This document shows positions 1-64,000 of a DNA stretch of 64,000 nt, one piece after another (the first letter of the stretch is position 1; the number at the start of each line of letters is the position of its first letter). Below the pieces are notes generated by a model. That model was given only the letters and a program-made list of their open reading frames with translations. It searched no databases and was not told the DNA's origin. The stretch comes from Cristatella mucedo (lineage: Eukaryota > Bryozoa > Phylactolaemata > Cristatellidae): positions 905,501 to 969,500 of the forward strand of contig WPIO01000032.1 of the NCBI GenBank assembly GCA_009760855.2. Direction: 5' to 3'. The position numbers were made by a program, and so were the translations under genes.

Positions 1-420
1 TCAAGAAATAGAAATTTTTTGTTTCAATCGACTTAACTATTGCTGGCTCAGCAGCTTGAGTATTTTTACAGAATTAGACCGAGCTGTAGCTTGAAGCTCT
101 GGCAGAACACATGCGGCGACACAGAAACACATAGGGGGCTTTAACCACCGTCCATTCGGCTGGTGCTCGCAGTGCAGCAAGCACACGGCCGTTCGCCTCT
201 CCGTCCACGTTCTAACTCCGTCGGCTCACCCAGCCTGCCTGCCGGCCACAAGCGGGCTGCGTGGTGCCGAGGGTGCTTGCCCTGCAAGCTATGCCGCTTC
301 AAGGGCAAGCAAACGTACTGTGGCTGAGCACCGCCACACTATTAGATCACGTAAGGTGGGCTTACTGTACTGGCTTTGCTACGACAACGCAGCAATCATG
401 TCTCACTACTTTTCAGGTGT
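1..420. other. Unassigned sequence at window start
   Basis: No open frame, repeat or RNA gene is recognised. The segment at about 170-330 is GC-richer than its surroundings but gives no convincing coding frame. Confidence 0.5.
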
Positions 421-424
421 CAAA

Positions 425-1600
425 AAGATGATACTATCCAGAAAAGAATGAATTATTGAAAGACTGTGATAACTACAGTTTGAACCTGGCAAGAGTTCAT
501 GCTGCAAGTCAGTATTCCGTTGTTATCACTTGTTTTAACAACCGAGAGCACCCACTTAATTTGTTCAAGATTGCACCTACTTAGTCTTTTCAAGATCAAC
601 TCTGAGGTATGACGAATTGAAGAAAACCTTAGCCATAAATGTCAAGCGTGACTCTGCAGAAAATTCGAGTGCAAGATTGGAGGTTTTGAAAGCTATCAAT
701 AATAGACTTAACAGGTCTAAATAGGTCTTTTGGAGCAACTGCCTGAGGACACAAATGAAACACTTGAAACAAGAAGTGAAGCTGACGGTCACGTACATTG
801 TATTTGAAACTATAACTTGTTGGCTCTGTTTCCATTTCGTTACAGCATTTAAACAAGTTTGGCCGAGTTCAGAAAAGACTGCTAGATCTAAAGAAGAACT
901 TAAAAGAGCCTTTTGTGACCACTCCTTTTTCATATTGACTTGTACAGACTTTCATTAGAAGGATGCCAGCAATAAATTCTAGATGCCAAAAGGAGACGAG
1001 AATTGTGAGAAATTGTAGTTGAACGAAGAATCTGCCAAGGACACAGAAACCCGGAAAACTCTCTCAAGATGCTTGTTCACGGTGAGGATGAAATTATAAG
1101 AGACTAAGTACAGCATATATTACCTTCGACCAGAAATTACAGCTAAGTTTTACCAGCTCACAGGTCTTGATACCAAATTTAATTTCTTCTTGGAAGTTGA
1201 GAAGCTTTTGAAGACACTTGATCAGACGAAACACCGCCAGCATAGTCTAGATCTTGGAGGCTTCTATTGTTCAGACATTGAAGGAACAGAAACTGTAAAA
1301 AAATGATGACTCTAAAATGCTCTGCCATACGTCAATACTTGGGACTAAAGACACCGCTATAACTCGTCTTTCGTTGTCAGTTATAGAGAAGATTTTTTGG
1401 TAATTTGAAAGTTACCTTGCAATCAGTTGCCAGTTGTGAACGTTCCTTTAGCATGCTGAAGATAATATTGTTATGCGGCAGAGCAGCAATAGGGCACAAT
1501 ATAGTCTCCGATTTTAAAAATTAAGCATAAAGAAACAATGATAAATATTGACTTTCAAGCTGTAATAGACCAGTTTGCCACGCTCAATGTCAAAACAAAT
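425..1600 (+). pseudogene. Degenerate hAT-family transposase relic
   Basis: Conceptual translation in shifting frames gives pieces of a hAT transposase. At about 1410-1520 a segment reads VASCERSFSMLK followed by an R-AA-IGHN-like stretch, which is the hAT C-terminal dimerisation signature (SxxxERxFS...lk...R..m...rl..l). Upstream, around 580-960, a diverged piece resembles the region of this family that precedes the insertion domain. Stops and frameshifts occur throughout, so no protein is made. I did not find terminal inverted repeats or a target duplication. The superfamily assignment rests mainly on the dimerisation motif. Confidence 0.62.
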
Positions 1601-1785
1601 TATTCAGCTACATTTGGTATGCCTACAAGCGTGTTTCTTGTAATTCTGTGGTGGAAATATTTTGTAGCCATTTTTTGGCAAGAATAGAGTGCCATTTGTA
1701 GCTTTGACCCCGGGAACACATTCGGCCTCTATCCTGTTGCAGCTTGAATTGTTTTTTGGAACCAAAACTTCGATGGAGGCTTCTT

Positions 1786-1930
1786 TGCCGAGCTGGTTTG
1801 GTCTAGAGGTCTAGGTGCTCGCCCCGACCAAGGTCTGACAGAGGTCGTGGGCTCGAGCCCCGAGGAATATGTGAAGGGCCTGAATAAAGATAAGTTCTCT
1901 TGGGGCGCTATATAAATGAATTATATTTTT
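1786..1930 (+). mobile_element. tRNA-derived SINE, family SINE-A, copy 1
   Basis: The 5' part looks like a tRNA gene: box A-like TGGTCTAG, then GGTCGTGGGCTCGAGCCCCG containing a box B-like core. The 3' part is GGCCTGAATAAAGAT..AGTTCTCTTGGGGCGCTATATAAATGAATTAT, quoted here in pieces because it is shared by every copy in the window. It is the same tail as the L2-type LINE-A elements. The GG.CTAG box A is degenerate in this copy. Confidence 0.85.
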
Positions 1931-2329
1931 TTCTTTAATTTAACTGTAAATTGCATGTCAACATTTTCTACAAGTCTTTCTCTGAATCTACTTGAGCTCA
2001 ACCGTCCAGCTAAGCTGCGTATATCTAATAGTGAAGAACTTATCCCTGTGTTTGCATGATTTGTATTTGTGTGTGCGAGCGTGTCATTATTCTTGGGAAA
2101 CCTTGAGCTAGCGAGTGAAATGATACATTTTTGCAAGAGGTTACCCATCAAGAACATGAGGCTTCCTTTTTGCGTCCATATGCTTTAGTTGTCAATTGCT
2201 AGCAACTGACTATAGACGACCGTATACCATGCAGAAATTTGAGCTTATAAAAACTCTTTTACTGAAGGTATAAAAATGAGACATGCTTCTCAATACGAGA
2301 AGTACGCGATTTTTCCCAATCGCAGGGCG

Positions 2330-2400
2330 TAGGGTGGCTGGTAGTGGGAGTTATCCCCCAAATATGGCCGCTAATAGTGCGAGTTGTCCCCCAAAGCACA
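2330..2400. repeat. Short imperfect tandem duplication with CCCCCAAA motif
   Basis: Two neighbouring units of about 30 bp each carry a GTGnGAGTTnTCCCCCAAA core (about 2347-2363 and 2378-2396). Confidence 0.5.
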
Positions 2401-2419
2401 TTTATTCATATCATATAAA

Positions 2420-5050
2420 GACCAATGAAATGAATGGCATGAAAATTGGCACAAAGAACACTGGTAACAAATGCTATCGTTTGATGTGATATAGCTGCCG
2501 TGTTGACCCTCTGATGACCTGTAATAGTCCAAGGTCAGGTATGGTACTGCAGCTCAGTCATATAAGGCTTTACCACAAAACCACCCAGATTTACTACCAG
2601 TCATTGTAGAAATATGGCAAGCTGCTCGAAAGATGCAAGACATTCGACTACACGCTAACCCCACCACAAAAAATTAAAAAAAATTCGACATCTCAAAACT
2701 GTTGACTGTCATCACGACCACAGCCCAGGGACATTTTGTGACAGGCACATTATATCCATACACACCCATCATGCCTAGATGCCCAGGGGGGAACGTAGAG
2801 ACAGGTGAGCCCCTCCTATATTCCAAATTTCACACAGAACGGCTCAGTATCGACCAAGTTGAACAATTGATGAGGTACCAAGTACCACTGCTGGGACAGC
2901 ACTCAGAGAAGCCCATTTAAACTGCCTAAGCATGTGGGTGACGAAAGACAAGATTGTTACTATATTTGTCGCCATACAATTTTGAAACACATACTTACGA
3001 GCAAGTATTTCGAATTTCACGTTGATTGGGTCACTATTAGCCTACCTGTGACATTTTTACGACATATGAGTGAAAGGACGACAAAGGCTAAGCATGACAA
3101 ACACAGCCAGTTTTGACCAAAACAAGTCTATCTACTAGGTCCAATATGCATGCGAGAAGGCTGGAATGATAATGTAACTACAATCAATCATATATTACAA
3201 AGTTTTAAGGTGATTGGATCATTATTTTAGGATATGACATAAATGACAGCAGGCATTGGACTGTCGTTTGCAGATAAACTTGAGCCATAACCAAGCTATA
3301 GCCAAGAGGCAGCACTAGGAAACGCTATCATCGCACGAACAATTCAATAAATAGATAAATATGGATCTTAGGAATAGGTCAACCTAACAAGATCCTTATA
3401 CAGCCTAAGCAGAACATATCCGCGATAGGTCTCATACCGCAGGCCTTCAATCCAGGCTACAGCCGGGCGGCTCGGCAGCATTCGCCAATACAAATAACTA
3501 ACTATTAACGACATAAATGAGAACTTGAAATCAATTGAATTTCCTTGAATAGAAATGAATCAACACTTCAGACTGGCTTCCAGTAAACGACGCGCTAGTT
3601 CCATCAAAGTCACCATGCTGACAGGCCACTGCACAAAGGACCACACGCGGCCGCCGCCTTGTGCGTTATGGCTGCTACAGGAACTGGATCAGCTGTCCCA
3701 GGATTCATGCGGTTCCGTGATAATGGACTCCGTAGTTACGGCGGCCCCGGCGGCTGTAAATTCTCAATACATAATCCCTAATGTTCGTCTACTGGCCGAA
3801 CGACAGTCACTTCCGGTTTGTGATCCGATGTAAACATAACATATAAACATGTTTCTGTCAAGTAAATAAGGAGTGGGCCTTGGAATGCCGTTTGCGCTCG
3901 GTTGCTATGGGCGGAGCTGGAAGTGGAGGCGAGACTAGGCCCAGCCGATAGGGGGTTTACTCTTTTAGGATCTCGTTATGCTACCAGTCGGACGTTTGAT
4001 CTCGAGGGGCGCGTCATTTCCGGGAAAGTTTTAAACCATGACCCAAAGTCATTATGACATATTTGGAGGTATCCCCGCTTTATATCCTCAGTTTTGCCCT
4101 CATTTTGAATTAATAAGGATAAAATGATACCATTTAGAGACAATGAAGCCGATTCAATAAAGGGAATAAATCTCAATGATGAGACAAGATGAACCTGTCA
4201 GGACTTATAGAATCCTAGACCCTTCAAAAAAAGAAGCGAGCAACTAAACGATACAATACCGAAATGTTTGCATGCATCTTTTTAACAATAAATGTATTTT
4301 CATCCGTTTCTGCATTATCTTTCTTCGTCTTCTCTTCTTCATGTGCGCATTGCATGCTTCTCAAGCTGTTTTTACTTAACACTATACAAATGTTGTATTA
4401 TCCCATTTCACGATCAGAATTCTTTTACCTATTAGTGATCTGTGAATCACTGTCAAAATTGATGCGAAATAGCTTCTCAGAAAAGTACCTAAGCAAAAAC
4501 GCAGGCCTTCTGTATGTAAGAAATAAATTGTCAGATTGGAAACTTTTTTGAAGAGCTAGGCTGTTTGTTAGGTTCTAGCTGGAGCCAACTGGAGCACTTT
4601 ATTGGTTAAACAAATGTCACGCTTTTTCGAAAAAACAATATGCTGTGTGGCACTGCAACTCGAAGTTAGTAAATGACCAGAATTTCTAAATTATTAATCA
4701 TTATTTAGTCTGTTACTGTGATCACCTTTTAATAGATCTTACACATTGAACATTTTGGTCTTACCTGAGCTCCTCCAGTTTTCATTGATATTGGTGCTCG
4801 ATATAGTTCGGCTAACGTGTAAAACGGTGACAACAGTAATCATGCATTTCAAAATGAATCCATCTCTGCTACACATTCTAAAAGAATCTTGTCGAGGCTA
4901 TTTACGCAATAACCATTTGTTCAATGGACACTGACGTAGACCCATTAGGGAATCGGTGACGTCACAGGGACTCTCACAAAGCATATACATCTCACAAGAC
5001 TCCTCCCAACATTGACGATCGCGGAACAGTATATTGAACAGACATCATCT
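2420..5050. other. No recognisable gene or repeat
   Basis: Only short chance open frames are present. None shows a domain, usable splice signals in frame, or balanced composition. A GC-richer patch at 3590-3830 has an open frame of 92 codons with no recognisable motif. Confidence 0.45.
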
Positions 5051-5054
5051 AGCA

Positions 5055-5350
5055 GCCATTCTTCAGCTGGCTTTTTTTGGTTGCACAACCAAAAGGGAAT
5101 CGCAATAATCTAGCTGATATATAACTGAGGCGCTCTTTGAATTCTTTGCAAGCCACCATGGAAGACAGCTCCTAATCTTAAATAGGAATTGGACGCGATG
5201 GCTAGCAGTGGAAGCATTCATAACAAAGCTTTCAAGATTTAAGAAGCTGTCAAAGTCGACACCTACATTTTGAGCACATGGTGGTGGTCGCACAACAGCA
5301 TTCCCAATTACAAGAGCAAAGCCTTATAGTCCAGTCGCGTGCTTGAACCG
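5055..5350 (-). mobile_element. L2-clade LINE-B fragment (reverse transcriptase C-terminal part)
   Basis: The minus strand matches the better preserved LINE-B at 60750-62220 over the region after the RT catalytic core: diverged equivalents of LGVxFDSxLxF, SHxxxxLxKIRSCLP and SRLDYCNSLL. It is broken by frameshifts. Confidence 0.75.
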
Positions 5351-5359
5351 CCCTATGAG

Positions 5360-6370
5360 TAGCAATCATATACTGTGCATTTAATAATTGAATATAGCAA
5401 GTTCTTTCAACAACTACCCGCTACCTGGAATCAAGATTGCCAACCAGGAGAAGCACTGGGCGTTCGAAAGGAGGCCAAATGCTCTATACAGGCCCGGCAG
5501 TGTTACGCTGGAGCAACAGGGTCAGATCTGGCTGCTCTAGCTCTATTTTTCCATAGCTTGCCCAGTTAGTCCATTTGTTGTTGCTGCAAATTTTCCTGCC
5601 GAGCTGATTGGTTGAATTGTTATGCTTTCCGGATAATTTCTTAACCAGAGGATCATGCGACGATTGGTCCATTCAGAATAGTAGGTCGAAATTTACGTCA
5701 GAAAATTCGCCGAACTGAAAATGCCTTCTGAGCACCGTTCTTTAGCTGATGACTGACCCTGAAAAAGGTGAAGGTTTGGTGCAAACATGAGCCGCTCGGG
5801 ATACACTATTAGCTTATTCTCTGTAAGCATTATTTTCCGGTTTCAAATGGAATAGTCCAATGCTCGTGGGGCAGATTCTGATCGTCCAAGACGACAAATT
5901 TCCGTCAGAAGGCTTTATATCAGATTTAACATGATATTGCTACACCTCATTTTGTGAAAGCCCGTATATCCGCAACGAAAGATTGCCCGCATCGCAAGCC
6001 ATTGTCGATGCCCTCAAAAAAGAAAGAGACTGATATCCCATCTGCAGAGTCTAACTACATGTCTCGATGGCAACCAGGCGCCTAGTCTTACGAAACCCCA
6101 ACAAAAACATCCGAAGCCAACTTCCGGAGAGGCTGGCCAAACCCGCTCGCTTGTGGTGCACCACCAAAGAAAGCGCATTGACTATTTCACTATGCCAAAG
6201 GCACACAGCACGGTGGGAACCTTTGAATCCGTTTAAGAACACTTTTCATTCTGAACTTCTCTAAATATGCGAGAGTAAATATTAACTGTCATTGACAGCC
6301 CTTCTGGAAACAGACGCTAAACAAGCATGCCGAATGAAAACAGCATTTTTTTGTCCAGTCTACGGAAAGT
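5360..6370. other. No recognisable gene or repeat
   Basis: Small overlapping open frames occur on both strands without domain similarity or splice support. Confidence 0.4.
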
Positions 6371-6380
6371 AGTAGATTCT

Positions 6381-6382
<2 letters not shown>

Positions 6383-6477
<95 letters not shown>

Positions 6478-6540
6478 TGTATGTATGTATGTATATATGT
6501 ATGTGTGTATTTGTGTATGTATGTGTGTTTATTTGTGTAA
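6383..6540. repeat. (TA)n-(TG)n compound microsatellite
   Basis: About 58 bp of TA repeats run into about 33 bp of TG repeats, then an interrupted TGTA/TTTG tract. Confidence 0.97.
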
Positions 6541-6544
6541 ACAG

Positions 6545-8840
6545 ATAACGTATACCTCTCCGCCCAACGAGCCCTGGAGACAGTCCAATGTCCCGTAATA
6601 ATTACCTCGAGCTTGACAGCTGAGCCTTGCGAATTACGAGCATGGCCGGTGGATTATAACTGAGAGCCACCCGGCTCAATGCCCATGCTTGAATAGGTAT
6701 TACAAAATGCAAATTTAAAATAGAAAGCCACGCGATGCCGTCTGCGGCAGTAATATGAACAATTTTTGCTTCCAGCGGTGCAAGAATCTGCAACCTCTGA
6801 GCTAATTGTAGTACTGTACTAACCGATCTATCAAGACCAAATTTTCATCTGACTCTAAATACGCGAATGTCCTATCTCATGATATTAGTTTACACCAATG
6901 CCTTATTCTGTATGGCATCTATTGCAAAAAAGATGCGGATGTAATCGATAACTGTTTTGCAGGGATACAGGTCAGTAAACGATGCTTTCAAAACGTGAAC
7001 ATGTTTGAAATCAAAGTAACTCCGAGTTTCATTATCCCTTAGCCAGGAATATGCAATTAGTAATAGTTCCACTATTCCATTGATTTATGAAAATTCAATT
7101 ACTCCTAAAATGAGATTGCATTTCATTAAAGATTGGGAGCCTTAGTAAAAAGAATGTACGGCCCAAGAACTGGTCCTAAATGCTTTAATCTAATATTATT
7201 TTGCTACTTCTCCGCAATTAAAATTCCAAATTTTGGATGTATAGATCAATCTTGTGCAAACGCCATTGATGGTTTTCCTAAAGCGAATCTCCGAATAGAC
7301 TTGCTTCTGGCCTGGGAAACCCCAGCTTGCTAGTGGATTTTCTTGCCTTTTAAATAAATGGCCGTGTTAAGCAAACGCATTCAAATTCATCTTTGTCTGT
7401 AATGAGTGCCTATCAAAGGCAGGCGATACAAATGCAATCCTTAATTTTGGAAATATATATATATGACCAACGGAAAATTCAAAAATAAATTTTCAAGGAT
7501 AGAAAAGTTTACACCAAAACTTGTGCTTTGGCCTCTATGATAATAGCTCGGGCCGAACGTAGAGTCTACGTATGATGTTTCTCCATTGAATAGCATCTAT
7601 GAAGCCCTCAACCGATCCCAAACCATTACTCAAAACCATGGAATAAGTATACAATTTACTAAATACTCTTACGCCCCTGAATTGAACCCTGTGCCTATTA
7701 GCAGTATAATACTACAAATGCTGGAATCTTACCCTCCAGCCAACCCAGCGGCAGGATGAGCTTAGGTGAACGGCTATCCCTGGGCATTATTTGCTTATTT
7801 AATTGCTGATAGTATGTTTAGATGCATGGAGGTTCATTAGCTTCTCTTCCGGAAGTGAATAACGCTTCACTGTAACAGAAGACTCATAAAAACCACGGAA
7901 TATGGCACATATACAGGCCAACAAAATAGCAATAATAGAACAATACTAACTTGCAACGCTGAAAAATAACGGAAAACTATAACTTTGCTTTGGAAGAAAG
8001 GCCAGTGTGTCCGCTGACCTAGCTAATAAGCCCACCCCTCTGATTGCTAGCCTAATCTTCTGAGCTAATGGAGGAAAGTCTTTTTTTTAAATTAGATTAA
8101 TTATTAAAATTCAAACTCATGTCAGCATTATATTAAATGATGATCTTAAAAAATAGACAAATTTAACTTCCTTTGAGTTATCGAATGCATTTGTTTTTTA
8201 AAGGCAGCACCGGAGAGTGAATCAGCATTGAACTTTGTGAAGGGAATATAGGGAAGTTCTGATCACATTTGAATTTGCATTAACTGTATAGTATGCCTTG
8301 TATAATCACGGGAGATTTATTTTGTGCATGCTTTCCCATCGATTACCAATGGCAGGATCAATTCGACTTCTGGTCTGGGAAGCTCATTCTGGCAGCTTTT
8401 CAATTCGCCCGCTCCGCCGGTTTAAAAGATGGAGGCGCCGGAAGCGCCGGAAACAACAGTCATCGACTGGGGTGGCTGTAAAGGGGGTCAAAGTGCAAAG
8501 AGAGCAAGCTGTTGGAATGCGATAGCCATGCTTTGAAAAACCTGTTTTTAGTTTCATTATCCTAGTGATCCTTTTAATTTGCTTGGAATTTTAATATTTA
8601 ATTTCAGCCATAAGATAGGATAACTAAAACATAATCTCTCCCTTTGTGAGACACGTTGCGGTACCGTCGGAATAGCGCTGCAGATGCCGCATCTATGACT
8701 TAACGTAATTACGACGTCGGTGACTGCGACGGACTTACCAACGGATTAATTAGCAAACCCAGCTTTTTGTATGAACAGATAACAGATAACGTAAGATTTG
8801 AATAGCACCTAAAAATAGAACTTCATCTGTATCCAGGTCC
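6545..8840. other. No recognisable gene or repeat
   Basis: AT-rich sequence. The frames at 7133-7333 and 8293-8525 have no recognisable domain. A 12-bp GGCGCCGGAAGC-like duplication lies at about 8430-8455. Confidence 0.4.
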
Positions 8841-8849
8841 TTTAAATGT

Positions 8850-8910
8850 TCTGCGTGGCACGAGCCCACGCGAGCACATTACCACTGGGCCAAACCGTGG
8901 CTGCAATAGT
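8850..8910 (-). mobile_element. Possible tRNA-derived SINE relic
   Basis: The reverse complement carries a box A-like TTTGGCCCAGTGGTAATGTG followed by GGGCTCGTGCC, a weak box B. It directly precedes a LINE 3' tail and may be the head of a diverged SINE. Confidence 0.45.
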
Positions 8911-8914
8911 AATA

Positions 8915-9030
8915 AAAATAACGCATTTGATATAGTGCCTCGGAGAACTTAACCCCTTTCAAGGCACTTTCAATTTGCTGCAAATGAAGCATGATCGAAT
9001 GGCTAGTGGCAGCATGCTTATTGAACAACA
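8915..9030 (-). mobile_element. LINE-A 3' tail fragment
   Basis: The sequence has the LINE-A end hairpin in antisense (diverged GCCTCGGAGAACTTAA..AAGGCACTTT, then TTTGCTGCAAATG) and the adjoining GGCTAGTGGCAGCATGC motif found in other LINE-A copies. Confidence 0.65.
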
Positions 9031-9039
9031 AGACGGCTT

Positions 9040-9640
9040 ACGTTCGCATTTTCAAGGCTATCAGGGCAAATCTTAAATCTGGGATGGCTTTTGAAGTGAC
9101 GTTTTCACCCACTCACACAAAAGATGACAGACACTTCGCGTCTATATATTGTATACACCCTAACATCGCGATGGGTGCACCTTACATAGCACCATCTACT
9201 CTCCACACACATCTTTTTTAAACGGTTACCTTCCTTTATTCCTCTTTTATTCATACTCTCTCATTAAGAATGCTGCAGTCGCGCACGCAATTTATTCGGG
9301 TGATGGCCTAGTGGATTTCACTTTGATGCCAGTCTTATCCAGCCTGCTGCCTTCGAGCAGGCGGTTGCAGGTGGGACACAGTTGGTCATCAATTTTCGTA
9401 CTTGGGCGGCTTAAGCACTCTGACTAGGAGGAAATTCGGCGCAGGTAATAAGGAGACATGATAGTTACAACCCAGCTGCCGCTTTCCTTAAGACACTAAA
9501 ATAATTGCGATCCTTAAAAATGAGACCCCAGTCAATCAATTGGGAGGATCCCGATACGATATTAGTCTAGATGGCTTAATCTAAACTCACTGTTTCCGCT
9601 GTCACAGAGCATCCATTTATTCAGCTTTTTGCCAGCCGGC
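9040..9640. other. Upstream region of the MRRF gene
   Basis: No repeat or second gene is recognised. It should contain the MRRF promoter and 5' UTR, but I see no clear TATA element close to the start. Confidence 0.35.
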
Positions 9641-9642
9641 AA

Positions 9643-10458
9643 ATGTCCTTCGCCTGCTCTCGCTCCTCGGCTTTCCTGAGGATTGTGCTGTGTCAACGTC
9701 GGTCTTTCAGCGATGGGTGTTTCTTAACAGGTGCTTTGCATAATTTTGTCTCCTGTCCTAAAGTTTATTTGTCGCGGTGCTCGCCGATTCTTCACCGTGC
9801 TGCTAGGACCATTTGGAGGACCTACACTTCCAAAACGAAAAAGGAGTTGCCTTCCAAGAAGGAGGGCACTTCTAAGTTGCAAACGACAGAGAGTGGGTTG
9901 ACAATCATTGCAGATTTTGAAAAGTTTCGTCAACAGCTGCAGCGTGTCGTTGATGAGCTGAAAGCTGACTTCACTCAGCAGTTAAATCTGAGAACCAACA
10001 TAGGTGCATTCGACCACCTGATTGTTGAGGCCGATGGTAAGAAATACCAGCTGAACACTGTCGCTCAGATTTCACAGCGTAGCCCCCAACTTGTGGCGCT
10101 TAATATGGTGGCGACACCCCAGTATATCACCGCTGTGAAAGCTGCCATCGCCAGTTCCGGCTTGAACGTTACTCCTCAGCAAGATGGAACTACCATCTTC
10201 ATACCACTGCCGAAAGTCACACGAGAGCATCGCGAAAATCTCGCCAAGTCTGCAAAGTCAATGTGTGACAAAGCTAAAGTGAAGCTCCGCGACGTTCAAA
10301 ATAAGTTCATTCGTGATTCCAGGAAGCACAAGGCCACTCAGTCAGCTGATCTCATTCGGGAGATTGAGAGCGAGCTTCACACAGTAACCCAGGAGTACGC
10401 ACTACAGGCAGATACCATAATGAAAGCTAAGCAAGAAGAACTTCTAGCTACTAACTGA
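9643..10458 (+). CDS. MRRF: Mitochondrial ribosome recycling factor
   Basis: This 271-residue protein is an RRF/Frr family member. RRF acts with mitochondrial EF-G2 to split the post-termination ribosome and free mRNA and tRNA in the mitochondrial matrix. Residues 1-80 form a basic, Ser/Arg-rich leader with few acidic residues, as expected of a mitochondrial targeting peptide. Residues about 88-112 and 193-268 give the two halves of the long three-helix domain I. Residues about 116-192 give the beta-barrel domain II, including the conserved YQLNTVAQIS and DGTTIFIPLPKVTREHRENL segments. Length is close to that of animal MRRF (about 260 residues). The ATG at 9643 is the first in frame and precedes the leader. 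The frame is intact and free of introns. ATTAAA-type poly(A) signal candidates occur about 80 nt after the stop. It may be a naturally intronless gene or an intact retrocopy; no poly(A) tract marks a retrocopy. Confidence 0.92.
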   Translation: MSFACSRSSAFLRIVLCQRRSFSDGCFLTGALHNFVSCPKVYLSRCSPILHRAARTIWRTYTSKTKKELPSKKEGTSKLQTTESGLTIIADFEKFRQQLQRVVDELKADFTQQLNLRTNIGAFDHLIVEADGKKYQLNTVAQISQRSPQLVALNMVATPQYITAVKAAIASSGLNVTPQQDGTTIFIPLPKVTREHRENLAKSAKSMCDKAKVKLRDVQNKFIRDSRKHKATQSADLIREIESELHTVTQEYALQADTIMKAKQEELLATN

Positions 10459-10459
10459 T

Positions 10460-11320
10460 ACGGCTTGCATATGTTTAAATAACCAGAGGTTTGACATATT
10501 GTGAACTAATCGTGAGTTTCTATTCATGTAATTACCGATTCATTAAACCAGCATGGGTGTAGCAATCATTATATCGTGAATTCAGGCATGCTGGTTACTG
10601 TTTGATTTGCCCCCTTTGCTTATTCTGCTATTATCTCACTAAAAAATATAAGTATATGTTCCTTGGACTGGAAGTGTTTTATGTAGCTTCCTTTATTGCC
10701 TGTATCCAGAGCATGTATGCATCGATGCATGCCAGCTAGCGTTTTCTGCAATTCCGCCTCCGACTTGTGACATATGTTTACCATTTTCTTCGTCGCCAAG
10801 ATGGTTAAATCCAGCTGGCTAGTGAGGCCACCTGGGACTTTAGTACTTGTACTGTGCTTGACCAAATACCGATGACTGCAGCACAGCCATTGAGGGTTGC
10901 TGACTGTCAGCTCACATTAGCAGTTCTACTAATGATGTTCAGGGGGGTCTGCATTGTGGCACTGCTGTGTGTGTGCATTATGTGTAACATAATTGGCCAG
11001 CTTCTTAACAGACCATCGAATGTAAGCAACTCTGGTCCTGGACATGCTTTGTCAGGTTCCTTATGTCAATCTTGTTCTCAATGCTCATATTCACCTTGCA
11101 TTGCTTTTTGGCAGCTGCTGTGTTCTGCACTGTCATGTAAGCTTAGACCTGTCCTTGTTGTACTTGTGGCATTTGCTCCTCCCTGAGTGAGAGCTATACA
11201 AAGCCAGTTTTTTAAGCAAACATTGTTGAGTGTATTTATAAATGCTCCTTAGTCCTGATCTTCACTAAGGCAGGATAACTATATGGGTGAATGTTGGCGA
11301 ATTTTCCAAAGTAAGCAAAG
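10460..11320. other. MRRF 3' flank, otherwise unassigned
   Basis: After the MRRF stop there is AT-rich sequence with no convincing open frame. The 110-codon frame at 10854-11186 is rich in Cys and Leu, lacks a domain and is probably chance. Confidence 0.4.
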
Positions 11321-11324
11321 CCTT

Positions 11325-11478
11325 GCCGAGCTGGTTTGGTCTAGCGGTTAAGGTGCTCGCCCCGACCAAGGTCTGACTGAGGTCGTGGGCTCGAGCCCCG
11401 AGGCATATGTAAAGGGCCTGAATAGAGATTAAGTTCTCTTGGGCGCTATATAAATGAATTATATATATTTTTTAATTT
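11325..11478 (+). mobile_element. SINE-A, copy 2 (near-complete reference copy)
   Basis: This is one of the best preserved copies: GAGCTGGTTTGGTCTAGCGG with box A, GGTCGTGGGCTCGAGCCCCG with box B, then the LINE-A-like tail with the AGATTAAGTTCTCTTGGG hairpin and a T/A-rich 3' end. Confidence 0.92.
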
Positions 11479-11479
11479 T

Positions 11480-12590
11480 TAGTTAGTTTGGTTGTACTGA
11501 TGTTGTGTCTGTGGCAGGTAGTGTAGGTATACAATAGCTAAGGCTTGAAAGATAATGTAATTCAGAATAAGAAATTCAGTTTGCAAGTCAAGCTGCAATC
11601 CTTATACGAAATTGTATTGTTTGGTGTCCACTGAGTCCAGCATTAGCTTTGAGATAAAATGATATGGAATTTTGGTAGTCAAATATGTGGAGAAAAGGAG
11701 ATCAGATTATCTTGCTATGTAAGGAGCGATTGGTAACGACCTCACGGTACCATTAATACAATTTGGTCTAGTCTCACCAACACACTACCTGCAGGTCTGC
11801 CTGTAGCTTGCGACAAGTGCTCCTGCATGTATTCCCTGCCCATTCCCAAGGTGAATCTGAACGTAGTTGCAGGGACCCGATGCCGAGAATGAAGAGCCGA
11901 CCAAGCTGGGCTGTGGCTGCAGACCGGCAGCTCATACCTCCACCCGGGCTTGTTGTTCAGTTGTTTGGACGTTCTATGTGTGGGCATGTCCCTCCTTCCA
12001 CATAATGGAGAGCTGTCCGAGCATTCTGGGAGGAGGCCAGCCTCTGTATGGGGAGAGCTGAATGAGCAGTACGTTTGTCCTTTTATGTCATTTTCTCCTT
12101 AACAAAAACAAGCGTTTGAATGGCCACAATGCCTTGCGACACTGAGAGACAGAGACAAAGATAGAGAGACAGACAGAGGGAGAGAGAGATCTAGTTTAGG
12201 TTAGTGACAAGAAGAATGTGTGATGAGGCAGGAAGAGGCTTTTGACAGTCGGGAGTAAGGTGATACAGCACAGTGGTCTGTATTTTTAAGATAATCACTA
12301 CAGAAATAGTACTTGCTTATAGCACTCTCAAAAAAATAAATACTTTTTAGGCATTTGATTCTTGCTTGCTCCCTCTGGTTCTCTGTCTTAAGTCATCTAA
12401 TTTTAATTTCCAGATTTTTTTCAAGTAAATGCAGCTAACTTGAATTGATAGAATTGTAATGTCTTTCTGTGACACACTGGGTAATTTTTGCTTCGTATAG
12501 CTTATAGCTGCACAGTTGAGAGTTGCCAGGCTGTCTTGTCACTTGTTGACTTCACCAGCTGAGTTAGCCTTTCTTAAGTATGGCTCTATA
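11480..12590. other. Unassigned, with a short purine tract
   Basis: A short GAGA/GACA-rich tract lies at about 12140-12190. The overlapping frames at 11742-12061 lack any recognisable domain. Confidence 0.4.
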
Positions 12591-12594
12591 TAGG

Positions 12595-12760
12595 TCTTAA
12601 CCCAGGAGTTAGTCGCTGGCCGAATCCCGAGTCAGGTTCTCGGTTCGAGTCTTGGAGCAGGATATCCTTGATCGCCATCTGTAAGTCTGCATCTGCATCT
12701 CATCTGCAATCTCTTGACATTACCCTTGTATCCTGAGTCGGTGGTTATTACAGCTTAATC
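12595..12760 (+). mobile_element. tRNA-derived SINE, diverged (different from SINE-A)
   Basis: A box A-like TTAACCCAGGAGTTAGTCGC is followed about 35 bp later by GGTTCGAGTC, a near-perfect RNA polymerase III box B. The 3' end is unclear. Confidence 0.55.
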
Positions 12761-13002
12761 ACCAATTGGATCACACTTCTCAGGGCAACCACCAGCTATA
12801 GGAGTGGTAGGTAGCTGTGCACCCCTCTGCGTATGCCTTCTCATCCGATCTGAGAAATTGTTCACCCACGATTATTTCTGGCAGCATGGGCATTATCGAT
12901 AGCTGGACCTGTGGAGGTGAGGCCATGTCTCAGCCTTATTCTGGAGCTCCCATGGGGCCTGTAATTCGGCCTGAAACCTCTTATCATCCTCGGAGAGAGG
13001 CA

Positions 13003-13178
13003 GAGAAAGATAGACAGACAGTGGCATGGAGAGAGTCACAGAAACAGAACAGACATGGAGAGAGACAGACAGAGAGGTGTGCAGAGAGCTGGACCAGAGA
13101 GATAGAGAGAGCGAGAGCTAGAGGAAGAGAGATAAGGGAGGGAGAGAGGGAGAGCTAGAGAGAGAGAGAGAGGGGGAT

Positions 13179-13218
<40 letters not shown>

Positions 13219-13351
13219 GTGAGGCAAAGAGAGAGAGAGAGAAAGGGAGGAAGAGAGGGAGATAGAGAGAGAGAGAAAGAGAGATGAGGGAGGAAGAGAG
13301 GGGGAGCCAGAGAGAGAGAGACAGAGAAAGGGAGGGAGAGAGAGAGAGAGG
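13003..13351. repeat. Purine (GA/GAGG)n low-complexity tract
   Basis: About 350 bp of almost pure purine on the plus strand, mainly GAGAGA with GGAG and GACA interruptions. It creates long spurious Ser/Leu/Pro frames on the minus strand. Confidence 0.95.
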
Positions 13352-13588
13352 TACTCCATCCTCACAGAAGTGGCCAGTCAGGCTGGCCATAACGGCAGCG
13401 TGATCCCCCCACCTAGGTTATACACCTTGCGGACCGACAGAGACCTCTGGTCGAGAGCCCTAGCTAGTCATGACTAAACAAGCAAGACTACAGGCCTGCA
13501 TTTAAGATTTATCGGGTTAGCTATTCAGGATGCTTGCCAGCTACACTCTGAAAATAAGGCCATTTGAAGATGCCCCTATCTTCTAATG

Positions 13589-13775
13589 CAGCAGTTCTAA
13601 ACCTGTAGGCCGCGACCCCTTTGGGGGTCGAACGACCCTTTCACAGGGGGTATTTTAAGACGTCTGCAAACAGGCATGTCCATATTTTGCAAACAATAAT
13701 TTTATGGTTGAGGGTCACCAAGGCATGAGGAACTGTATTTAAGGGTCGCTGCATTAGGAAGGTTGAGAACCACAG
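13589..13775. mobile_element. SPIN-like hAT MITE with perfect 8-bp target duplication
   Basis: This 187-bp non-autonomous DNA transposon has imperfect terminal inverted repeats: CAGCAGTTCTAAACCT at the left and AGGTTGAGAACCACAG at the right. It is flanked by the perfect 8-bp direct repeat TTCTAATG at 13581-13588 and 13776-13783, as expected of hAT insertions. The subterminal parts (CGACCCCTTTGGGGGTCGAA, GACCCTTTCACAGGGG, and GGGTCACC..GGCATGAGGAACTG) agree closely with the SPACE INVADERS (SPIN)/URR1-type hAT MITEs as I remember them. There is no transposase inside. The two ends are well preserved; the interior is more diverged and is AT-rich. Confidence 0.9.
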
Positions 13776-13799
13776 TTCTAATGGATTTACATTTTGGAA

Positions 13800-15225
13800 A
13801 GTCATCCAGCAGCAAGCCACAGAGACTGGCTAGTAAGTGGCTTGACTATTGACACCGAAAAGGCATCTGGTGGTGGCTGCTCGGCAGCAGGGCCTGCAAC
13901 TGGACTCGCCAATCAACGTTCAGGCTGAGCTGACTGCAAGGGAATGTCAGTCTCAGCCCTATTACTCCTAGCTTGGGTGTTGTCTGACTGATTCATGTGA
14001 CTTTCGGCTGCTGACTCTGCCTCCTCTTTCCCATTGTCAGGACTGGACAGGACTCTCTCGTCTTTTTTACTCTCGCTCTCTGTACTAAGCTTTGGCATCA
14101 AATCATACCCATTTGGTTCGTTGAGTTATCCATCTTACTGCAATTCCTAGCAAGCTCTCAGTGAGGAGCAGTTGGGGTGCTTGTTTGCTATGCCGGTAGC
14201 TTGTCAGGGAATCAGCCAAGTATGCTGCTTCTGAATAGAGCTGGAAGCTTTGGCTTGCAAGCAGTTGCTACATGAGAGTATCATAGCTGATCTGGGACTT
14301 GAGATCATAACAGGTGCCACTCCTCATGCTAGCAGCATTAATAACTGCAGCAGCTGCTGTAGTAGACAGAGATTTGATCAAAATAGTGGTGCAGCTGGCC
14401 CTCTCACCAGTGCCTGGCCTATTGATGTGAGGTTAAAACATTGCTCCAGTGCTAGTAACAATTGTGTCGAGTTCACCAGCTGGGGGTTGGCTATTGTGTA
14501 TGAATAGGTGAGACAGGCATGTGTGTTAGCTTGCCTGTGGCCTACCAGTGAGTTTTGGCATTGCTTACCGATGGGCCAGCAGCTGTATGTGGATATCTGA
14601 CTTGGCATGTGTCTCTCAACTAGAGCATTGGGCCTGAGCTGACATACTTGTGGTTGACACTGTCTCACTAGTCCCATCCATCATTATTGCTGCTCTTTTT
14701 TATACTAGCTTTTACTGATAGGTGCACAAGCCTCTGATAATGGTCTACAGTGAGAATGGTAAGCACATTATCTGTGTCATTTGGGGGCTGATAGCTCATT
14801 TACTTGAGCTTGATGATACCCAGTGGATGTGCAATGGCTTGCATTGACTAGCTTCCTCATGTTTTATCCGGTGCCTATATTAATTCACCGTTGGATCTCC
14901 TATTATGCCGGATTCAGGATGACTTCAGCAGATCCCCGAAGGTTCGGTTTTGCGTCCTCTTTCCTGCCAGTCTTGACAGCCGTGTCCAATTGATCGAGCT
15001 GTTTCTTTCTCTCACACCTCACAAGAGTGTTGTATTCAGGTTTTCTATTTCTATACCTTCTAGTCAATATGTCCAGCCATTCCCAAATACAGACGGCGCA
15101 TGTTTGCTTATGACCGAGCTGTAGCTGGCATCGAAACCCATCAAGATCAATGTAGGTGCTTGCTGCGTCTAACCTTGAGCTGGTAGTATTTTGAGGCATA
15201 TCCATGCACACGTCCTTGAATGTGC
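13800..15225. other. No recognisable gene or repeat
   Basis: Moderately GC-balanced sequence with only short chance frames. The frames at 13913-14101, 14250-14677 and 14891-15211 show no domain or usable splice pattern. Confidence 0.4.
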
Positions 15226-15229
15226 GGAT

Positions 15230-15232
15230 GTG

Positions 15233-15300
<68 letters not shown>
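15230..15300. repeat. (TG)n microsatellite
   Basis: About 60 bp of uninterrupted TG after a short TATA tract. Confidence 0.97.
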
Positions 15301-15301
<1 letters not shown>

Positions 15302-15309
15302 CTGCTTGC

Positions 15310-15880
15310 CTGTGACAGCTGATCACCTGCATGTCAGTAGTGCAGCTGTGATTCTGCCACGGCCCCATGGTGCTATAGAATGCTCAAACGCTAAATGTTA
15401 TGTTCTTCACCTCGCCTACCTCTTTAGATATATCTTTGGCTATTTCATGATGCAGAGTGCCATTTATACAGATTTGCTGATTTGTTAGCCAGCATTAGCA
15501 TGGAAGATGTCTATGCCTTATTTGTCTGATTGTGTTTACTAATGTCATTGGTTAGGCAGATCATGTTCAAAAACCGGTAGCACTAAGAGCACAAATAAAT
15601 ATTCAGCTGAAATTTATTTGCCTTGGTTGGCCATGAAATAATGGAACAAGGGGTTTCACTTACTGGGGTATACAATGCTTTATAACTCAGCTTTGTAAAC
15701 TGATAACAACTATCTGCTATCAATACATCTTCGTTACCCACAAATACTGCCCCGTATTTCACGGAATAAGTACAAAGTCCTGTGATAATACAACTTATAG
15801 AGTCTTTCTTGGACCACAATTGTCACAACAAGAGAAGGAGAAGTGAGCTTCGACTTTGATAGTGGCAGTGAAACCATAGT
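15310..15880. other. No recognisable gene or repeat
   Basis: Between the TG microsatellite and a probable SINE; no coding or repeat signal is seen. Confidence 0.4.
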
Positions 15881-15884
15881 TATC

Positions 15885-16045
15885 TTATTTAAGAAGCTCA
15901 CTTGTATAGCTGACAGAAGAGCCGTTTTGGCTGCTACTCCTGCATTCAGTCAGCAATAACAAAGTGCCTGCTAAAAGAGTCGAGCTGACGACCTAGGTCC
16001 TAAAGTGTGAGTACCTCACCGTTAGTCAAAGGCAGTCCCTAAAGC
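15885..16045 (-). mobile_element. Diverged SINE-B-like element
   Basis: The plus strand carries AGCTGACAGAAGAGCCGTTTTGGCTGCTACT and then GTCGAGCTGACGACCTAGGTCC in pieces that parallel the SINE-B copies at 46.1 and 57.1 kb (GCGACAGAAGAGCC, then CCCACGACCTCGGGACCGAGG). It is more diverged than both. Confidence 0.55.
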
Positions 16046-16359
16046 GGGTGCCACATATTACGAAAAGCACTGCAAAATCGCAATAGCACCACAAATATCG
16101 AAAAAGATCCTATTCGGGCTACATTCACTGGTGCTTTATCCATTCAATGCATTGCTGCTAACGTGAGAGACATGCCTCTGCATCATAACTTGGCCCCACA
16201 TATGAGATCATAGTACCTTTAGCATGCGACATGCCATGGTGCCTAAAGCACATGCCTGGTAGATAAAGCATGAGCATACCATACCTAATACCTAAGGTTA
16301 GCTATATCTGTTAAAGTTTATTTTTGTGCATACATATACAAATTAGTAATGGTGCTAGT

Positions 16360-16590
16360 ACATCTTTATAACGCCCTCGGGGAAAGTAATCTCTTTCTAG
16401 TTGTTTGACGCTTTCTGTTAAGGAAGCATAATCAAATAGTTAGTGGCAACATGCACTGTGTCAACAAGTATAACATGGCAAGAGATAGCATGCACAATGT
16501 CCCCATGCAAATATGGTTAGTGATAGCATGCACAGTGTGAGTGCACATAAGCACACGAAGGACGAATCGTAAGGTCTCAGCAGATGCTTT
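16360..16590 (-). mobile_element. LINE-A 3' fragment
   Basis: It contains CGCCCTCGGGG..AATCTCTTTCTAG, then ATGGTTAGTGATAGCATGCACAGTGT and GCACATAAGCACACGAAGGACGAATC in pieces shared with the LINE-A copies at 30.9 and 53.0 kb. Confidence 0.8.
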
Positions 16591-16701
16591 GAGAAAAATG
16601 AGCTGCGAAAGCAAGGGAGTTGAGTGAATTTGACATACTTGAATGCTATTCAAGGTATGTGATTGATGGCTACTACTTACCTGTATTGAACCCGTTGCAA
16701 T

Positions 16702-16705
<4 letters not shown>

Positions 16706-16739
<34 letters not shown>

Positions 16740-16740
16740 C

Positions 16741-16782
<42 letters not shown>

Positions 16783-16812
16783 GTTATATATGGTTATACA
16801 TGGTAATATATG

Positions 16813-16854
<42 letters not shown>
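16706..16854. repeat. (TA)n tracts with a perfect AT-rich palindrome
   Basis: Three TA tracts are separated by ACCATACA/TGTATGGT units. ATATATAACCATACATATAT and its reverse complement face each other at about 16730-16792, giving a cruciform-capable inverted repeat. Confidence 0.9.
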
Positions 16855-17236
<382 letters not shown>

Positions 17237-17578
17237 TCAGCTCTAGACTTAGGAGGGTTTGACTTACAAAAATTCAGGCCCACGAAATTAAAAACGACAG
17301 TGCTGATATAATCAAAATTTATCCAAAATGTATCCAAGAAAACTTTCAAAATCCGGGAGAGATCAGTCGATTTAGCAATGCTGCAAACAGTCGGAAAAAA
17401 ACAATGCCCGACAACTATGCATTGTGGGTATTGAGGGCTCTCTCTAGTTATGAGGTATGATGTGCTCAGAATGATCTCGTGATTTCTCATTTTTTATGTT
17501 GTGATTTCACCATTTGCTACTTTATTACTGTAATTACTACTGCTTCTTTATTAGTTATTTGTGCTTATTTTGAGATGA

Positions 17579-18955
17579 CTTTAAAATGCAAAAGTAGCAC
17601 CTCTCCTGCTGGTGGAAAGAAGGAGCAGATGAGAGAAGTTTCTCTTCACGTGAAAATGGACATCATACGGAAAGAGAATATGGCACATCGCTGACCGTGA
17701 TCTTATGAGAAATGGATTATCCGCTTTAACCATCTCTAATATTCTGAAGGATAAACAGCAAATTATCGATTCTGTAAAGTCTGCTGCTTCCATCAAATAG
17801 AAAATCTTCACAACAAAGAGAAATGGGCCTATCAAAGAGATGAAGAAACTGTTTGTCGTGTGGATGGACGACCAGAATAAAAAAACGTGTGCCTCTAACT
17901 CTGATAACCATTCAAGCTAAAGCAATGAGCCTCTTTAATGACCTCGATAGGCAGCATAATGATCCAACCTGCGGTCAAGATTGTATAGCAAGCCTTGGCT
18001 GATTTGGTTGCTTCAGGAAATGCCAATCATTCCTCAGCGTTAAAATCACTGGCTGAGCTCCAAGTGCTGATAACGAAGCTGTGGAGATGTTTAATGAAAG
18101 CTGGATAAAATGATTAAGAAAGAAAATTATTCGCCAAAACAGATTTTTAACGTGGATGAAACGGCGCTTTTCTGAAAACTTATGCCTGAGCATACGTACA
18201 TACACCCGGATGCAAAATCAATATCTGACTTTAGGACTCTCAAGGATAGGCTGACGTTGCTGGTTGGGGGAAACGTGGCAGGGTTTAAACTGAAAACTTT
18301 CCTGGATTATTAATCTGAAAACCTTTGAGCCTTCAAGAAAATCAACAGAATGCACTGCCTGTATATTTCCGCCATAGCCAGAAAGCATGGATGACTGCAG
18401 TGCTTTTTAAAGAATATTTTCTGCACAGTTTATTCCGAGCTCCAAAAATCTGCTGCCACGTCAGGATTACTCCCCTAACATCCGCTGATTTTGGATAGTG
18501 CACTTAGACACTACAATCTTGGGAGCTGCATCTAACGATGAGGGTGATTTAGATGCCACCCAGCACCACTTCTCTCATTTAGCCATTCGATTCATTATTG
18601 CTGCTTTTAAGACCTGCTATAGGCGGCGTACGTTCGCTTAGGTTGATACAGAACATTACACGGGCATTACTTTACGTGAAATTTTTGAGCCACTAGGACA
18701 TCGTAAATGCCACGAAATAAAAACCATTCAATGTAAGTGTGATTATGTGAACGCGACGTGTATGAAGGGTGCATTGAAAAACTACTGGGTGCATGTATGA
18801 ACGACTTTTAGGGTTTTGACAATTTTGCGAAGTGAAAGAAATGGAAGTAAAAATTGTGACAATGAGAATACAGCTCAAAATTGCTGTTAATGCTGACGAA
18901 GCTTTCGATCTCGTTGATGAATAAGGCAGTGAGTTTACTCATGACGACCTAATTA
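17579..18955 (+). pseudogene. pogo/Tigger (jerky-type) transposase relic
   Basis: Frameshifted pieces of a Tc1/mariner-superfamily pogo/Tigger transposase occur in order. An N-terminal helix-turn-helix lies at 17620-17790 (VKMDIIRKENMA, then GLSALTISNILKDKQQII). The DDE domain start at 18130-18290 reads FNVDETALF, then PEHTYIHPDAKSI and LKDRLTLLVGGNVAGFKLK, where the Asp of NVDET is the first catalytic residue. Diverged downstream parts follow to about 18.95 kb. Several stops and frameshifts interrupt the frame, so it is inactive. Terminal repeats and the TA target were not located. Confidence 0.82.
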
Positions 18956-19134
18956 ATTAGAAACTGAAAAAAATACGAACGAAACAAGTAATGACGAACA
19001 TAATGTGGTGTCACGAAAGATTAACATAAAAGAAATGGCTGAGTCATTCTCCTCTTTCGCTCGTAGAATGCAGTAGCTAGAAATAAATGACTGCAACTTT
19101 GAAAGGTGCCTTTAAGCTGAAAGGCAAACTAATC

Positions 19135-19215
19135 ACGCATCTATTTATCACAGTATGTAGTGGGTCCATGTGATTCCTCCTTTGTATACTCAAGAGTGCT
19201 TACACTGTGCCTGCT
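19135..19215 (+). mobile_element. LINE-A fragment
   Basis: A short piece matches the LINE-A segment downstream of the reverse transcriptase (GTGGGTCCATGTGATTCCTC, then TGCTTACACTGTGC). Confidence 0.6.
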
Positions 19216-19484
19216 GCCCATGCCCCAGTATCCTTCATCTGCAACACAGTTATTTTTAATGGAATCCTCGGCTTCACTTCAACTGCCTAAGCTATGCAAA
19301 AGGGCTGAAAGCATTGTATTTTCCTTCTCTGATGTCGTCCAACAAGCAGCAAGCAGCTCTTTGAACCAGTGGCTCAATAAAAGCCTCCAGTGCGACTTAT
19401 TTTGTTGTTTTTGTAATTGTATATATACGATCAAGCACTTTGGTAGGAGCACGTGCCCAGGCACACTTGCACATGCTTTTGTGT

Positions 19485-19560
19485 ATGTGCGTGTGTGTGT
19501 GTGTGTGTGTGTGTTTGCCTGTGTCTGTGAGTCTGTGTCTGTGAGTCTGTGTGTAGGTAT
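19485..19560. repeat. (TG)n-rich microsatellite
   Basis: A GTGTGT run is followed by TGTCTGTGAGTC repeats. Confidence 0.9.
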
Positions 19561-19639
19561 GTGCAAAAGCAAGCTGGAGCTGGGTATCGGCACACATGTT
19601 TCACAGTAATCTTTGCGAAGTTGCAGAAGCACAATTGTT

Positions 19640-20350
19640 CACAGTAGATGCTGTTAGTATAATTCTGCTCCCCTAAAGCTTCCGATGAGGCACGAAAAGC
19701 TTATTTAGAAAACTTGTTTCCTTAAGTCGGAGCTGATAGCTAAAAAAAGGGGCAGCGAAAAACAGGGTAATAATTCGACTACCAACAGTACCAACTATAG
19801 TTTTAACGAACTTATCGCCGCTAAAGATGCCGCTGCTTCACAGCTGTGGCTTTGAGCAATTCACGAGTAGCCAAGAGCACTGTTATTGCTCAGGTAAGTG
19901 ACCAGATGTTTTGTGAGCCATTGAAGTCTTGAAATTACATAAACATTTTCTTAGTAGCGACTCTCCGTCTTCAAAGTCGTAGCAGCTTCCTAGACGGCAT
20001 TGTTCAATAGCTCAATCTGCTCACTTTGAAGACACCCTCTGAGTGATGGCAATGACTTAAAAGTGTTTTGTGTAAGGCCAAGTGACACTAAACTTGTGCA
20101 TTGTCATTTTCTGCAGTTATAGCTGCGTTTCAGTGTATGAACCGGTCTTTAACTGTGCAGCAACGGTTGAAGCATATAGAATCGGCGCTTGGAGGACATA
20201 CTCCTTGTTGATTAAACTGTGTAGCACAGTGCTTGATATTGGAAAGTAAATGATACTTAACGCTTGCTTATATCTCAAAAAGAGAAATAAAATTGCCATT
20301 TGCCAAACAATTGACTCTATGACCAAAATATTTTGAATTTACCAACCGCT
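19640..20350. other. No recognisable gene or repeat
   Basis: Nothing coding or repeated is recognised before the SINE-A copy at 20.36 kb. Confidence 0.4.
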
Positions 20351-20355
20351 AAATA

Positions 20356-20510
20356 ACGAGCTGGGTTGGTCCAGCGGTTAAGGTGCTCGCCCCGACTAAG
20401 GTCTGGCTGAGGTCGTGGGCTCGAGCCCTGAGGCATATGTGAAGCGCCTGGATAGGGATTTATTTCTCTTGGGGCGCTATACAAATGAATTATTTAAATT
20501 TTTTAATTTT
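20356..20510 (+). mobile_element. SINE-A, copy 3
   Basis: It contains GAGCTGGGTTGGTCCAGCGG, GGTCGTGGGCTCGAGCCCTG and the LINE-A-like tail ending AAATGAATTATTTAAA. Confidence 0.9.
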
Positions 20511-21064
20511 AATCAGAAAAAAGGAATAATTTGCTTCTTTTTCTTCACATGCAGTCTGTAAATATCAATATGTGATTTAAAATTTCATAATATTCATCGC
20601 ATGTTATTTTACCTGTGGTCATACAAATATCACTGGCTTGACCCTTGCCTCAGATAGTTAAGTGACAAAGTTTCATAAATATACTCGAGGGCTGTCGACT
20701 CCTCTTAGAGAGCAGTGATAGGTTTCTGTCTGTATCAGGCCCATTTTTATGTGTAGTTGTGTTATCAGCACCATGTGGGATGGGGTTCGCTAATACCTCA
20801 AAACTAGCATCGCTGCCCCCAACAAGCAACTCTTTCTCTGTGGCTATTCTCTCTGTCGTAGTTAGCACTGCGAAACCTGCTGTCCCTTAGGCAAAATTAG
20901 CTGGGGCAAAGTGGTGCAACCATCTTGAGGACCTGTCAACAAGCCACCATTTGAAGTCCGATACTCCCTTCCAGCCAAACTAATTATGCATTCAGGCTTC
21001 TAGCAAGATCTTGACTACGATTAACTCCTCTTTGAGGGTCATCAAGGTCATCAAGCAAGATAGA

Positions 21065-21232
21065 AGAAGCGCTATTCATTATTCATTTCGTTTGTTCTTC
21101 AAGCATGATTTTACTTACCATTCAATTGCATTTCACTTTACAGCAAATGTAAAGCGCCTAGAGAGAGATTAAGTTCTCTGAGGGCGCTTTATCAAGTGAA
21201 TTATTATTATTATTATTATTATTATTAAGAGA
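21065..21232 (+). mobile_element. LINE-A 3' end with (ATT)n tail
   Basis: Sense-strand LINE-A terminus: TTACAGCAAATGTAAAGCGCC, then the hairpin AGAGATTAAGTTCTCTGAGG and GCGCTTTATCAAGTGAATTA followed by (TTA)n. A strongly 5'-truncated copy. Confidence 0.9.
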
Positions 21233-21239
21233 TTGTAGC

Positions 21240-22545
21240 TAAGGAGGATCTTCCGCTGAATACTCTTTTGCTCTAGTCTTGATCAATTTGGTGCCGACAT
21301 ACCAAAGCACCTGTTCCAGAGGCTTCCAGATTCTTCCGGTCTGTTGATGTCTTCTCACAAATATACGATATATCTGTATGTATATAAATCAGCAAATGCA
21401 GCCGGATCTAATCTGAACTGGTTGTCCTAAGGTCCTTGTACCTATGGAATTTGTATTAAAAGAAATATTAATATAAGGAAGTTAGTAGTTGCGATGCATT
21501 AATCTTTCGAACAACTGATCATTACTACGGGTCACTAAGTTATCTGGGAATCAAACATACAGGTAGATACATGAAATCCTGAACTTTCCTTGTTGTACAC
21601 TCATTTGCTTGGGTGACAATGCATGAGTGATAAAATCTATATAAATTTGAATTGTTCTACTCAAAACTAACCTTGACGTAATATTTGTATATTCTTAATG
21701 TCCTCGAGAAGAAGTAAATTTCAAATCTTACGAACTATCCGAGTCGCGAGAGGAAATTTTTTCGGTAATAAATCTACAATTTTTATCCCTTTGAGGTATG
21801 ACACTTACTTTCCAGAAATAACGATGAATAAAACAATGGTGCTACATTTTTTTAAATTAATCTTAAAGGGAATTCTGGGCACCAATTTAAATAGCAAACA
21901 AAATGAATCCGACTGTATTCAATGAAATCTAAGATAGGCCAAAAGCGCATTCCTAATTTTAAACAAAAAAGCACAGTGGGTTACTTTGTAATCTCAATTA
22001 TAAGTTCCACACTCCCACCATATCGAGAGTACATGGTTTTGATGTGGTTTTCGATGGCCCCATTGATGTTTACCATTTTTCTTTAGAAGACTCCTTATTC
22101 TGCCACACATCACTCTCTCAATGTTTTTATAAGTAAAGATTTAATGAAGTCCTTGTTTCTCTCTTGGCCAGACAACTACTGCTCAGCTCAGGAGCAGACA
22201 GCCTGCCAACAAAGTCACTATTGTTCCTCAGTTGGTACTTAATACAGCTGCTAGGTCAAACTTTAAGGGACTTATATTATACTTAAACCCAGATTTTCAG
22301 CTAAGTGCCTACTGTTCTCGATTTTTCTTCCTTCTTCATTATTGTAAGGGCACTGAAATCTGCTTAAGCCCTCTGCTCGCTATAGTAGCAAAAATTGCCC
22401 CTCCCCCACTTTCACACCATCAAAGTAATTACGTTTTTCTAAATCTACCGACATAAAAAGATCGTAATCGTGCGTATATATCTGGCCGCTCAAGGTTGTA
22501 GGCTGAATTTGAAAAGGTTCATGTCTTCTCGGTCTCCCAATCGAT
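21240..22545. other. No recognisable gene or repeat
   Basis: AT-rich. The 75-codon frame at 21698-21925 has no recognised domain. Confidence 0.4.
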
Positions 22546-22548
22546 ATA

Positions 22549-22700
22549 TGCCGAGCCGGTTTGGTCCAGTGGTTAAGGTGCTCGCCCCGACCAGGCCTGG
22601 CTGAAGTCGTGGACTCCAGCCCCGGGACATATGCGAAGCGCCTGAATAGAGATTAATTTCTCTTGGGGCCCTATTCAAATGAGTTAATTTTGTATTTATA
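22549..22700 (+). mobile_element. SINE-A, copy 4
   Basis: It contains GAGCCGGTTTGGTCCAGTGG, a mutated box B region (GTCGTGGACTCCAGCCCC) and the shared LINE-A-like tail. Confidence 0.88.
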
Positions 22701-22704
22701 TATT

Positions 22705-24080
22705 GTCTGCCACACTCCAGATGTCGTAACTCTGAACCCTACAAAATCTGAACCGATGTTAACTCCACGTGATCCCAGGGCTCATCAAGCTTCTGCATAA
22801 GTCCTTGATTATACCTGAGTCGAGTCATTTTCTTTGCAGATAAAGCTGCGAGCCACATTTTTCTTAGAATATAAATGTACACCTCTCTGTTTTGTATTGT
22901 AGCTTTAAAAAATAAACAATCAACTCCATGCTTGGTCTTGTATGAAACGTTTGGCTCGATCATATTATCTAGTTTTGTCCGGGAGACCAAAGTAAAGTCA
23001 CTGCAGCCCGATTTCAATTCGGATGGTATCGAGTAAACACTGGTTGTGGCGCCTCAGAAGTGATCAGAGCTATGTAGCTTGACATTTCTATGTAGAATAC
23101 ATCGTATATACTGCTTGCATTTAGTTTTCTTAATGTGATTAACACTAAACTTTGATAACCTGGCTCAAGCAGAGGTCATCTGTGACACTGGCCATAACCT
23201 TGTTCACGCTAGTGTATCCAAATGCTTACTCTTTGATCCGCCGAGACTGGGATTTTCAAATGACCGACATTTTTACTTGGACGGCGGCAAACTTTCAAGA
23301 TAGTAATAGTTTTCAATGGTTACACTTAAAGTTAAGCAACTAGGAGTGTGTTCAGCTCAGGGGTCGGCAAACTTAACTTTTCGGACTATTCGACCATGTC
23401 ATCAGGTCAAGAAGGCGTACTAGGCCAGAAGAAACTAGGCCCACTCAGCCGAGCCGGTAGAGAGAGCGTGGCCATACGACCAAGCAAACAGTCGCAACAG
23501 CCGCACAGGATCATTCATCTTCGCTCAGGGCTACTAAATTTCACAATCATTTGTTGACAAAGATTCAAGCAGCCGCTAGCCTTTTGTGTCTGCACTTGAA
23601 CACAGCTTGACTGGCCGATACTGAGGCAGTCGCTTCAAGTCAGACTCGATGAGCCAACGTCGGCTGGTGAAGACTTGTCCACTTGACCAACAGTCTTCCG
23701 GCCCCAGCAGTCAGGAAATACTTCCCTAACACAAGTAAATGAGACCGGCTGCTTGAGCTTAGAACGACACTATTTGCAGCTGGCTGAACAATCCGGAACC
23801 TGGCTGGGAGGTACCGGAGAGGCCAGATAATGTCAACCGTTACGTCAATCCTCACTCAGAAAACAGTTGTTGGTCAACCTTTTGTCGTACTATCGACTCC
23901 TTTGTGCAAAAGCTCAATAGGATGGCATCTGAAAAGCACGGTTGTGCATTCGGTTCCGGTAGTTGCAGTCTAATGGCGCTGTCCTGCATCTAGTAACGGC
24001 TGCCCATGGAGAACTATGCCTCAACTACTATCTAACCAAGTGTCTCTTTCGTACGGCCGTTAAGAATTTCTCACAGGATA
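22705..24080. other. Unassigned, one hAT-like terminal motif
   Basis: CAGGGGTCGGCAAACTTAAC at about 23358 resembles a hAT (Tip100/Charlie-type) terminal repeat, but no matching right end was found. Frames in 22739-23017 and 23152-23860 show no domain. Confidence 0.4.
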
Positions 24081-24118
24081 ATTAAATGCTGCTAAGCTTT
24101 GCTCGTTCCGCAGAGGGT

Positions 24119-24170
24119 ATGGCGACCGCAGCACCCGTGTTGGGCTTCTTAGCCATCTCGATGTTCTGTG
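24119..24170 (+). CDS. Candidate Ly6-locus exon 1 (signal peptide)
   Basis: This short exon encodes MATAAPVLGFLAISMFC, a typical hydrophobic secretion signal, and ends after one base of the next codon (phase 1) at a strong GTGAGT donor at 24171. An in-frame ATG at 24086 would add 11 residues; either start would work. The phase matches the acceptor of the Thr/Ser-rich exon at 29583, and joining them makes a GAT (Asp) codon. The intron would be 5.4 kb. The assignment rests on signal-peptide composition, donor quality and matching phase; there is no transcript evidence. Confidence 0.5.
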
Positions 24171-24181
24171 GTGAGTTCTGT

Positions 24182-24950
24182 TTACCACTGAATGTATACT
24201 CGTTCAATCTGCACAGCAACGTCCTGCAGGAAGTCTTTTTTCATAATTGCACGCCACAATCGTGTTTCTAGAAGCAATTTACGTGCACCTTTGCATCTCA
24301 CATTTGCAGCTACTTTGCCCAAATCAACAGCTCTCTCTTGCTGGGGAAAGGACTCCATTAATACATCGAGTAACGCCTGGTGTTCAGAGCCTTTGGCGAC
24401 GCCATATTCGATGTCCATGTGTTTGTACCAAATGTCAACAACTGAGGAAGCATGCACAGCGTCAGACCAATGCATGGTAAGACCTGGTTTCATGAACTTT
24501 CCTTTAAAAATTAATCTATATTTACACTCCGTACAAGAAAATGTGCATATGGACACCGAGCCAGTTTTAGCTCCTGCATTTTTAGACCTAAAAAGTCAGG
24601 TCGCCGCTCTGTTCATTATGAACTGGAATGACTTTAGTGGTAAAAATATTGTCACTTTCAGACCGTCACGGCAGCTGCAACTTGGCCTAGCCTGAGCTCG
24701 AGCAATTCAAGCCAGCCGATGGTATTGAGTTTCGCCGGCTGTTTTAAGCAAAACCTGACAGCATATGTGTGCTTGGATGCCCAGTCGTTTGAAACAGGTA
24801 TGCATCGCTTTGACTTTGGCATGAAGATTAAGCATCTTTTATGCCGATATTGGAAGTGTGGTTCTACAGATTTCAACCGATATTTGAAAACCAAGTCCTC
24901 AAACTCAATGCCCCTTAATTCAAACTTTAGCTTTAGATATTGGTGTTCGT
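24182..24950 (-). pseudogene. Possible coding relic of unknown origin
   Basis: The minus strand has a 124-codon frame (24182-24556) with balanced composition and a CTFSCTEC..K start, then a His-rich MHWSDAVH segment, giving a possible Cys2-His2-like zinc-binding unit (C-x2-C then H-x5-H). Helical segments follow (HQALLDVLMESFPQQERAVD). Upstream on the same strand (24658-24894) another frame looks coding (RCLIFMPKSKRC) but is separated from it by a stop and a frame change. I do not recognise the family. It could be a decayed transposon-derived gene. The plus-strand frames over the same DNA are Ser/Cys-rich and look like its antisense. Confidence 0.33.
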
Positions 24951-24954
24951 AAAT

Positions 24955-25650
24955 TCAACTTTGGACTTTATTTCTACTGTTTGTGCACAGCCGGTACATG
25001 TATGCACACTTACGAGTATTGTGGTTATTTTACAATCCAACAAGAATGTAAATGCTTTTGAATCTTGCCCTTCGGTGTACGTGATGTTTGATCGAGGCAT
25101 ATCAACATAACGAAAGACCTTAGTGGGGTTAGTACACGTAAGTAAATATGCCGATTTTCTTTGCACTAGGATTAGGAATCTGTATGGAATAACAGTAGAT
25201 TAATAGGTTGATTTGTGTTGCAATTAGTTAGGCGATTGGAGAGCTGACTGCTGCTTTACCGAACCTTTATAGAGTCATCTAAATATTAATATTCAGTTAG
25301 CAAGACCGAGGCACGGTTTCTTACTAAAACACTGACTCTCTACCCTTACGTAGTTTGCTTTTGCTTTCACTGATTAAAATTGTGTCTAAGCTTATAATTA
25401 TTTTTAAAGATTCCGGAACTTCATTGCTGCTGAGGGGCGGATAGGTAGAAATATTCTGCATAGCTTTTCTCATTCATGCTAAGTTTGCGGCCTGCTCGAG
25501 AGCCGATAATTATCTGTGGCCTGCACTCAATCACTTTAGCCATTAAAACTGGAAATCCACAAGTCCTACAAGCTTTTGGGTAGCTTTGAAAATAAAACCA
25601 AATAAATCTGGCTACTCTAATGTTTTTGCTATTCAGTATATAATAAGCAA
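24955..25650. other. No recognisable gene or repeat
   Basis: Presumed intron of the Ly6-like locus; AT-rich with no motif recognised. Confidence 0.4.
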
Positions 25651-25654
25651 TAAT

Positions 25655-26385
25655 AATACGAGGGCATAACACTATCAAAGAACTTAATCTTCTTCTAAGA
25701 ATTTTAGATGTTCTGTAAAGGAAAGATAATAATAGGTTTAGTGGTAACATCCACAGTTTCAAATGCATAATATGGTTCCTGGTAACATGCAAAAGCGTCA
25801 ATAGACAAGTGTGGTTAGGGATACAATGAACAGCGTCAGAACGCAGAGGATAAATCACAAGAACCCATCAACTTCAGTGATGGAGCACGTTAGTACTTGG
25901 CTTCTTTTACAATTTTTCAATTCATAGGATGTCTTTACGTCTGTCACGAGTCAGATCCATACGCTGAGAGCACATCAAATAAGGCAAGGGTTTTACACGA
26001 TTATAGATTCCTTCTAGGCACATCTAATCTAGTTGTATCAGTAGAGCTGGTATTGCGATGCCTAGCCTTGATGGCGAGTAGCTCTGATAGCTAGGCTGGA
26101 GCCGGAGGATGATGGAACCTGAAACTGAGCGAACAAATTTCAGGTCGGCGGACAACTTGATTGGAAGCGAGTCAGTGAGAAGTGATGCAATGTGAAAACT
26201 ATGAAGCTTACACAGACGATCCTCGCAGAAAATGTTTCCAACAACTTTAAGTGCCTGATTGCATAAACCGATAGACCTGTAAGCAGTGAATTACAGAGAT
26301 CGAGACGGGATGACACAAATTCACGGTTCACCTTTGACAAGAAATGCTTGTCTAAGCAGACCCAAACTTCTGCAATTTAGCATAT
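25655..26385 (-). mobile_element. LINE-A, degenerate 3' part
   Basis: On the minus strand this follows the order of the better LINE-A copy at 52.9-54.2 kb: the 3' region with repeated GGTTAGGG/GGTAACATGCA-type units, the segment around GATGCCTAGCCTTGATGGCG, and then the SRLDLCNSLLTGL motif (SRLDFCNSLLTGLPACAIRR in better copies). There are many substitutions and indels. Confidence 0.75.
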
Positions 26386-26419
26386 GTATACAAGTAGGCC
26401 TTGCTCGTAAGTTCAAGTG

Positions 26420-27600
26420 TGGTATTGCAGCTAATTAATACACGGATTCGGCATTGCTTCGGGTGCATAACGACTTACTTAAGAATGCAGACTTAGGTAG
26501 GGTCTCTTTGCTTTTATTTGCTCTATCTTTCGGCAGCTTTTAATACTATCGATCACCAAGACCTTCCTGAGCGACTCTCATCTCTGATGGGCATCACTAT
26601 CACTGCATGGAATGGTTCAGGTTCTATCTCAGTGAGAGAATCAAGAGTATTAATGTGAATGAACACAGATCACCAGAGGGTCCTCTGAAGTATGGGGTAA
26701 CTCGGAGCTCTGTGCTTGGACCTGCTTTTTTAGTTTGTACTCTCCCTCTTGCCGATGTGATTGCAAGGCACATTCTGGGCTTTAAATTCAAGGCAGATGA
26801 TACTCAGTTGTACCTTTATTTTGAATTTTCGCAGTTCTCCAGAACTTTGAATTCTCTCAATTCCCTAGCTGCATGCACTGATGACATCTGCACATGGATG
26901 ACAGCAAACTTCATTATATTAAATGTGGATAAAACGAACATACTAGTTATTGAAAAACCAAGCGTGATTCAGAAATTGGAAGCGTTAACACTCACAATAC
27001 TCTCTGTGACCATATCTCCTGCTGGTCTGCACGAAATCTAGGTGGTCTTTTTCAAAGTGGCCTTTCATTAGACGATGACATAATCTCCACGGCTAAGTCT
27101 ATCTAATTTCAGCTGCATAACATTGCTAAAACTCTATCTTGTGTAGACTCGATGCCACATTTAAACTGGTCCATGTATTTGGGACGTCCCGCTTAACTTC
27201 TGGAACTCACTGCTTCCTTGTCTACCGGCCTCTGCAATCAGGCGCTTAGTAGTGGTGCAAAACTCTGAGCCTAGGGTTGCCTGTTACGAGCTTCGCAGTT
27301 AATACATCACACCACTTCTCGCCGATCTGCACTCGCTACTAGTCAAGTAACTCATCGACTTCAAGGTTTTTTCACTCACCTTTAGGTTCTTCATTCTTTA
27401 GCTCCAGCCTATGTATCAGATCTACTCCCCCACCAGGCTAAGCATCGTACCACTGCTTATCGGAATCTAAACGCTTAGATATACCTCGTACGAACCTCAA
27501 ATCCTTTGGAGATCGTGCCTTGAGTTCGTATGCTCCCAAAGACTGAAGCTCACCCCCAACTTGTGTCATGGCATCCCTAGACGTGACCACGGTTATAAAG
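26420..27600 (+). mobile_element. LINE-A fragment with reverse transcriptase catalytic region
   Basis: This is an L2/CR1-clade non-LTR reverse transcriptase remnant. A 145-codon stretch at 26607-27041 includes the turn before the active site (ADVIARHILGF) and the catalytic box as [11 protein letters not shown] (usually YADDTQLY). The DIxTWMxANFxxLNxDKT segment then follows. Upstream sequence at 26453-26600 encodes a diverged LLRVYNDLLRNAD and LSAAFDTIDHQ. Downstream to 27600 the C-terminal region (LHWLPVKQRIDFK, YLSDLLP, FGDRAFSSYAPK) is still traceable but frameshifted. Confidence 0.88.
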
Positions 27601-27604
27601 AAAC

Positions 27605-27742
27605 GTCTGTAAAGAAGAAATGAAAGCCTAGATTGTGCTTGGCTATCACGACAGCAAGAGGGAGATTGTAAACTGTCAAAAGGAGCGGACCAAGCACAGA
27701 CCCCTGAGTTAGGGGCAGTCCCTGGCACACAATTCCTCAGTT
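27605..27742 (-). mobile_element. Inverted LINE-A fragment (RT active-site region)
   Basis: The minus strand encodes the VLGPLLFTVYSLPLADVIAKHNLG-type segment in pieces (matching 53940-54040). It abuts the C-terminal region of a plus-strand LINE-A, so two copies meet tail to middle. Confidence 0.7.
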
Positions 27743-27744
27743 TA

Positions 27745-29580
27745 CAAGCTTTCTTGTGAATTCATCCAATCGCATATCTCTCTGACTTTACGGACTTCAG
27801 TTTGCTGGATAAGCTGATGGATTAGTGGCTTCCCCATTTCCCCCTGGTTTTCCCTCTATCCAAAGCAAAAAGGCTCTTCGCATTTTTTGGTGCTGTACTT
27901 CATGGGTCGTAAGACCAGAGTTGGCAACCCTACATCATTAATTTAATAGGCGTAGTCAGTTGATAACTCATTGCTTAGCTTCAAAAAATATTTTAGTTTT
28001 CGGTTGGTCTCTTGGTTGTTCGTGCTCAATCATATTGAGCTTGGATTTGCCCTTTCGTATTGTCATTAAATTTACCTGATTTTGGAATACTGGATAGCTG
28101 CTGCTGACAGTATTGAGATGCAAATAAGTTACAGTGGATTAAGAAGACTACTCGTCACTAATGCTGAGAAGCACAATCTTGGCATTAGACTACCTATGCA
28201 TAAATTGCCTATGCCTGTAGGTTGCTATTGTAGTCATGGTGAAACACTTTCATGTCAGCATTGCTTTGTTTTGGGTGCAGTTTCTTATGCTGAAAGTATT
28301 TAGATATAAAGAAGTTTGTTTGATTTATAGATAAAAGACAGTAATACTTAATAATTTCTTTTTTGCTTTACTGTAACAATTTAATTGAGCTGCCAAAATT
28401 GAGATTGTCACCACTTTGTTTTCCAAGAAGACATTGCAAACGGTTCACTGTAAGATTTATTTCCTTAGTCACTTTGCTAGAGACTCCCACTGATCTAAAT
28501 TATTTACTTCAAATTGGGTGTTTTCTTTCTCTTTGTGCCTCTGTTTCTAACTTTAAAAGAGCTAACTTTTTGGACGTGGATTGATAACCTCATGTAGTCA
28601 GTAGTTGAGTGTGGTATATATCCTTTGTACCCACGGAAAAACAATTGATTTTATTTCGATTTGCTTGACGTTCTTAAAACTAGGGTTCTACAGCATGGGC
28701 AATGAAATACTTCCTAATGTTATCATTGGGCTATTAGGTTGTGAATTATAATTTTTTTTCATAATTCCGTACAAGAAATCTCCACTTCATTTAACACATA
28801 TCAGGAATTAAATAATATAGCAGTGCTGCCTGGTGAAGCAATCAGCCTTCCAAGCTGCACTGGAGTTTCAAGCACGACCCTAAAATTATTCGGTGGACAA
28901 TGGTTCCTACTGATCTTTGATGCAAAATTATCAGTTTTTATAAATATGGTTCTGCGAAGCTAAAGAACACCTTTTTCCTATTCATTTTGACATTTGAATT
29001 GCGATACTTCAACTAATCTGCAGCAGAAATATAAAAGTTAGATTGACCTATGTAGAAGCCAAATTAAACGCCGCACAATAGCATTGCTTTAATTACGATC
29101 TCTTGTGCTAAAGTTGAAAAAATACTGCACCACTGGCTTCGTAGTAGACGTGAAGTTGGAAAAGTACGGAATTCGGAATATACTGATGAAGAATTTTCCG
29201 TGCAGCCATAAAGTCTGACGTTTGGTTTGATCTGTAAGCAGTGATTGTGCGTGGTCCTTATCAAATACTACCACAATTATACGAATTCGGTTCTCATATG
29301 AGGACAATAATTTTTTTTATATCGATCATATTTACCGATATGAAGTATACGTGACTTGATGACCTGAGCTGTATTTAGAGCAAATAGCATGACTGTGCTG
29401 AAGAATTTGAATTAGTAGCCTTTGGCTGAAAAGACCAATTCCTAAGCCATTGAGTCGCAAAGACTACAAAATCCGACGCTCTCAACAATGGGTACTCAAT
29501 TAGTTGACATATTTTCAATGTTTATTTAGGTCTCAAGAGCGTCAGCTCCCTTCGTATTTCGTCTGTTTGTACGCTGCTGT
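27745..29580. other. No recognisable gene or repeat
   Basis: AT-rich sequence up to the Thr/Ser-rich exon; presumed intron. The 73-codon frames at 28082 and 28363 have no recognised domain. Confidence 0.4.
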
Positions 29581-29582
29581 AG

Positions 29583-29744
29583 ATGCTATGCCTACGGATG
29601 GCACTCTCAGTGTGGAAGAGGCCACGACGACCACGGCCAAGTCGACCTCTAGTGGCGCTTTGACTTCAAGGCTCTCCACCACCAGGCCAAGTTCGACCAC
29701 CCCAACAACCATGCCTGTCACAAGTCAGCCACAGACATCCTACC
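29583..29744 (+). CDS. Candidate Ly6-locus exon 2 (Thr/Ser-rich, mucin-like)
   Basis: This 162-bp exon candidate lies between TTTGTACGCTGCTGTAG and a GTGAGT donor at 29745, with phase 1 at both ends. It encodes about 54 residues, beginning DAMPTDGTLSVEE and continuing into a Thr/Ser/Pro-rich stretch (TTTTAKSTSSG, then STTRPSSTTPTTMPVTS) suited to dense O-glycosylation, like a cell-surface stalk. The phase fits both the signal exon at 24119-24170 and the Ly6 exon at 34256. The acceptor at 29530 can be excluded, because its frame meets a stop at 29580. Confidence 0.5.
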
Positions 29745-29889
29745 GTGAGTTAGTGCCATTCCGCTCACATGACTAGAAATAGCGTATCAATGCCATTCCA
29801 GTCTTAAGAGGCTTAACTCGCAGAGCTGTGCTTTCTTTCGAGAGGCTGCCATAAAGCTTTCTTCGGATGTAAAATGGACTGCTCACTAA

Positions 29890-30335
29890 ATTTGCTCATA
29901 AAACAAGAACAACATGGTTAGGGGTGACATGCACAGGGTCAGCATGCAAGTGTAGTTATTGGCAGCATGCACAGTGACAGCACACATAAGCATATAAACA
30001 CAAGATCCCACGCACTCACGAAATGCTGTGATAAATAGGTGCTTGTTCAGTTTCTTTTCAAATTTGGTCAATCAGGAGAAGTCGCGGCACCATTTGAGAG
30101 TGAGTTATTGCCTTTGGGAGCATACAAACTAAAGACAAGGTCTCCAAAGGATTTGAGATTTATACGAGGTATAAGTAAAAAGTTTGATTCCGAAAATCGG
30201 GTGGAGCAATGTTTAGCCTGGTGGGGGAGTAGATCTGATAATATCATAGTAGGCTGGAGCAAAAGCATGGAGGGGCCTAAAAGTGAGTAACAAAACCTTG
30301 CAGTCGATGCTTCACTTGACAGCATACGATGTGGC
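29890..30335 (-). mobile_element. LINE-A 3' part
   Basis: The antisense sequence contains GGTTAGGGGTGACATGCACAGGGTCAG-type repeats (in pieces), then GTCTCCAAAGGATTTGAGAT and TTTGATTCCGAAAATCGGGTG, all shared with the LINE-A at 30.7-31.4 kb. Confidence 0.88.
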
Positions 30336-30479
30336 TCCCTTAATAAGATTTAATAACAACAAAACCGTCTCCTGACACATCCTAAGCCATCATGTTTTTG
30401 GTCAGCACTGGCTGACAAACTTAGCCTACGAGTAACTGAGATTGCTTAGTTTCTGTGGTAAAGAGGATTGACGCAAGTC

Positions 30480-30728
30480 ATATAAATCATTGTTTGACCA
30501 ATCTTTAAAAAAGCCAGGATTGGATATAGAGGTCCTTGCAAACATCATCAAATTTGAATTCTTCGCTTTTTCAAAGATTCGTGAAAACAATATGACTAAG
30601 CAACTGTTAGCACAGATTGAAAATTTGAAATTTAGAAAAACTTTCAATTGGGTTAGAGATGCAGTACTCCACTGAAACTGCACTTCTCCGTGAAACCAAT
30701 GACATCCTATGCAGCAACGATAAGAGGA
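30480..30728 (+). mobile_element. LINE-B, 5' half of an interrupted copy
   Basis: The plus strand encodes the N-terminal RT region of an L2-clade LINE: SLKKPGLDIEVLANI, KIRENNMTKQLLAQIENLK, then STETALLRETNDILCSNDKR in shifted frames. It continues at 31444 on the far side of a LINE-A insertion. Confidence 0.85.
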
Positions 30729-31443
30729 ACCTTAATAATAATAATAATAATAATAATAATTCACTTGATAGAGCGCCCTCAGAGAACTTAATCTCTCTCT
30801 AGGCGCTTTACATTTGCTGTAAAGCGAAATGCCATTGAATGGTAAGTAAAATCATGCTTGAAAAAAATAAACGAAATGAATAATATGGTTAGGGGTGACA
30901 TGCACAGGGTCAGCATGCAAATGTGGTTAGTGGCAGCATGCACAGTGTCAGCACGCATAAGCACATCAAGGACGAATCACAGGGACCCACTAAATGCTGT
31001 CATAAATAGGTGTTTTTAAGTTCCTTTTAAATGTGGTCAGGTCAGGGGATGTTCTGACGCAGGTCGGGAGGGAGTTCCAGGCTTTGGGAGCATATGAACT
31101 AAATGCACGGTCTCCAAAGGATTTAAGGTTTGTATGAGGTAATTCTAGACTGTTGGATTCAGAAAATCGGGTGGTACGATGCTTAGCCTGATGGGGTAGT
31201 ATATCTGACAGATAGGCTGGAGCCATAGAAAGAAGGGACCTAAAAGTGAGCGACAAAACCTTGAAGTCAATCCGTTGCTTGACTGGTAGCCAGTGCAGGT
31301 CGGCGAGAAGTGGAGAAATGTGGCAACTGCGACGCTCACGACAGACAAGCCTAGCTGCAGAGTTTTGCACAAGCTGCAATCGCCTGATCGCACATGCTGG
31401 TAGGCCAGTAAGCAGTGAGTTGCAGAAGTCGAGACGGGATGTC
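30729..31443 (-). mobile_element. 5'-truncated LINE-A nested in LINE-B
   Basis: Antisense element beginning with an (AAT)n tail, the 3' hairpin (GCGCCCTCAGAGAACTTAAT, CTCTAGGCGCTTTACATTTG) and the LINE-A C-terminal frame at 31445-30990: SRLDFCNSLLTGLPACAIRR, RLVCRERRSCHISPLLADLH, WLPVKQRIDFKVL, FGDRAFSSYAPKAWNSLP. It is 5'-truncated in the RT domain. The frame is open over about 150 codons, so the copy is relatively young. Confidence 0.9.
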
Positions 31444-32790
31444 ATGTTACTGCATGGCTACTGCCGGACCTATCAGTTGCCTTCGACACTATTGATCACA
31501 ATATCAAACTTGAACCATTGAGAGCAATATCAGTCTGACAGATGAGGCACTGGCGAGGTTTAAATAGCACTTTTCTGCACGTCTTCAATCTGTGCGGTGT
31601 GACGGTCAGGTAATATCCATCACACCAGTTACATGTGGAGTCACATAACGGTCCGTTCTCAGTCCTTTGCAGTTATCCATTTATATTATCAACTTCTGAG
31701 AAACGGGATTCCGGCCCATGGAATAGGCTAACATTTGTATGCACCGGATATTCAGCTGCATTTATTGTTTAAAATGTGGAAATCTGCTTCAGTGCCTGAC
31801 AAACTGATTGCTTGCCTTGCAGACGTAATTTTCCTGAAAAAAACAACGATAAAACGCAACTACTACTCATAAGAAATTTCAATTGTGTAACCTGACTAGA
31901 AGACTTTGCTCTTCTAATAGGCGAAGCTATTGTGCGACCATCAGGTTGTACTCGGAATTCAGGTGTCGTCTTCGAAAGCTTCCTAAATTTTGAAAGCTTC
32001 GCTAAGAAGAATGCTTCCAAAGCTAGCCATCTGGTTCAATCGTTATCTAAGATTCGAAGAGTCTTTCACGGTGGCTGATAAAAATATTAACTAGCTCATT
32101 GGTTCCTTTTTGGCCAGATTATTGTAATTTTCTTTTAGCTGGGCAACCTAAAAAAATACCAGGCTGGCGATAGGTGATATGGTGATGCAGCTGGTGATAA
32201 ATATAACTTCAAGGCTAGTTTGAAAAAATTCCGGAGGTTTAACCATGTGTTTCCTTTGCTGAAAGAGCTTTGATGGCTGCTGTTTATCTAGTAGATACAG
32301 AGCAAAGTTCTTACACTGCCCACATGGTCCGTCATGGCTATGCTCGTTCATAACTAGCTGAACTGCTGAACCAGTTTCAGCCTTCTCGAGCCCTTGGGTC
32401 CTGTATGGACAAATATTAGCTGTTCTATTTCTCTAATTAATTACCATAGGCGACAGAAGCCTTTGTTCTGCGGTCCCAGACTGTGAAAGTCACTTTCACA
32501 TTTCTTACGCAACGACTACTACTCTCCATCTGCCGACTATGGCACATCCTTTCCAGCCGTCCTGAGCTACTGCTTCCCCGTTCCTCATTACCTCAACTGC
32601 TCGCATGACTGGGCTATGCTTCTCCTTTTACATTTTTTCGTGAGATAAAGTCTGCGGGCTACCGAATGCATACTGAGAGCTGCTTGGGCTGTGAGTGGGC
32701 TATGAAAAACTCTCTTACGCAGCACCCATTTAGCCTGTGTGGCCTTTTGAAGCTACCGAAGGAGATCCATTATACGGGATATTATGCCTA
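31444..32790 (+). mobile_element. LINE-B, 3' half of the interrupted copy
   Basis: It resumes the LINE-B frame as LLPDLSVAFDTIDHN, followed by RSVLSPLQLSIYII (RT catalytic region, degenerate). At 32450-32560 GDRSLCSAVPDCES and the THLPTMAHPFQ-like region correspond to GDRSFNSAGPRLWNSLPQFL and its downstream part in the better copy at 60.8-61.7 kb. Many frameshifts. Confidence 0.82.
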
Positions 32791-32794
32791 AAAG

Positions 32795-34250
32795 GCAGAC
32801 TATTAACATTCGGTGAACATACAACCGCTGGCTGCATGGTCGGGAAGCCTGCGGCGCGTTGAAATTCAGGCGTAAGCAGTAGGCATTTAGATATCCATAG
32901 GCTCTCAATTTCTTACACACTGCGGTCAAACTATAAACACGTAAGGTTTAAACAGTTTTCAGCTCTACCGGTGTCCGTATATGATGTTTGCAAGAATTTC
33001 AATTTTCAAAATGAATTCTACAGCGGATAAGAAATGCTCGGAGTGCTTAGTACAGGGGCGGGGTGAGAATGCCGTGGCTACTATTTTCTCTAACAGCAAA
33101 ATTTACTCTCCGTTAGCCTCTGATACTGTGGGCCTGATGATCGCCTTAGAGCGCACGGAAGCGCGAACACACCATTACGGCTCGTGCTTGCAAGTTTCAC
33201 CACCGGTTCGGAAGTATACTGCTAAGATTAGGGCTTAACGTGCCTTCAGGGAAAAATTCTTCTCGCTGTATTGCTACGCAGTGCCGTTTTACATCGGCAA
33301 ACCAAGACTCACCATCGAACACGACTTATCGAGGAAAGACAAGCACTCAGCCCATGCAGGTGGCTGGCGGAGCTTGTAAGGCTTCCATCAACAGCTGCTC
33401 ACCTTCAACGGCGCACCAAGGCCACCGTAGGCTGCAGCCGCCGATGCACGGCCCGCTAGCGGTTTTTTCCTGCGCACCCGGCACGACAAGGACGAAGATA
33501 TTCACAGCATTCATTCATCTCGACTTTCGTGTGAAGCCACGACGCTCTAATAATAACGCACCACGTACTGTAGGGGCTCGCGAGCGCGCGATAGCGGCGT
33601 GACGAAGAGCGAAGCCCCCACAAGCGAGTCGTGGCGTTGTCGACGACGGCTGTATTATATGATACACCAGCCGTCGTGCGTGCTGCTCCGAAGCACGAGG
33701 TGTTAAGAGAGAGAAGAGAGTGGATAGCGTGCGTGCAGGCCGATGCACAGGCAGAAAATGAAATGTGCAGCGAGGAACGCGTCACGTGCCGGCAAGGAGC
33801 GTTCCCGTTGGGCGAACGGAACGTCGGCTGGGGGGGGGGCGGAACCACGTGACGGCGATCACACGCCCACAGTACTACCGTCCGGCATCTGTCTATCCTA
33901 AGTCACCCTGGCACTTTCCTGATTGTAGCTACCCCGCTTCTCTGTCTGTGATTGTTCTCTGTCTTCTGTTGCTGATTCTATTATTAGTTTTCTATATTGC
34001 CAATGGAGCTTAGGGTTTCTGATATTGTCTCAGTTGCTGGATTACGTCAGTCTGCGAGGATATCCACCGAAACCCGTGGGAGAAAGCTTGACGTCACGTG
34101 TCCATTAGGATCAGCGTTTGCGACTCCTTATTTCTATTTTCAGCATATATTAGCGACAGTATTCTACGCGCATATCACTAAGTATACAAATTAGCACTTT
34201 TACGATTCGCACGCTGGCGGCTGTCAATGCTTAGATGCTAAGTCTCCCGT
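32795..34250. other. GC-richer unassigned stretch with weak exon-like signals
   Basis: No repeat is recognised. GC rises at 33240-33860, with overlapping open frames on both strands and a poly-G run at 33829-33838. Two weak exon-like segments (32967-33060 and 33250-33357) have Cys-containing frames, but their phases do not fit the neighbouring Ly6 exons. This is where a missing N-terminal Ly6-half exon would be expected. Confidence 0.35.
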
Positions 34251-34255
34251 TCCAG

Positions 34256-34420
34256 GAAACGTTGGCTCGTGTGCATACTCCACTGTGAATTTTGCAAATC
34301 CAACTTGCTCTGTGGGTACTACGACCCATGCACGACTTGCCAATGGTACTGGTGGCATCATAGATGTCAACTTCATCGTCACGTCTTGCTGCAACGACTC
34401 TGATCGGTGTAATAATTACG
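34256..34420 (+). CDS. Candidate Ly6/uPAR (three-finger) domain exon, C-terminal half
   Basis: This 165-bp exon candidate is bounded by TCTCCCGTTCCAG and GTAAGT (34421), with phase 1 at both ends. It encodes about 55 residues with six Cys: GSCAYSTVNFANPTCSVGTT, then a linker, then VTSCCNDSDRCNN. The closing CCxxDxCN pattern is the diagnostic end of Ly6/uPAR domains. The Asn-Gly-Thr in the middle is a possible N-glycosylation site. Ly6 proteins are extracellular, disulfide-rich and usually GPI-anchored. The N-terminal CxxC half is not obvious upstream. Phase 1 is the usual intron phase in Ly6 genes and matches the exons at 24119 and 29583. Confidence 0.68.
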
Positions 34421-34424
34421 GTAA

Positions 34425-35365
34425 GTACGAGTGGCTAACTCGATGTTTGTGTTGGCGGCCGGCAAGGGGGTTGGCGTCGGTATTCAATTTGCTCTTACTA
34501 TAAACGTGGAATTTGCCTTCTCTGGTGCATTTAACCCCAAATTTAAGCCATTAGCAGTGATTTACCAATGCATTCCCGCATTGAAGCTGAGTACTATGCA
34601 ACAAGAAAACTGACGGGAATGGCCTGGATAGATTTTCGTTTCTTTCGGTGCTATAGAAATTTCTATTAGAAATATATCGAATTAATTGCATCTACTAATC
34701 GTACACATATCGGACCTCTGACGAATTAAGTATCCTAAACCCCAATAATCGTTAGCAATGCTTTAACAACCATTTTAAGATTCATTCATTTGCACGTGAA
34801 ATGCCACCACACATAGAGATACCATGTAAACCATGCACACCTATAATACTTATTTAGCAAAGTGCTTTATCGCCTAAAAATATAACCGACAAAGAAAGGT
34901 CCCTTTACGAGGAAAGAGTAACATTTTAAAAACAAATTGCTCGGACTTGCTTAGACATGAACGAGCTGGCTCCCGCATGCTTTCAGCATTTCTCTGTTGA
35001 AAAGCACAATTTAGTCCGAAAACGTTATAACACACCGTGGTTGCAGTTAAACTTCCGCCTCTGGACTTATCTATTTCGCAAGAAAACTTTCGTAGCATTG
35101 GCCTCCGACCCCTCGGTCGATCGCCCGAGGCAGAGCGGAGCAAAGCTAGCAACTACAGCTGCATAGCGACATTGCAATAGGTCACAGCTGCACGCGGAAC
35201 TGCTACGGTGCCCCGAGCGAGATGCCCCTCAAAGCTACCGGCGTCGACGACTCCGCCGCACACGCTCGCAGGACGATGCCCCGAACTTGCTATGGAGCTT
35301 CAAAAAAGCTATTGCGGTGGCGATGTTGAGTGCATCGCATTTGTAGGAGCTCGTCCGTCGTTTGC
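34425..35365. other. No recognisable gene or repeat
   Basis: Presumed intron. The overlapping frames at 34874-35166 lack domains. Confidence 0.4.
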
Positions 35366-35368
35366 CAG

Positions 35369-35450
35369 CTGGTGCTACGAATGCCAGGACTCAGGAGAAC
35401 CACCGTCTGCTAGTCGATGCGGTCGGGTTGCCGTCTGCTCCGCCTGCTGG
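35369..35450 (+). CDS. Candidate Ly6 N-terminal-half exon
   Basis: This 82-bp segment lies between GTCCGTCGTTTGCCAG and a GTGAGA donor at 35451. It enters in phase 2 and ends in phase 0. It encodes WCYECQDSGEPPSASRCGRV and then AVCSACW: five Cys, with the CYxC start typical of Ly6 domains. The phase-0 end is compatible with the terminal exon at 41646. It is not directly compatible with the exon ending at 34420, so it may belong to a second Ly6 gene or need an extra exon. Composition is GC-rich. The acceptor has only a weak pyrimidine tract. Confidence 0.35.
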
Positions 35451-35454
35451 GTGA

Positions 35455-37285
35455 GAAAGAGTTCCGGCCTTCGGGACTTCGCGAGGAGAGCCTACCTTTT
35501 GTTCGCACTGCAAACGCTGTCGCTGCGTCATGCTAAATGCTTTTAAGACCCAAGAGCAAGTTTCTTTTTTCGGCCACAGGTATCTACTACATTCGACGCG
35601 AACGGCATAACAAAGAATTTTCGAGGTTGCAAAGTAGGCATGATGGCAGCCTACTGGCCTGAGCTGACGGCACAGCCGCCACCTTCCTGCACTGCTGCCT
35701 ACCAGCAGTCAACGTGCAAGGTTTTCGGAAACCAAACGGTACGGTGCCCTGTATTTGCGTTTTTTCACACGAGCTAGCCGGCCTCATATCGTTAGCGCTT
35801 TTGTGGGCATTGGCTAACTTTCGCCATCTCGTTGAGGCGAAAAGCCTTTTTTACGGCACTAGCACCGCATCCGTCCTGCAGTTACTTTTCTGCCGAGCTG
35901 TAATCCGTAGTGCTTGAAAGTTCAACGGAAGATTTCTGCGACGAGGTTATTAAGTACACCGTTCTCCTTATCCATATGCTTAGCAAGCTGCAGAAGATGT
36001 GAATTTCCGAATAATGACCCCCACTGCACAATGGCTGACCAGCATTGCAAGCCGATCATCGATGTGCTGACAAGCTATTTTATGTCTCTGCGTTCTTCAC
36101 TATTTTGAGTAGCGGCACAACACTGCAATCTACTCAGATCTAAAGCTCGCGATGTGTAAATGATAACGACACAGCCCTTGATATTCAACAAGTAGCTCCG
36201 GCACAAAAACCGAAGTAGAAAATGCACATACACTATGCTAAAGAATAAGGCATATACAGCAGGTGACTTCCAAATGACTCGCTTGCAGACTTACAGTATC
36301 TCGCTCTCAGCACTAGAACTGACTCACCAGCAAACCGTCGCTCTAAAAGAGCGACTTCAGCGCGGCCTAGGCCTCCTATAGTAGCCAGGTCATAATTCAG
36401 GCAACGATCTCGTTTGTATGTAATCATACTTCGTGCGTCTCATGAGCCTCAGCTTATCGGGGCTATTTCATCAACGGCTCGATTATATTTCAGTGGCCAA
36501 GCTCATTTTCCGTAGTTCGGGTTCAGCTGTTGACTTCGTCGTCAATAATCGCGAGGCTTAGCAGCTATGTCTTCGGCAAGCAGAGCAATCTTAGCAAAGC
36601 AGACAGTTTTCTATGCCGTAATGTTGTTCCTCGAAACGCTACCAACTTAAAAAAACCACTCTATCCCGCTATGTCGGACGTTTATGCCGGTCGCCTGCTT
36701 CTGGAAATAAAAGTATACCCAGGCTTCAAAGACACATTGTCTTGCTCTGATGTGGGTTCGCTAAAAATGGATGCATAATTCCGTAGCACATACTTCCACT
36801 AATGACACTCAGCTAGGTGGCTAATGTTGCCTCGGCAAACGGCCTTCGGTCGATTGATCGAATGTAATTCTGAAATTCCGAGACCATCGAATACATCCCA
36901 GAAGAGGCCGCTGGGTGTTGTGCTCCGATCGACGGGAAACGGAAGGACGGGGAAGCGACCTTCGAGCTTCGCTGCGACCGGAGAAAGTTGAAGTGCACAC
37001 TGGCCCCCCTAGAGGCCTCCTAACACCTCTTCTCACAGATGTGGGGCCCCAGCGTTCCTGTCGTCTATTCGCTTGCTAATGACGGCCAGAGTCAGGAAGA
37101 CACTATCGTTAGTCATTCGAGGCCGCCGAAAGGGTCGCCAGCCGGTGGCTACCAACTGAGCCCAGTCAGCAGCCCACAGGCAGCTGGGGTCAGGGCTGGC
37201 GAGCCACGACGTTCGTGCGCTCGACTACTTACCACACTCCACCGCAATCCTCTCTAATTAGGCTGAAATCGACAGGACATTGGCC
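35455..37285. other. No recognisable gene or repeat
   Basis: GC is variable, highest at 36840-37250. Open frames at 36530-36778 and 37039-37257 have no recognised domain or splice context. Confidence 0.35.
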
Positions 37286-37289
37286 TTGC

Positions 37290-40200
37290 CGAGCTTAACT
37301 TTCAAGCGAATATTTAAGCACACCTTCGATTTTATGTACATTACGAATTTCATGCTATGGTTTGCTTGCACACTCGTGCTAATGGACAGCAAAGACAGCG
37401 GCTTTTAGGCCCCCTCAAATCCGCTACAAATGTGCTGCTAAAAGCTCCAATGATTTTGAAATATTCCACTTCACTACCTTTAAAGAGTCTTGAAAAAATT
37501 TTGCACGATTCCACTAGCACGTTCTCACAAACCTCATGGCCGGCACCAATACCTTAATCCACTGCAATCCACTGAATTGCACTGCAAAACCAAATAAAAC
37601 CTATGCAAAAAAGTTTGCTTTTGATTGCATACGACCGACAGGACAATCTGTGAAAAGTGTACTCGAACACTTTTACTTGCGTTGGCATGGGCGTTCTCGT
37701 GCAATACCCTGAACTGCAACGGCCCTGTTCAATACCATAACCCACTGCAATCTACTGCATCTACAGTAAAACGACTAGAAATAGATTGCCTCAAGCTTTC
37801 ATTTTCATTGCATATTAAAGCCCGCTGGGTTGTGTGCACATCAACGTAAAATTGAGAAATTGTGGATCAGCTCACGCTGGCAAGGCTGAGAAATCGCCCC
37901 AAACAACGTGGACCAATACGGCAATCCACTCTAATACACTGCAAGCCATCCTCAAATCGTCAAAATGAAACTCTAAATTAAATTGCATATAAGGCTAGCA
38001 TCTTTTCAAAGTTCACCTACAAAATCTCTCTCCACTGTGCAAGCGTGTGCTCATGTAGTGCCAGTCTTCGCTTAGGAAGAGGACGGAGGCCCTGAAGCCG
38101 TGCCAGACGTTCACCCTCACACTTTCCTGTACGCGGGCAACAGCAATGGCTCGACGAACTCGAGAGGCGAATAGCGTGGAGAATCTGTGGGAGCCATTGA
38201 TAGCTGTTAGGTAGGTAGAGGTACGGGCACCAGTGAGGCTGAAGGCGTCGGGGCAGGGCAAGGGACTACTATCGACTGCAACGGAAGTCCCATGCTGCAA
38301 TCCACCATAATACACCACAATACACCACAAATCTACAGTAAAGCGTACACTTGAAGCTCTTAACTACGATCGCACATTGCTCAACTCATCGATGTGTGTG
38401 TACTCGCACAATTTTACTACAATTGCCTCAACCATTCTGCAGCCATGCACTGCAATCCACTCCAGGCCCGGAGAAATACCACAGCATGTACTTCAAAACG
38501 TCTAAAAATCGATTATACAGAGCTCCAGTTTTCGTTTCATATTACAGTGTGCTGTGTTACATGCACACCCACGTACATTCGAGAATTGAGATTCCACGAA
38601 CTCTACCAATCACTTGAAATGGCTTGAGTGAATACCGCAATCCACTGTCATCCACAAATTACCAATGTGAAGCTCCGATTTACGTTGCACATAAAACTAC
38701 ACTCAGTTCAAACAGCAAGCTGAGAATGTCGTGCCGTTCAGCATTTTGCGAGTTCTCATGCAATGCACCAAAACCGACTGAACCTGCCCGAGCCAATGCA
38801 GCAATCTGCAGCCATCCTCAGTAAAGCAATAATAAAGCTTATGCCAGAAGTTCTAATGGCGATTGCTCCTTTCTCTGCTCTTCAGTTATTATTTACTCAC
38901 ACCCTTTCACTGCAATTTCCTCTGGAATTCCAGTACATTGGGCTGCAATCGACTGCAATGGCTCGGGTCACATGCTCCGAAATCGGCTTCTCAATGCTCC
39001 AACTTTTCCAACTTTACATATCGCAACGTACCCTGTTTAAAGTGCAACCTCATCATTTTAACGTATTTTACTCCTACAATTTCGTGCAACGCATGCCACG
39101 GCAGCGACTCGGCTCGAAGCAGCAATCTACTGCAATCCCTAGCAAATTGACCGTAAATTGGTGGAGCGAAGCTCCAATAGCCATTACATTTACCATTTCA
39201 TTGTGTTCAAACTGAAACCATAGAATTTTCAAGCTATTTCGCTAGCTAATTTTAGGCGATGCACATCAATTGACAGCACTGACAGGGGCCAATCAATGGC
39301 AAATCGACTACAAATCGGTTGGGCGAAGTCTAAATCTCCTTCTGCATAACATCTCCATTCAGGTGCACATAATTTTTATCCAGTATGTGCGTTCGATCTT
39401 TCGACCGGGCAATGACTAGCTATCGACGGTAATGGCTCAGCTGATAACACCAATCCATTATGATGGTCAACCACCGGGAAGTTGCGTGGCCAAGCACTTA
39501 ACTTTCTTTTCTTTAACTTAACTTTCTTTACATATTACAGGATACTGTGTTTAGAGTGCGACTAGAATGCTTTCAACCAATCGTTCCATACTTTTTCGAG
39601 CTATAAATAGCAGTCAATGGCTTTGCCCGGAGCAAATACCCTAATCCGTGGCAAATCGAAGAGCAATTGGCACTGCAAACCAATTTTCGTTGAATATACC
39701 ATTTTGCTGAGCTCAAAGTGAAACAACAGAATTTCCCAGCTGATTAGCTATTTAACTATTGGCAATGCATGGCCAGCGACATAAATGGCAGGGTCAATCC
39801 GGAAATCCGAGGCAAACTAACAAAATTGGCTGTACGAAACTTTTATTCTCATTCCACGTTACATTTCCCTTCGAACACGTATAATTTTCGCGCATTATGC
39901 GCATTCAATTGACGGGAATTTGCTGCAATAGACTGCAATGCAGCTGAAAATATTGCAATCCATAATAGTTGGTTACAAATAAACTGAAAGTTGCAGGAAG
40001 AAGATCCAACATTTCTTATGTATTACATCATGCTGTTTTAAAAGTAAAACCACATCATTTTAACCAATCGTACGTGTACAAGCGAGGGCAATGTTCGGCA
40101 ATCAACGGCAGTTGCCCGGCTTCGACCACAATCCACTTCAAATTGACTATAAATTTACTGTTTGAAGCTTCTATATTCATTTCACGTAACGTTCACCATG

Positions 40201-40590
40201 CATGCACATCCTTTCAAGCCACTGTGTGGGTTCAATATCAAACAATATGTGGCAATCGGCACCAATCGCCCTGGCAAAATATGGTAGTCCATTATGATCC
40301 GTCGCAAAACGTGACTGAGTCAAGCTCAAACCATTCTTGCGTATTATATATGGAATTGCACACTATGTTAAAATGGTGACTACATTATTTCAACCAATCG
40401 CACTCGTACACTCGCCAGCCATGTGCAGCAATGGTTGCGGTTAATACCAAAACCTTGGCAAATCAAGGGCAAATTTTCCGAAAGAAACAATTCTCATTCA
40501 TCTTACTGTGTTACTCAACTACTTACATGTTACGATAGCATGTGATGCATACCAATCGTTTCTCATGGAAATTCAGTCTACATTTATCCG
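37290..40590. repeat. Ancient, highly diverged tandem (satellite-like) array
   Basis: About 3.3 kb is built from units of roughly 150-185 bp that recur in the same order of short blocks: CAATCCACTGCAATCCACT or a variant, then a CAAAT..AC.GTAAA block, a GAAGCTCC block, CATTTCATATTACA, CTGTGTTCAAA, CATTTTAACCAATCG, and CAATGGC..GCCCGG. Unit starts can be seen near 37550, 37734, 37916, 38290, 38630, 38793, 39118, 39288, 39447, 39634, 39797, 39955, 40124 and 40276. Units are strongly diverged from one another. A non-repeat insert lies at about 38035-38285. Period and boundaries are by eye. Confidence 0.75.
38035..38285. other. Non-satellite insert within the array
   Basis: About 250 bp of GC-richer sequence interrupts the tandem array. 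The minus strand is open across it and has a balanced composition (SHRFSTLFASRVRRAIAVAR), but no known domain is seen. Confidence 0.4.
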
Positions 40591-40594
40591 AAGA

Positions 40595-41375
40595 TTTAAT
40601 CATGAAGTGTTTGACTTTGCCAGGTGAGCAACGTCCGTTACAACCTCATAGAAAAATAATGACGCCATAAGTCTGAATTAAGTCATAGTCTCTCACAGCT
40701 GAATGGAAGAACAGAAATTCGCAACAACTTTCGCAGAGACTTATACAACACTTGAAAATTCAATTCCCGAGTTGGAGCTCGCTGTTATGGGAAGAGGCAA
40801 TACTGACTAGCTAAACGAGCCTTGTTAACTTTCATATGTAGCCATATGTGTACAACTCCATAAACATGGTCGACCAGCATCAGAGAATGGTGAGCTTCTA
40901 GCACGCTCCAAGGCAGTATCGTCAATTGGAAGTCGTTGCATCCACAGACGGTTGTCTGGCTCTCTGGAGCCCCCTCCACCCCCCCCCCTAGCATACCAGA
41001 AACCGTGCCAGAAACGAAGCATTATTGCCAACAAGTCTCAGTCGAGCCAGCAGAAATGTTAAACTAGAAACTTAATGCCTAACGAAATTTCTACACAGTT
41101 GAGTGCCGACTTAGAGTGGAAGCAATTAGCGAGGCAGTACCAATTACGATTGTAAATCAAGTGATTAAATAGGGGCGAGCAAATCTAAAAAAACTGTCGG
41201 CAAAGTAAATATTTAGCAAGACACACTCACTCTCACTCTCTCGTCTGATATTGATCATTTCCAAATCGCCTAACGCCTAGGTACACTGGTCCATTCATTA
41301 AAATACTTACGTAAGTGTATACATAATTTATATGTACACCACCATAAGAGAACAATGTCTATCCACACGTTTCAA
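40595..41375. other. No recognisable gene or repeat
   Basis: A C11 run (40979-40989) is the only notable feature. Confidence 0.4.
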
Positions 41376-41379
41376 ATAT

Positions 41380-41460
41380 GCTGCAGTGCTTCGGCCCACG
41401 ACCTCCGTCCTCAAAGGCAAACACCTAACCCCTGGGCTAATATGTTGCCGTGTGCCGTCT
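41380..41460 (-). mobile_element. tRNA-derived SINE relic
   Basis: The reverse complement shows a box A-like TAGCCCAGGGGTTAGGTGTT and, after 30 bp, GGTCGTGGGCCGAAGC as a degenerate box B. This resembles the tRNA head of SINE-A. Confidence 0.55.
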
Positions 41461-41645
41461 TGGACGAGGATGTTCCACGCAATTATTTCTCAGCTATTTT
41501 TGGGCAAATTCAATTTTGGGAATGTAATGAGATTTCACCCGGGCCAGGTCGTTGAGTCCAGCGTTGAGTCCTCTTAATCGCGAAGGTTAGACCAATAAAA
41601 GATGGCATTGTCCTAATGCAAGCTGCATTGTCTGCCGTTTTGCAG

Positions 41646-41828
41646 ATATGCTACAGATGCTGCACTGGCTTCTTGTGCAATGGTTGGACGGCAGTCATAC
41701 CACAGACAAAAGCACCGTTTTCGGGCCAAGGCCGGTTGACTGCTGGACTGCTTCGATACTACATTTCTGTAATTCCATTTGTTCTACTTCTTTATTCGCC
41801 CACTATCGAAAATGATGTCGCGTTATAA
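41646..41828 (+). CDS. Candidate terminal Ly6 exon with GPI-type tail
   Basis: After TTGTCTGCCGTTTTGCAG a 60-codon frame runs to TAA at 41826. It begins ICYRCCTGFLCNGW, with the CC..x..CN end signature of Ly6 domains. A polar linker follows (TAVIPQTKAPFSGQGRL), then a hydrophobic stretch (YYISVIPFVLLLY) near the C terminus, as in GPI-anchored Ly6 proteins. The acceptor is phase 0, matching the exon at 35369-35450 but not the phase-1 exon at 34256-34420. A poly(A) signal lies 12 nt after the stop. The charged residues after the hydrophobic run are slightly unusual for a GPI signal and could instead indicate a membrane segment. Confidence 0.5.
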   Translation: MCYRCCTGFLCNGWTAVIPQTKAPFSGQGRLTAGLLRYYISVIPFVLLLYSPTIENDVAL

Positions 41829-41840
41829 AAATCCCACCTA

Positions 41841-41846
41841 AATAAA
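41841..41846 (+). promoter_or_regulatory. Poly(A) signal of the Ly6-like terminal exon
   Basis: AATAAA occurs 12 nt downstream of the TAA at 41826-41828. Because such hexamers are common in AT-rich DNA, support is modest. Confidence 0.4.
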
Positions 41847-41849
41847 TAT

Positions 41850-41857
<8 letters not shown>

Positions 41858-41901
<44 letters not shown>

Positions 41902-42037
41902 TGGAATATATATATATATATATAAATTAAGAATGCATTATATTACATAGTATTATTTATTAGTATATATTTTATTTATTTTAATTATAATAATGATATA
42001 TAATAGTAATATAATATAGTCATTACATATATATCCG

Positions 42038-42120
<83 letters not shown>
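41858..42120. repeat. (TA)n/(TG)n microsatellite cluster
   Basis: Several TA and TG runs are interspersed with AT-rich DNA and end in about 78 bp of pure TA at 42040-42118. Confidence 0.95.
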
Positions 42121-42121
<1 letters not shown>

Positions 42122-42159
42122 GCTCATCACCGTTTAGCAATGATTTTGAGCTGAAAGCA

Positions 42160-42365
42160 AGGTGGTTGGAGGATTTAGGGTTTCGGTTTAATCACAGGTA
42201 AGCAGCTTAGCATTTTTGTACATTAGGTTTAAGCTTACAGTTTATGGTATAGATTGATGGCTATGAAGATAAGCGATAAAGGCCGGTTTAAGCGTTAAGT
42301 TTATGGCAGGACGGTTTATGATTAAGCAGACAAGCGGTAGTCAGGTTAAGTGCTTAGAGTTGCAG
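42160..42365. repeat. Degenerate TTTAGGG/GGTTTA-like repeats
   Basis: It contains GGATTTAGGGTTTCGGTTTA followed by recurring AGGTTTAAG, CGGTTTAAG and CGGTTTATG units. It mirrors in antisense the CCCTAAA-like stretch at 43.75-44.03 kb. Confidence 0.6.
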
Positions 42366-42457
42366 CAGAGTAATTTATTGCTTTGCAAATAAACAATTAT
42401 ACCTGATAAGTGGTTTGCGGTTTTACCTAGTCCAGGGGAGGGTCTTGTGGCACAAAC

Positions 42458-42803
42458 TAGTGAGAGACACAGAGAGAGAGAGAGAGACAGAGAGAGAGAC
42501 AGAGAGAGACAGAGAAAGAAAGAGAGAGACATAGAGGGGGAGAGAGAGACAGAGAGAGAGAGAGACAGAGAGAGAGACAGAGAGACAGAGAGGGGGAGAG
42601 ACAGACAGAGAGAGAGGAGGGAGAGACAGAGAGGGCGGAAAGAGGGACACAGAGAGAGAGAGGGAGAGAGACAGAGAGGGGGAGAGAGAGACAGATGGAG
42701 AGAGACACAGAGAGAGAGAGACAGAGAGGGAGGAAAGAGAGACAGAGAGATAGAGAGAGAGAGGGGAGAAAGAGAGACAGAGAGAAAGAGAGAGAGGGAG
42801 AGA

Positions 42804-42834
<31 letters not shown>

Positions 42835-42860
42835 TGAGGGGAAAGAGAGAGAGAGCCGAA
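42458..42860. repeat. Purine (GAGA/GACA)n low-complexity tract
   Basis: About 400 bp is nearly all purine on the plus strand. The long minus-strand Ser/Leu frame (42341-43324) and plus-strand Arg/Glu frames are artefacts of it. Confidence 0.95.
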
Positions 42861-42869
42861 TGACTAGGC

Positions 42870-43740
42870 ATGAAGGTTAAGGAGCAGTCACCCCCACCAC
42901 CCGTCGACGGTGTTAGGAGTTCCAGAGTTTGTTGTTCCGGTGGGTGTCTCGAGATGTGGATGGCGGGCATTAGACACGTCCGTAAACGTACGCACGGCTG
43001 GTTGTACTCGTTTCGAGCTCGGGGGGCAGAAAGGAAGAACCTTTTGTGGGAGTTTAGATTGCGAGTCTCTTTCGAGCGGCTTTCGAGGCACTGCAGGAGC
43101 TTCTGCTGAGAGCCGCTGGGAGCCTGAATTGGAGCTGCCAGCGTCGCTTTCCTCTGTAGTAGTGCCCTATGAATAGGGTGAGGTCCGTGCGTTTGTCTTT
43201 GCAAGTGTTTGCAAGGAGTATGGAGGTAACGCTTAATTAGACTGCAGCGACGGTTGTGGGACATTTTCCCCTGGACGTCCCCCCCCCGACATTGCCCCCC
43301 TCCCGGATAGGACGTTTCCCGCATGTTGATTAATGTAAACTAAAAAAGATGAAGTTCACGCTCTATTAATATAAAATCAACTCAGTATAATTAGAAGGAA
43401 TGGATGGATTGGAAGGATGGTTTCTAATGGAGCGAGCGGCTGCGGCGGCGGTTGCATCAGCGGTGGTTGCGTCAGCGGCGGTTGCGTCAGCGGCGATTTC
43501 GGCGGCGGCGACGGAGAGCTATACAGTTCGGTCCCGCGGGAGTTCGGTCCCGCTCGACGGCGCTAGGCACGTGTTCGTAATCCTCAACGCGGGTGCGGAC
43601 TACGGCGTGCGGCGCGTTCCTGCAAATGAGCGCGAAGCCTCAGAGGTCTACTGAGTACAACTCGATCTCAAGAGATCTCGCTACGCCCCCATACACACTT
43701 ATTAAGCTCGGAATAGGCTTAAGGGTGGATTTAGACAGCG
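42870..43740. other. GC-rich block with 15-bp tandem repeats, no supported gene
   Basis: Three 15-bp GTTGCGTCAGCGGCG-type units occupy 43451-43495 inside an Ala-rich 84-codon frame (43400-43654). No domain or splice support is seen, so it is not called as a gene. Confidence 0.45.
43258..43285. repeat. Left arm of an inverted G-rich motif
   Basis: ACATTTTCCCCTGGACGTCC is the near reverse complement of the CGTCCAGGGGGAAATGTTCG segment at 44061-44080. Confidence 0.6.
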
Positions 43741-43749
43741 GGAAAGCAC

Positions 43750-44035
43750 CGCCTGCCCTAAACCCTAAATCCTAAAACCCTAAACACTAAAACCTAAACC
43801 CTGAAAACCGTAAGGCCTATAATCACCATAAACACTAAACACTAAAACCTGAAAACCGTAAACCTTATAATCACCCTAAACACTAAACCTAAGCACTAAA
43901 CCCTGAACACTAAACCCTAAAACCTTAAACACTAAACCATAAACACTAAAACCTAAACCCTTAAACCATAAACCCTATAATCACCCGAAACACGAAACCC
44001 TAAGCACTAAACCCTAAACCGTAAACCATATACGG
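43750..44035. repeat. Degenerate CCCTAAA-like (telomere-like) repeats
   Basis: About 285 bp consists of CCCTAAA, CACTAAA, ACCTAAA and CCGTAAA variants, with a larger unit of about 85-100 bp (including CTATAATCACC, at about 43818, 43868 and 43976) repeated three times. Confidence 0.8.
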
Positions 44036-44095
44036 GGGAATGTCTAACCGAAGGGGGAAACGTCCAGGGGGAAATGTTCGTACCCCGTAGTGATA
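44036..44095. repeat. Repeated GGGGGAAA(C/T)GTCC motifs
   Basis: GGGGGAATGTC, GGGGGAAACGTCC and GGGGGAAATGTTCG follow one another directly after the telomere-like tract. Confidence 0.65.
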
Positions 44096-44099
44096 TCAA

Positions 44100-44550
44100 G
44101 AGCTTGCGAATAAAGTTCCGAAGAATTCGCTGTTTATGATTGGTATCTCGGTCCAGGTCATGCCAGAAAACTCGCGACCCCTAGGTAGTGGTATGAAGGA
44201 TAGAGCCAGAAACACTATTGACGATTCGACCTGTTGGCTATTGTGCATTTAGCACACGTCCTGGGCTAAGACTTTAAAAAAATTAAATGGACTGACGTCG
44301 TAATGAATTTTAAAAGAATGGCTACTTTTTATAATTATTTCCATGATAGAAAACGTCACTGCTTACAACCGGTTTGAATGCAAACTGCATTTTATAATCG
44401 ACTGTTGAGTCATAAAATTTCCAGAAATTAGACTCGAAATAGCAGTAAATCATACGGAGTGAGCTGTGATTGTAGGATCATATCAGCAAATGATCAATAT
44501 AGCATAGCTTAAACCTCGTTGAGTACTTGAAAGCCGGCATAGTTTGTGGA
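44100..44550. other. No recognisable gene or repeat
   Basis: AT-rich sequence with no open frame of note. Confidence 0.45.
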
Positions 44551-44554
44551 GCAC

Positions 44555-44648
44555 TGTGATTTAATAATAATAAAAATGCATTTGATAAAGCGCCCTCAGA
44601 GAACTCAATCTCTTTCTAGGCGCATTATATTTGCTGCAAAGTTTCACC
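44555..44648 (-). mobile_element. LINE-A 3' tail, extremely truncated
   Basis: (AAT)n tail, then AAAGCGCCCTCAGAGAACTC, TCTTTCTAGGCGCATTATAT and TTTGCTGCAAAG: only the terminal 80 bp of LINE-A. Confidence 0.85.
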
Positions 44649-44729
44649 TTGTTATCCTCTTACTCTCACTGTTAAATGCACCCGGCCAACAATATTTTCA
44701 TACACGGAATCCTGAGCTCTTGACCGTAT

Positions 44730-44732
44730 GGA

Positions 44733-44786
<54 letters not shown>

Positions 44787-44828
44787 TTGTGTGTATATAT
44801 ATATATTTATATGTATATATATATTCCT
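44730..44828. repeat. (TA)n-(TG)n compound microsatellite
   Basis: TA, then TG, then a TATATTTATATG tract. Confidence 0.95.
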
Positions 44829-44834
44829 GTATAT

Positions 44835-46100
44835 GGTATAATTCCACAGTCTTGGATAACAGAAAATTTGCCAGCCACCTTGGTTGCTAGCTAACGTCAA
44901 TAGTCATCAGTTGGGCATATTCTAATCACCTTAGGCTATTTAGCCGTTTCGATCAGCTGTCGGCATACAAGAAGCGACTTAATTTGACTCGAATTTACTG
45001 CTGACTCTTAATGTCTGCTTCTCATTGAGCATGGCTTGTAAATAGTGAGTCGTTGTGTCTATCAGTAACTCACTTGATCGTAGATGTAATTCACGATGTA
45101 ATATTAGCACTTGCTACTCCTTGTGTTGAGAGGATAATATTTCGCCTCGTATCTTAGCATTCAGAAGCTTCAATTACTGTTTGTGACGCCCATTTAGTTG
45201 CTGCAGCATCGCCGTGGAGAGGTGCAAAAAATATCTTGACTTCACTTTACCTCACTCACAGATAAAAATTTCCAAGAAGACAAAAACAGTACTTATTTAG
45301 CGAACCAATTTTTGGTTTGAAAATACTCTGGGGCTTAACCTGGATCGTTTTATTTCACACCCTAGTGAGATGGTGAAATCGACATAAAACCAAGTAACTA
45401 TGTTGAGTACTGCAGATGTTCAAAGATACTTTTTCTATCCGAGTAGTTAGTTTGATGAATTTAGGATCGAGGTAGCCTAGGTTTAGCATATAGTAATGGT
45501 GGCAGGTTTATGGATGCTAACCATAATTGCGAAGTAGAAAGTAGTACCCCCACTAATCTTTAGTGAAGAATTCACTGAAGATACAGACAGAACCGACTTA
45601 TTTGCCTAATACATTCTCCTTCATAAGTAAGATAGTGCCAAATATATCTGCATATCATTCCATACCATATTTACGCAAAGAAGCAGCCCGAACAGTTTAA
45701 ATGGGGACACCATGTGTCACTCTCAATTTCCTTTTCAAGCACCTTGATTCAGAAAATTGTTAAACTTTCAAATACCTTGTTTTTGCTTTCTTTCTCTCAT
45801 GTAAAGCCAAAATAATTTGCTAGCTTAGATTTCTACTATTTCTACTGCTTATATTTCTACTAGGATTGCATTAACGCCTAGCTTGCACGTACAGAAAATC
45901 ACGCGTACACGACTACCATTTAGAAAATTAAATACTATGCATATAAGCATGGAGCTTGACAAAGGCACAGACGCAATGACTCACTGACCAGGATGCAACT
46001 TCTACGATTCTTGTCTAGGTCAAGTGATTAGTTTTCATCAATTCCACTGAGTTGTATTCTCCACAACACTTCGAAACATAATAAATAACTCCCTAATCAA
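44835..46100. other. No recognisable gene or repeat
   Basis: AT-rich and free of long frames on either strand. Confidence 0.45.
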
Positions 46101-46104
46101 AAGC

Positions 46105-46290
46105 CTATTAAATAAATAAATCCAAGCTGATTAAACAGCCTCTTTTTTATAGCGACAGAAGAGCCTTTACGGCTATCACCACCGCTTGCAGTGGCGATAA
46201 AGAATCGCCCATCGCCGGAATCGAACCCACGACCTCGGGACCGAGGTCGTGAAAGCAACCACCTTACTTAGTGTGCCATCACGGCTGTTC
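46105..46290 (-). mobile_element. tRNA-derived SINE, family SINE-B, copy 1
   Basis: The reverse complement begins with GTGATGGCACACTAAGTAAG (box A region) and continues through GACCTCGGTCCCGAGGTCGT and GGTTCGATTCC-like sequence (box B). The body is GGCGATTCTTTATCGCCACT..GGCTCTTCTGTCGCTATAAA and the 3' end is an (AAAT)n-type tail. It is highly similar to 57107-57290. Confidence 0.88.
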
Positions 46291-46685
46291 ATCACTATTC
46301 TAAGATTCAACTTGCAACTCAATGTCAAACTTTAACTAAGATTTTATATTTGAGCTAAGTACAGGCACTAGCAAATTATTAGGCTTTATTTATTTTTTCA
46401 TGAAAATTTTCACAACTTTACCATTATATTTGTATTGCAAGTTATCGCAAATGAAACAAGGTAAGCTAGACATCAGTTAATTGCATTTTTAATGATGAAT
46501 TCCAGCACATGCGTATCTAAAATCAAATTATATAGGCTTACGCAGCCATCTAATGCAGTCTGCTTACTGAGTCTACAACGCCAATTGGTGATTGCTTGTT
46601 AAGACACCTGGAGCGCTCAGCAATGCATTTTTTACACTCGCGGCAAGTACTTGGATTGAGGGCTAGACTACCTTATGGACTGGGC

Positions 46686-46691
46686 TTTATT
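46686..46691 (-). promoter_or_regulatory. Poly(A) signal of the minus-strand gene
   Basis: AATAAA on the minus strand, 40 nt after the TAA of the terminal exon, which is a usual distance for a short 3' UTR. Confidence 0.5.
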
Positions 46692-46731
46692 TGAATGACT
46701 ACGCTTGTTCTTGCCATTCCCTTGCTCACGA

Positions 46732-46797
46732 TTAGTTCTCTTCGTCTTCATTCTCGTCAGACTCGGGTGATAGAATTATGTCGTCGGGCACAGTGAC
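46732..46797 (-). CDS. Candidate terminal exon of the minus-strand gene (acidic tail)
   Basis: On the minus strand, CACTGATTGGATGCTTGTAG precedes a 21-codon frame: VTVPDDIILSPESDE then NEDEEN and TAA. The acidic run with an embedded SPESDE is typical of a protein C terminus and of CK2-type phosphorylation sites. The frame starts in phase 0, matching the phase-0 donor of the large exon ending at 49228. AATAAA follows 40 nt downstream. The intron would be 2.4 kb if no exon lies between. The function is unknown. The exon is short, so the call rests on the combination of acceptor, phase, stop and poly(A) signal. Confidence 0.5.
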   Translation of the reverse strand, partial: VTVPDDIILSPESDENEDEEN

Positions 46798-46997
46798 CTA
46801 CAAGCATCCAATCAGTGGCATTACTGAAGGTAAAATAAAAAAAATTCCCCCGCAGCTTATTTAGGTGAACACCTCCGTGCAATTTTCAAGAAACCGGCTG
46901 GTTAAATAGTTTTTTTGCTTTTTTAATGGGATGAAAGTAACTTTAAAACTCTGCAGGAATTTTCGCTGGATCTTCGATTACTATGGTAATATTTACC

Positions 46998-47110
46998 ATT
47001 ATTTGGCCGAGGGGTAAGAAGTGAGTTTCTCTTCTTAAATGACCAAGATCTTCGGCTCTAGCCCTGTGGAATATGTAGATCAATTGATAGAGATAGCGAT
47101 GGAGTGGAGA
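46998..47110 (+). mobile_element. SINE-A relic
   Basis: TTTGGCCGAGGGGTAAG resembles the SINE-A box A region. GACCAAGATCTTCGGCTCTA and GCCCTGTGGAATATGTAGAT correspond to its box B region and linker, strongly diverged. Confidence 0.5.
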
Positions 47111-47114
47111 ACTA

Positions 47115-47690
47115 AGCAAATGAGAATGGCATAAATTTATGCTATTGTTTTCAACTATCTTGCAATGCCCGAACTAGGAAGCAGAGCTCGGGTATTTAAT
47201 CCATGCACCAAAGAATGATAAAACGCATTTCCCTAGAACTCTACCATTATAGCAGGCATTGCCAACTACCCACAGTTTTAAAGCAGATACAAAACTGCAA
47301 AGATTTATCAGAGCCATGACCAGAAGGTATCTCTAGCCGTGCCTAATGTAAGCATCTTTCAGCAAAGCAAGGCTTAATTTCCATTAATGCCAGAACGAAT
47401 TCAGCCTCAGCTTGCTCGGATAAATAATCCTTCATTTAAGAATGTGCACTGTGGTTAAATGGAAAAAAATATTTCAGAATTGAAGTCCAATAGTCCAATA
47501 TCCTGTATTCATCTGTTTCGAAATAGTGAGACTGGTTCAAGTAATTTATTTTTAATAGCTGGGAAAACGGGGGCGACAAAAAACTGATTCACATGAGAGA
47601 GTTAATGAATAAATCAGTGGCCACGGACACAGCTAGGTGGTGCATCAACACTTACTTTAACTTTCTGTCGGTACACAACACTATACAATC
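47115..47690. other. No recognisable gene or repeat
   Basis: Presumed intron of the minus-strand gene. Confidence 0.4.
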
Positions 47691-47795
47691 ACACACACGT
47701 ACACGCACGCACGCACGCATGCACACACACATAAACACACACACTCACGTGCAGGCACGCATGCACAGACGTAGCACACACACACACACACATAC
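47690..47795. repeat. (AC)n-rich microsatellite
   Basis: ACAC/GCAC repeats with interruptions. Confidence 0.92.
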
Positions 47796-47799
47796 GCTA

Positions 47800-49220
47800 C
47801 ACGCATTATGGTTGCTGATATTTTGGAATGCTTCTGGCTTTTATTACAGCTTACATATTTTTAATTGGGCGAATCCAAGTTCTGCATGCTAAGGTTCAAA
47901 TGTAAGAATATAATCCAATATAATCTCCGTTTCTAACCGCATACAGCGTCTTCAGGCTGACAGTGTGGCTTTCAAATTAGAGCAGTTCGTGAGCATTGAT
48001 TCATTTTTTCGGCTGTTGCTTAAGAGGAAGTTCCTTCTTCAGCAATGGCTCAAGGTAGTTGTATATTGCTGCAAATTATAGATCTTACTTTCTCGTCGCC
48101 CCTCACTGCTGTCTTCTTGCTCGACTTCATATTTCTTCTTAACTCTGCCGTGTTTTTCAATATTCTGAGCCTGTAGTGTCAGGCGAAGCTACTTGCCGAT
48201 TGATCAGATTGATCACAACGCATCTTCACTGCTCTTCTGCTAGGAACTTGCAAATATCCTATCGTTCCTTCACAAGAGCGGGTGATGAGCACTCCATGCA
48301 GCTTTGTTAAGATTGGATGTTGCCCGGCTCCTCCTGATTGGAAGATCGGATGCTCGGTGCACGCTGATCCAGAAAACTGGTACCTGCAAGCCATTATAAT
48401 TAGAAGTTTCAAAAAAGCCCCTCCCCCGCTTTTCCTTTTTCGCTTGTGTGCGTTTTTGCATGCCTTTGTGGTGTTCTCAGGCTGCCAGACCTAGACAAAG
48501 AAATCTGCCTGCTCAATGGGCACGCAAATCGGTGAGGCGTCCCGACCTAGGCTAATCCATATGTCTACTCAAAAAGCATGAAAGCCGGAGCATAGATAGC
48601 AGGCGAAATATAACAGCTGTTCACTGCTCCCTAAGCCAGTAGCGACATTGACGCTCCCGTAGTTCCCACGCAACATTTGTAATGGTACTAGCAAAAATAT
48701 CTGAGTGACCAAAGCGGGTGTAACTATGTTCCCAAAGTACTTATATCTAGTTTAAGTAGCTGATTCAATAATCCCAGACTCGCAGACGAAAGCAGGTCCA
48801 ACAAGCAAATTGTAACACCCCACTTTTCAAAGTCTGTCTAATGTCTTGATGCATGCCTCTCCATTTCTTAGCATGAGAAGAGTTCCAGGAGACTTACACG
48901 ACAGCAGCCTCATAATCCGTCCAGATTAATGAGCTACCACTTCAGATGCCATTTTTTGTGCGCTCTAAACTAGAATGCATCGGACTCCTTAACAATCACC
49001 ACTAAGGAACCACTAATAAAATCGTGAGCAGTTTCTATATAGCCTGAACCAGTACGCATTTTATTTTAGAGTGTCACTATCGATTTCGTGACGAAAGCAG
49101 CCAGGGCTTTCAGTGCGAAATCGGACACTCGGCAGTGTGCATGAGATTGCCTAGTCCTCATCAAATGCGAAGCGCGAGACCAAATATCGAAATTACGAGA
49201 GACCACCAGCGACGGAGCTC
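47800..49220. other. No supported gene; presumed intron of the minus-strand gene
   Basis: A minus-strand frame at 48379-48179 follows a good acceptor (AATGGCTTGCAG) but has no recognised domain and no clear donor. It could be an alternative exon. Confidence 0.35.
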
Positions 49221-49227
49221 GGCCTAC

Positions 49228-50526
49228 CTTGAAGTTACTCTCGTACAGGTCCCGGTATAGTCTCTTCAAGTACTCGGGATTCGAGTCCATGAAAGTGTCG
49301 ATGTCTAGCGCAGGCGCTTCACTATTGTCCGCCGAGTCACTGATATCGCACCCAGGGTCCTCCAGCTGCAAGCAGACGCTCGCCTCGTCTGCCTCGTTCC
49401 AGTCCAGCTGCAGCCTGGCGCTGCCACTCGGCCGCTGCTTCTGTTGCTGGCGGCGGCTCTGTTCGGCGCCACGTGCGCTCGCCGGCGGCTGCGGCCGCTG
49501 GCCGCCGACGCCGCTCGGCCGGCGACTTGCATTCGAGCCGGCGCTCGAAGTCTTTCCTGAAATGCCCGCGCGACCGTCAGACACCTGTCTCCCCAGCCGG
49601 CCTCAGGCTCGCAGCCGTCGGTAAACGCTCAAATCCGGAAGCGCGTCGCCGTCATATCCGTCGTCTTTTGACCAACCTGCCGCAGCCACCGTTGCCGACA
49701 CCTTGACTGCTGCGGAGGCGAAAATGCTGCGCCGCCTTGCGTCCTGGGCTCCCGGATCCCGGAAGGGTCGCGCCGAGCTGCTGGCGGCTTCCGGGTACGG
49801 CGTACGGGAAGCGCCGCGCCGCGGCGAGGCGCTGCCGGCACTGGCCCTCGTGACGTAGACTGGCGTCGCACCGTCGCGCTCGGACGCTTCGGGCACCCGC
49901 AAAGTAGCAGCGGCGTCCTTGCTGGTACTACGGGCAGCCGCCGCCACTGCACTAGCTGCGCCAAGGCTATATACAGCCGGCCGCCTAGAGGCGGCACTGG
50001 CAGGGGTGGTGGCGGAATGCGGCGACGACGTGGCTCGTTTTGCGGCCTCGCCGGCAGCCCGCCCTGCGGCTGCTCCACCGAAACCAGCAGGCGTCCGGCC
50101 GGAGCGAGCCGGACGCTGCCCGTGACCGGTCGCAGCAGCCGAAAGCTGGACCTGTGCGAACAAGTCGCCTTCGTCGTCGTCGGATGCCGTGTAGTAAGTT
50201 GTAGTGCAGCACGACTCGATGGACTTGGACAAGCTCGCCGGCGCAGGAGCGACTCCCTCTACTCGTGAGCGGTTCGTCGTAGGTCGCTCGCCGAGACTCG
50301 CATTTCCTTGCGCGCGCGAGCATCCGACCTTCGGAGAGCGTTCGACGACCGCGGAAGCGGGCCTCAGCGAAGGGTGCTCAACGCTCTTGCTCGCGCCTCG
50401 TGGCGGCGTTAATGCGATGATCGGCCGCCGCTTGGTGGATGCCTGGCGAGCGGCTGCGGTCGGCGGCGACTGCTTCGCTCCGGCCGATCGACCGTCTGCG
50501 CTCAAGCCCCTGGCGAATGGCATCAT
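49228..50526 (-). CDS. Large GC-rich coding exon of unknown function, with one in-frame TGA
   Basis: On the minus strand one frame runs from ATG at 50526 to a strong donor (AACTTCAAG then GTAGGC) at 49228, about 433 codons, broken only by TGA at 49605-49603. Before the TGA the protein is Ala/Arg/Ser-rich and disordered, with an acidic patch (YYTASDDDEGDLFAQVQL) and KDDGYDGDALPDL. After it comes a Ser/Gln/Arg-rich stretch, then LDWNEADEASVCLQLEDPGC and an acidic helix-like end (DIDTFMDSNPEYLKRLYRDL, YESNFK). The phase-0 donor fits the terminal exon at 46797. The TGA could lie in a 42-nt intron (49626-49585, GTTTAC to ACAG, length divisible by three, phase 0), or be a mutation or error. A second ATG at 50542 in another frame gives MTQSFDDAIRQGLERRR and may be the true start. 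GC content is far above the surroundings. The family is not recognised. Confidence 0.55.
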
Positions 50527-50549
50527 CAAAGGACTGCGTCATGGACGCC

Positions 50550-52055
50550 AGGGGCGCCCGCCCGTGACTTCACCGAAGTGCTCTCGGAGCTAGCAAGCGC
50601 CATACCACAAACTCCCTATTATCCAACGAAGTGGCTTTCAAGCACTTAAGAATTCGGTTCGCGCATCTCTTGGGATTTTGGTTGTGCTCATAATGCAAGA
50701 CGTCGTCCAGATTTAATGCAGCTCAGCGAACGAGAAGCACGACGTTCCATTTCGTATTAATATAAGTTTGTTGCTTTCACGTGAATAAAATCAAAATAAA
50801 AACCGTGGAAACTCGACTCTTTGAAGTCATGTGCAAGACTAACAATGCGACCCATGAAATGCCTCAGTTATTTTATTTGCTTCCGTTGTCTTTGGTACTT
50901 CAACTGCGTCGTCACAAACACTCCAGTCTGCTCGTTCCTGCGTTCAATCGGACAACATAGAATTCAGTCCAATTAGAGATACATGAGAATGCAGAATACC
51001 AAAACCTACCTCTGTCGCCGAATTCAAAGAATCTCTACTCTGACATTCATTGATTGATTCGTGTGCGAATGAAACCCGGCATTAAAAATGAGCTATAAAT
51101 CTATTAGCTCGACCGGTATTCTTCCTTACTGAAGTGAGTAGAGAACACTGGATTCGTCCTTATTTTGCTTCTCTATTACGATAGTAAGTATAGTTCATTC
51201 GATAGCTCACAGTTTTTCATTCTGCCGCTGTTACACCAAAATGAAAGGATAATTCGCTATTCAATATGCAAATGCCAGAAAGCCAATTTCAAGTGCAAAT
51301 CCTCAAACACTCGCCCGTGATCAATCTTCAAGGATTGCCCAACTTTTAGTGGTGACCTGAAATTTTCGAGTAGCAGCGGGTTTATTTGATAAAGTCATTG
51401 TTCTTTGACATTTCTGACGATCCGGGGTATGAGCATTCACGACAGCTGATTTGCTTTAACGGGGCTAAGCTTCGAACCTTGAGCGAAGCAAAGGCGAAAG
51501 CATTGGCCTAATTAAATGTGGTGTGGTTCTACGAAAATTATCTTACTTTTAAGTTAAAATATTTTCTTTTGAGAATACCATCAAAATAGCTTAGCTACGT
51601 AAGTTCGATCCAGAATCGTTTTCTGTGAGTCTATAATTTAAACTCGTCGTTTCGGCAGCAACTGGGCGCAGGTATGAGCAGTTCGGCAAGTGTTTGGTTC
51701 GGCAAGTGTTTGGTTTCCTCAAACCAGAGTGAATGTAGACTTATGAACCATTCTTTGAGCAGTGTCTAGTTTAAACTGCAGCCATTAATGGTTTCTGGCT
51801 GCTTAATTGGGTTGAAGGATTTTCACCAGCAACAATTCCGACTGATGTGGCCTCTACAATGCACACTGTGTTACTTAGCCACTCCGTGCAGGCAGCGACT
51901 GAACTACCGCCTACGATCTACAGTGTGCCGGGTTCAGGGGCGAGCTGTCGGACACCAGAAGGCTAGTAAGAGACGTGCACGCTGACACACGTGAGATTAC
52001 CTGCAAGTTTCAAAGCAATTTATTGAGAGCAATTTATTCATGTTTTCCATGGGAC
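50550..52055. other. No recognisable gene or repeat
   Basis: AT-rich upstream side of the GC-rich exon. It may contain its promoter or an upstream intron; no core promoter element stands out. Confidence 0.4.
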
Positions 52056-52059
52056 TCAC

Positions 52060-52184
52060 CTGGTCCATTGCCGGTGCCCATCAAAATTTGTGCGAGCTCC
52101 TGTAGCCCAATGCTCAGCGGGTTTATGTCTGAGTGGAGGAGCCAAGGAGGTCCTAAAATTGCGGCGTGATTTCCATCGCGACTA
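52060..52184 (-). CDS. Unassigned exon candidate (minus strand)
   Basis: On the minus strand this 125-bp segment lies between GAGTTAGCTCACAG and a strong GTGAGT donor at 52059. It enters in phase 2 and ends in phase 1. It encodes SRDGNHAAILGPPWLLHSDI then NPLSIGLQELAQILMGTGNGP, well balanced and coding-like, with no family recognised. It fits in phase with the segment ending at 52236 if the 51 nt between them is an intron. Downstream exons were not found; it may be an upstream exon of the gene at 50.5-46.7 kb or a separate gene. Confidence 0.35.
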
Positions 52185-52235
52185 CTGTGAGCTAACTCTT
52201 TGCAGGCGTTTCTGTCTATGAAATAACCAGCTCAC

Positions 52236-52395
52236 TGATAGTTTGCAACGCTGCGACTCGGTGCATTTCCAGTCTTCATGGCGATTCCGGTGTGAGCTGC
52301 TGCCATGGCCATACTTCGCTTAGCCAGAGGTACGAGGCTTCGCCTGATGTCTAGTGTTTCGTGCCTAACTACCTGTGTGCACCTCGGCGTGGCTA
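52236..52395 (-). CDS. Unassigned upstream exon candidate (minus strand)
   Basis: The frame preceding the 51-nt candidate intron (52235-52185, GTGAGC to CACAG) reads LDIRRSLVPLAKRSMAMAAA and then HTGIAMKTGNAPSRSVANY, ending in phase 2. Met codons in MAMAAAHTGIAM could be starts. An alternative is an acceptor at GTGCACACAG near 52373. The upstream boundary given is approximate. Confidence 0.28.
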
Positions 52396-52399
52396 ACTT

Positions 52400-52815
52400 T
52401 TCATTCTATGATTTCTTTTATTTCAGACAATTGATGAAAGCGAACTCATAATCACTTTACTGTTTTCTGCGGCTCTAGTGTCTCCACCTTAAATCTTGTA
52501 TTAAAGCTTTTTAAACCTATTCGTTTTCCTTCATGGCTCAACTTCATTTCGACCTAAAAATGTTCACTCTATCAAGTTCGATCCTGCTTCGTTCCAACAC
52601 AATCTGAAATTCCCTTATCGACTTAAATGCAACTGTAGAGATCCCAGGTTACTTTCAAGCTTCGCTATAGCCTTTTTGGAAGCTATACTCTGCACAAGAT
52701 CCCCCTGAAGATGCAGAATCGCACTTTCCTTCTATGGACGAACAGCTATTCAGGCATAACTGGTTATTCGAAATGTATGTATCGCTTCCTGTAACTTTAA
52801 AAAGCTGCTAAAACT
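52400..52815. other. No recognisable gene or repeat
   Basis: AT-rich; nothing recognised. Confidence 0.4.
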
Positions 52816-52819
52816 CCAT

Positions 52820-52901
52820 GTGAGTGTGTGTGTATGTGTATGTGTTTGCCTGTCTGTGCGTGTGTGTGTGCATGTGTGCGTGTGTGCGTGTGTGTGTGTA
52901 T
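52820..52901. repeat. (TG)n microsatellite, 3' side of a LINE-A
   Basis: An interrupted TG tract abuts the LINE-A tail; a matching TG tract lies on the other side at 54237. Confidence 0.93.
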
Positions 52902-54236
52902 AATAATAATAATGTACTTGATGAAGCGCCCTCAGAGAACTTAATCTCTTTCTAGGCGCTTTACATTTGCTGCAAAGGGAAATGCAATTAAATGGTAAGT
53001 AAAATCATGCTTGAAAAACAAACAAAATGTATAACCAGGTTAGGGGTGACATGCACAGGGTCAGCACGCATAAGCACGTGAAGGACGAATCACAAGGACC
53101 CACTAAATGCTGTCCTAAATAGGTGTGTTTTTTAGTTCCTTTTAAATGTGGCCAGGTCAGGGATGTTCTGACGAAGGTCGGGAGGGAGTTCCAGGCTTTG
53201 GGAGCATACGAACTAAATGCACGGTCTCCAAAGGATTTGAGGTTTGTACGAGGTATTTCTAAACTGTTTGATTCGGAAAAGCGCATGGTACGATGCTTGG
53301 CCTGATGGAGGAGTATGTCGGAGAGATAGGCTGGAGCCATAGAATGAAGGGACCTAAAAGTGAGCGAAAACACTTTGAAGTCAATCCGTTGCTTGACTGG
53401 TAGCCAGTGCAGGTCGGCGAGAAGTGGAGAAATGTGGCAACTGCGACGCTCACGACAGACAAGCCTAGCTGCAGAGTTTTGCACAAGCTGCAATCGCCTG
53501 ATCGCACATGCTGGTAGGCCAGTAAGCAGCGAGTTGCAGAAGTCGAGACGAGATGTCACGAATGCATGGACCAACTTGGACGTGGTATCCTTATCTAAAC
53601 AAGCCCGAATTTTAGCAATATTATGAAACTGAAAATAGGCAGATTTGACTGTGGAGCTGATATGGTCGTCTAACGAGAGGTCGCTTTGGAATATGACACC
53701 TAGATTTCGAGCTGATTCGACAGGAGATATGCTGGCAGAGTCAATTTTGAGAGACAGCCTTTCCAATCTCTGAATCACACTGGGTTTTCCCATAACTAGT
53801 AAGTTAGTTTTGTCATAGTTTAGTTTTAGAAAATTTGCTGCCATCCATGTGCGGATGTCATCAATGCATGCTGCAAGTGAGTTTAGAGAACTTGAGGTGC
53901 TCGAAGGCTGGGGGGTTCAAAGCAAAGGTACAACTGAGTGTCATCCGCATAGAAGTGAAAGCCTAGATTGTGCTTGGCAATCACATCAGCAAGAGGGACA
54001 GTATAAACCGTGAAAAGAACCGGACCTAGCACGGAGCGCTGAGGTACTCCATATTTCACAGGTACTTCAGATGATCTTTGTCCATTCACGTCAATACTCT
54101 GTAGTCTCCCACTGAGATTGGACCTGAACCACTGCAGAGCAGTGCCAGTGATGCCCGGGCGAGATGAGAAGAGCTCTAGAAGAACTTTGTGATCGATGGT
54201 TTCAAAAGCTGCCGAAAGATCGAGCAAAACAAGCAT
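52902..54236 (-). mobile_element. LINE-A (L2 clade), longest copy, 5'-truncated
   Basis: On the minus strand the RT starts inside motif LVLLDLSAAFETIDHKVLL (54236-54180). It continues through GVPQRSVLGPVLFTVYTVPL, the catalytic [14 protein letters not shown], then after one frameshift at about 53.87 kb DIRTWMAANFLKLNYDKTNL, NLGVIFQSDLSLDDHISSTV, TSRLDFCNSLLTGLPACAIR, RLVCRERRSCHISPLLADLH, WLPVKQRIDFKVFSLTF and RAFSSYAPKAWNSLPTFVRT. It ends with the hairpin tail and (AAT)n at 52903-52960. Endonuclease and the start of RT are missing, and it cannot be autonomous. Both ends abut TG microsatellite sequence. Confidence 0.93.
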
Positions 54237-54243
54237 GTGTGTC

Positions 54244-54279
<36 letters not shown>

Positions 54280-54302
54280 TAAGTGTTTGCGTATGTGTGT
54301 GC
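54237..54302. repeat. (TG)n microsatellite, 5' side of the LINE-A
   Basis: TGTGTGTCCC then pure TG, continuing to GTATGTGTGTGCC. Confidence 0.93.
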
Positions 54303-54304
54303 CT

Positions 54305-55455
54305 TACGGTGAGGGTCCTTTTTTGTTTAAAGCATAATCGGATTACAGCAGGCATGCGGTAGCTAAAAGACTCTTACGAAACAAGAAGTGAGAAACATAG
54401 TTTATTATATACTTACCCCACCAAGTTTGCAATATTCAGGGAAAACTTTATTGGCTAGATGCAACAATCAATATGCGGCCGTCTCTGAGTTAGATTTATG
54501 GATAATGTGCATAATAGTGTCGCCTGCAGTTCGATGGAAGCTGTCAGCTTCAACAGCTTACCGGTTGGCGGTGAATAACTGAGTGGTGACTAAATTCAGG
54601 GGAGTTTCGTGCTCCAAGATAATCGTTGCAAAATTAAGCCTCGTGAGATATTCCGGAAGTGTTCATGACGGAGGTATTACGTACAGAAGTGTTCATGACG
54701 GAGGTATTACGTACACTGCACATGGACCGTAACCTTTTAGACTCTAGCTCGCCTATAAGCAATTGCCGTTGAGAGTCAAGGTGATGATGACTGATGACCC
54801 CAGTAATACCATAAAGGTTAGCCATCGGCTTCAAGCTAATTTATGGGCAGTTTCTTCAGATGCATGAAAAATGGGTAATTTGGTCCTAAAGCATATTGGG
54901 CATTAGCGAAATCATTGTCTATCAAGGACATAATCCCTAACTCCGGAATAATCCACGTTCTATCTTTATAGGAAAATCTTTGTAAAGTAGTTTAAAAACT
55001 TGTAGGGTTTTCTGTTGCTAAGCACTTTTTGTTTCTTTCCAGTCATTTCATATATTTGAGATATGTTGAATAAAAAATTTCAAAATATATACTTGAATTT
55101 TAAGCTGATGAGGATTATTAATTCTGCTGAGTACGATTGGTCATCGTGCACATGAAAATGTCATCTCAAAATCAACTCGATGAAATATTGAAATTTATTA
55201 ACAAGAAAACAGATGAAAGTAGCCAGTAAATTTGATCTCGGGCGATCTTTTTACTAGCTTGAAGATATAATTTGCTACGTATAACATGCATGCAATTTTG
55301 GAGCAATTTGAAGAGTAGTAGTTTCTAGCTCTCGGCTTGTGGAGCTTTTAATTTGCAGACCAATGTTCTCGTTGTAGCAATTTAAGGTTGCTTCATTCGT
55401 TCATAGGTAAACGCCGGAAGGCAAGGGTCCTCAAGGATCAACTCAGTCTGCATAA
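54305..55455. other. Unassigned, with one 30-bp tandem duplication
   Basis: A 30-bp unit (GAAGTGTTCATGACGGAGGT + ATTACGTACA) occurs twice head to tail at 54656-54685 and 54686-54715. Nothing else is recognised. Confidence 0.6.
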
Positions 55456-55459
55456 TAGA

Positions 55460-55545
55460 AATGGCGGTTCTCCCGTGGCTGAATAGCGTGACCTTTACAG
55501 CTCGTAGAGCCTCGATTACAATTCACCTAGTGCCGTGGTAAACAG
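55460..55545 (+). mobile_element. Possible tRNA-derived SINE relic
   Basis: CCGTGGCTGAATAGCGTGAC resembles a box A and CTCGATTACAATTC a degenerate box B, at tRNA-like spacing. Confidence 0.4.
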
Positions 55546-55549
55546 TGGT

Positions 55550-56155
55550 ATATGGAGACCCAATTTAGCATGGATCACTATGACTCATTAATACTCTTCA
55601 AAAACTGAGTAAAAGCAGGCAGACTATTAGATGGTGGTGGCCTGCCCATCACTGCTGCAGTCTCCTATCGTAAGGGCAGAGAGGTTGAGTGGGGCGGCCT
55701 CGCCTATTTTTTGTCTCACCAGCTGTAACATAGATCGCACACTGTTCTTCCCTAGAACCCAGCGATGTCTAGTGACAGAAATGAATTTCAGGAGTCAACA
55801 AAATTTCTTAACTTTGCTCGCTGCCTAGGCAGCTCTTGTCAGGCAGCGATATTGCTATTTCCAAAAGCTTCCCTAATAGCTGTACGAACTTGGGCTCTAT
55901 TAAAATTTTAGAAATATTGCAGCAGCCATTTGCTTAGGCAGCGACACAGGAAATGCCGAATAGGATGAAGACTCATTCTCTTTTGTTGCCAATGAGTAAA
56001 CAGTGGCCCTTATGGCCGATTTGTTCATCTCACGGAGAATATGAAAGAGGATTTGTAAGAGCAAAGTGGTGAGAAAATACACTGGATTTGGCTGATTTGT
56101 TGCTGTGCTTTCGTTCACTCTGTACACTATCACAGTTTTCAAAATTCAAAAATGC
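55550..56155. other. No recognisable gene or repeat
   Basis: Only short frames are present; nothing recognised. Confidence 0.4.
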
Positions 56156-56159
56156 TGAT

Positions 56160-57500
56160 GTCTACTCTTAACCATATTTTTAACCACTCCCAGGCTAGCT
56201 CCTATGATCCTGTGATCCTTGTGAATATACTATCATTATTATAATAGCTATATAGCTTATCCTTGTGAAGATCTTGCAAATAGCTTCTCTAGCTTCTTTG
56301 TCAGCAAGATAGACGAGATACGATAGTCCATCGCTACGGTGGCAGTATTCCACCTAGAGTTATATTCCTCAACTCTGTTCTGCACCTCGTTGTCTACATT
56401 CAAGGTGGCCACGAGTGACCTCATCCTAAAGTTCATATCCAAATCAAAGACGACAAAAACTTATTAGCCAAGAGCCAACCAAGTGTGACTCAGATATTGG
56501 AAAATTTAATGCTCAAAAATTGGCTCTGCCAGCGTATCTCCTGTTGAATCTGCATGAACTTTAGGTGCCATTTTCCAAAGTGAAATTTCAATAGATGACC
56601 ATGTCAACTCCACAGCAAAGATTGCCTACTTTCAGCTGCATAACATTGCTAAAAATTTGAGCTTGCTTAGACAGGGATATGAAATCTAAATTAGTGCATG
56701 GATTTTTTACATTTTGCCTTAACCTTTTCTGTATCTTACAGCTCGCTGATCTTCCGGCCTGTGCAATTTTTCGCGAACAGTTGATGCCAAGCTCTGCAGC
56801 TAGGCTTGTCTGTCATGAGCATGGCATTTGCCACGTGACACCACTTCTCGATGACCTGCATTGGCGCCAAGTCAACTACTTCAAGGCTATTTCACCATCT
56901 CTTTAGGTCCCTGCATTATCTTGCTAATTCCTACCTATCAGATCTACTCCCTCAACAGACAGCATCGTGCATCCCACTTTTCTGAATCTAATCGTTCAGC
57001 TCTACCTCATACGCACCTCAAATGGTTTGGAGACCATGCATTTAGTTCGTGTATTCCCAAAGCCCGTAGCTCACTTCCAACTGGCGTTACGACATCCCTT
57101 GACTTAAATAAATAAATAAATCCTAGCTGATTAAACAGCCTCTTTTTGTATAGCGACAGAAGAGCCTTTACGGCTATCACCACCGCTTTCAGTGGCGATA
57201 AAGAATCGCCCACTGCAGTATTCGATCCCACGATCTCGGGACCGAGGTCGTGAAAGCAACCGCCTAACCTAGTGTGCCACCACGGCTCACCATGACCACA
57301 TTTACATGGGAGCTAAAAACGTACCTATTTATCAAAGCATTTAGTGGACTCATGTGTTTCTTCGTGTGTGTGCTTATGCGTGCTGAGAAGTGCAGGCAGC
57401 CACTAACCGTATTTGTATGCTGGCTCTGGGTATCTTACCTCTAACCAAATGAAACTTTGCGAGGGCACTATACAAATGCTTTATGATTATTATTATTATT
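56160..57500 (+). mobile_element. LINE-A fragment interrupted by SINE-B
   Basis: It starts in the linker before RT (shared with 62.3 kb: TAGCTTCTTTGTCAGCAAGA, GTCTACATTCAAGGTGGCC), jumps to VSPVESA..LGAIFQSEISIDDHV, then YFQLHNIAKN, and runs through the C-terminal region to a (ATT)n tail near 57480-57500. A SINE-B sits at 57107-57290. Confidence 0.85.
57107..57290 (-). mobile_element. SINE-B, copy 2, nested in LINE-A
   Basis: It aligns over its whole length with the copy at 46.1 kb: (AAAT)n end, AGCTGATTAAACAGCCTCTT, GCGACAGAAGAGCC, TCAGTGGCGATAAAGAATCG, GATCTCGGGACCGAGGTCGT, and GTGTGCCACCACGGCT. LINE-A sequence resumes on the right with CATGACCACATTTACATGG. Confidence 0.9.
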
Positions 57501-57504
57501 CTAA

Positions 57505-57770
57505 TGTGTTGCCTAAAACTTCTCTTTGTAAGCACAAATAATAGTGTGCTGCTTGCTGCTTTTTGAAGTGTCAAGGATGATGCTCTGCTCTCTTTTACAT
57601 TGTGCCATCCCAGAAATCGTGCCATCTTACGTTACCATAATGCAATATTAGCTCAATAGTGCTGCAAGGTGACTTTCTATGCATCTCTTTCGGTAACTTC
57701 TCACAGGCATAGACCATGTGTGGGTGTTATTCTGTAGTTTTTTGTGAGCACACACAACATGAAAGCAACT
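57505..57770. other. No recognisable gene or repeat
   Basis: A short gap between two LINE fragments. Confidence 0.4.
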
Positions 57771-57774
57771 GTCT

Positions 57775-58740
57775 GTGCCTATAAAGTAGCCATTAGACTC
57801 CAAGTTGTGAAAAAAGAGAAAGTGAGGGGCCCTCGAGGGCAGCCGAGGAAGTGAATAGCATAGAAGTTACAAAACATGACGGCGGCAAATGTTGTGCTTG
57901 AGTCTACGTATGGAGAGACTAAGTCTTTGAAAAATATTTCAGTTCCACAGTCTAGGAGTTGCACAGAAAATGCTTCTGTCACAAGCAATCAGCAAGCCAC
58001 AGAATGTAAAAGCTAGTTTATTTTCCATTGATGATCTGAGAGCACCAGAAAGCTGAAACTGATGAAGCATCGACATGAATGAAGGTTCGACTTGAATGAA
58101 GCATCGAAATGAAGGCTCAACATGGAGAAGCCGAGCTGCGGCAGGTCATACAGGTTGAATAAGGAAGTTTGCTCTGTATTGGTTATCCGAATGCCATCAG
58201 AGTTCCGTCTCTAAAGGGGACACGCGGCTGACTATCAGGATTTTGTTTAAATAATCACACAGAAATACTCCTTACCGGTAGCCGAACCTTATTGGATATT
58301 TTTTTAGCTATGGTAAAACTAAATTGCCGTATTCTAGTTTAGACAGCAACACCAGAGAGCTAGTGAGTTCTTAAGCCAGCCGACATGGCGGACTCTCATA
58401 TTTTTGATAGGAATCGGATGTGATGGCTAGCCCTGTAGATATCATTCAGTTTTTTAAACTTTCAAAATTGAAGCAATTATCAATGAGGATGCGAATATTT
58501 CGAACACGTGATGAGGGTCGCATTACAGATTCCACCAATTAGAAGAGCAATGTCTCCTATCCTAGCTGAAAGCTCATAGTCTCCTGTGAGTGGCAGTTTC
58601 GTTTCATTGCAGCTTAGTTTTTAGGCTACTGGGCCAAAATCCAGGATCAAATGTTTTCAATGCAGTCATTCAGTGTATCAGTGGCTGCAGCAGACTCCGG
58701 TGGTTTAAATAGCGAATACGATTGGGTTAGTCCTTTATCT
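57775..58740 (-). mobile_element. LINE-B, degenerate
   Basis: The minus strand matches 60750-61700: TTCCACAGTCTAGGA (the WNSLP motif in antisense), GAAACTGATGAAGCA, GGAATCGGATGTGATGGCTAG and GCAGCAGACTCCGGTGGTTT. It is interrupted and frameshifted. Confidence 0.8.
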
Positions 58741-58889
58741 TGAACAAAGATCGCAACTGGTGATGACGTGGCGGCAAGCTAAATCAGCAAATAACGATTG
58801 AAACCTATTAATTTTTTGTTAATTAGCTATACTGATTAAAGGCATATTATATTGTAATCAACAGCCAAGGTAGCATAAAATCCTAGCCC

Positions 58890-59762
58890 GCGTGACATGC
58901 AGGATGCTACAGCTCCGGGAGTTGGCATTGGCATTCAATCTGTTTCAAAGTGTCCTTTTGTTAGACGGTCTCATCAGCTCCACAATCAAGCCTTCCTACT
59001 TTCAGTTACATAAGGTTTCTAAAATTCGGCCTTGTTTAGATAGGGATACGACATCTAAGTTGGTCCGTGCATTTGTGACATCTTGCCTTGACTGCTATGG
59101 GTTCACTGCTTTCTGGACTACAGGCTTGTGCAATTAGGAGCTTACAGCTGGTGCAAAACTCTGCAGCTAGGCTAGTCTGTCAGGAGCGTTGCAATTGCCA
59201 CATCACACCACTTCTCGCCCATCTACACTGGCTACCAGTCAAGCAACGAATCGACTTCAAGGTTTTGTCACTCACTTTTAGGTACCTTCATTCTTTAGCT
59301 CTAGCCTACCTATCAGATCTACTCCCCCTACAAGGCCAAGCATCGTACCACCCACTTTTCGGAAACTAACTGTTTACCTATACCTCGTACAAACCTCAAA
59401 TCCTTTGGAGACCGTGCATTTACATCGTATGCTCCCAAAGCATGGATTTCACTTTCGAGTTGCGTCGCGGCATCTTCTGAATTGACCACATTTGAAAACA
59501 AATTAAAAACGCACCGATTTACGATAGCATTTAGTCTGTCCCCTTGATTCGTCCTTTTCGTACTGACGTTGTGCATGCTGCCAGTAGCCACTCTTGCATG
59601 CTGATCCTGTGCATTTTACCCTTAACCCTGTTATTCTTGTTGCTTATTAAGCATTATACCACCACCTTTCTATTGTGTTTCCTTTGCAGCAAATGTAAAA
59701 CGCCTAGAAAGAGATTAAGTTCTCTGAGGGTGCTTTATCAAAGTGTATTATCATTATTGTTG
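58890..59762 (+). mobile_element. LINE-A 3' half with complete tail
   Basis: The plus strand encodes ISSTIKPSYFQLHKVSKIRP, CLDRDTTSKLVRAFVTSCLD, then GLQACAIRSLQLVQNSAARL, VCQERCNCHITPLLAHLH and WLPVKQRIDFKVLSLTFRYL in slightly shifted frames. It ends in the hairpin AGAGATTAAGTTCTCTGAGG and an ATT-type tail at 59690-59760. Confidence 0.9.
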
Positions 59763-59789
59763 TTAATAGGCCCTTGTAATAAGCAACCT

Positions 59790-60720
59790 TATTTCTGCAA
59801 AAGTTCGAGACCTGCTCGCCTTGACTTAAACTTGGCTAAAATTGGTAAACTGCCCGACGATTAAAGAAAAAACTCCTACTGGTTTCTCTTTCTTTCCCAC
59901 CCCTAGATAAATCAAAACTGGAGGCGGAGTCGCTATTACCATGCCCAGCACTTTGATATTCAGGATTTGTAAGTAGACTCGGAGTAGCCTTTCGAATCTA
60001 TTGTCTTGATTTCAGCCCAAAATTAAGCTACGGATGGTGGCCGTAGTTTATCGCCCACCAGGTACCAAGTCCTCCTTATCTTAGCTTTCTCAAATCTAAT
60101 TTAGATTTATTTGTGAAGAAATCAATCTTTCCTCATTATGGATGATTTCAACATTAATTTTCATAAATTATCTTAAGTCTTCAGCACTAAATTGTTTGAA
60201 CTCACTGACTCACTGTCTTTTGAGGCTCGCGTTCATGGTTCTCCTCATATTAAAGGTCACACGCTCCACCAAATTTTCTCATGCAACTGCACTTTATCAT
60301 CACCACCTATCACAAAACTTTGTTTATCTGACCACATGCACATGTCTTGCAGTCAACAATGTGTTCCCTCCCCCTCCTTATCTAACATCACCTGCGAATC
60401 GTGAAACCTCAAGACCCTTGACATCCATGCTATCCGTGGGAAAATATCTGCTGTCGATCCCCTTCCGACCTGTCATGGTTGGTAGATTGCTACGACACGA
60501 CACTGCCTGACATCTTCAACGAGTTTGCGCTTCTGACTTTGAGCACTGTGAGATGGCCTTTGGTTTACCACTGACATTAGGCTAGCTAGGACTACTAAGC
60601 AAAAGCTTGAAAAAACAACAAAATATCAGTTCTGGCTGTCCATTGACATGCGTACGATCACTACTGTAAATCGTGCCTATAAAACCTAGCAAAGGCCAAG
60701 TCTACCTTGTAATGTATCTC
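59790..60720 (+). mobile_element. LINE fragment with apurinic-type endonuclease domain
   Basis: Frameshifted pieces of the N-terminal endonuclease of an L2/CR1-type LINE appear in order: a DLLALTxTWLK-like motif (ETWL), IKTGGGVAI, VVYRPPGTKS, a degenerate DDFNINF (usually GDFNIH), GHTLHQIFSCNCTLSS and LCLSDHMHM (the SDH catalytic motif), then FTTDIRLARTTKQKLEKTTK. This is the only LINE piece in the window carrying the endonuclease. Confidence 0.82.
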
Positions 60721-60749
60721 CGTCAGTAACTCCACAAAGTCATAAAGAC

Positions 60750-62222
60750 CATATGGTGTTACGCAGGAGAGTTTTGTATAGCGCATTCACAGCCTACGCG
60801 GCTTTCGGCACCAATTCGGAAGCCAACAGACTTCGTCTCACGCAACAAAGAGACAGTGGAAAGCATAGCAGAGTCAGGAGAGCAGTTGAGGTAGTGAGTA
60901 GCATAGAAGTAGCAGTTTAGGACCGCTGAAAAAGATGTGCCATAGTCGGCAGTTGGAGAGTAGTTGTCGTTGCGTAAGAACTGTGGAAGCGAGTTCCACA
61001 GTCTAGGACCGGCAGAGTTAAAGCTTCTATCGCCAACTTTCTTTAAGCGGAGGAATGGGACAGCTAATTTATTGTCCACACAGGAGACACACCTGAGGGC
61101 GCGAACAGGCTGAAACTGATGCAGCAGTTCAGCTAGGTACAAAGGAGCCAAGCCGTGGCGGGCCTTGTGGGTCAGCTTAAGAACTTTGCTCTGTATCCTT
61201 TGCTCAACCGGCAACCATCCTAGCTCTTTCAGCAGAGGTGACTCGTGCTCAAACCGCGAGGACTTGAAGACCAGCCTTGCAGCCATATTCATAGTCAGCT
61301 GTAGTGGCATAATAGCTTTCTTTGGCAGCCCAGCCAAAAGGGAATTACAATAATCAAGCCGAGACAGAACCAAAGAGATAGTTAAATTGTTTACAAGCCA
61401 CTGTGGGAGACAGCTTCTAATCTTGGATAGGGATCGGATGTGATGGCTAGCTGTAGAGGCAGTCTTCTGAATGAAGCTTTTGAAATTGAGGCAGCTGTCG
61501 AACACGACACCTAGATTACGAGCTCGTGGTGAAGGTCGCACAGTGGCATCACCTATTAGAACAGCAAAGCCTTTTAATCCAGCTACACGCTTAGGGTGTC
61601 CAATGAGCAGCAGTTTGGTTTTATCGTCATTTAATTTCAGGAAGTTTTCCGACATCCAGGATCGAATATCGGCAAGGCAAGCATTCAGTTTCTCAGTTGC
61701 TGCAGCAGATTCCGACGGTTTAAATCACAAATACAACTGAGTATCGTCAGCATAGAAGTGATATCCTATTCCATGGGCCTTAATCACTTTTCCCAGAGGT
61801 TGTGTATAAATGGAGAACAGCAAGGGACCAAGAACAGACCCTTGAGGGACTCCACAGGTGACCCTTCTCATGTCTGAGACCTGACCCCCACACGACACGG
61901 ATTAAACACGATCAGACAAGTATGATTCAAACCACGCCAGTGCTTTGTCTGCCAGACCGATCGTTGTTCTCAATTGTTCAGCAGAACTTCGTGATCAATG
62001 GTGTCGAAGGCAGCAGACAGATCTAGCAGAGCTAGGGCAGTGACATTCCCGTCGTCGTTGCCACTTAGAATGTCATTGTTAACACGGAGGAGAGCAGTTT
62101 CAGTAGAGTGCTGCCTCTTGAACCCTGATCGAAATGTTTCTGACATTCCATTATTTTCAATATGTTCAACTTGCTGCTTAGCAACAATTTCTTCAAGAAT
62201 CTTTGACCTTCCATAAAAGAAA
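60750..62222 (-). mobile_element. LINE-B (L2 clade), best-preserved copy
   Basis: The minus strand has a 298-codon frame at 61655-60759: MSENFLKLNDDKTKLLLIGH, NLGVVFDSCLNFKSFIQKT, LSKIRSCLPQWLVNNL, SRLDYCNSLLAGLPKKAIMP, SPLLKELGWLPVEQRIQSKV, then GDRSFNSAGPRLWNSLPQFL. Upstream to 62222 the RT catalytic part is readable with frame changes. The conserved order is the same as in LINE-A but the sequence is clearly a different family. No endonuclease is joined to it. Confidence 0.9.
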
Positions 62223-62224
62223 TT

Positions 62225-62910
62225 ATTGAATCACAAATTCAAAATCAAAAACATGCTGACTTCTGTGATTAGCCTTCTATTTAACCACTACTAGGTAAGC
62301 TATTTTCCCAGTGGTTACTGTGATGATCTAGCTGATCGGTTCTCTAGCTTCTTTGTTAACAAGATAGACAAGATCAGGTTGTCCCTCCCTAAGATGGCGG
62401 CATCCCACTGGACTCATGTCCATCAATTCCATGCAGTCCCTTAATGTCTACATTCAATGTCACTAAGGACCTCGCCCTTAAGTTCATATCCCAAAAGATA
62501 ACTAGCCCCATGGACCATATTATTATTGTCCTGCTTCTATGATGCATTGATCTCCTGCTGCCATGCATAACTATTATCATTAATATGTCATTAACTTCAG
62601 ATCATGTCACGTCCCAGCACCTTTCCAAAAGGCTGTAGTCCGGCCACTACTCAAGAAAGCAACACTAGACCAACATAAGTTGAGCTACTTCCGCCGTCTC
62701 CCTTCTACCGTTCCTGTTAAAGACACTAGAACGAGTCGAGGCCGACCAGTTGAACACATACATAGTTTAAACCCCAAACCTTATAGTAAGTTCAGTGGTT
62801 AAGGTGCTCGCCCCAACTAAGGTCTGGCTGAAGTCGTGGGCTCGAGGCTCCGAGGATTATGTGAAGTACCTGAATAGAGATTAATTTCTCTTGAACGCTA
62901 TGTAAATGAA

Positions 62911-62943
<33 letters not shown>

Positions 62944-63883
62944 AATTAATTAAACTTTACACTCTGGTTTCACAGCTGATCGCCCCACAGATTCGATATT
63001 GCTTCGGGTGTATAACGACCTACTTAGGAACGCAGACTATGGTAGAGCCGTCCAGCTTGTTATGCTCAATCTTTCGGCAGCTTTTGATGCTATCGATCAC
63101 CAAGTCCTTCTTTAGCGCCTCTCTTCTCGCCTGGGCATCACTGGCACAGCTCAGCAATGGTTCTTCACGGAATGGTTAGGGTCCTATCTCAGTGGGAGAA
63201 TACAGAGTACGGCTGTGAATAGACACAGATCATGCCGATGTGATAGCCAAGCTCAATTTGGGCTTTCAGATCTACGCAGGTGACACTCTTTAGTACTTTT
63301 ATTTTTACCTGTCTCAGCCCTCCAGGAGACCAAATTCTCTCAACTCCCTGGCTGCATGCATTGATTACATCAGCATTTGGATTCGAAGCCAACTTTCTTA
63401 TATTGAATGTGGATATAACCAACTTACTAGTTATTGGCAAACCAAGTGTGATTCGGAAATGGAAAAAGTGTAATGCTCACAATCGCTCTGTGATCATTTC
63501 TCATGTTGACCTGCACAAATCTAAGAGTTCTGTTTCAAATTGAACGTTCATTAAACGATCACATCAGCTCCACATTCAAGTCTGCCTAATATCAGCTGCA
63601 TAGCATTGCTAAAACTCTATCTTGTTTAGACTGAGATAACACATCTAAATTGTTTCATGCATTTGTGACGTCCCACCTTGACTTCTGCAGCTCACTGCTC
63701 GCTTGTCTACCGACCGACCTGTGCAATCAGGGGCTTACTACAGGTGCAAAACGCAGCTAGGCTTGTCTGTCGTGAGCTTCACAGTTGCTATGTCACACCA
63801 ATTCTTGCTGACCTGTACTGGCTCCCAGATAAGCAACGCATCAACTTCAAAATTTTCTCACTTAAATTTAGGTCATATCATTA
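62225..63883 (+). mobile_element. LINE-A fragment interrupted by SINE-A
   Basis: From the pre-RT linker (LVDKIDKIRxSL-like), the RT start is FQKAVVRPLLKKATLDQHKL. After the SINE-A it resumes with DSILLRVYNDLLRNADYGRA, VQLVMLNLSAAFDAIDHQVL, a degenerate YADDT box at about 63265-63290 and the C-terminal region up to 63883. Several frameshifts. Confidence 0.87.
62788..62950 (+). mobile_element. SINE-A, copy 5, nested in LINE-A, 5'-truncated
   Basis: It starts within box A (TTCAGTGGTTAAGGTGCTCG), then GTCGTGGGCTCGAGGCTCCG and the LINE-A-like tail, ending in a (TA)n run at 62912-62942. Confidence 0.88.
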
Positions 63884-63884
63884 A

Positions 63885-64000
63885 GTATAATTCGTTTATT
63901 TAGAGCTCCAAGAAAACTTAATTTTCTACTCAGGCGCTTTATATTTCCCTCGGAGCTAGAGCCCACGACCTCAGCCAAACCTTGGTCGGAAGGGGATTAC
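63885..64000 (-). mobile_element. SINE-A, copy 6, cut by the window end
   Basis: Antisense SINE-A: AGGCGCTTTATATTTCCC, then CCCACGACCTCAGCCAAACC and TTGGTCGGAAGGGG. It is inserted at the point where the plus-strand LINE-A stops, so it is probably another nested insertion; the tRNA-like head is partly outside the window. Confidence 0.82.

Follow-up and report, generated by a model that had tools for sequence, protein, structure and literature searches.

Transposons of the hAT superfamily carry short terminal inverted repeats (TIRs) that start with CAG. One of them, SPIN, is well known for crossing phyla, and the invertebrate side of its record is thin; the pond snail Lymnaea is among its hosts. 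Its invasions of tetrapods are placed at 15 to 46 My ago. SPIN is described from turtle, with transfers from tetrapods (PMC4054807; PMC11614815), and non-autonomous copies (SPIN_NA) in the triatomine Rhodnius prolixus are ascribed to transfer from tetrapods (PMC11614815, citing Gilbert et al. 2010). A SPIN-like hAT of about 1,000 copies is described from the freshwater snail Biomphalaria glabrata, and the same paper calls the DNA transposons of this snail not recent and records no intact transposase (PMC5440852). The initial annotation of the present locus had mentioned reports from a triatomine bug and a freshwater snail, and both are in print in these sources. Buster and SPIN have been placed in one family, the Buster family, and the target duplications of TcBuster follow the pattern nnnTAnnn (PMC3499496).

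The window studied here is a stretch of 64,000 nucleotides (G000:C255:905501-969500) from a 688-contig assembly totalling 572,011,866 bases, referred to below as the 572-Mb genome. It holds a non-coding element of 187 bp at 13589..13775 on the forward strand, which we describe as a SPIN-type non-autonomous hAT element (MITE) and which differs from the consensus of its host-genome family by 28 substitutions (15%). The 5′ TIR, CAGCAGTTCTAAACCT, lies at 13589..13604 and the 3′ TIR, AGGTTGAGAACCACAG, at 13760..13775, both read directly from the forward strand; these 16-bp repeats match each other at 12 of 16 positions in the window copy and at 15 of 16 in the family consensus, so that the short TIRs of hAT transposons are found in both. 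The element is flanked by an 8-bp target-site duplication, TTCTAATG, at 13581..13588, with an exact second copy at 13776..13783, and this sequence fits nnnTAnnn. The ends and the exact 8-bp flanks claimed in the initial annotation are therefore present as described, and 8-bp duplications, as in other hAT elements, occur in the window copy and across the family. When the window was searched with the element, no second copy was found within its 64 kb. The 189 bp directly upstream of the element matched only themselves in a genome search, which places the boundary of the repeat at the left end of the element; because this boundary is sharp and at least 40 further places in the genome match, the element is not a product of chance. 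The copy in the window is a dead, old member of its family and is ordinary by itself.

The family consensus was compared with a presumed, uncurated sequence for a SPIN/URR1-type MITE of tetrapods, which serves as a provisional reference. Against it, the 5′ block (13589..13673, forward strand) is identical at all of the first 85 positions (85/85) and the 3′ block (13695..13775, forward strand) at 80 of the last 81 (80/81), giving end blocks that are 165/166 identical to those of the host-genome consensus. Between the blocks lies a middle segment of 21 bp (13674..13694, forward strand) that belongs to the host-genome family and is unlike the longer, different middle that we take SPIN to have. 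The window copy itself is further from the presumed SPIN/URR1 sequence, with 24 mismatches besides gaps. On this comparison the likeness extends well beyond the terminal repeats that many hAT families have in common, and we regard the SPIN identity of the end blocks as a strong lead that depends on a presumed reference; the label SPIN is very likely the right one. The suggestion that this is a SPIN-like hAT MITE is thus backed by the nnnTAnnn duplications, the termini and the likeness to the presumed reference.

The described systems differ in how closely they approach this family. The non-autonomous SPIN elements of tetrapods, including rodent URR1, share with it their size class, their TIRs and their 8-bp TA-centred duplications, whereas the family described here is 187 bp long, has a private 21-bp middle and resides in a non-vertebrate host. 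The SPIN_NA elements of Rhodnius resemble it in being SPIN in an invertebrate but sit in an insect, whereas the present host is probably a lophotrochozoan with an estimated ~1,700 copies. Likewise by description, the SPIN-like hAT of Biomphalaria has a lophotrochozoan host and a similar copy number, although Biomphalaria and Lymnaea are both heterobranch snails. TcBuster is likened here by its 8-bp nnnTAnnn target duplications; in contrast, it is an autonomous coding element. Searches with the element gave no match in phages and plasmids, and exact element patterns gave none in viral contigs or in GTDB contigs. Six SPIN-type sequence strings had no matches in paper texts, and in the open-licence literature searched we recognised no report of SPIN in a non-heterobranch lophotrochozoan.

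At least 40 further copies, at 77–86% identity to the window copy, were recovered as the best 40 of 2059 first-look candidates. The fetched set comprises 39 loci with 40 copies (one locus has two) on 32 contigs, and a 187-bp majority consensus was built from these 40 copies; because they had been picked by likeness to the window copy, the sample leans to well-preserved copies. From this consensus, 39 of the 40 diverge by 3.2–8.6% and one by 14.4%, and 39 align over 185–187 of its positions, the remaining one over 180. When the genome was searched with the consensus, the best 40 of 2336 first-look candidates showed 94–96% identity, the 41st being listed at 85%, and no very young copy was seen among the best-scoring copies listed for this query. 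A 24-mer from the 5′ block occurs at 946 places in the genome (497 + 449) with at most two mismatches, its reversed control at none, and a 24-mer from the middle without CpG occurs at 930 places at the same threshold, 125 of them exact, with no hits for the controls. The copy count in the host assembly proposed in the initial annotation accordingly reveals a multi-copy family with more than 900 pattern places (946 and 930), which is short, numerous and of uniform length in the manner of a MITE.

The flanks of these copies carry the signature of their insertion. Among 41 copies including that of the window, the 8-bp flanks are identical in 12, differ by one mismatch in 14, by two in 4 and by three to seven in 11. 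At most two mismatches are thus found in 30 of 41 copies (73%) versus 8% after the right flanks were shuffled among copies; the flank ends were extrapolated without gaps, and indels therefore add mismatches to these counts. Among the 26 of 41 copies with at most one mismatch, 25 have T at position 4 of the duplication and all 26 have A at position 5. The family therefore shows the nnnTAnnn target of the Buster family, and the duplication in the window, TTCTAATG, conforms to it as well.

If all copies are taken to diverge equally, a uniform binomial model turns the ratio of exact to total places for the middle 24-mer (125/930) into an estimated divergence of about 0.10 and a copy number of about 1,700; unequal rates would raise both figures. 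Pairs of the 40 fetched copies differ on average by 0.112, versus 0.121 expected as twice the mean divergence from the consensus. This near-equality points to a star shape and hence to a single burst. CpG sites have decayed 2.6 times faster than other sites in the same copies (0.133 versus 0.051). Of the 28 substitutions of the window copy, 19 recur in at least one other copy and 9 in four or more, and from substitution sharing with the 40 copies no clear subfamily for the window copy was seen. The amplification burst looks finished, because even the best 40 copies reach only 94–96% identity to the consensus.

A source of transposase was sought among the hAT genes of the same genome, which has at least 138 PF05699 loci (150 of 766 candidates scored) and at least 145 PF18658 loci (150 of 327 candidates scored). 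None of the 30 PF05699 loci read has SPIN ends in stretches that span only 1.5 kb upstream of the C-terminal domain and show mostly the 3′ side. Over all 60 hAT loci read (30 PF05699 and 30 PF18658), mostly with one side visible, none has the ends of the MITE in transposon position. The earlier proposal to look for an autonomous hAT source in this genome thus brought up none with SPIN ends among these 60 loci. Within the 30 PF18658 loci, L112 alone has a SPIN-like 3′ piece, and L107 has a 13-bp match. The piece in L112 looks like an old, separate insertion, because it lies upstream of where the L112 transposon begins. One locus, L087, was included in the scan of PF18658 loci for SPIN ends and left out of the later comparison of zf-C2H2_12 hAT elements. 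A PDB search with one hAT frame returned nothing up to E 1.

These loci include transposon families of their own. A young hAT family with the PF05699 domain (L056-L085) is spread over many contigs and accounts for 63 of the at least 138 rows, at 69 bits or more; many rows have open frames up to ~640 aa, and the 30 loci read are ~99% identical over most of 2.2 kb, 29 of them matching L061. This family looks recently or still active. It was considered as the local autonomous source and set aside, no SPIN ends being found in the stretches seen. Two further families (L086-L115) have the zf-C2H2_12 domain: one, starting with CAGGGGTGTCCAA as read in L112, has stretches 91–96% like L112, and an older one, starting near CAGACATGGGCAAACTACGGCC as read in L096 with variants elsewhere, has main stretches 83–89% alike. 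Both were rejected as the local source, since their ends (CAGGGGTGTCCAA.. and CAGACATGGGCAAACTACGGCC..) are different.

The identity of the host could be approached through its mitochondrial contig, C688, of 21,008 bp (20,000 analysed). We identified cox1 on it, and nad1, cob, nad4L, nad4, nad5, cox3, atp6 and nad3 were recognised by Pfam; a further Proton_antipo_M protein was taken for nad2, nad6 lacks a Pfam match and was named by its position and look, and cox2 was named by eye. Codon usage was read from cox1, cob and well-aligned stretches of cox3, nad5, nad4 and part of nad1, set against solved animal chains. Most TGA codons align with Trp (cox1, 13 of 15 sites; cob, 10 of 11; cox3, nad5, nad4 and nad1 combined, 12 of 17). 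For ATA the aligned residue is Met at 9 of 11 cox1 sites and at 9 of 13 sites of the combined four (18 of 24 together), but in cob it is Leu at all 4 sites. AAA is matched by Lys at both of its cox1 sites and both of its sites in the combined four, by Thr at its one site in cob, and never by Asn; the ATA and AAA sites of cob are uninformative. Both AGA and AGG are used as sense codons: cox1 has 10 such sites (Ala 4, Ser 3, Thr 1, Gly 1, Lys 1), cob has 8 with mixed residues, and the combined four have 31, with Ser the commonest residue (13) and Gly once. Since AGR is sense, ATA is Met and AAA is Lys, this code is neither that of vertebrates nor that of echinoderms nor that of most flatworms.

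The genes nad1-nad6-cob-nad4L-nad4-nad5 form a block on a single strand of C688, which we take to be the lophotrochozoan pattern of chitons, many molluscs, phoronids and some brachiopods. Identical repeats of 1.8–2.1 kb, two direct and one inverted, flank this block (L054/L055); either this arrangement is genuine and has flip-flop isomers, or the assembly is at fault. A mitochondrial insertion (numt) in nuclear contig C166 (L049) matches C688 with 97.1% identity across 2268 bp and 96.0% across 1505 bp, and because of this match the nuclear and mitochondrial genomes are tied together. The host is a non-vertebrate and is probably a lophotrochozoan; the mitochondrial code, the gene block and the numt bear out the probable invertebrate genome of the initial annotation. 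Of the two hosts considered there, a flatworm is disfavoured by ATA on Met at 18 of 24 sites (five proteins) and by AAA on Lys at 4 of 4. Flukes read ATA as Met and AAA as Asn, so that the case against them comes down to the four AAA sites together with the gene order. For a mollusc, the other host considered, the gene block fits. An echinoderm host is likewise disfavoured by the codon test (ATA on Met, AAA on Lys). A heterobranch snail host is disfavoured because heterobranchs are reported to share a mitochondrial gene order unlike that of other gastropods (PMC2291457), and that order differs from the one on C688; in one heterobranch nad6 adjoins nad5, whereas on C688 it lies between nad1 and cob. 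The gene orders of two lottiid limpets are also unlike C688, as seen in the gene tables of PMC7648102. Two protein markers were also searched. Molluscan haemocyanin (PF14830) had no match in the genome and none in 14 control genomes either, so that it says little, and haemerythrin (PF01814) had no match in the genome and was positive in 7 of the 14 controls.

We hold with good confidence that the locus is an old, inactive member of a family of SPIN-type miniature hAT transposons from the Buster branch, which multiplied in a burst and whose parent SPIN was probably transferred horizontally. The transposase of a full-length SPIN element would have bound the shared end blocks in trans, and this Buster-type transposase would have excised the MITE and inserted it at TA-centred 8-bp sites. 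The MITE may then have multiplied in one burst and stopped. That the parent SPIN entered the host lineage horizontally and not by descent is less certain. It is suggested because ends identical to those of presumed tetrapod SPIN would hardly have been kept for more than 500 million years in freely drifting non-coding copies. The chief competing account is vertical, and here the element would be an old lineage-specific lophotrochozoan hAT MITE of Buster/Charlie type that has only its ends in common with SPIN. Many hAT families have termini of the CAGNGGTTCTCAACCT type, at least two other hAT families with zf-C2H2_12 and different ends occur in the genome, the middle is unlike that of presumed SPIN, and the SPIN reference is itself a presumed sequence. 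However, the agreement with that reference (85/85 and 80/81) extends far past the TIR, and an intragenomic divergence of ~10% is much too low for the age of the protostome-deuterostome split, so that we consider descent from a common ancestor improbable.

Two other accounts are weaker still. SPIN is best known from tetrapods, and vertebrate contamination or a chimeric assembly within the contig might be imagined; against this, the 39 loci are spread over 32 contigs, of which 28 exceed 1 Mb, with pattern places on many more, and the copies carry their own duplications and their own decay. The mitochondrial code is moreover non-vertebrate, and its numt sits in nuclear contig C166. With the family spread over so many large contigs, together with the code and the numt, contamination was rejected as its source, and the vertebrate or chimeric contig raised at the outset as a way for the first reading to fail is contradicted for the family; as an account of this locus it is scarcely credible. 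It could also be supposed that the family is still active, its transposase being supplied by the young hAT family of this genome, where intact-looking hAT transposase genes exist (~99% identical, with frames to ~640 aa). Yet none of the 30 young-family loci shows SPIN ends (their 5′ ends being mostly uncovered), the best SPIN-type copies are only 96% identical to the consensus, and the TA-centred duplications are Buster-like and not of the kind known for Ac-type families, which makes present activity very unlikely.

A burst of a SPIN-type MITE with a horizontally acquired parent is consequently the reading that we carry forward. If the presumed reference is right, horizontal transfer across phyla is its likeliest form. 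The initial idea of a candidate cross-phylum transfer holds as this likeliest reading, on the strength of the end blocks set against ~10% drift; the putative transfer is of a kind already known. Because the middle segment is private, it may be that a coding SPIN entered and yielded its own deletion product, in the host lineage or in a donor. In its more specific version we lean slightly towards a coding SPIN that entered a non-heterobranch lophotrochozoan lineage, made the 187-bp deletion product there and saw it amplified to ~1,700 copies. The animal is a probable further SPIN host of the known kind. If so, the SPIN pandemic extended deeper into the invertebrates than is apparent from the reports on an insect and on snails. 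The star-shaped family of one more invertebrate host, being large and datable, would add a point on who carried SPIN and when. The private middle would in turn show whether a coding element, and not a ready-made MITE, crossed.

Several other features were noted in the window. An open frame of 292 aa at 9580-10458 on the forward strand contains a ribosome recycling factor domain (E 1.6e-36), and the domain is intronless. Many diverged repeat pieces at 26.5–31.5 kb and 53–64 kb look like non-LTR retrotransposons, with a reverse transcriptase domain at 53883-54278. A dispersed repeat of ~100–155 bp, SINE-like in size and 76–92% alike between copies, is found at 1785-1941, 11323-11479, 20342-20510, 22537-22703, 62790-62930 and 63883-63989. 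Finally, a degenerate CCCTAAA-like array at 43756-44030 is perhaps an interstitial telomere-like sequence or a satellite.
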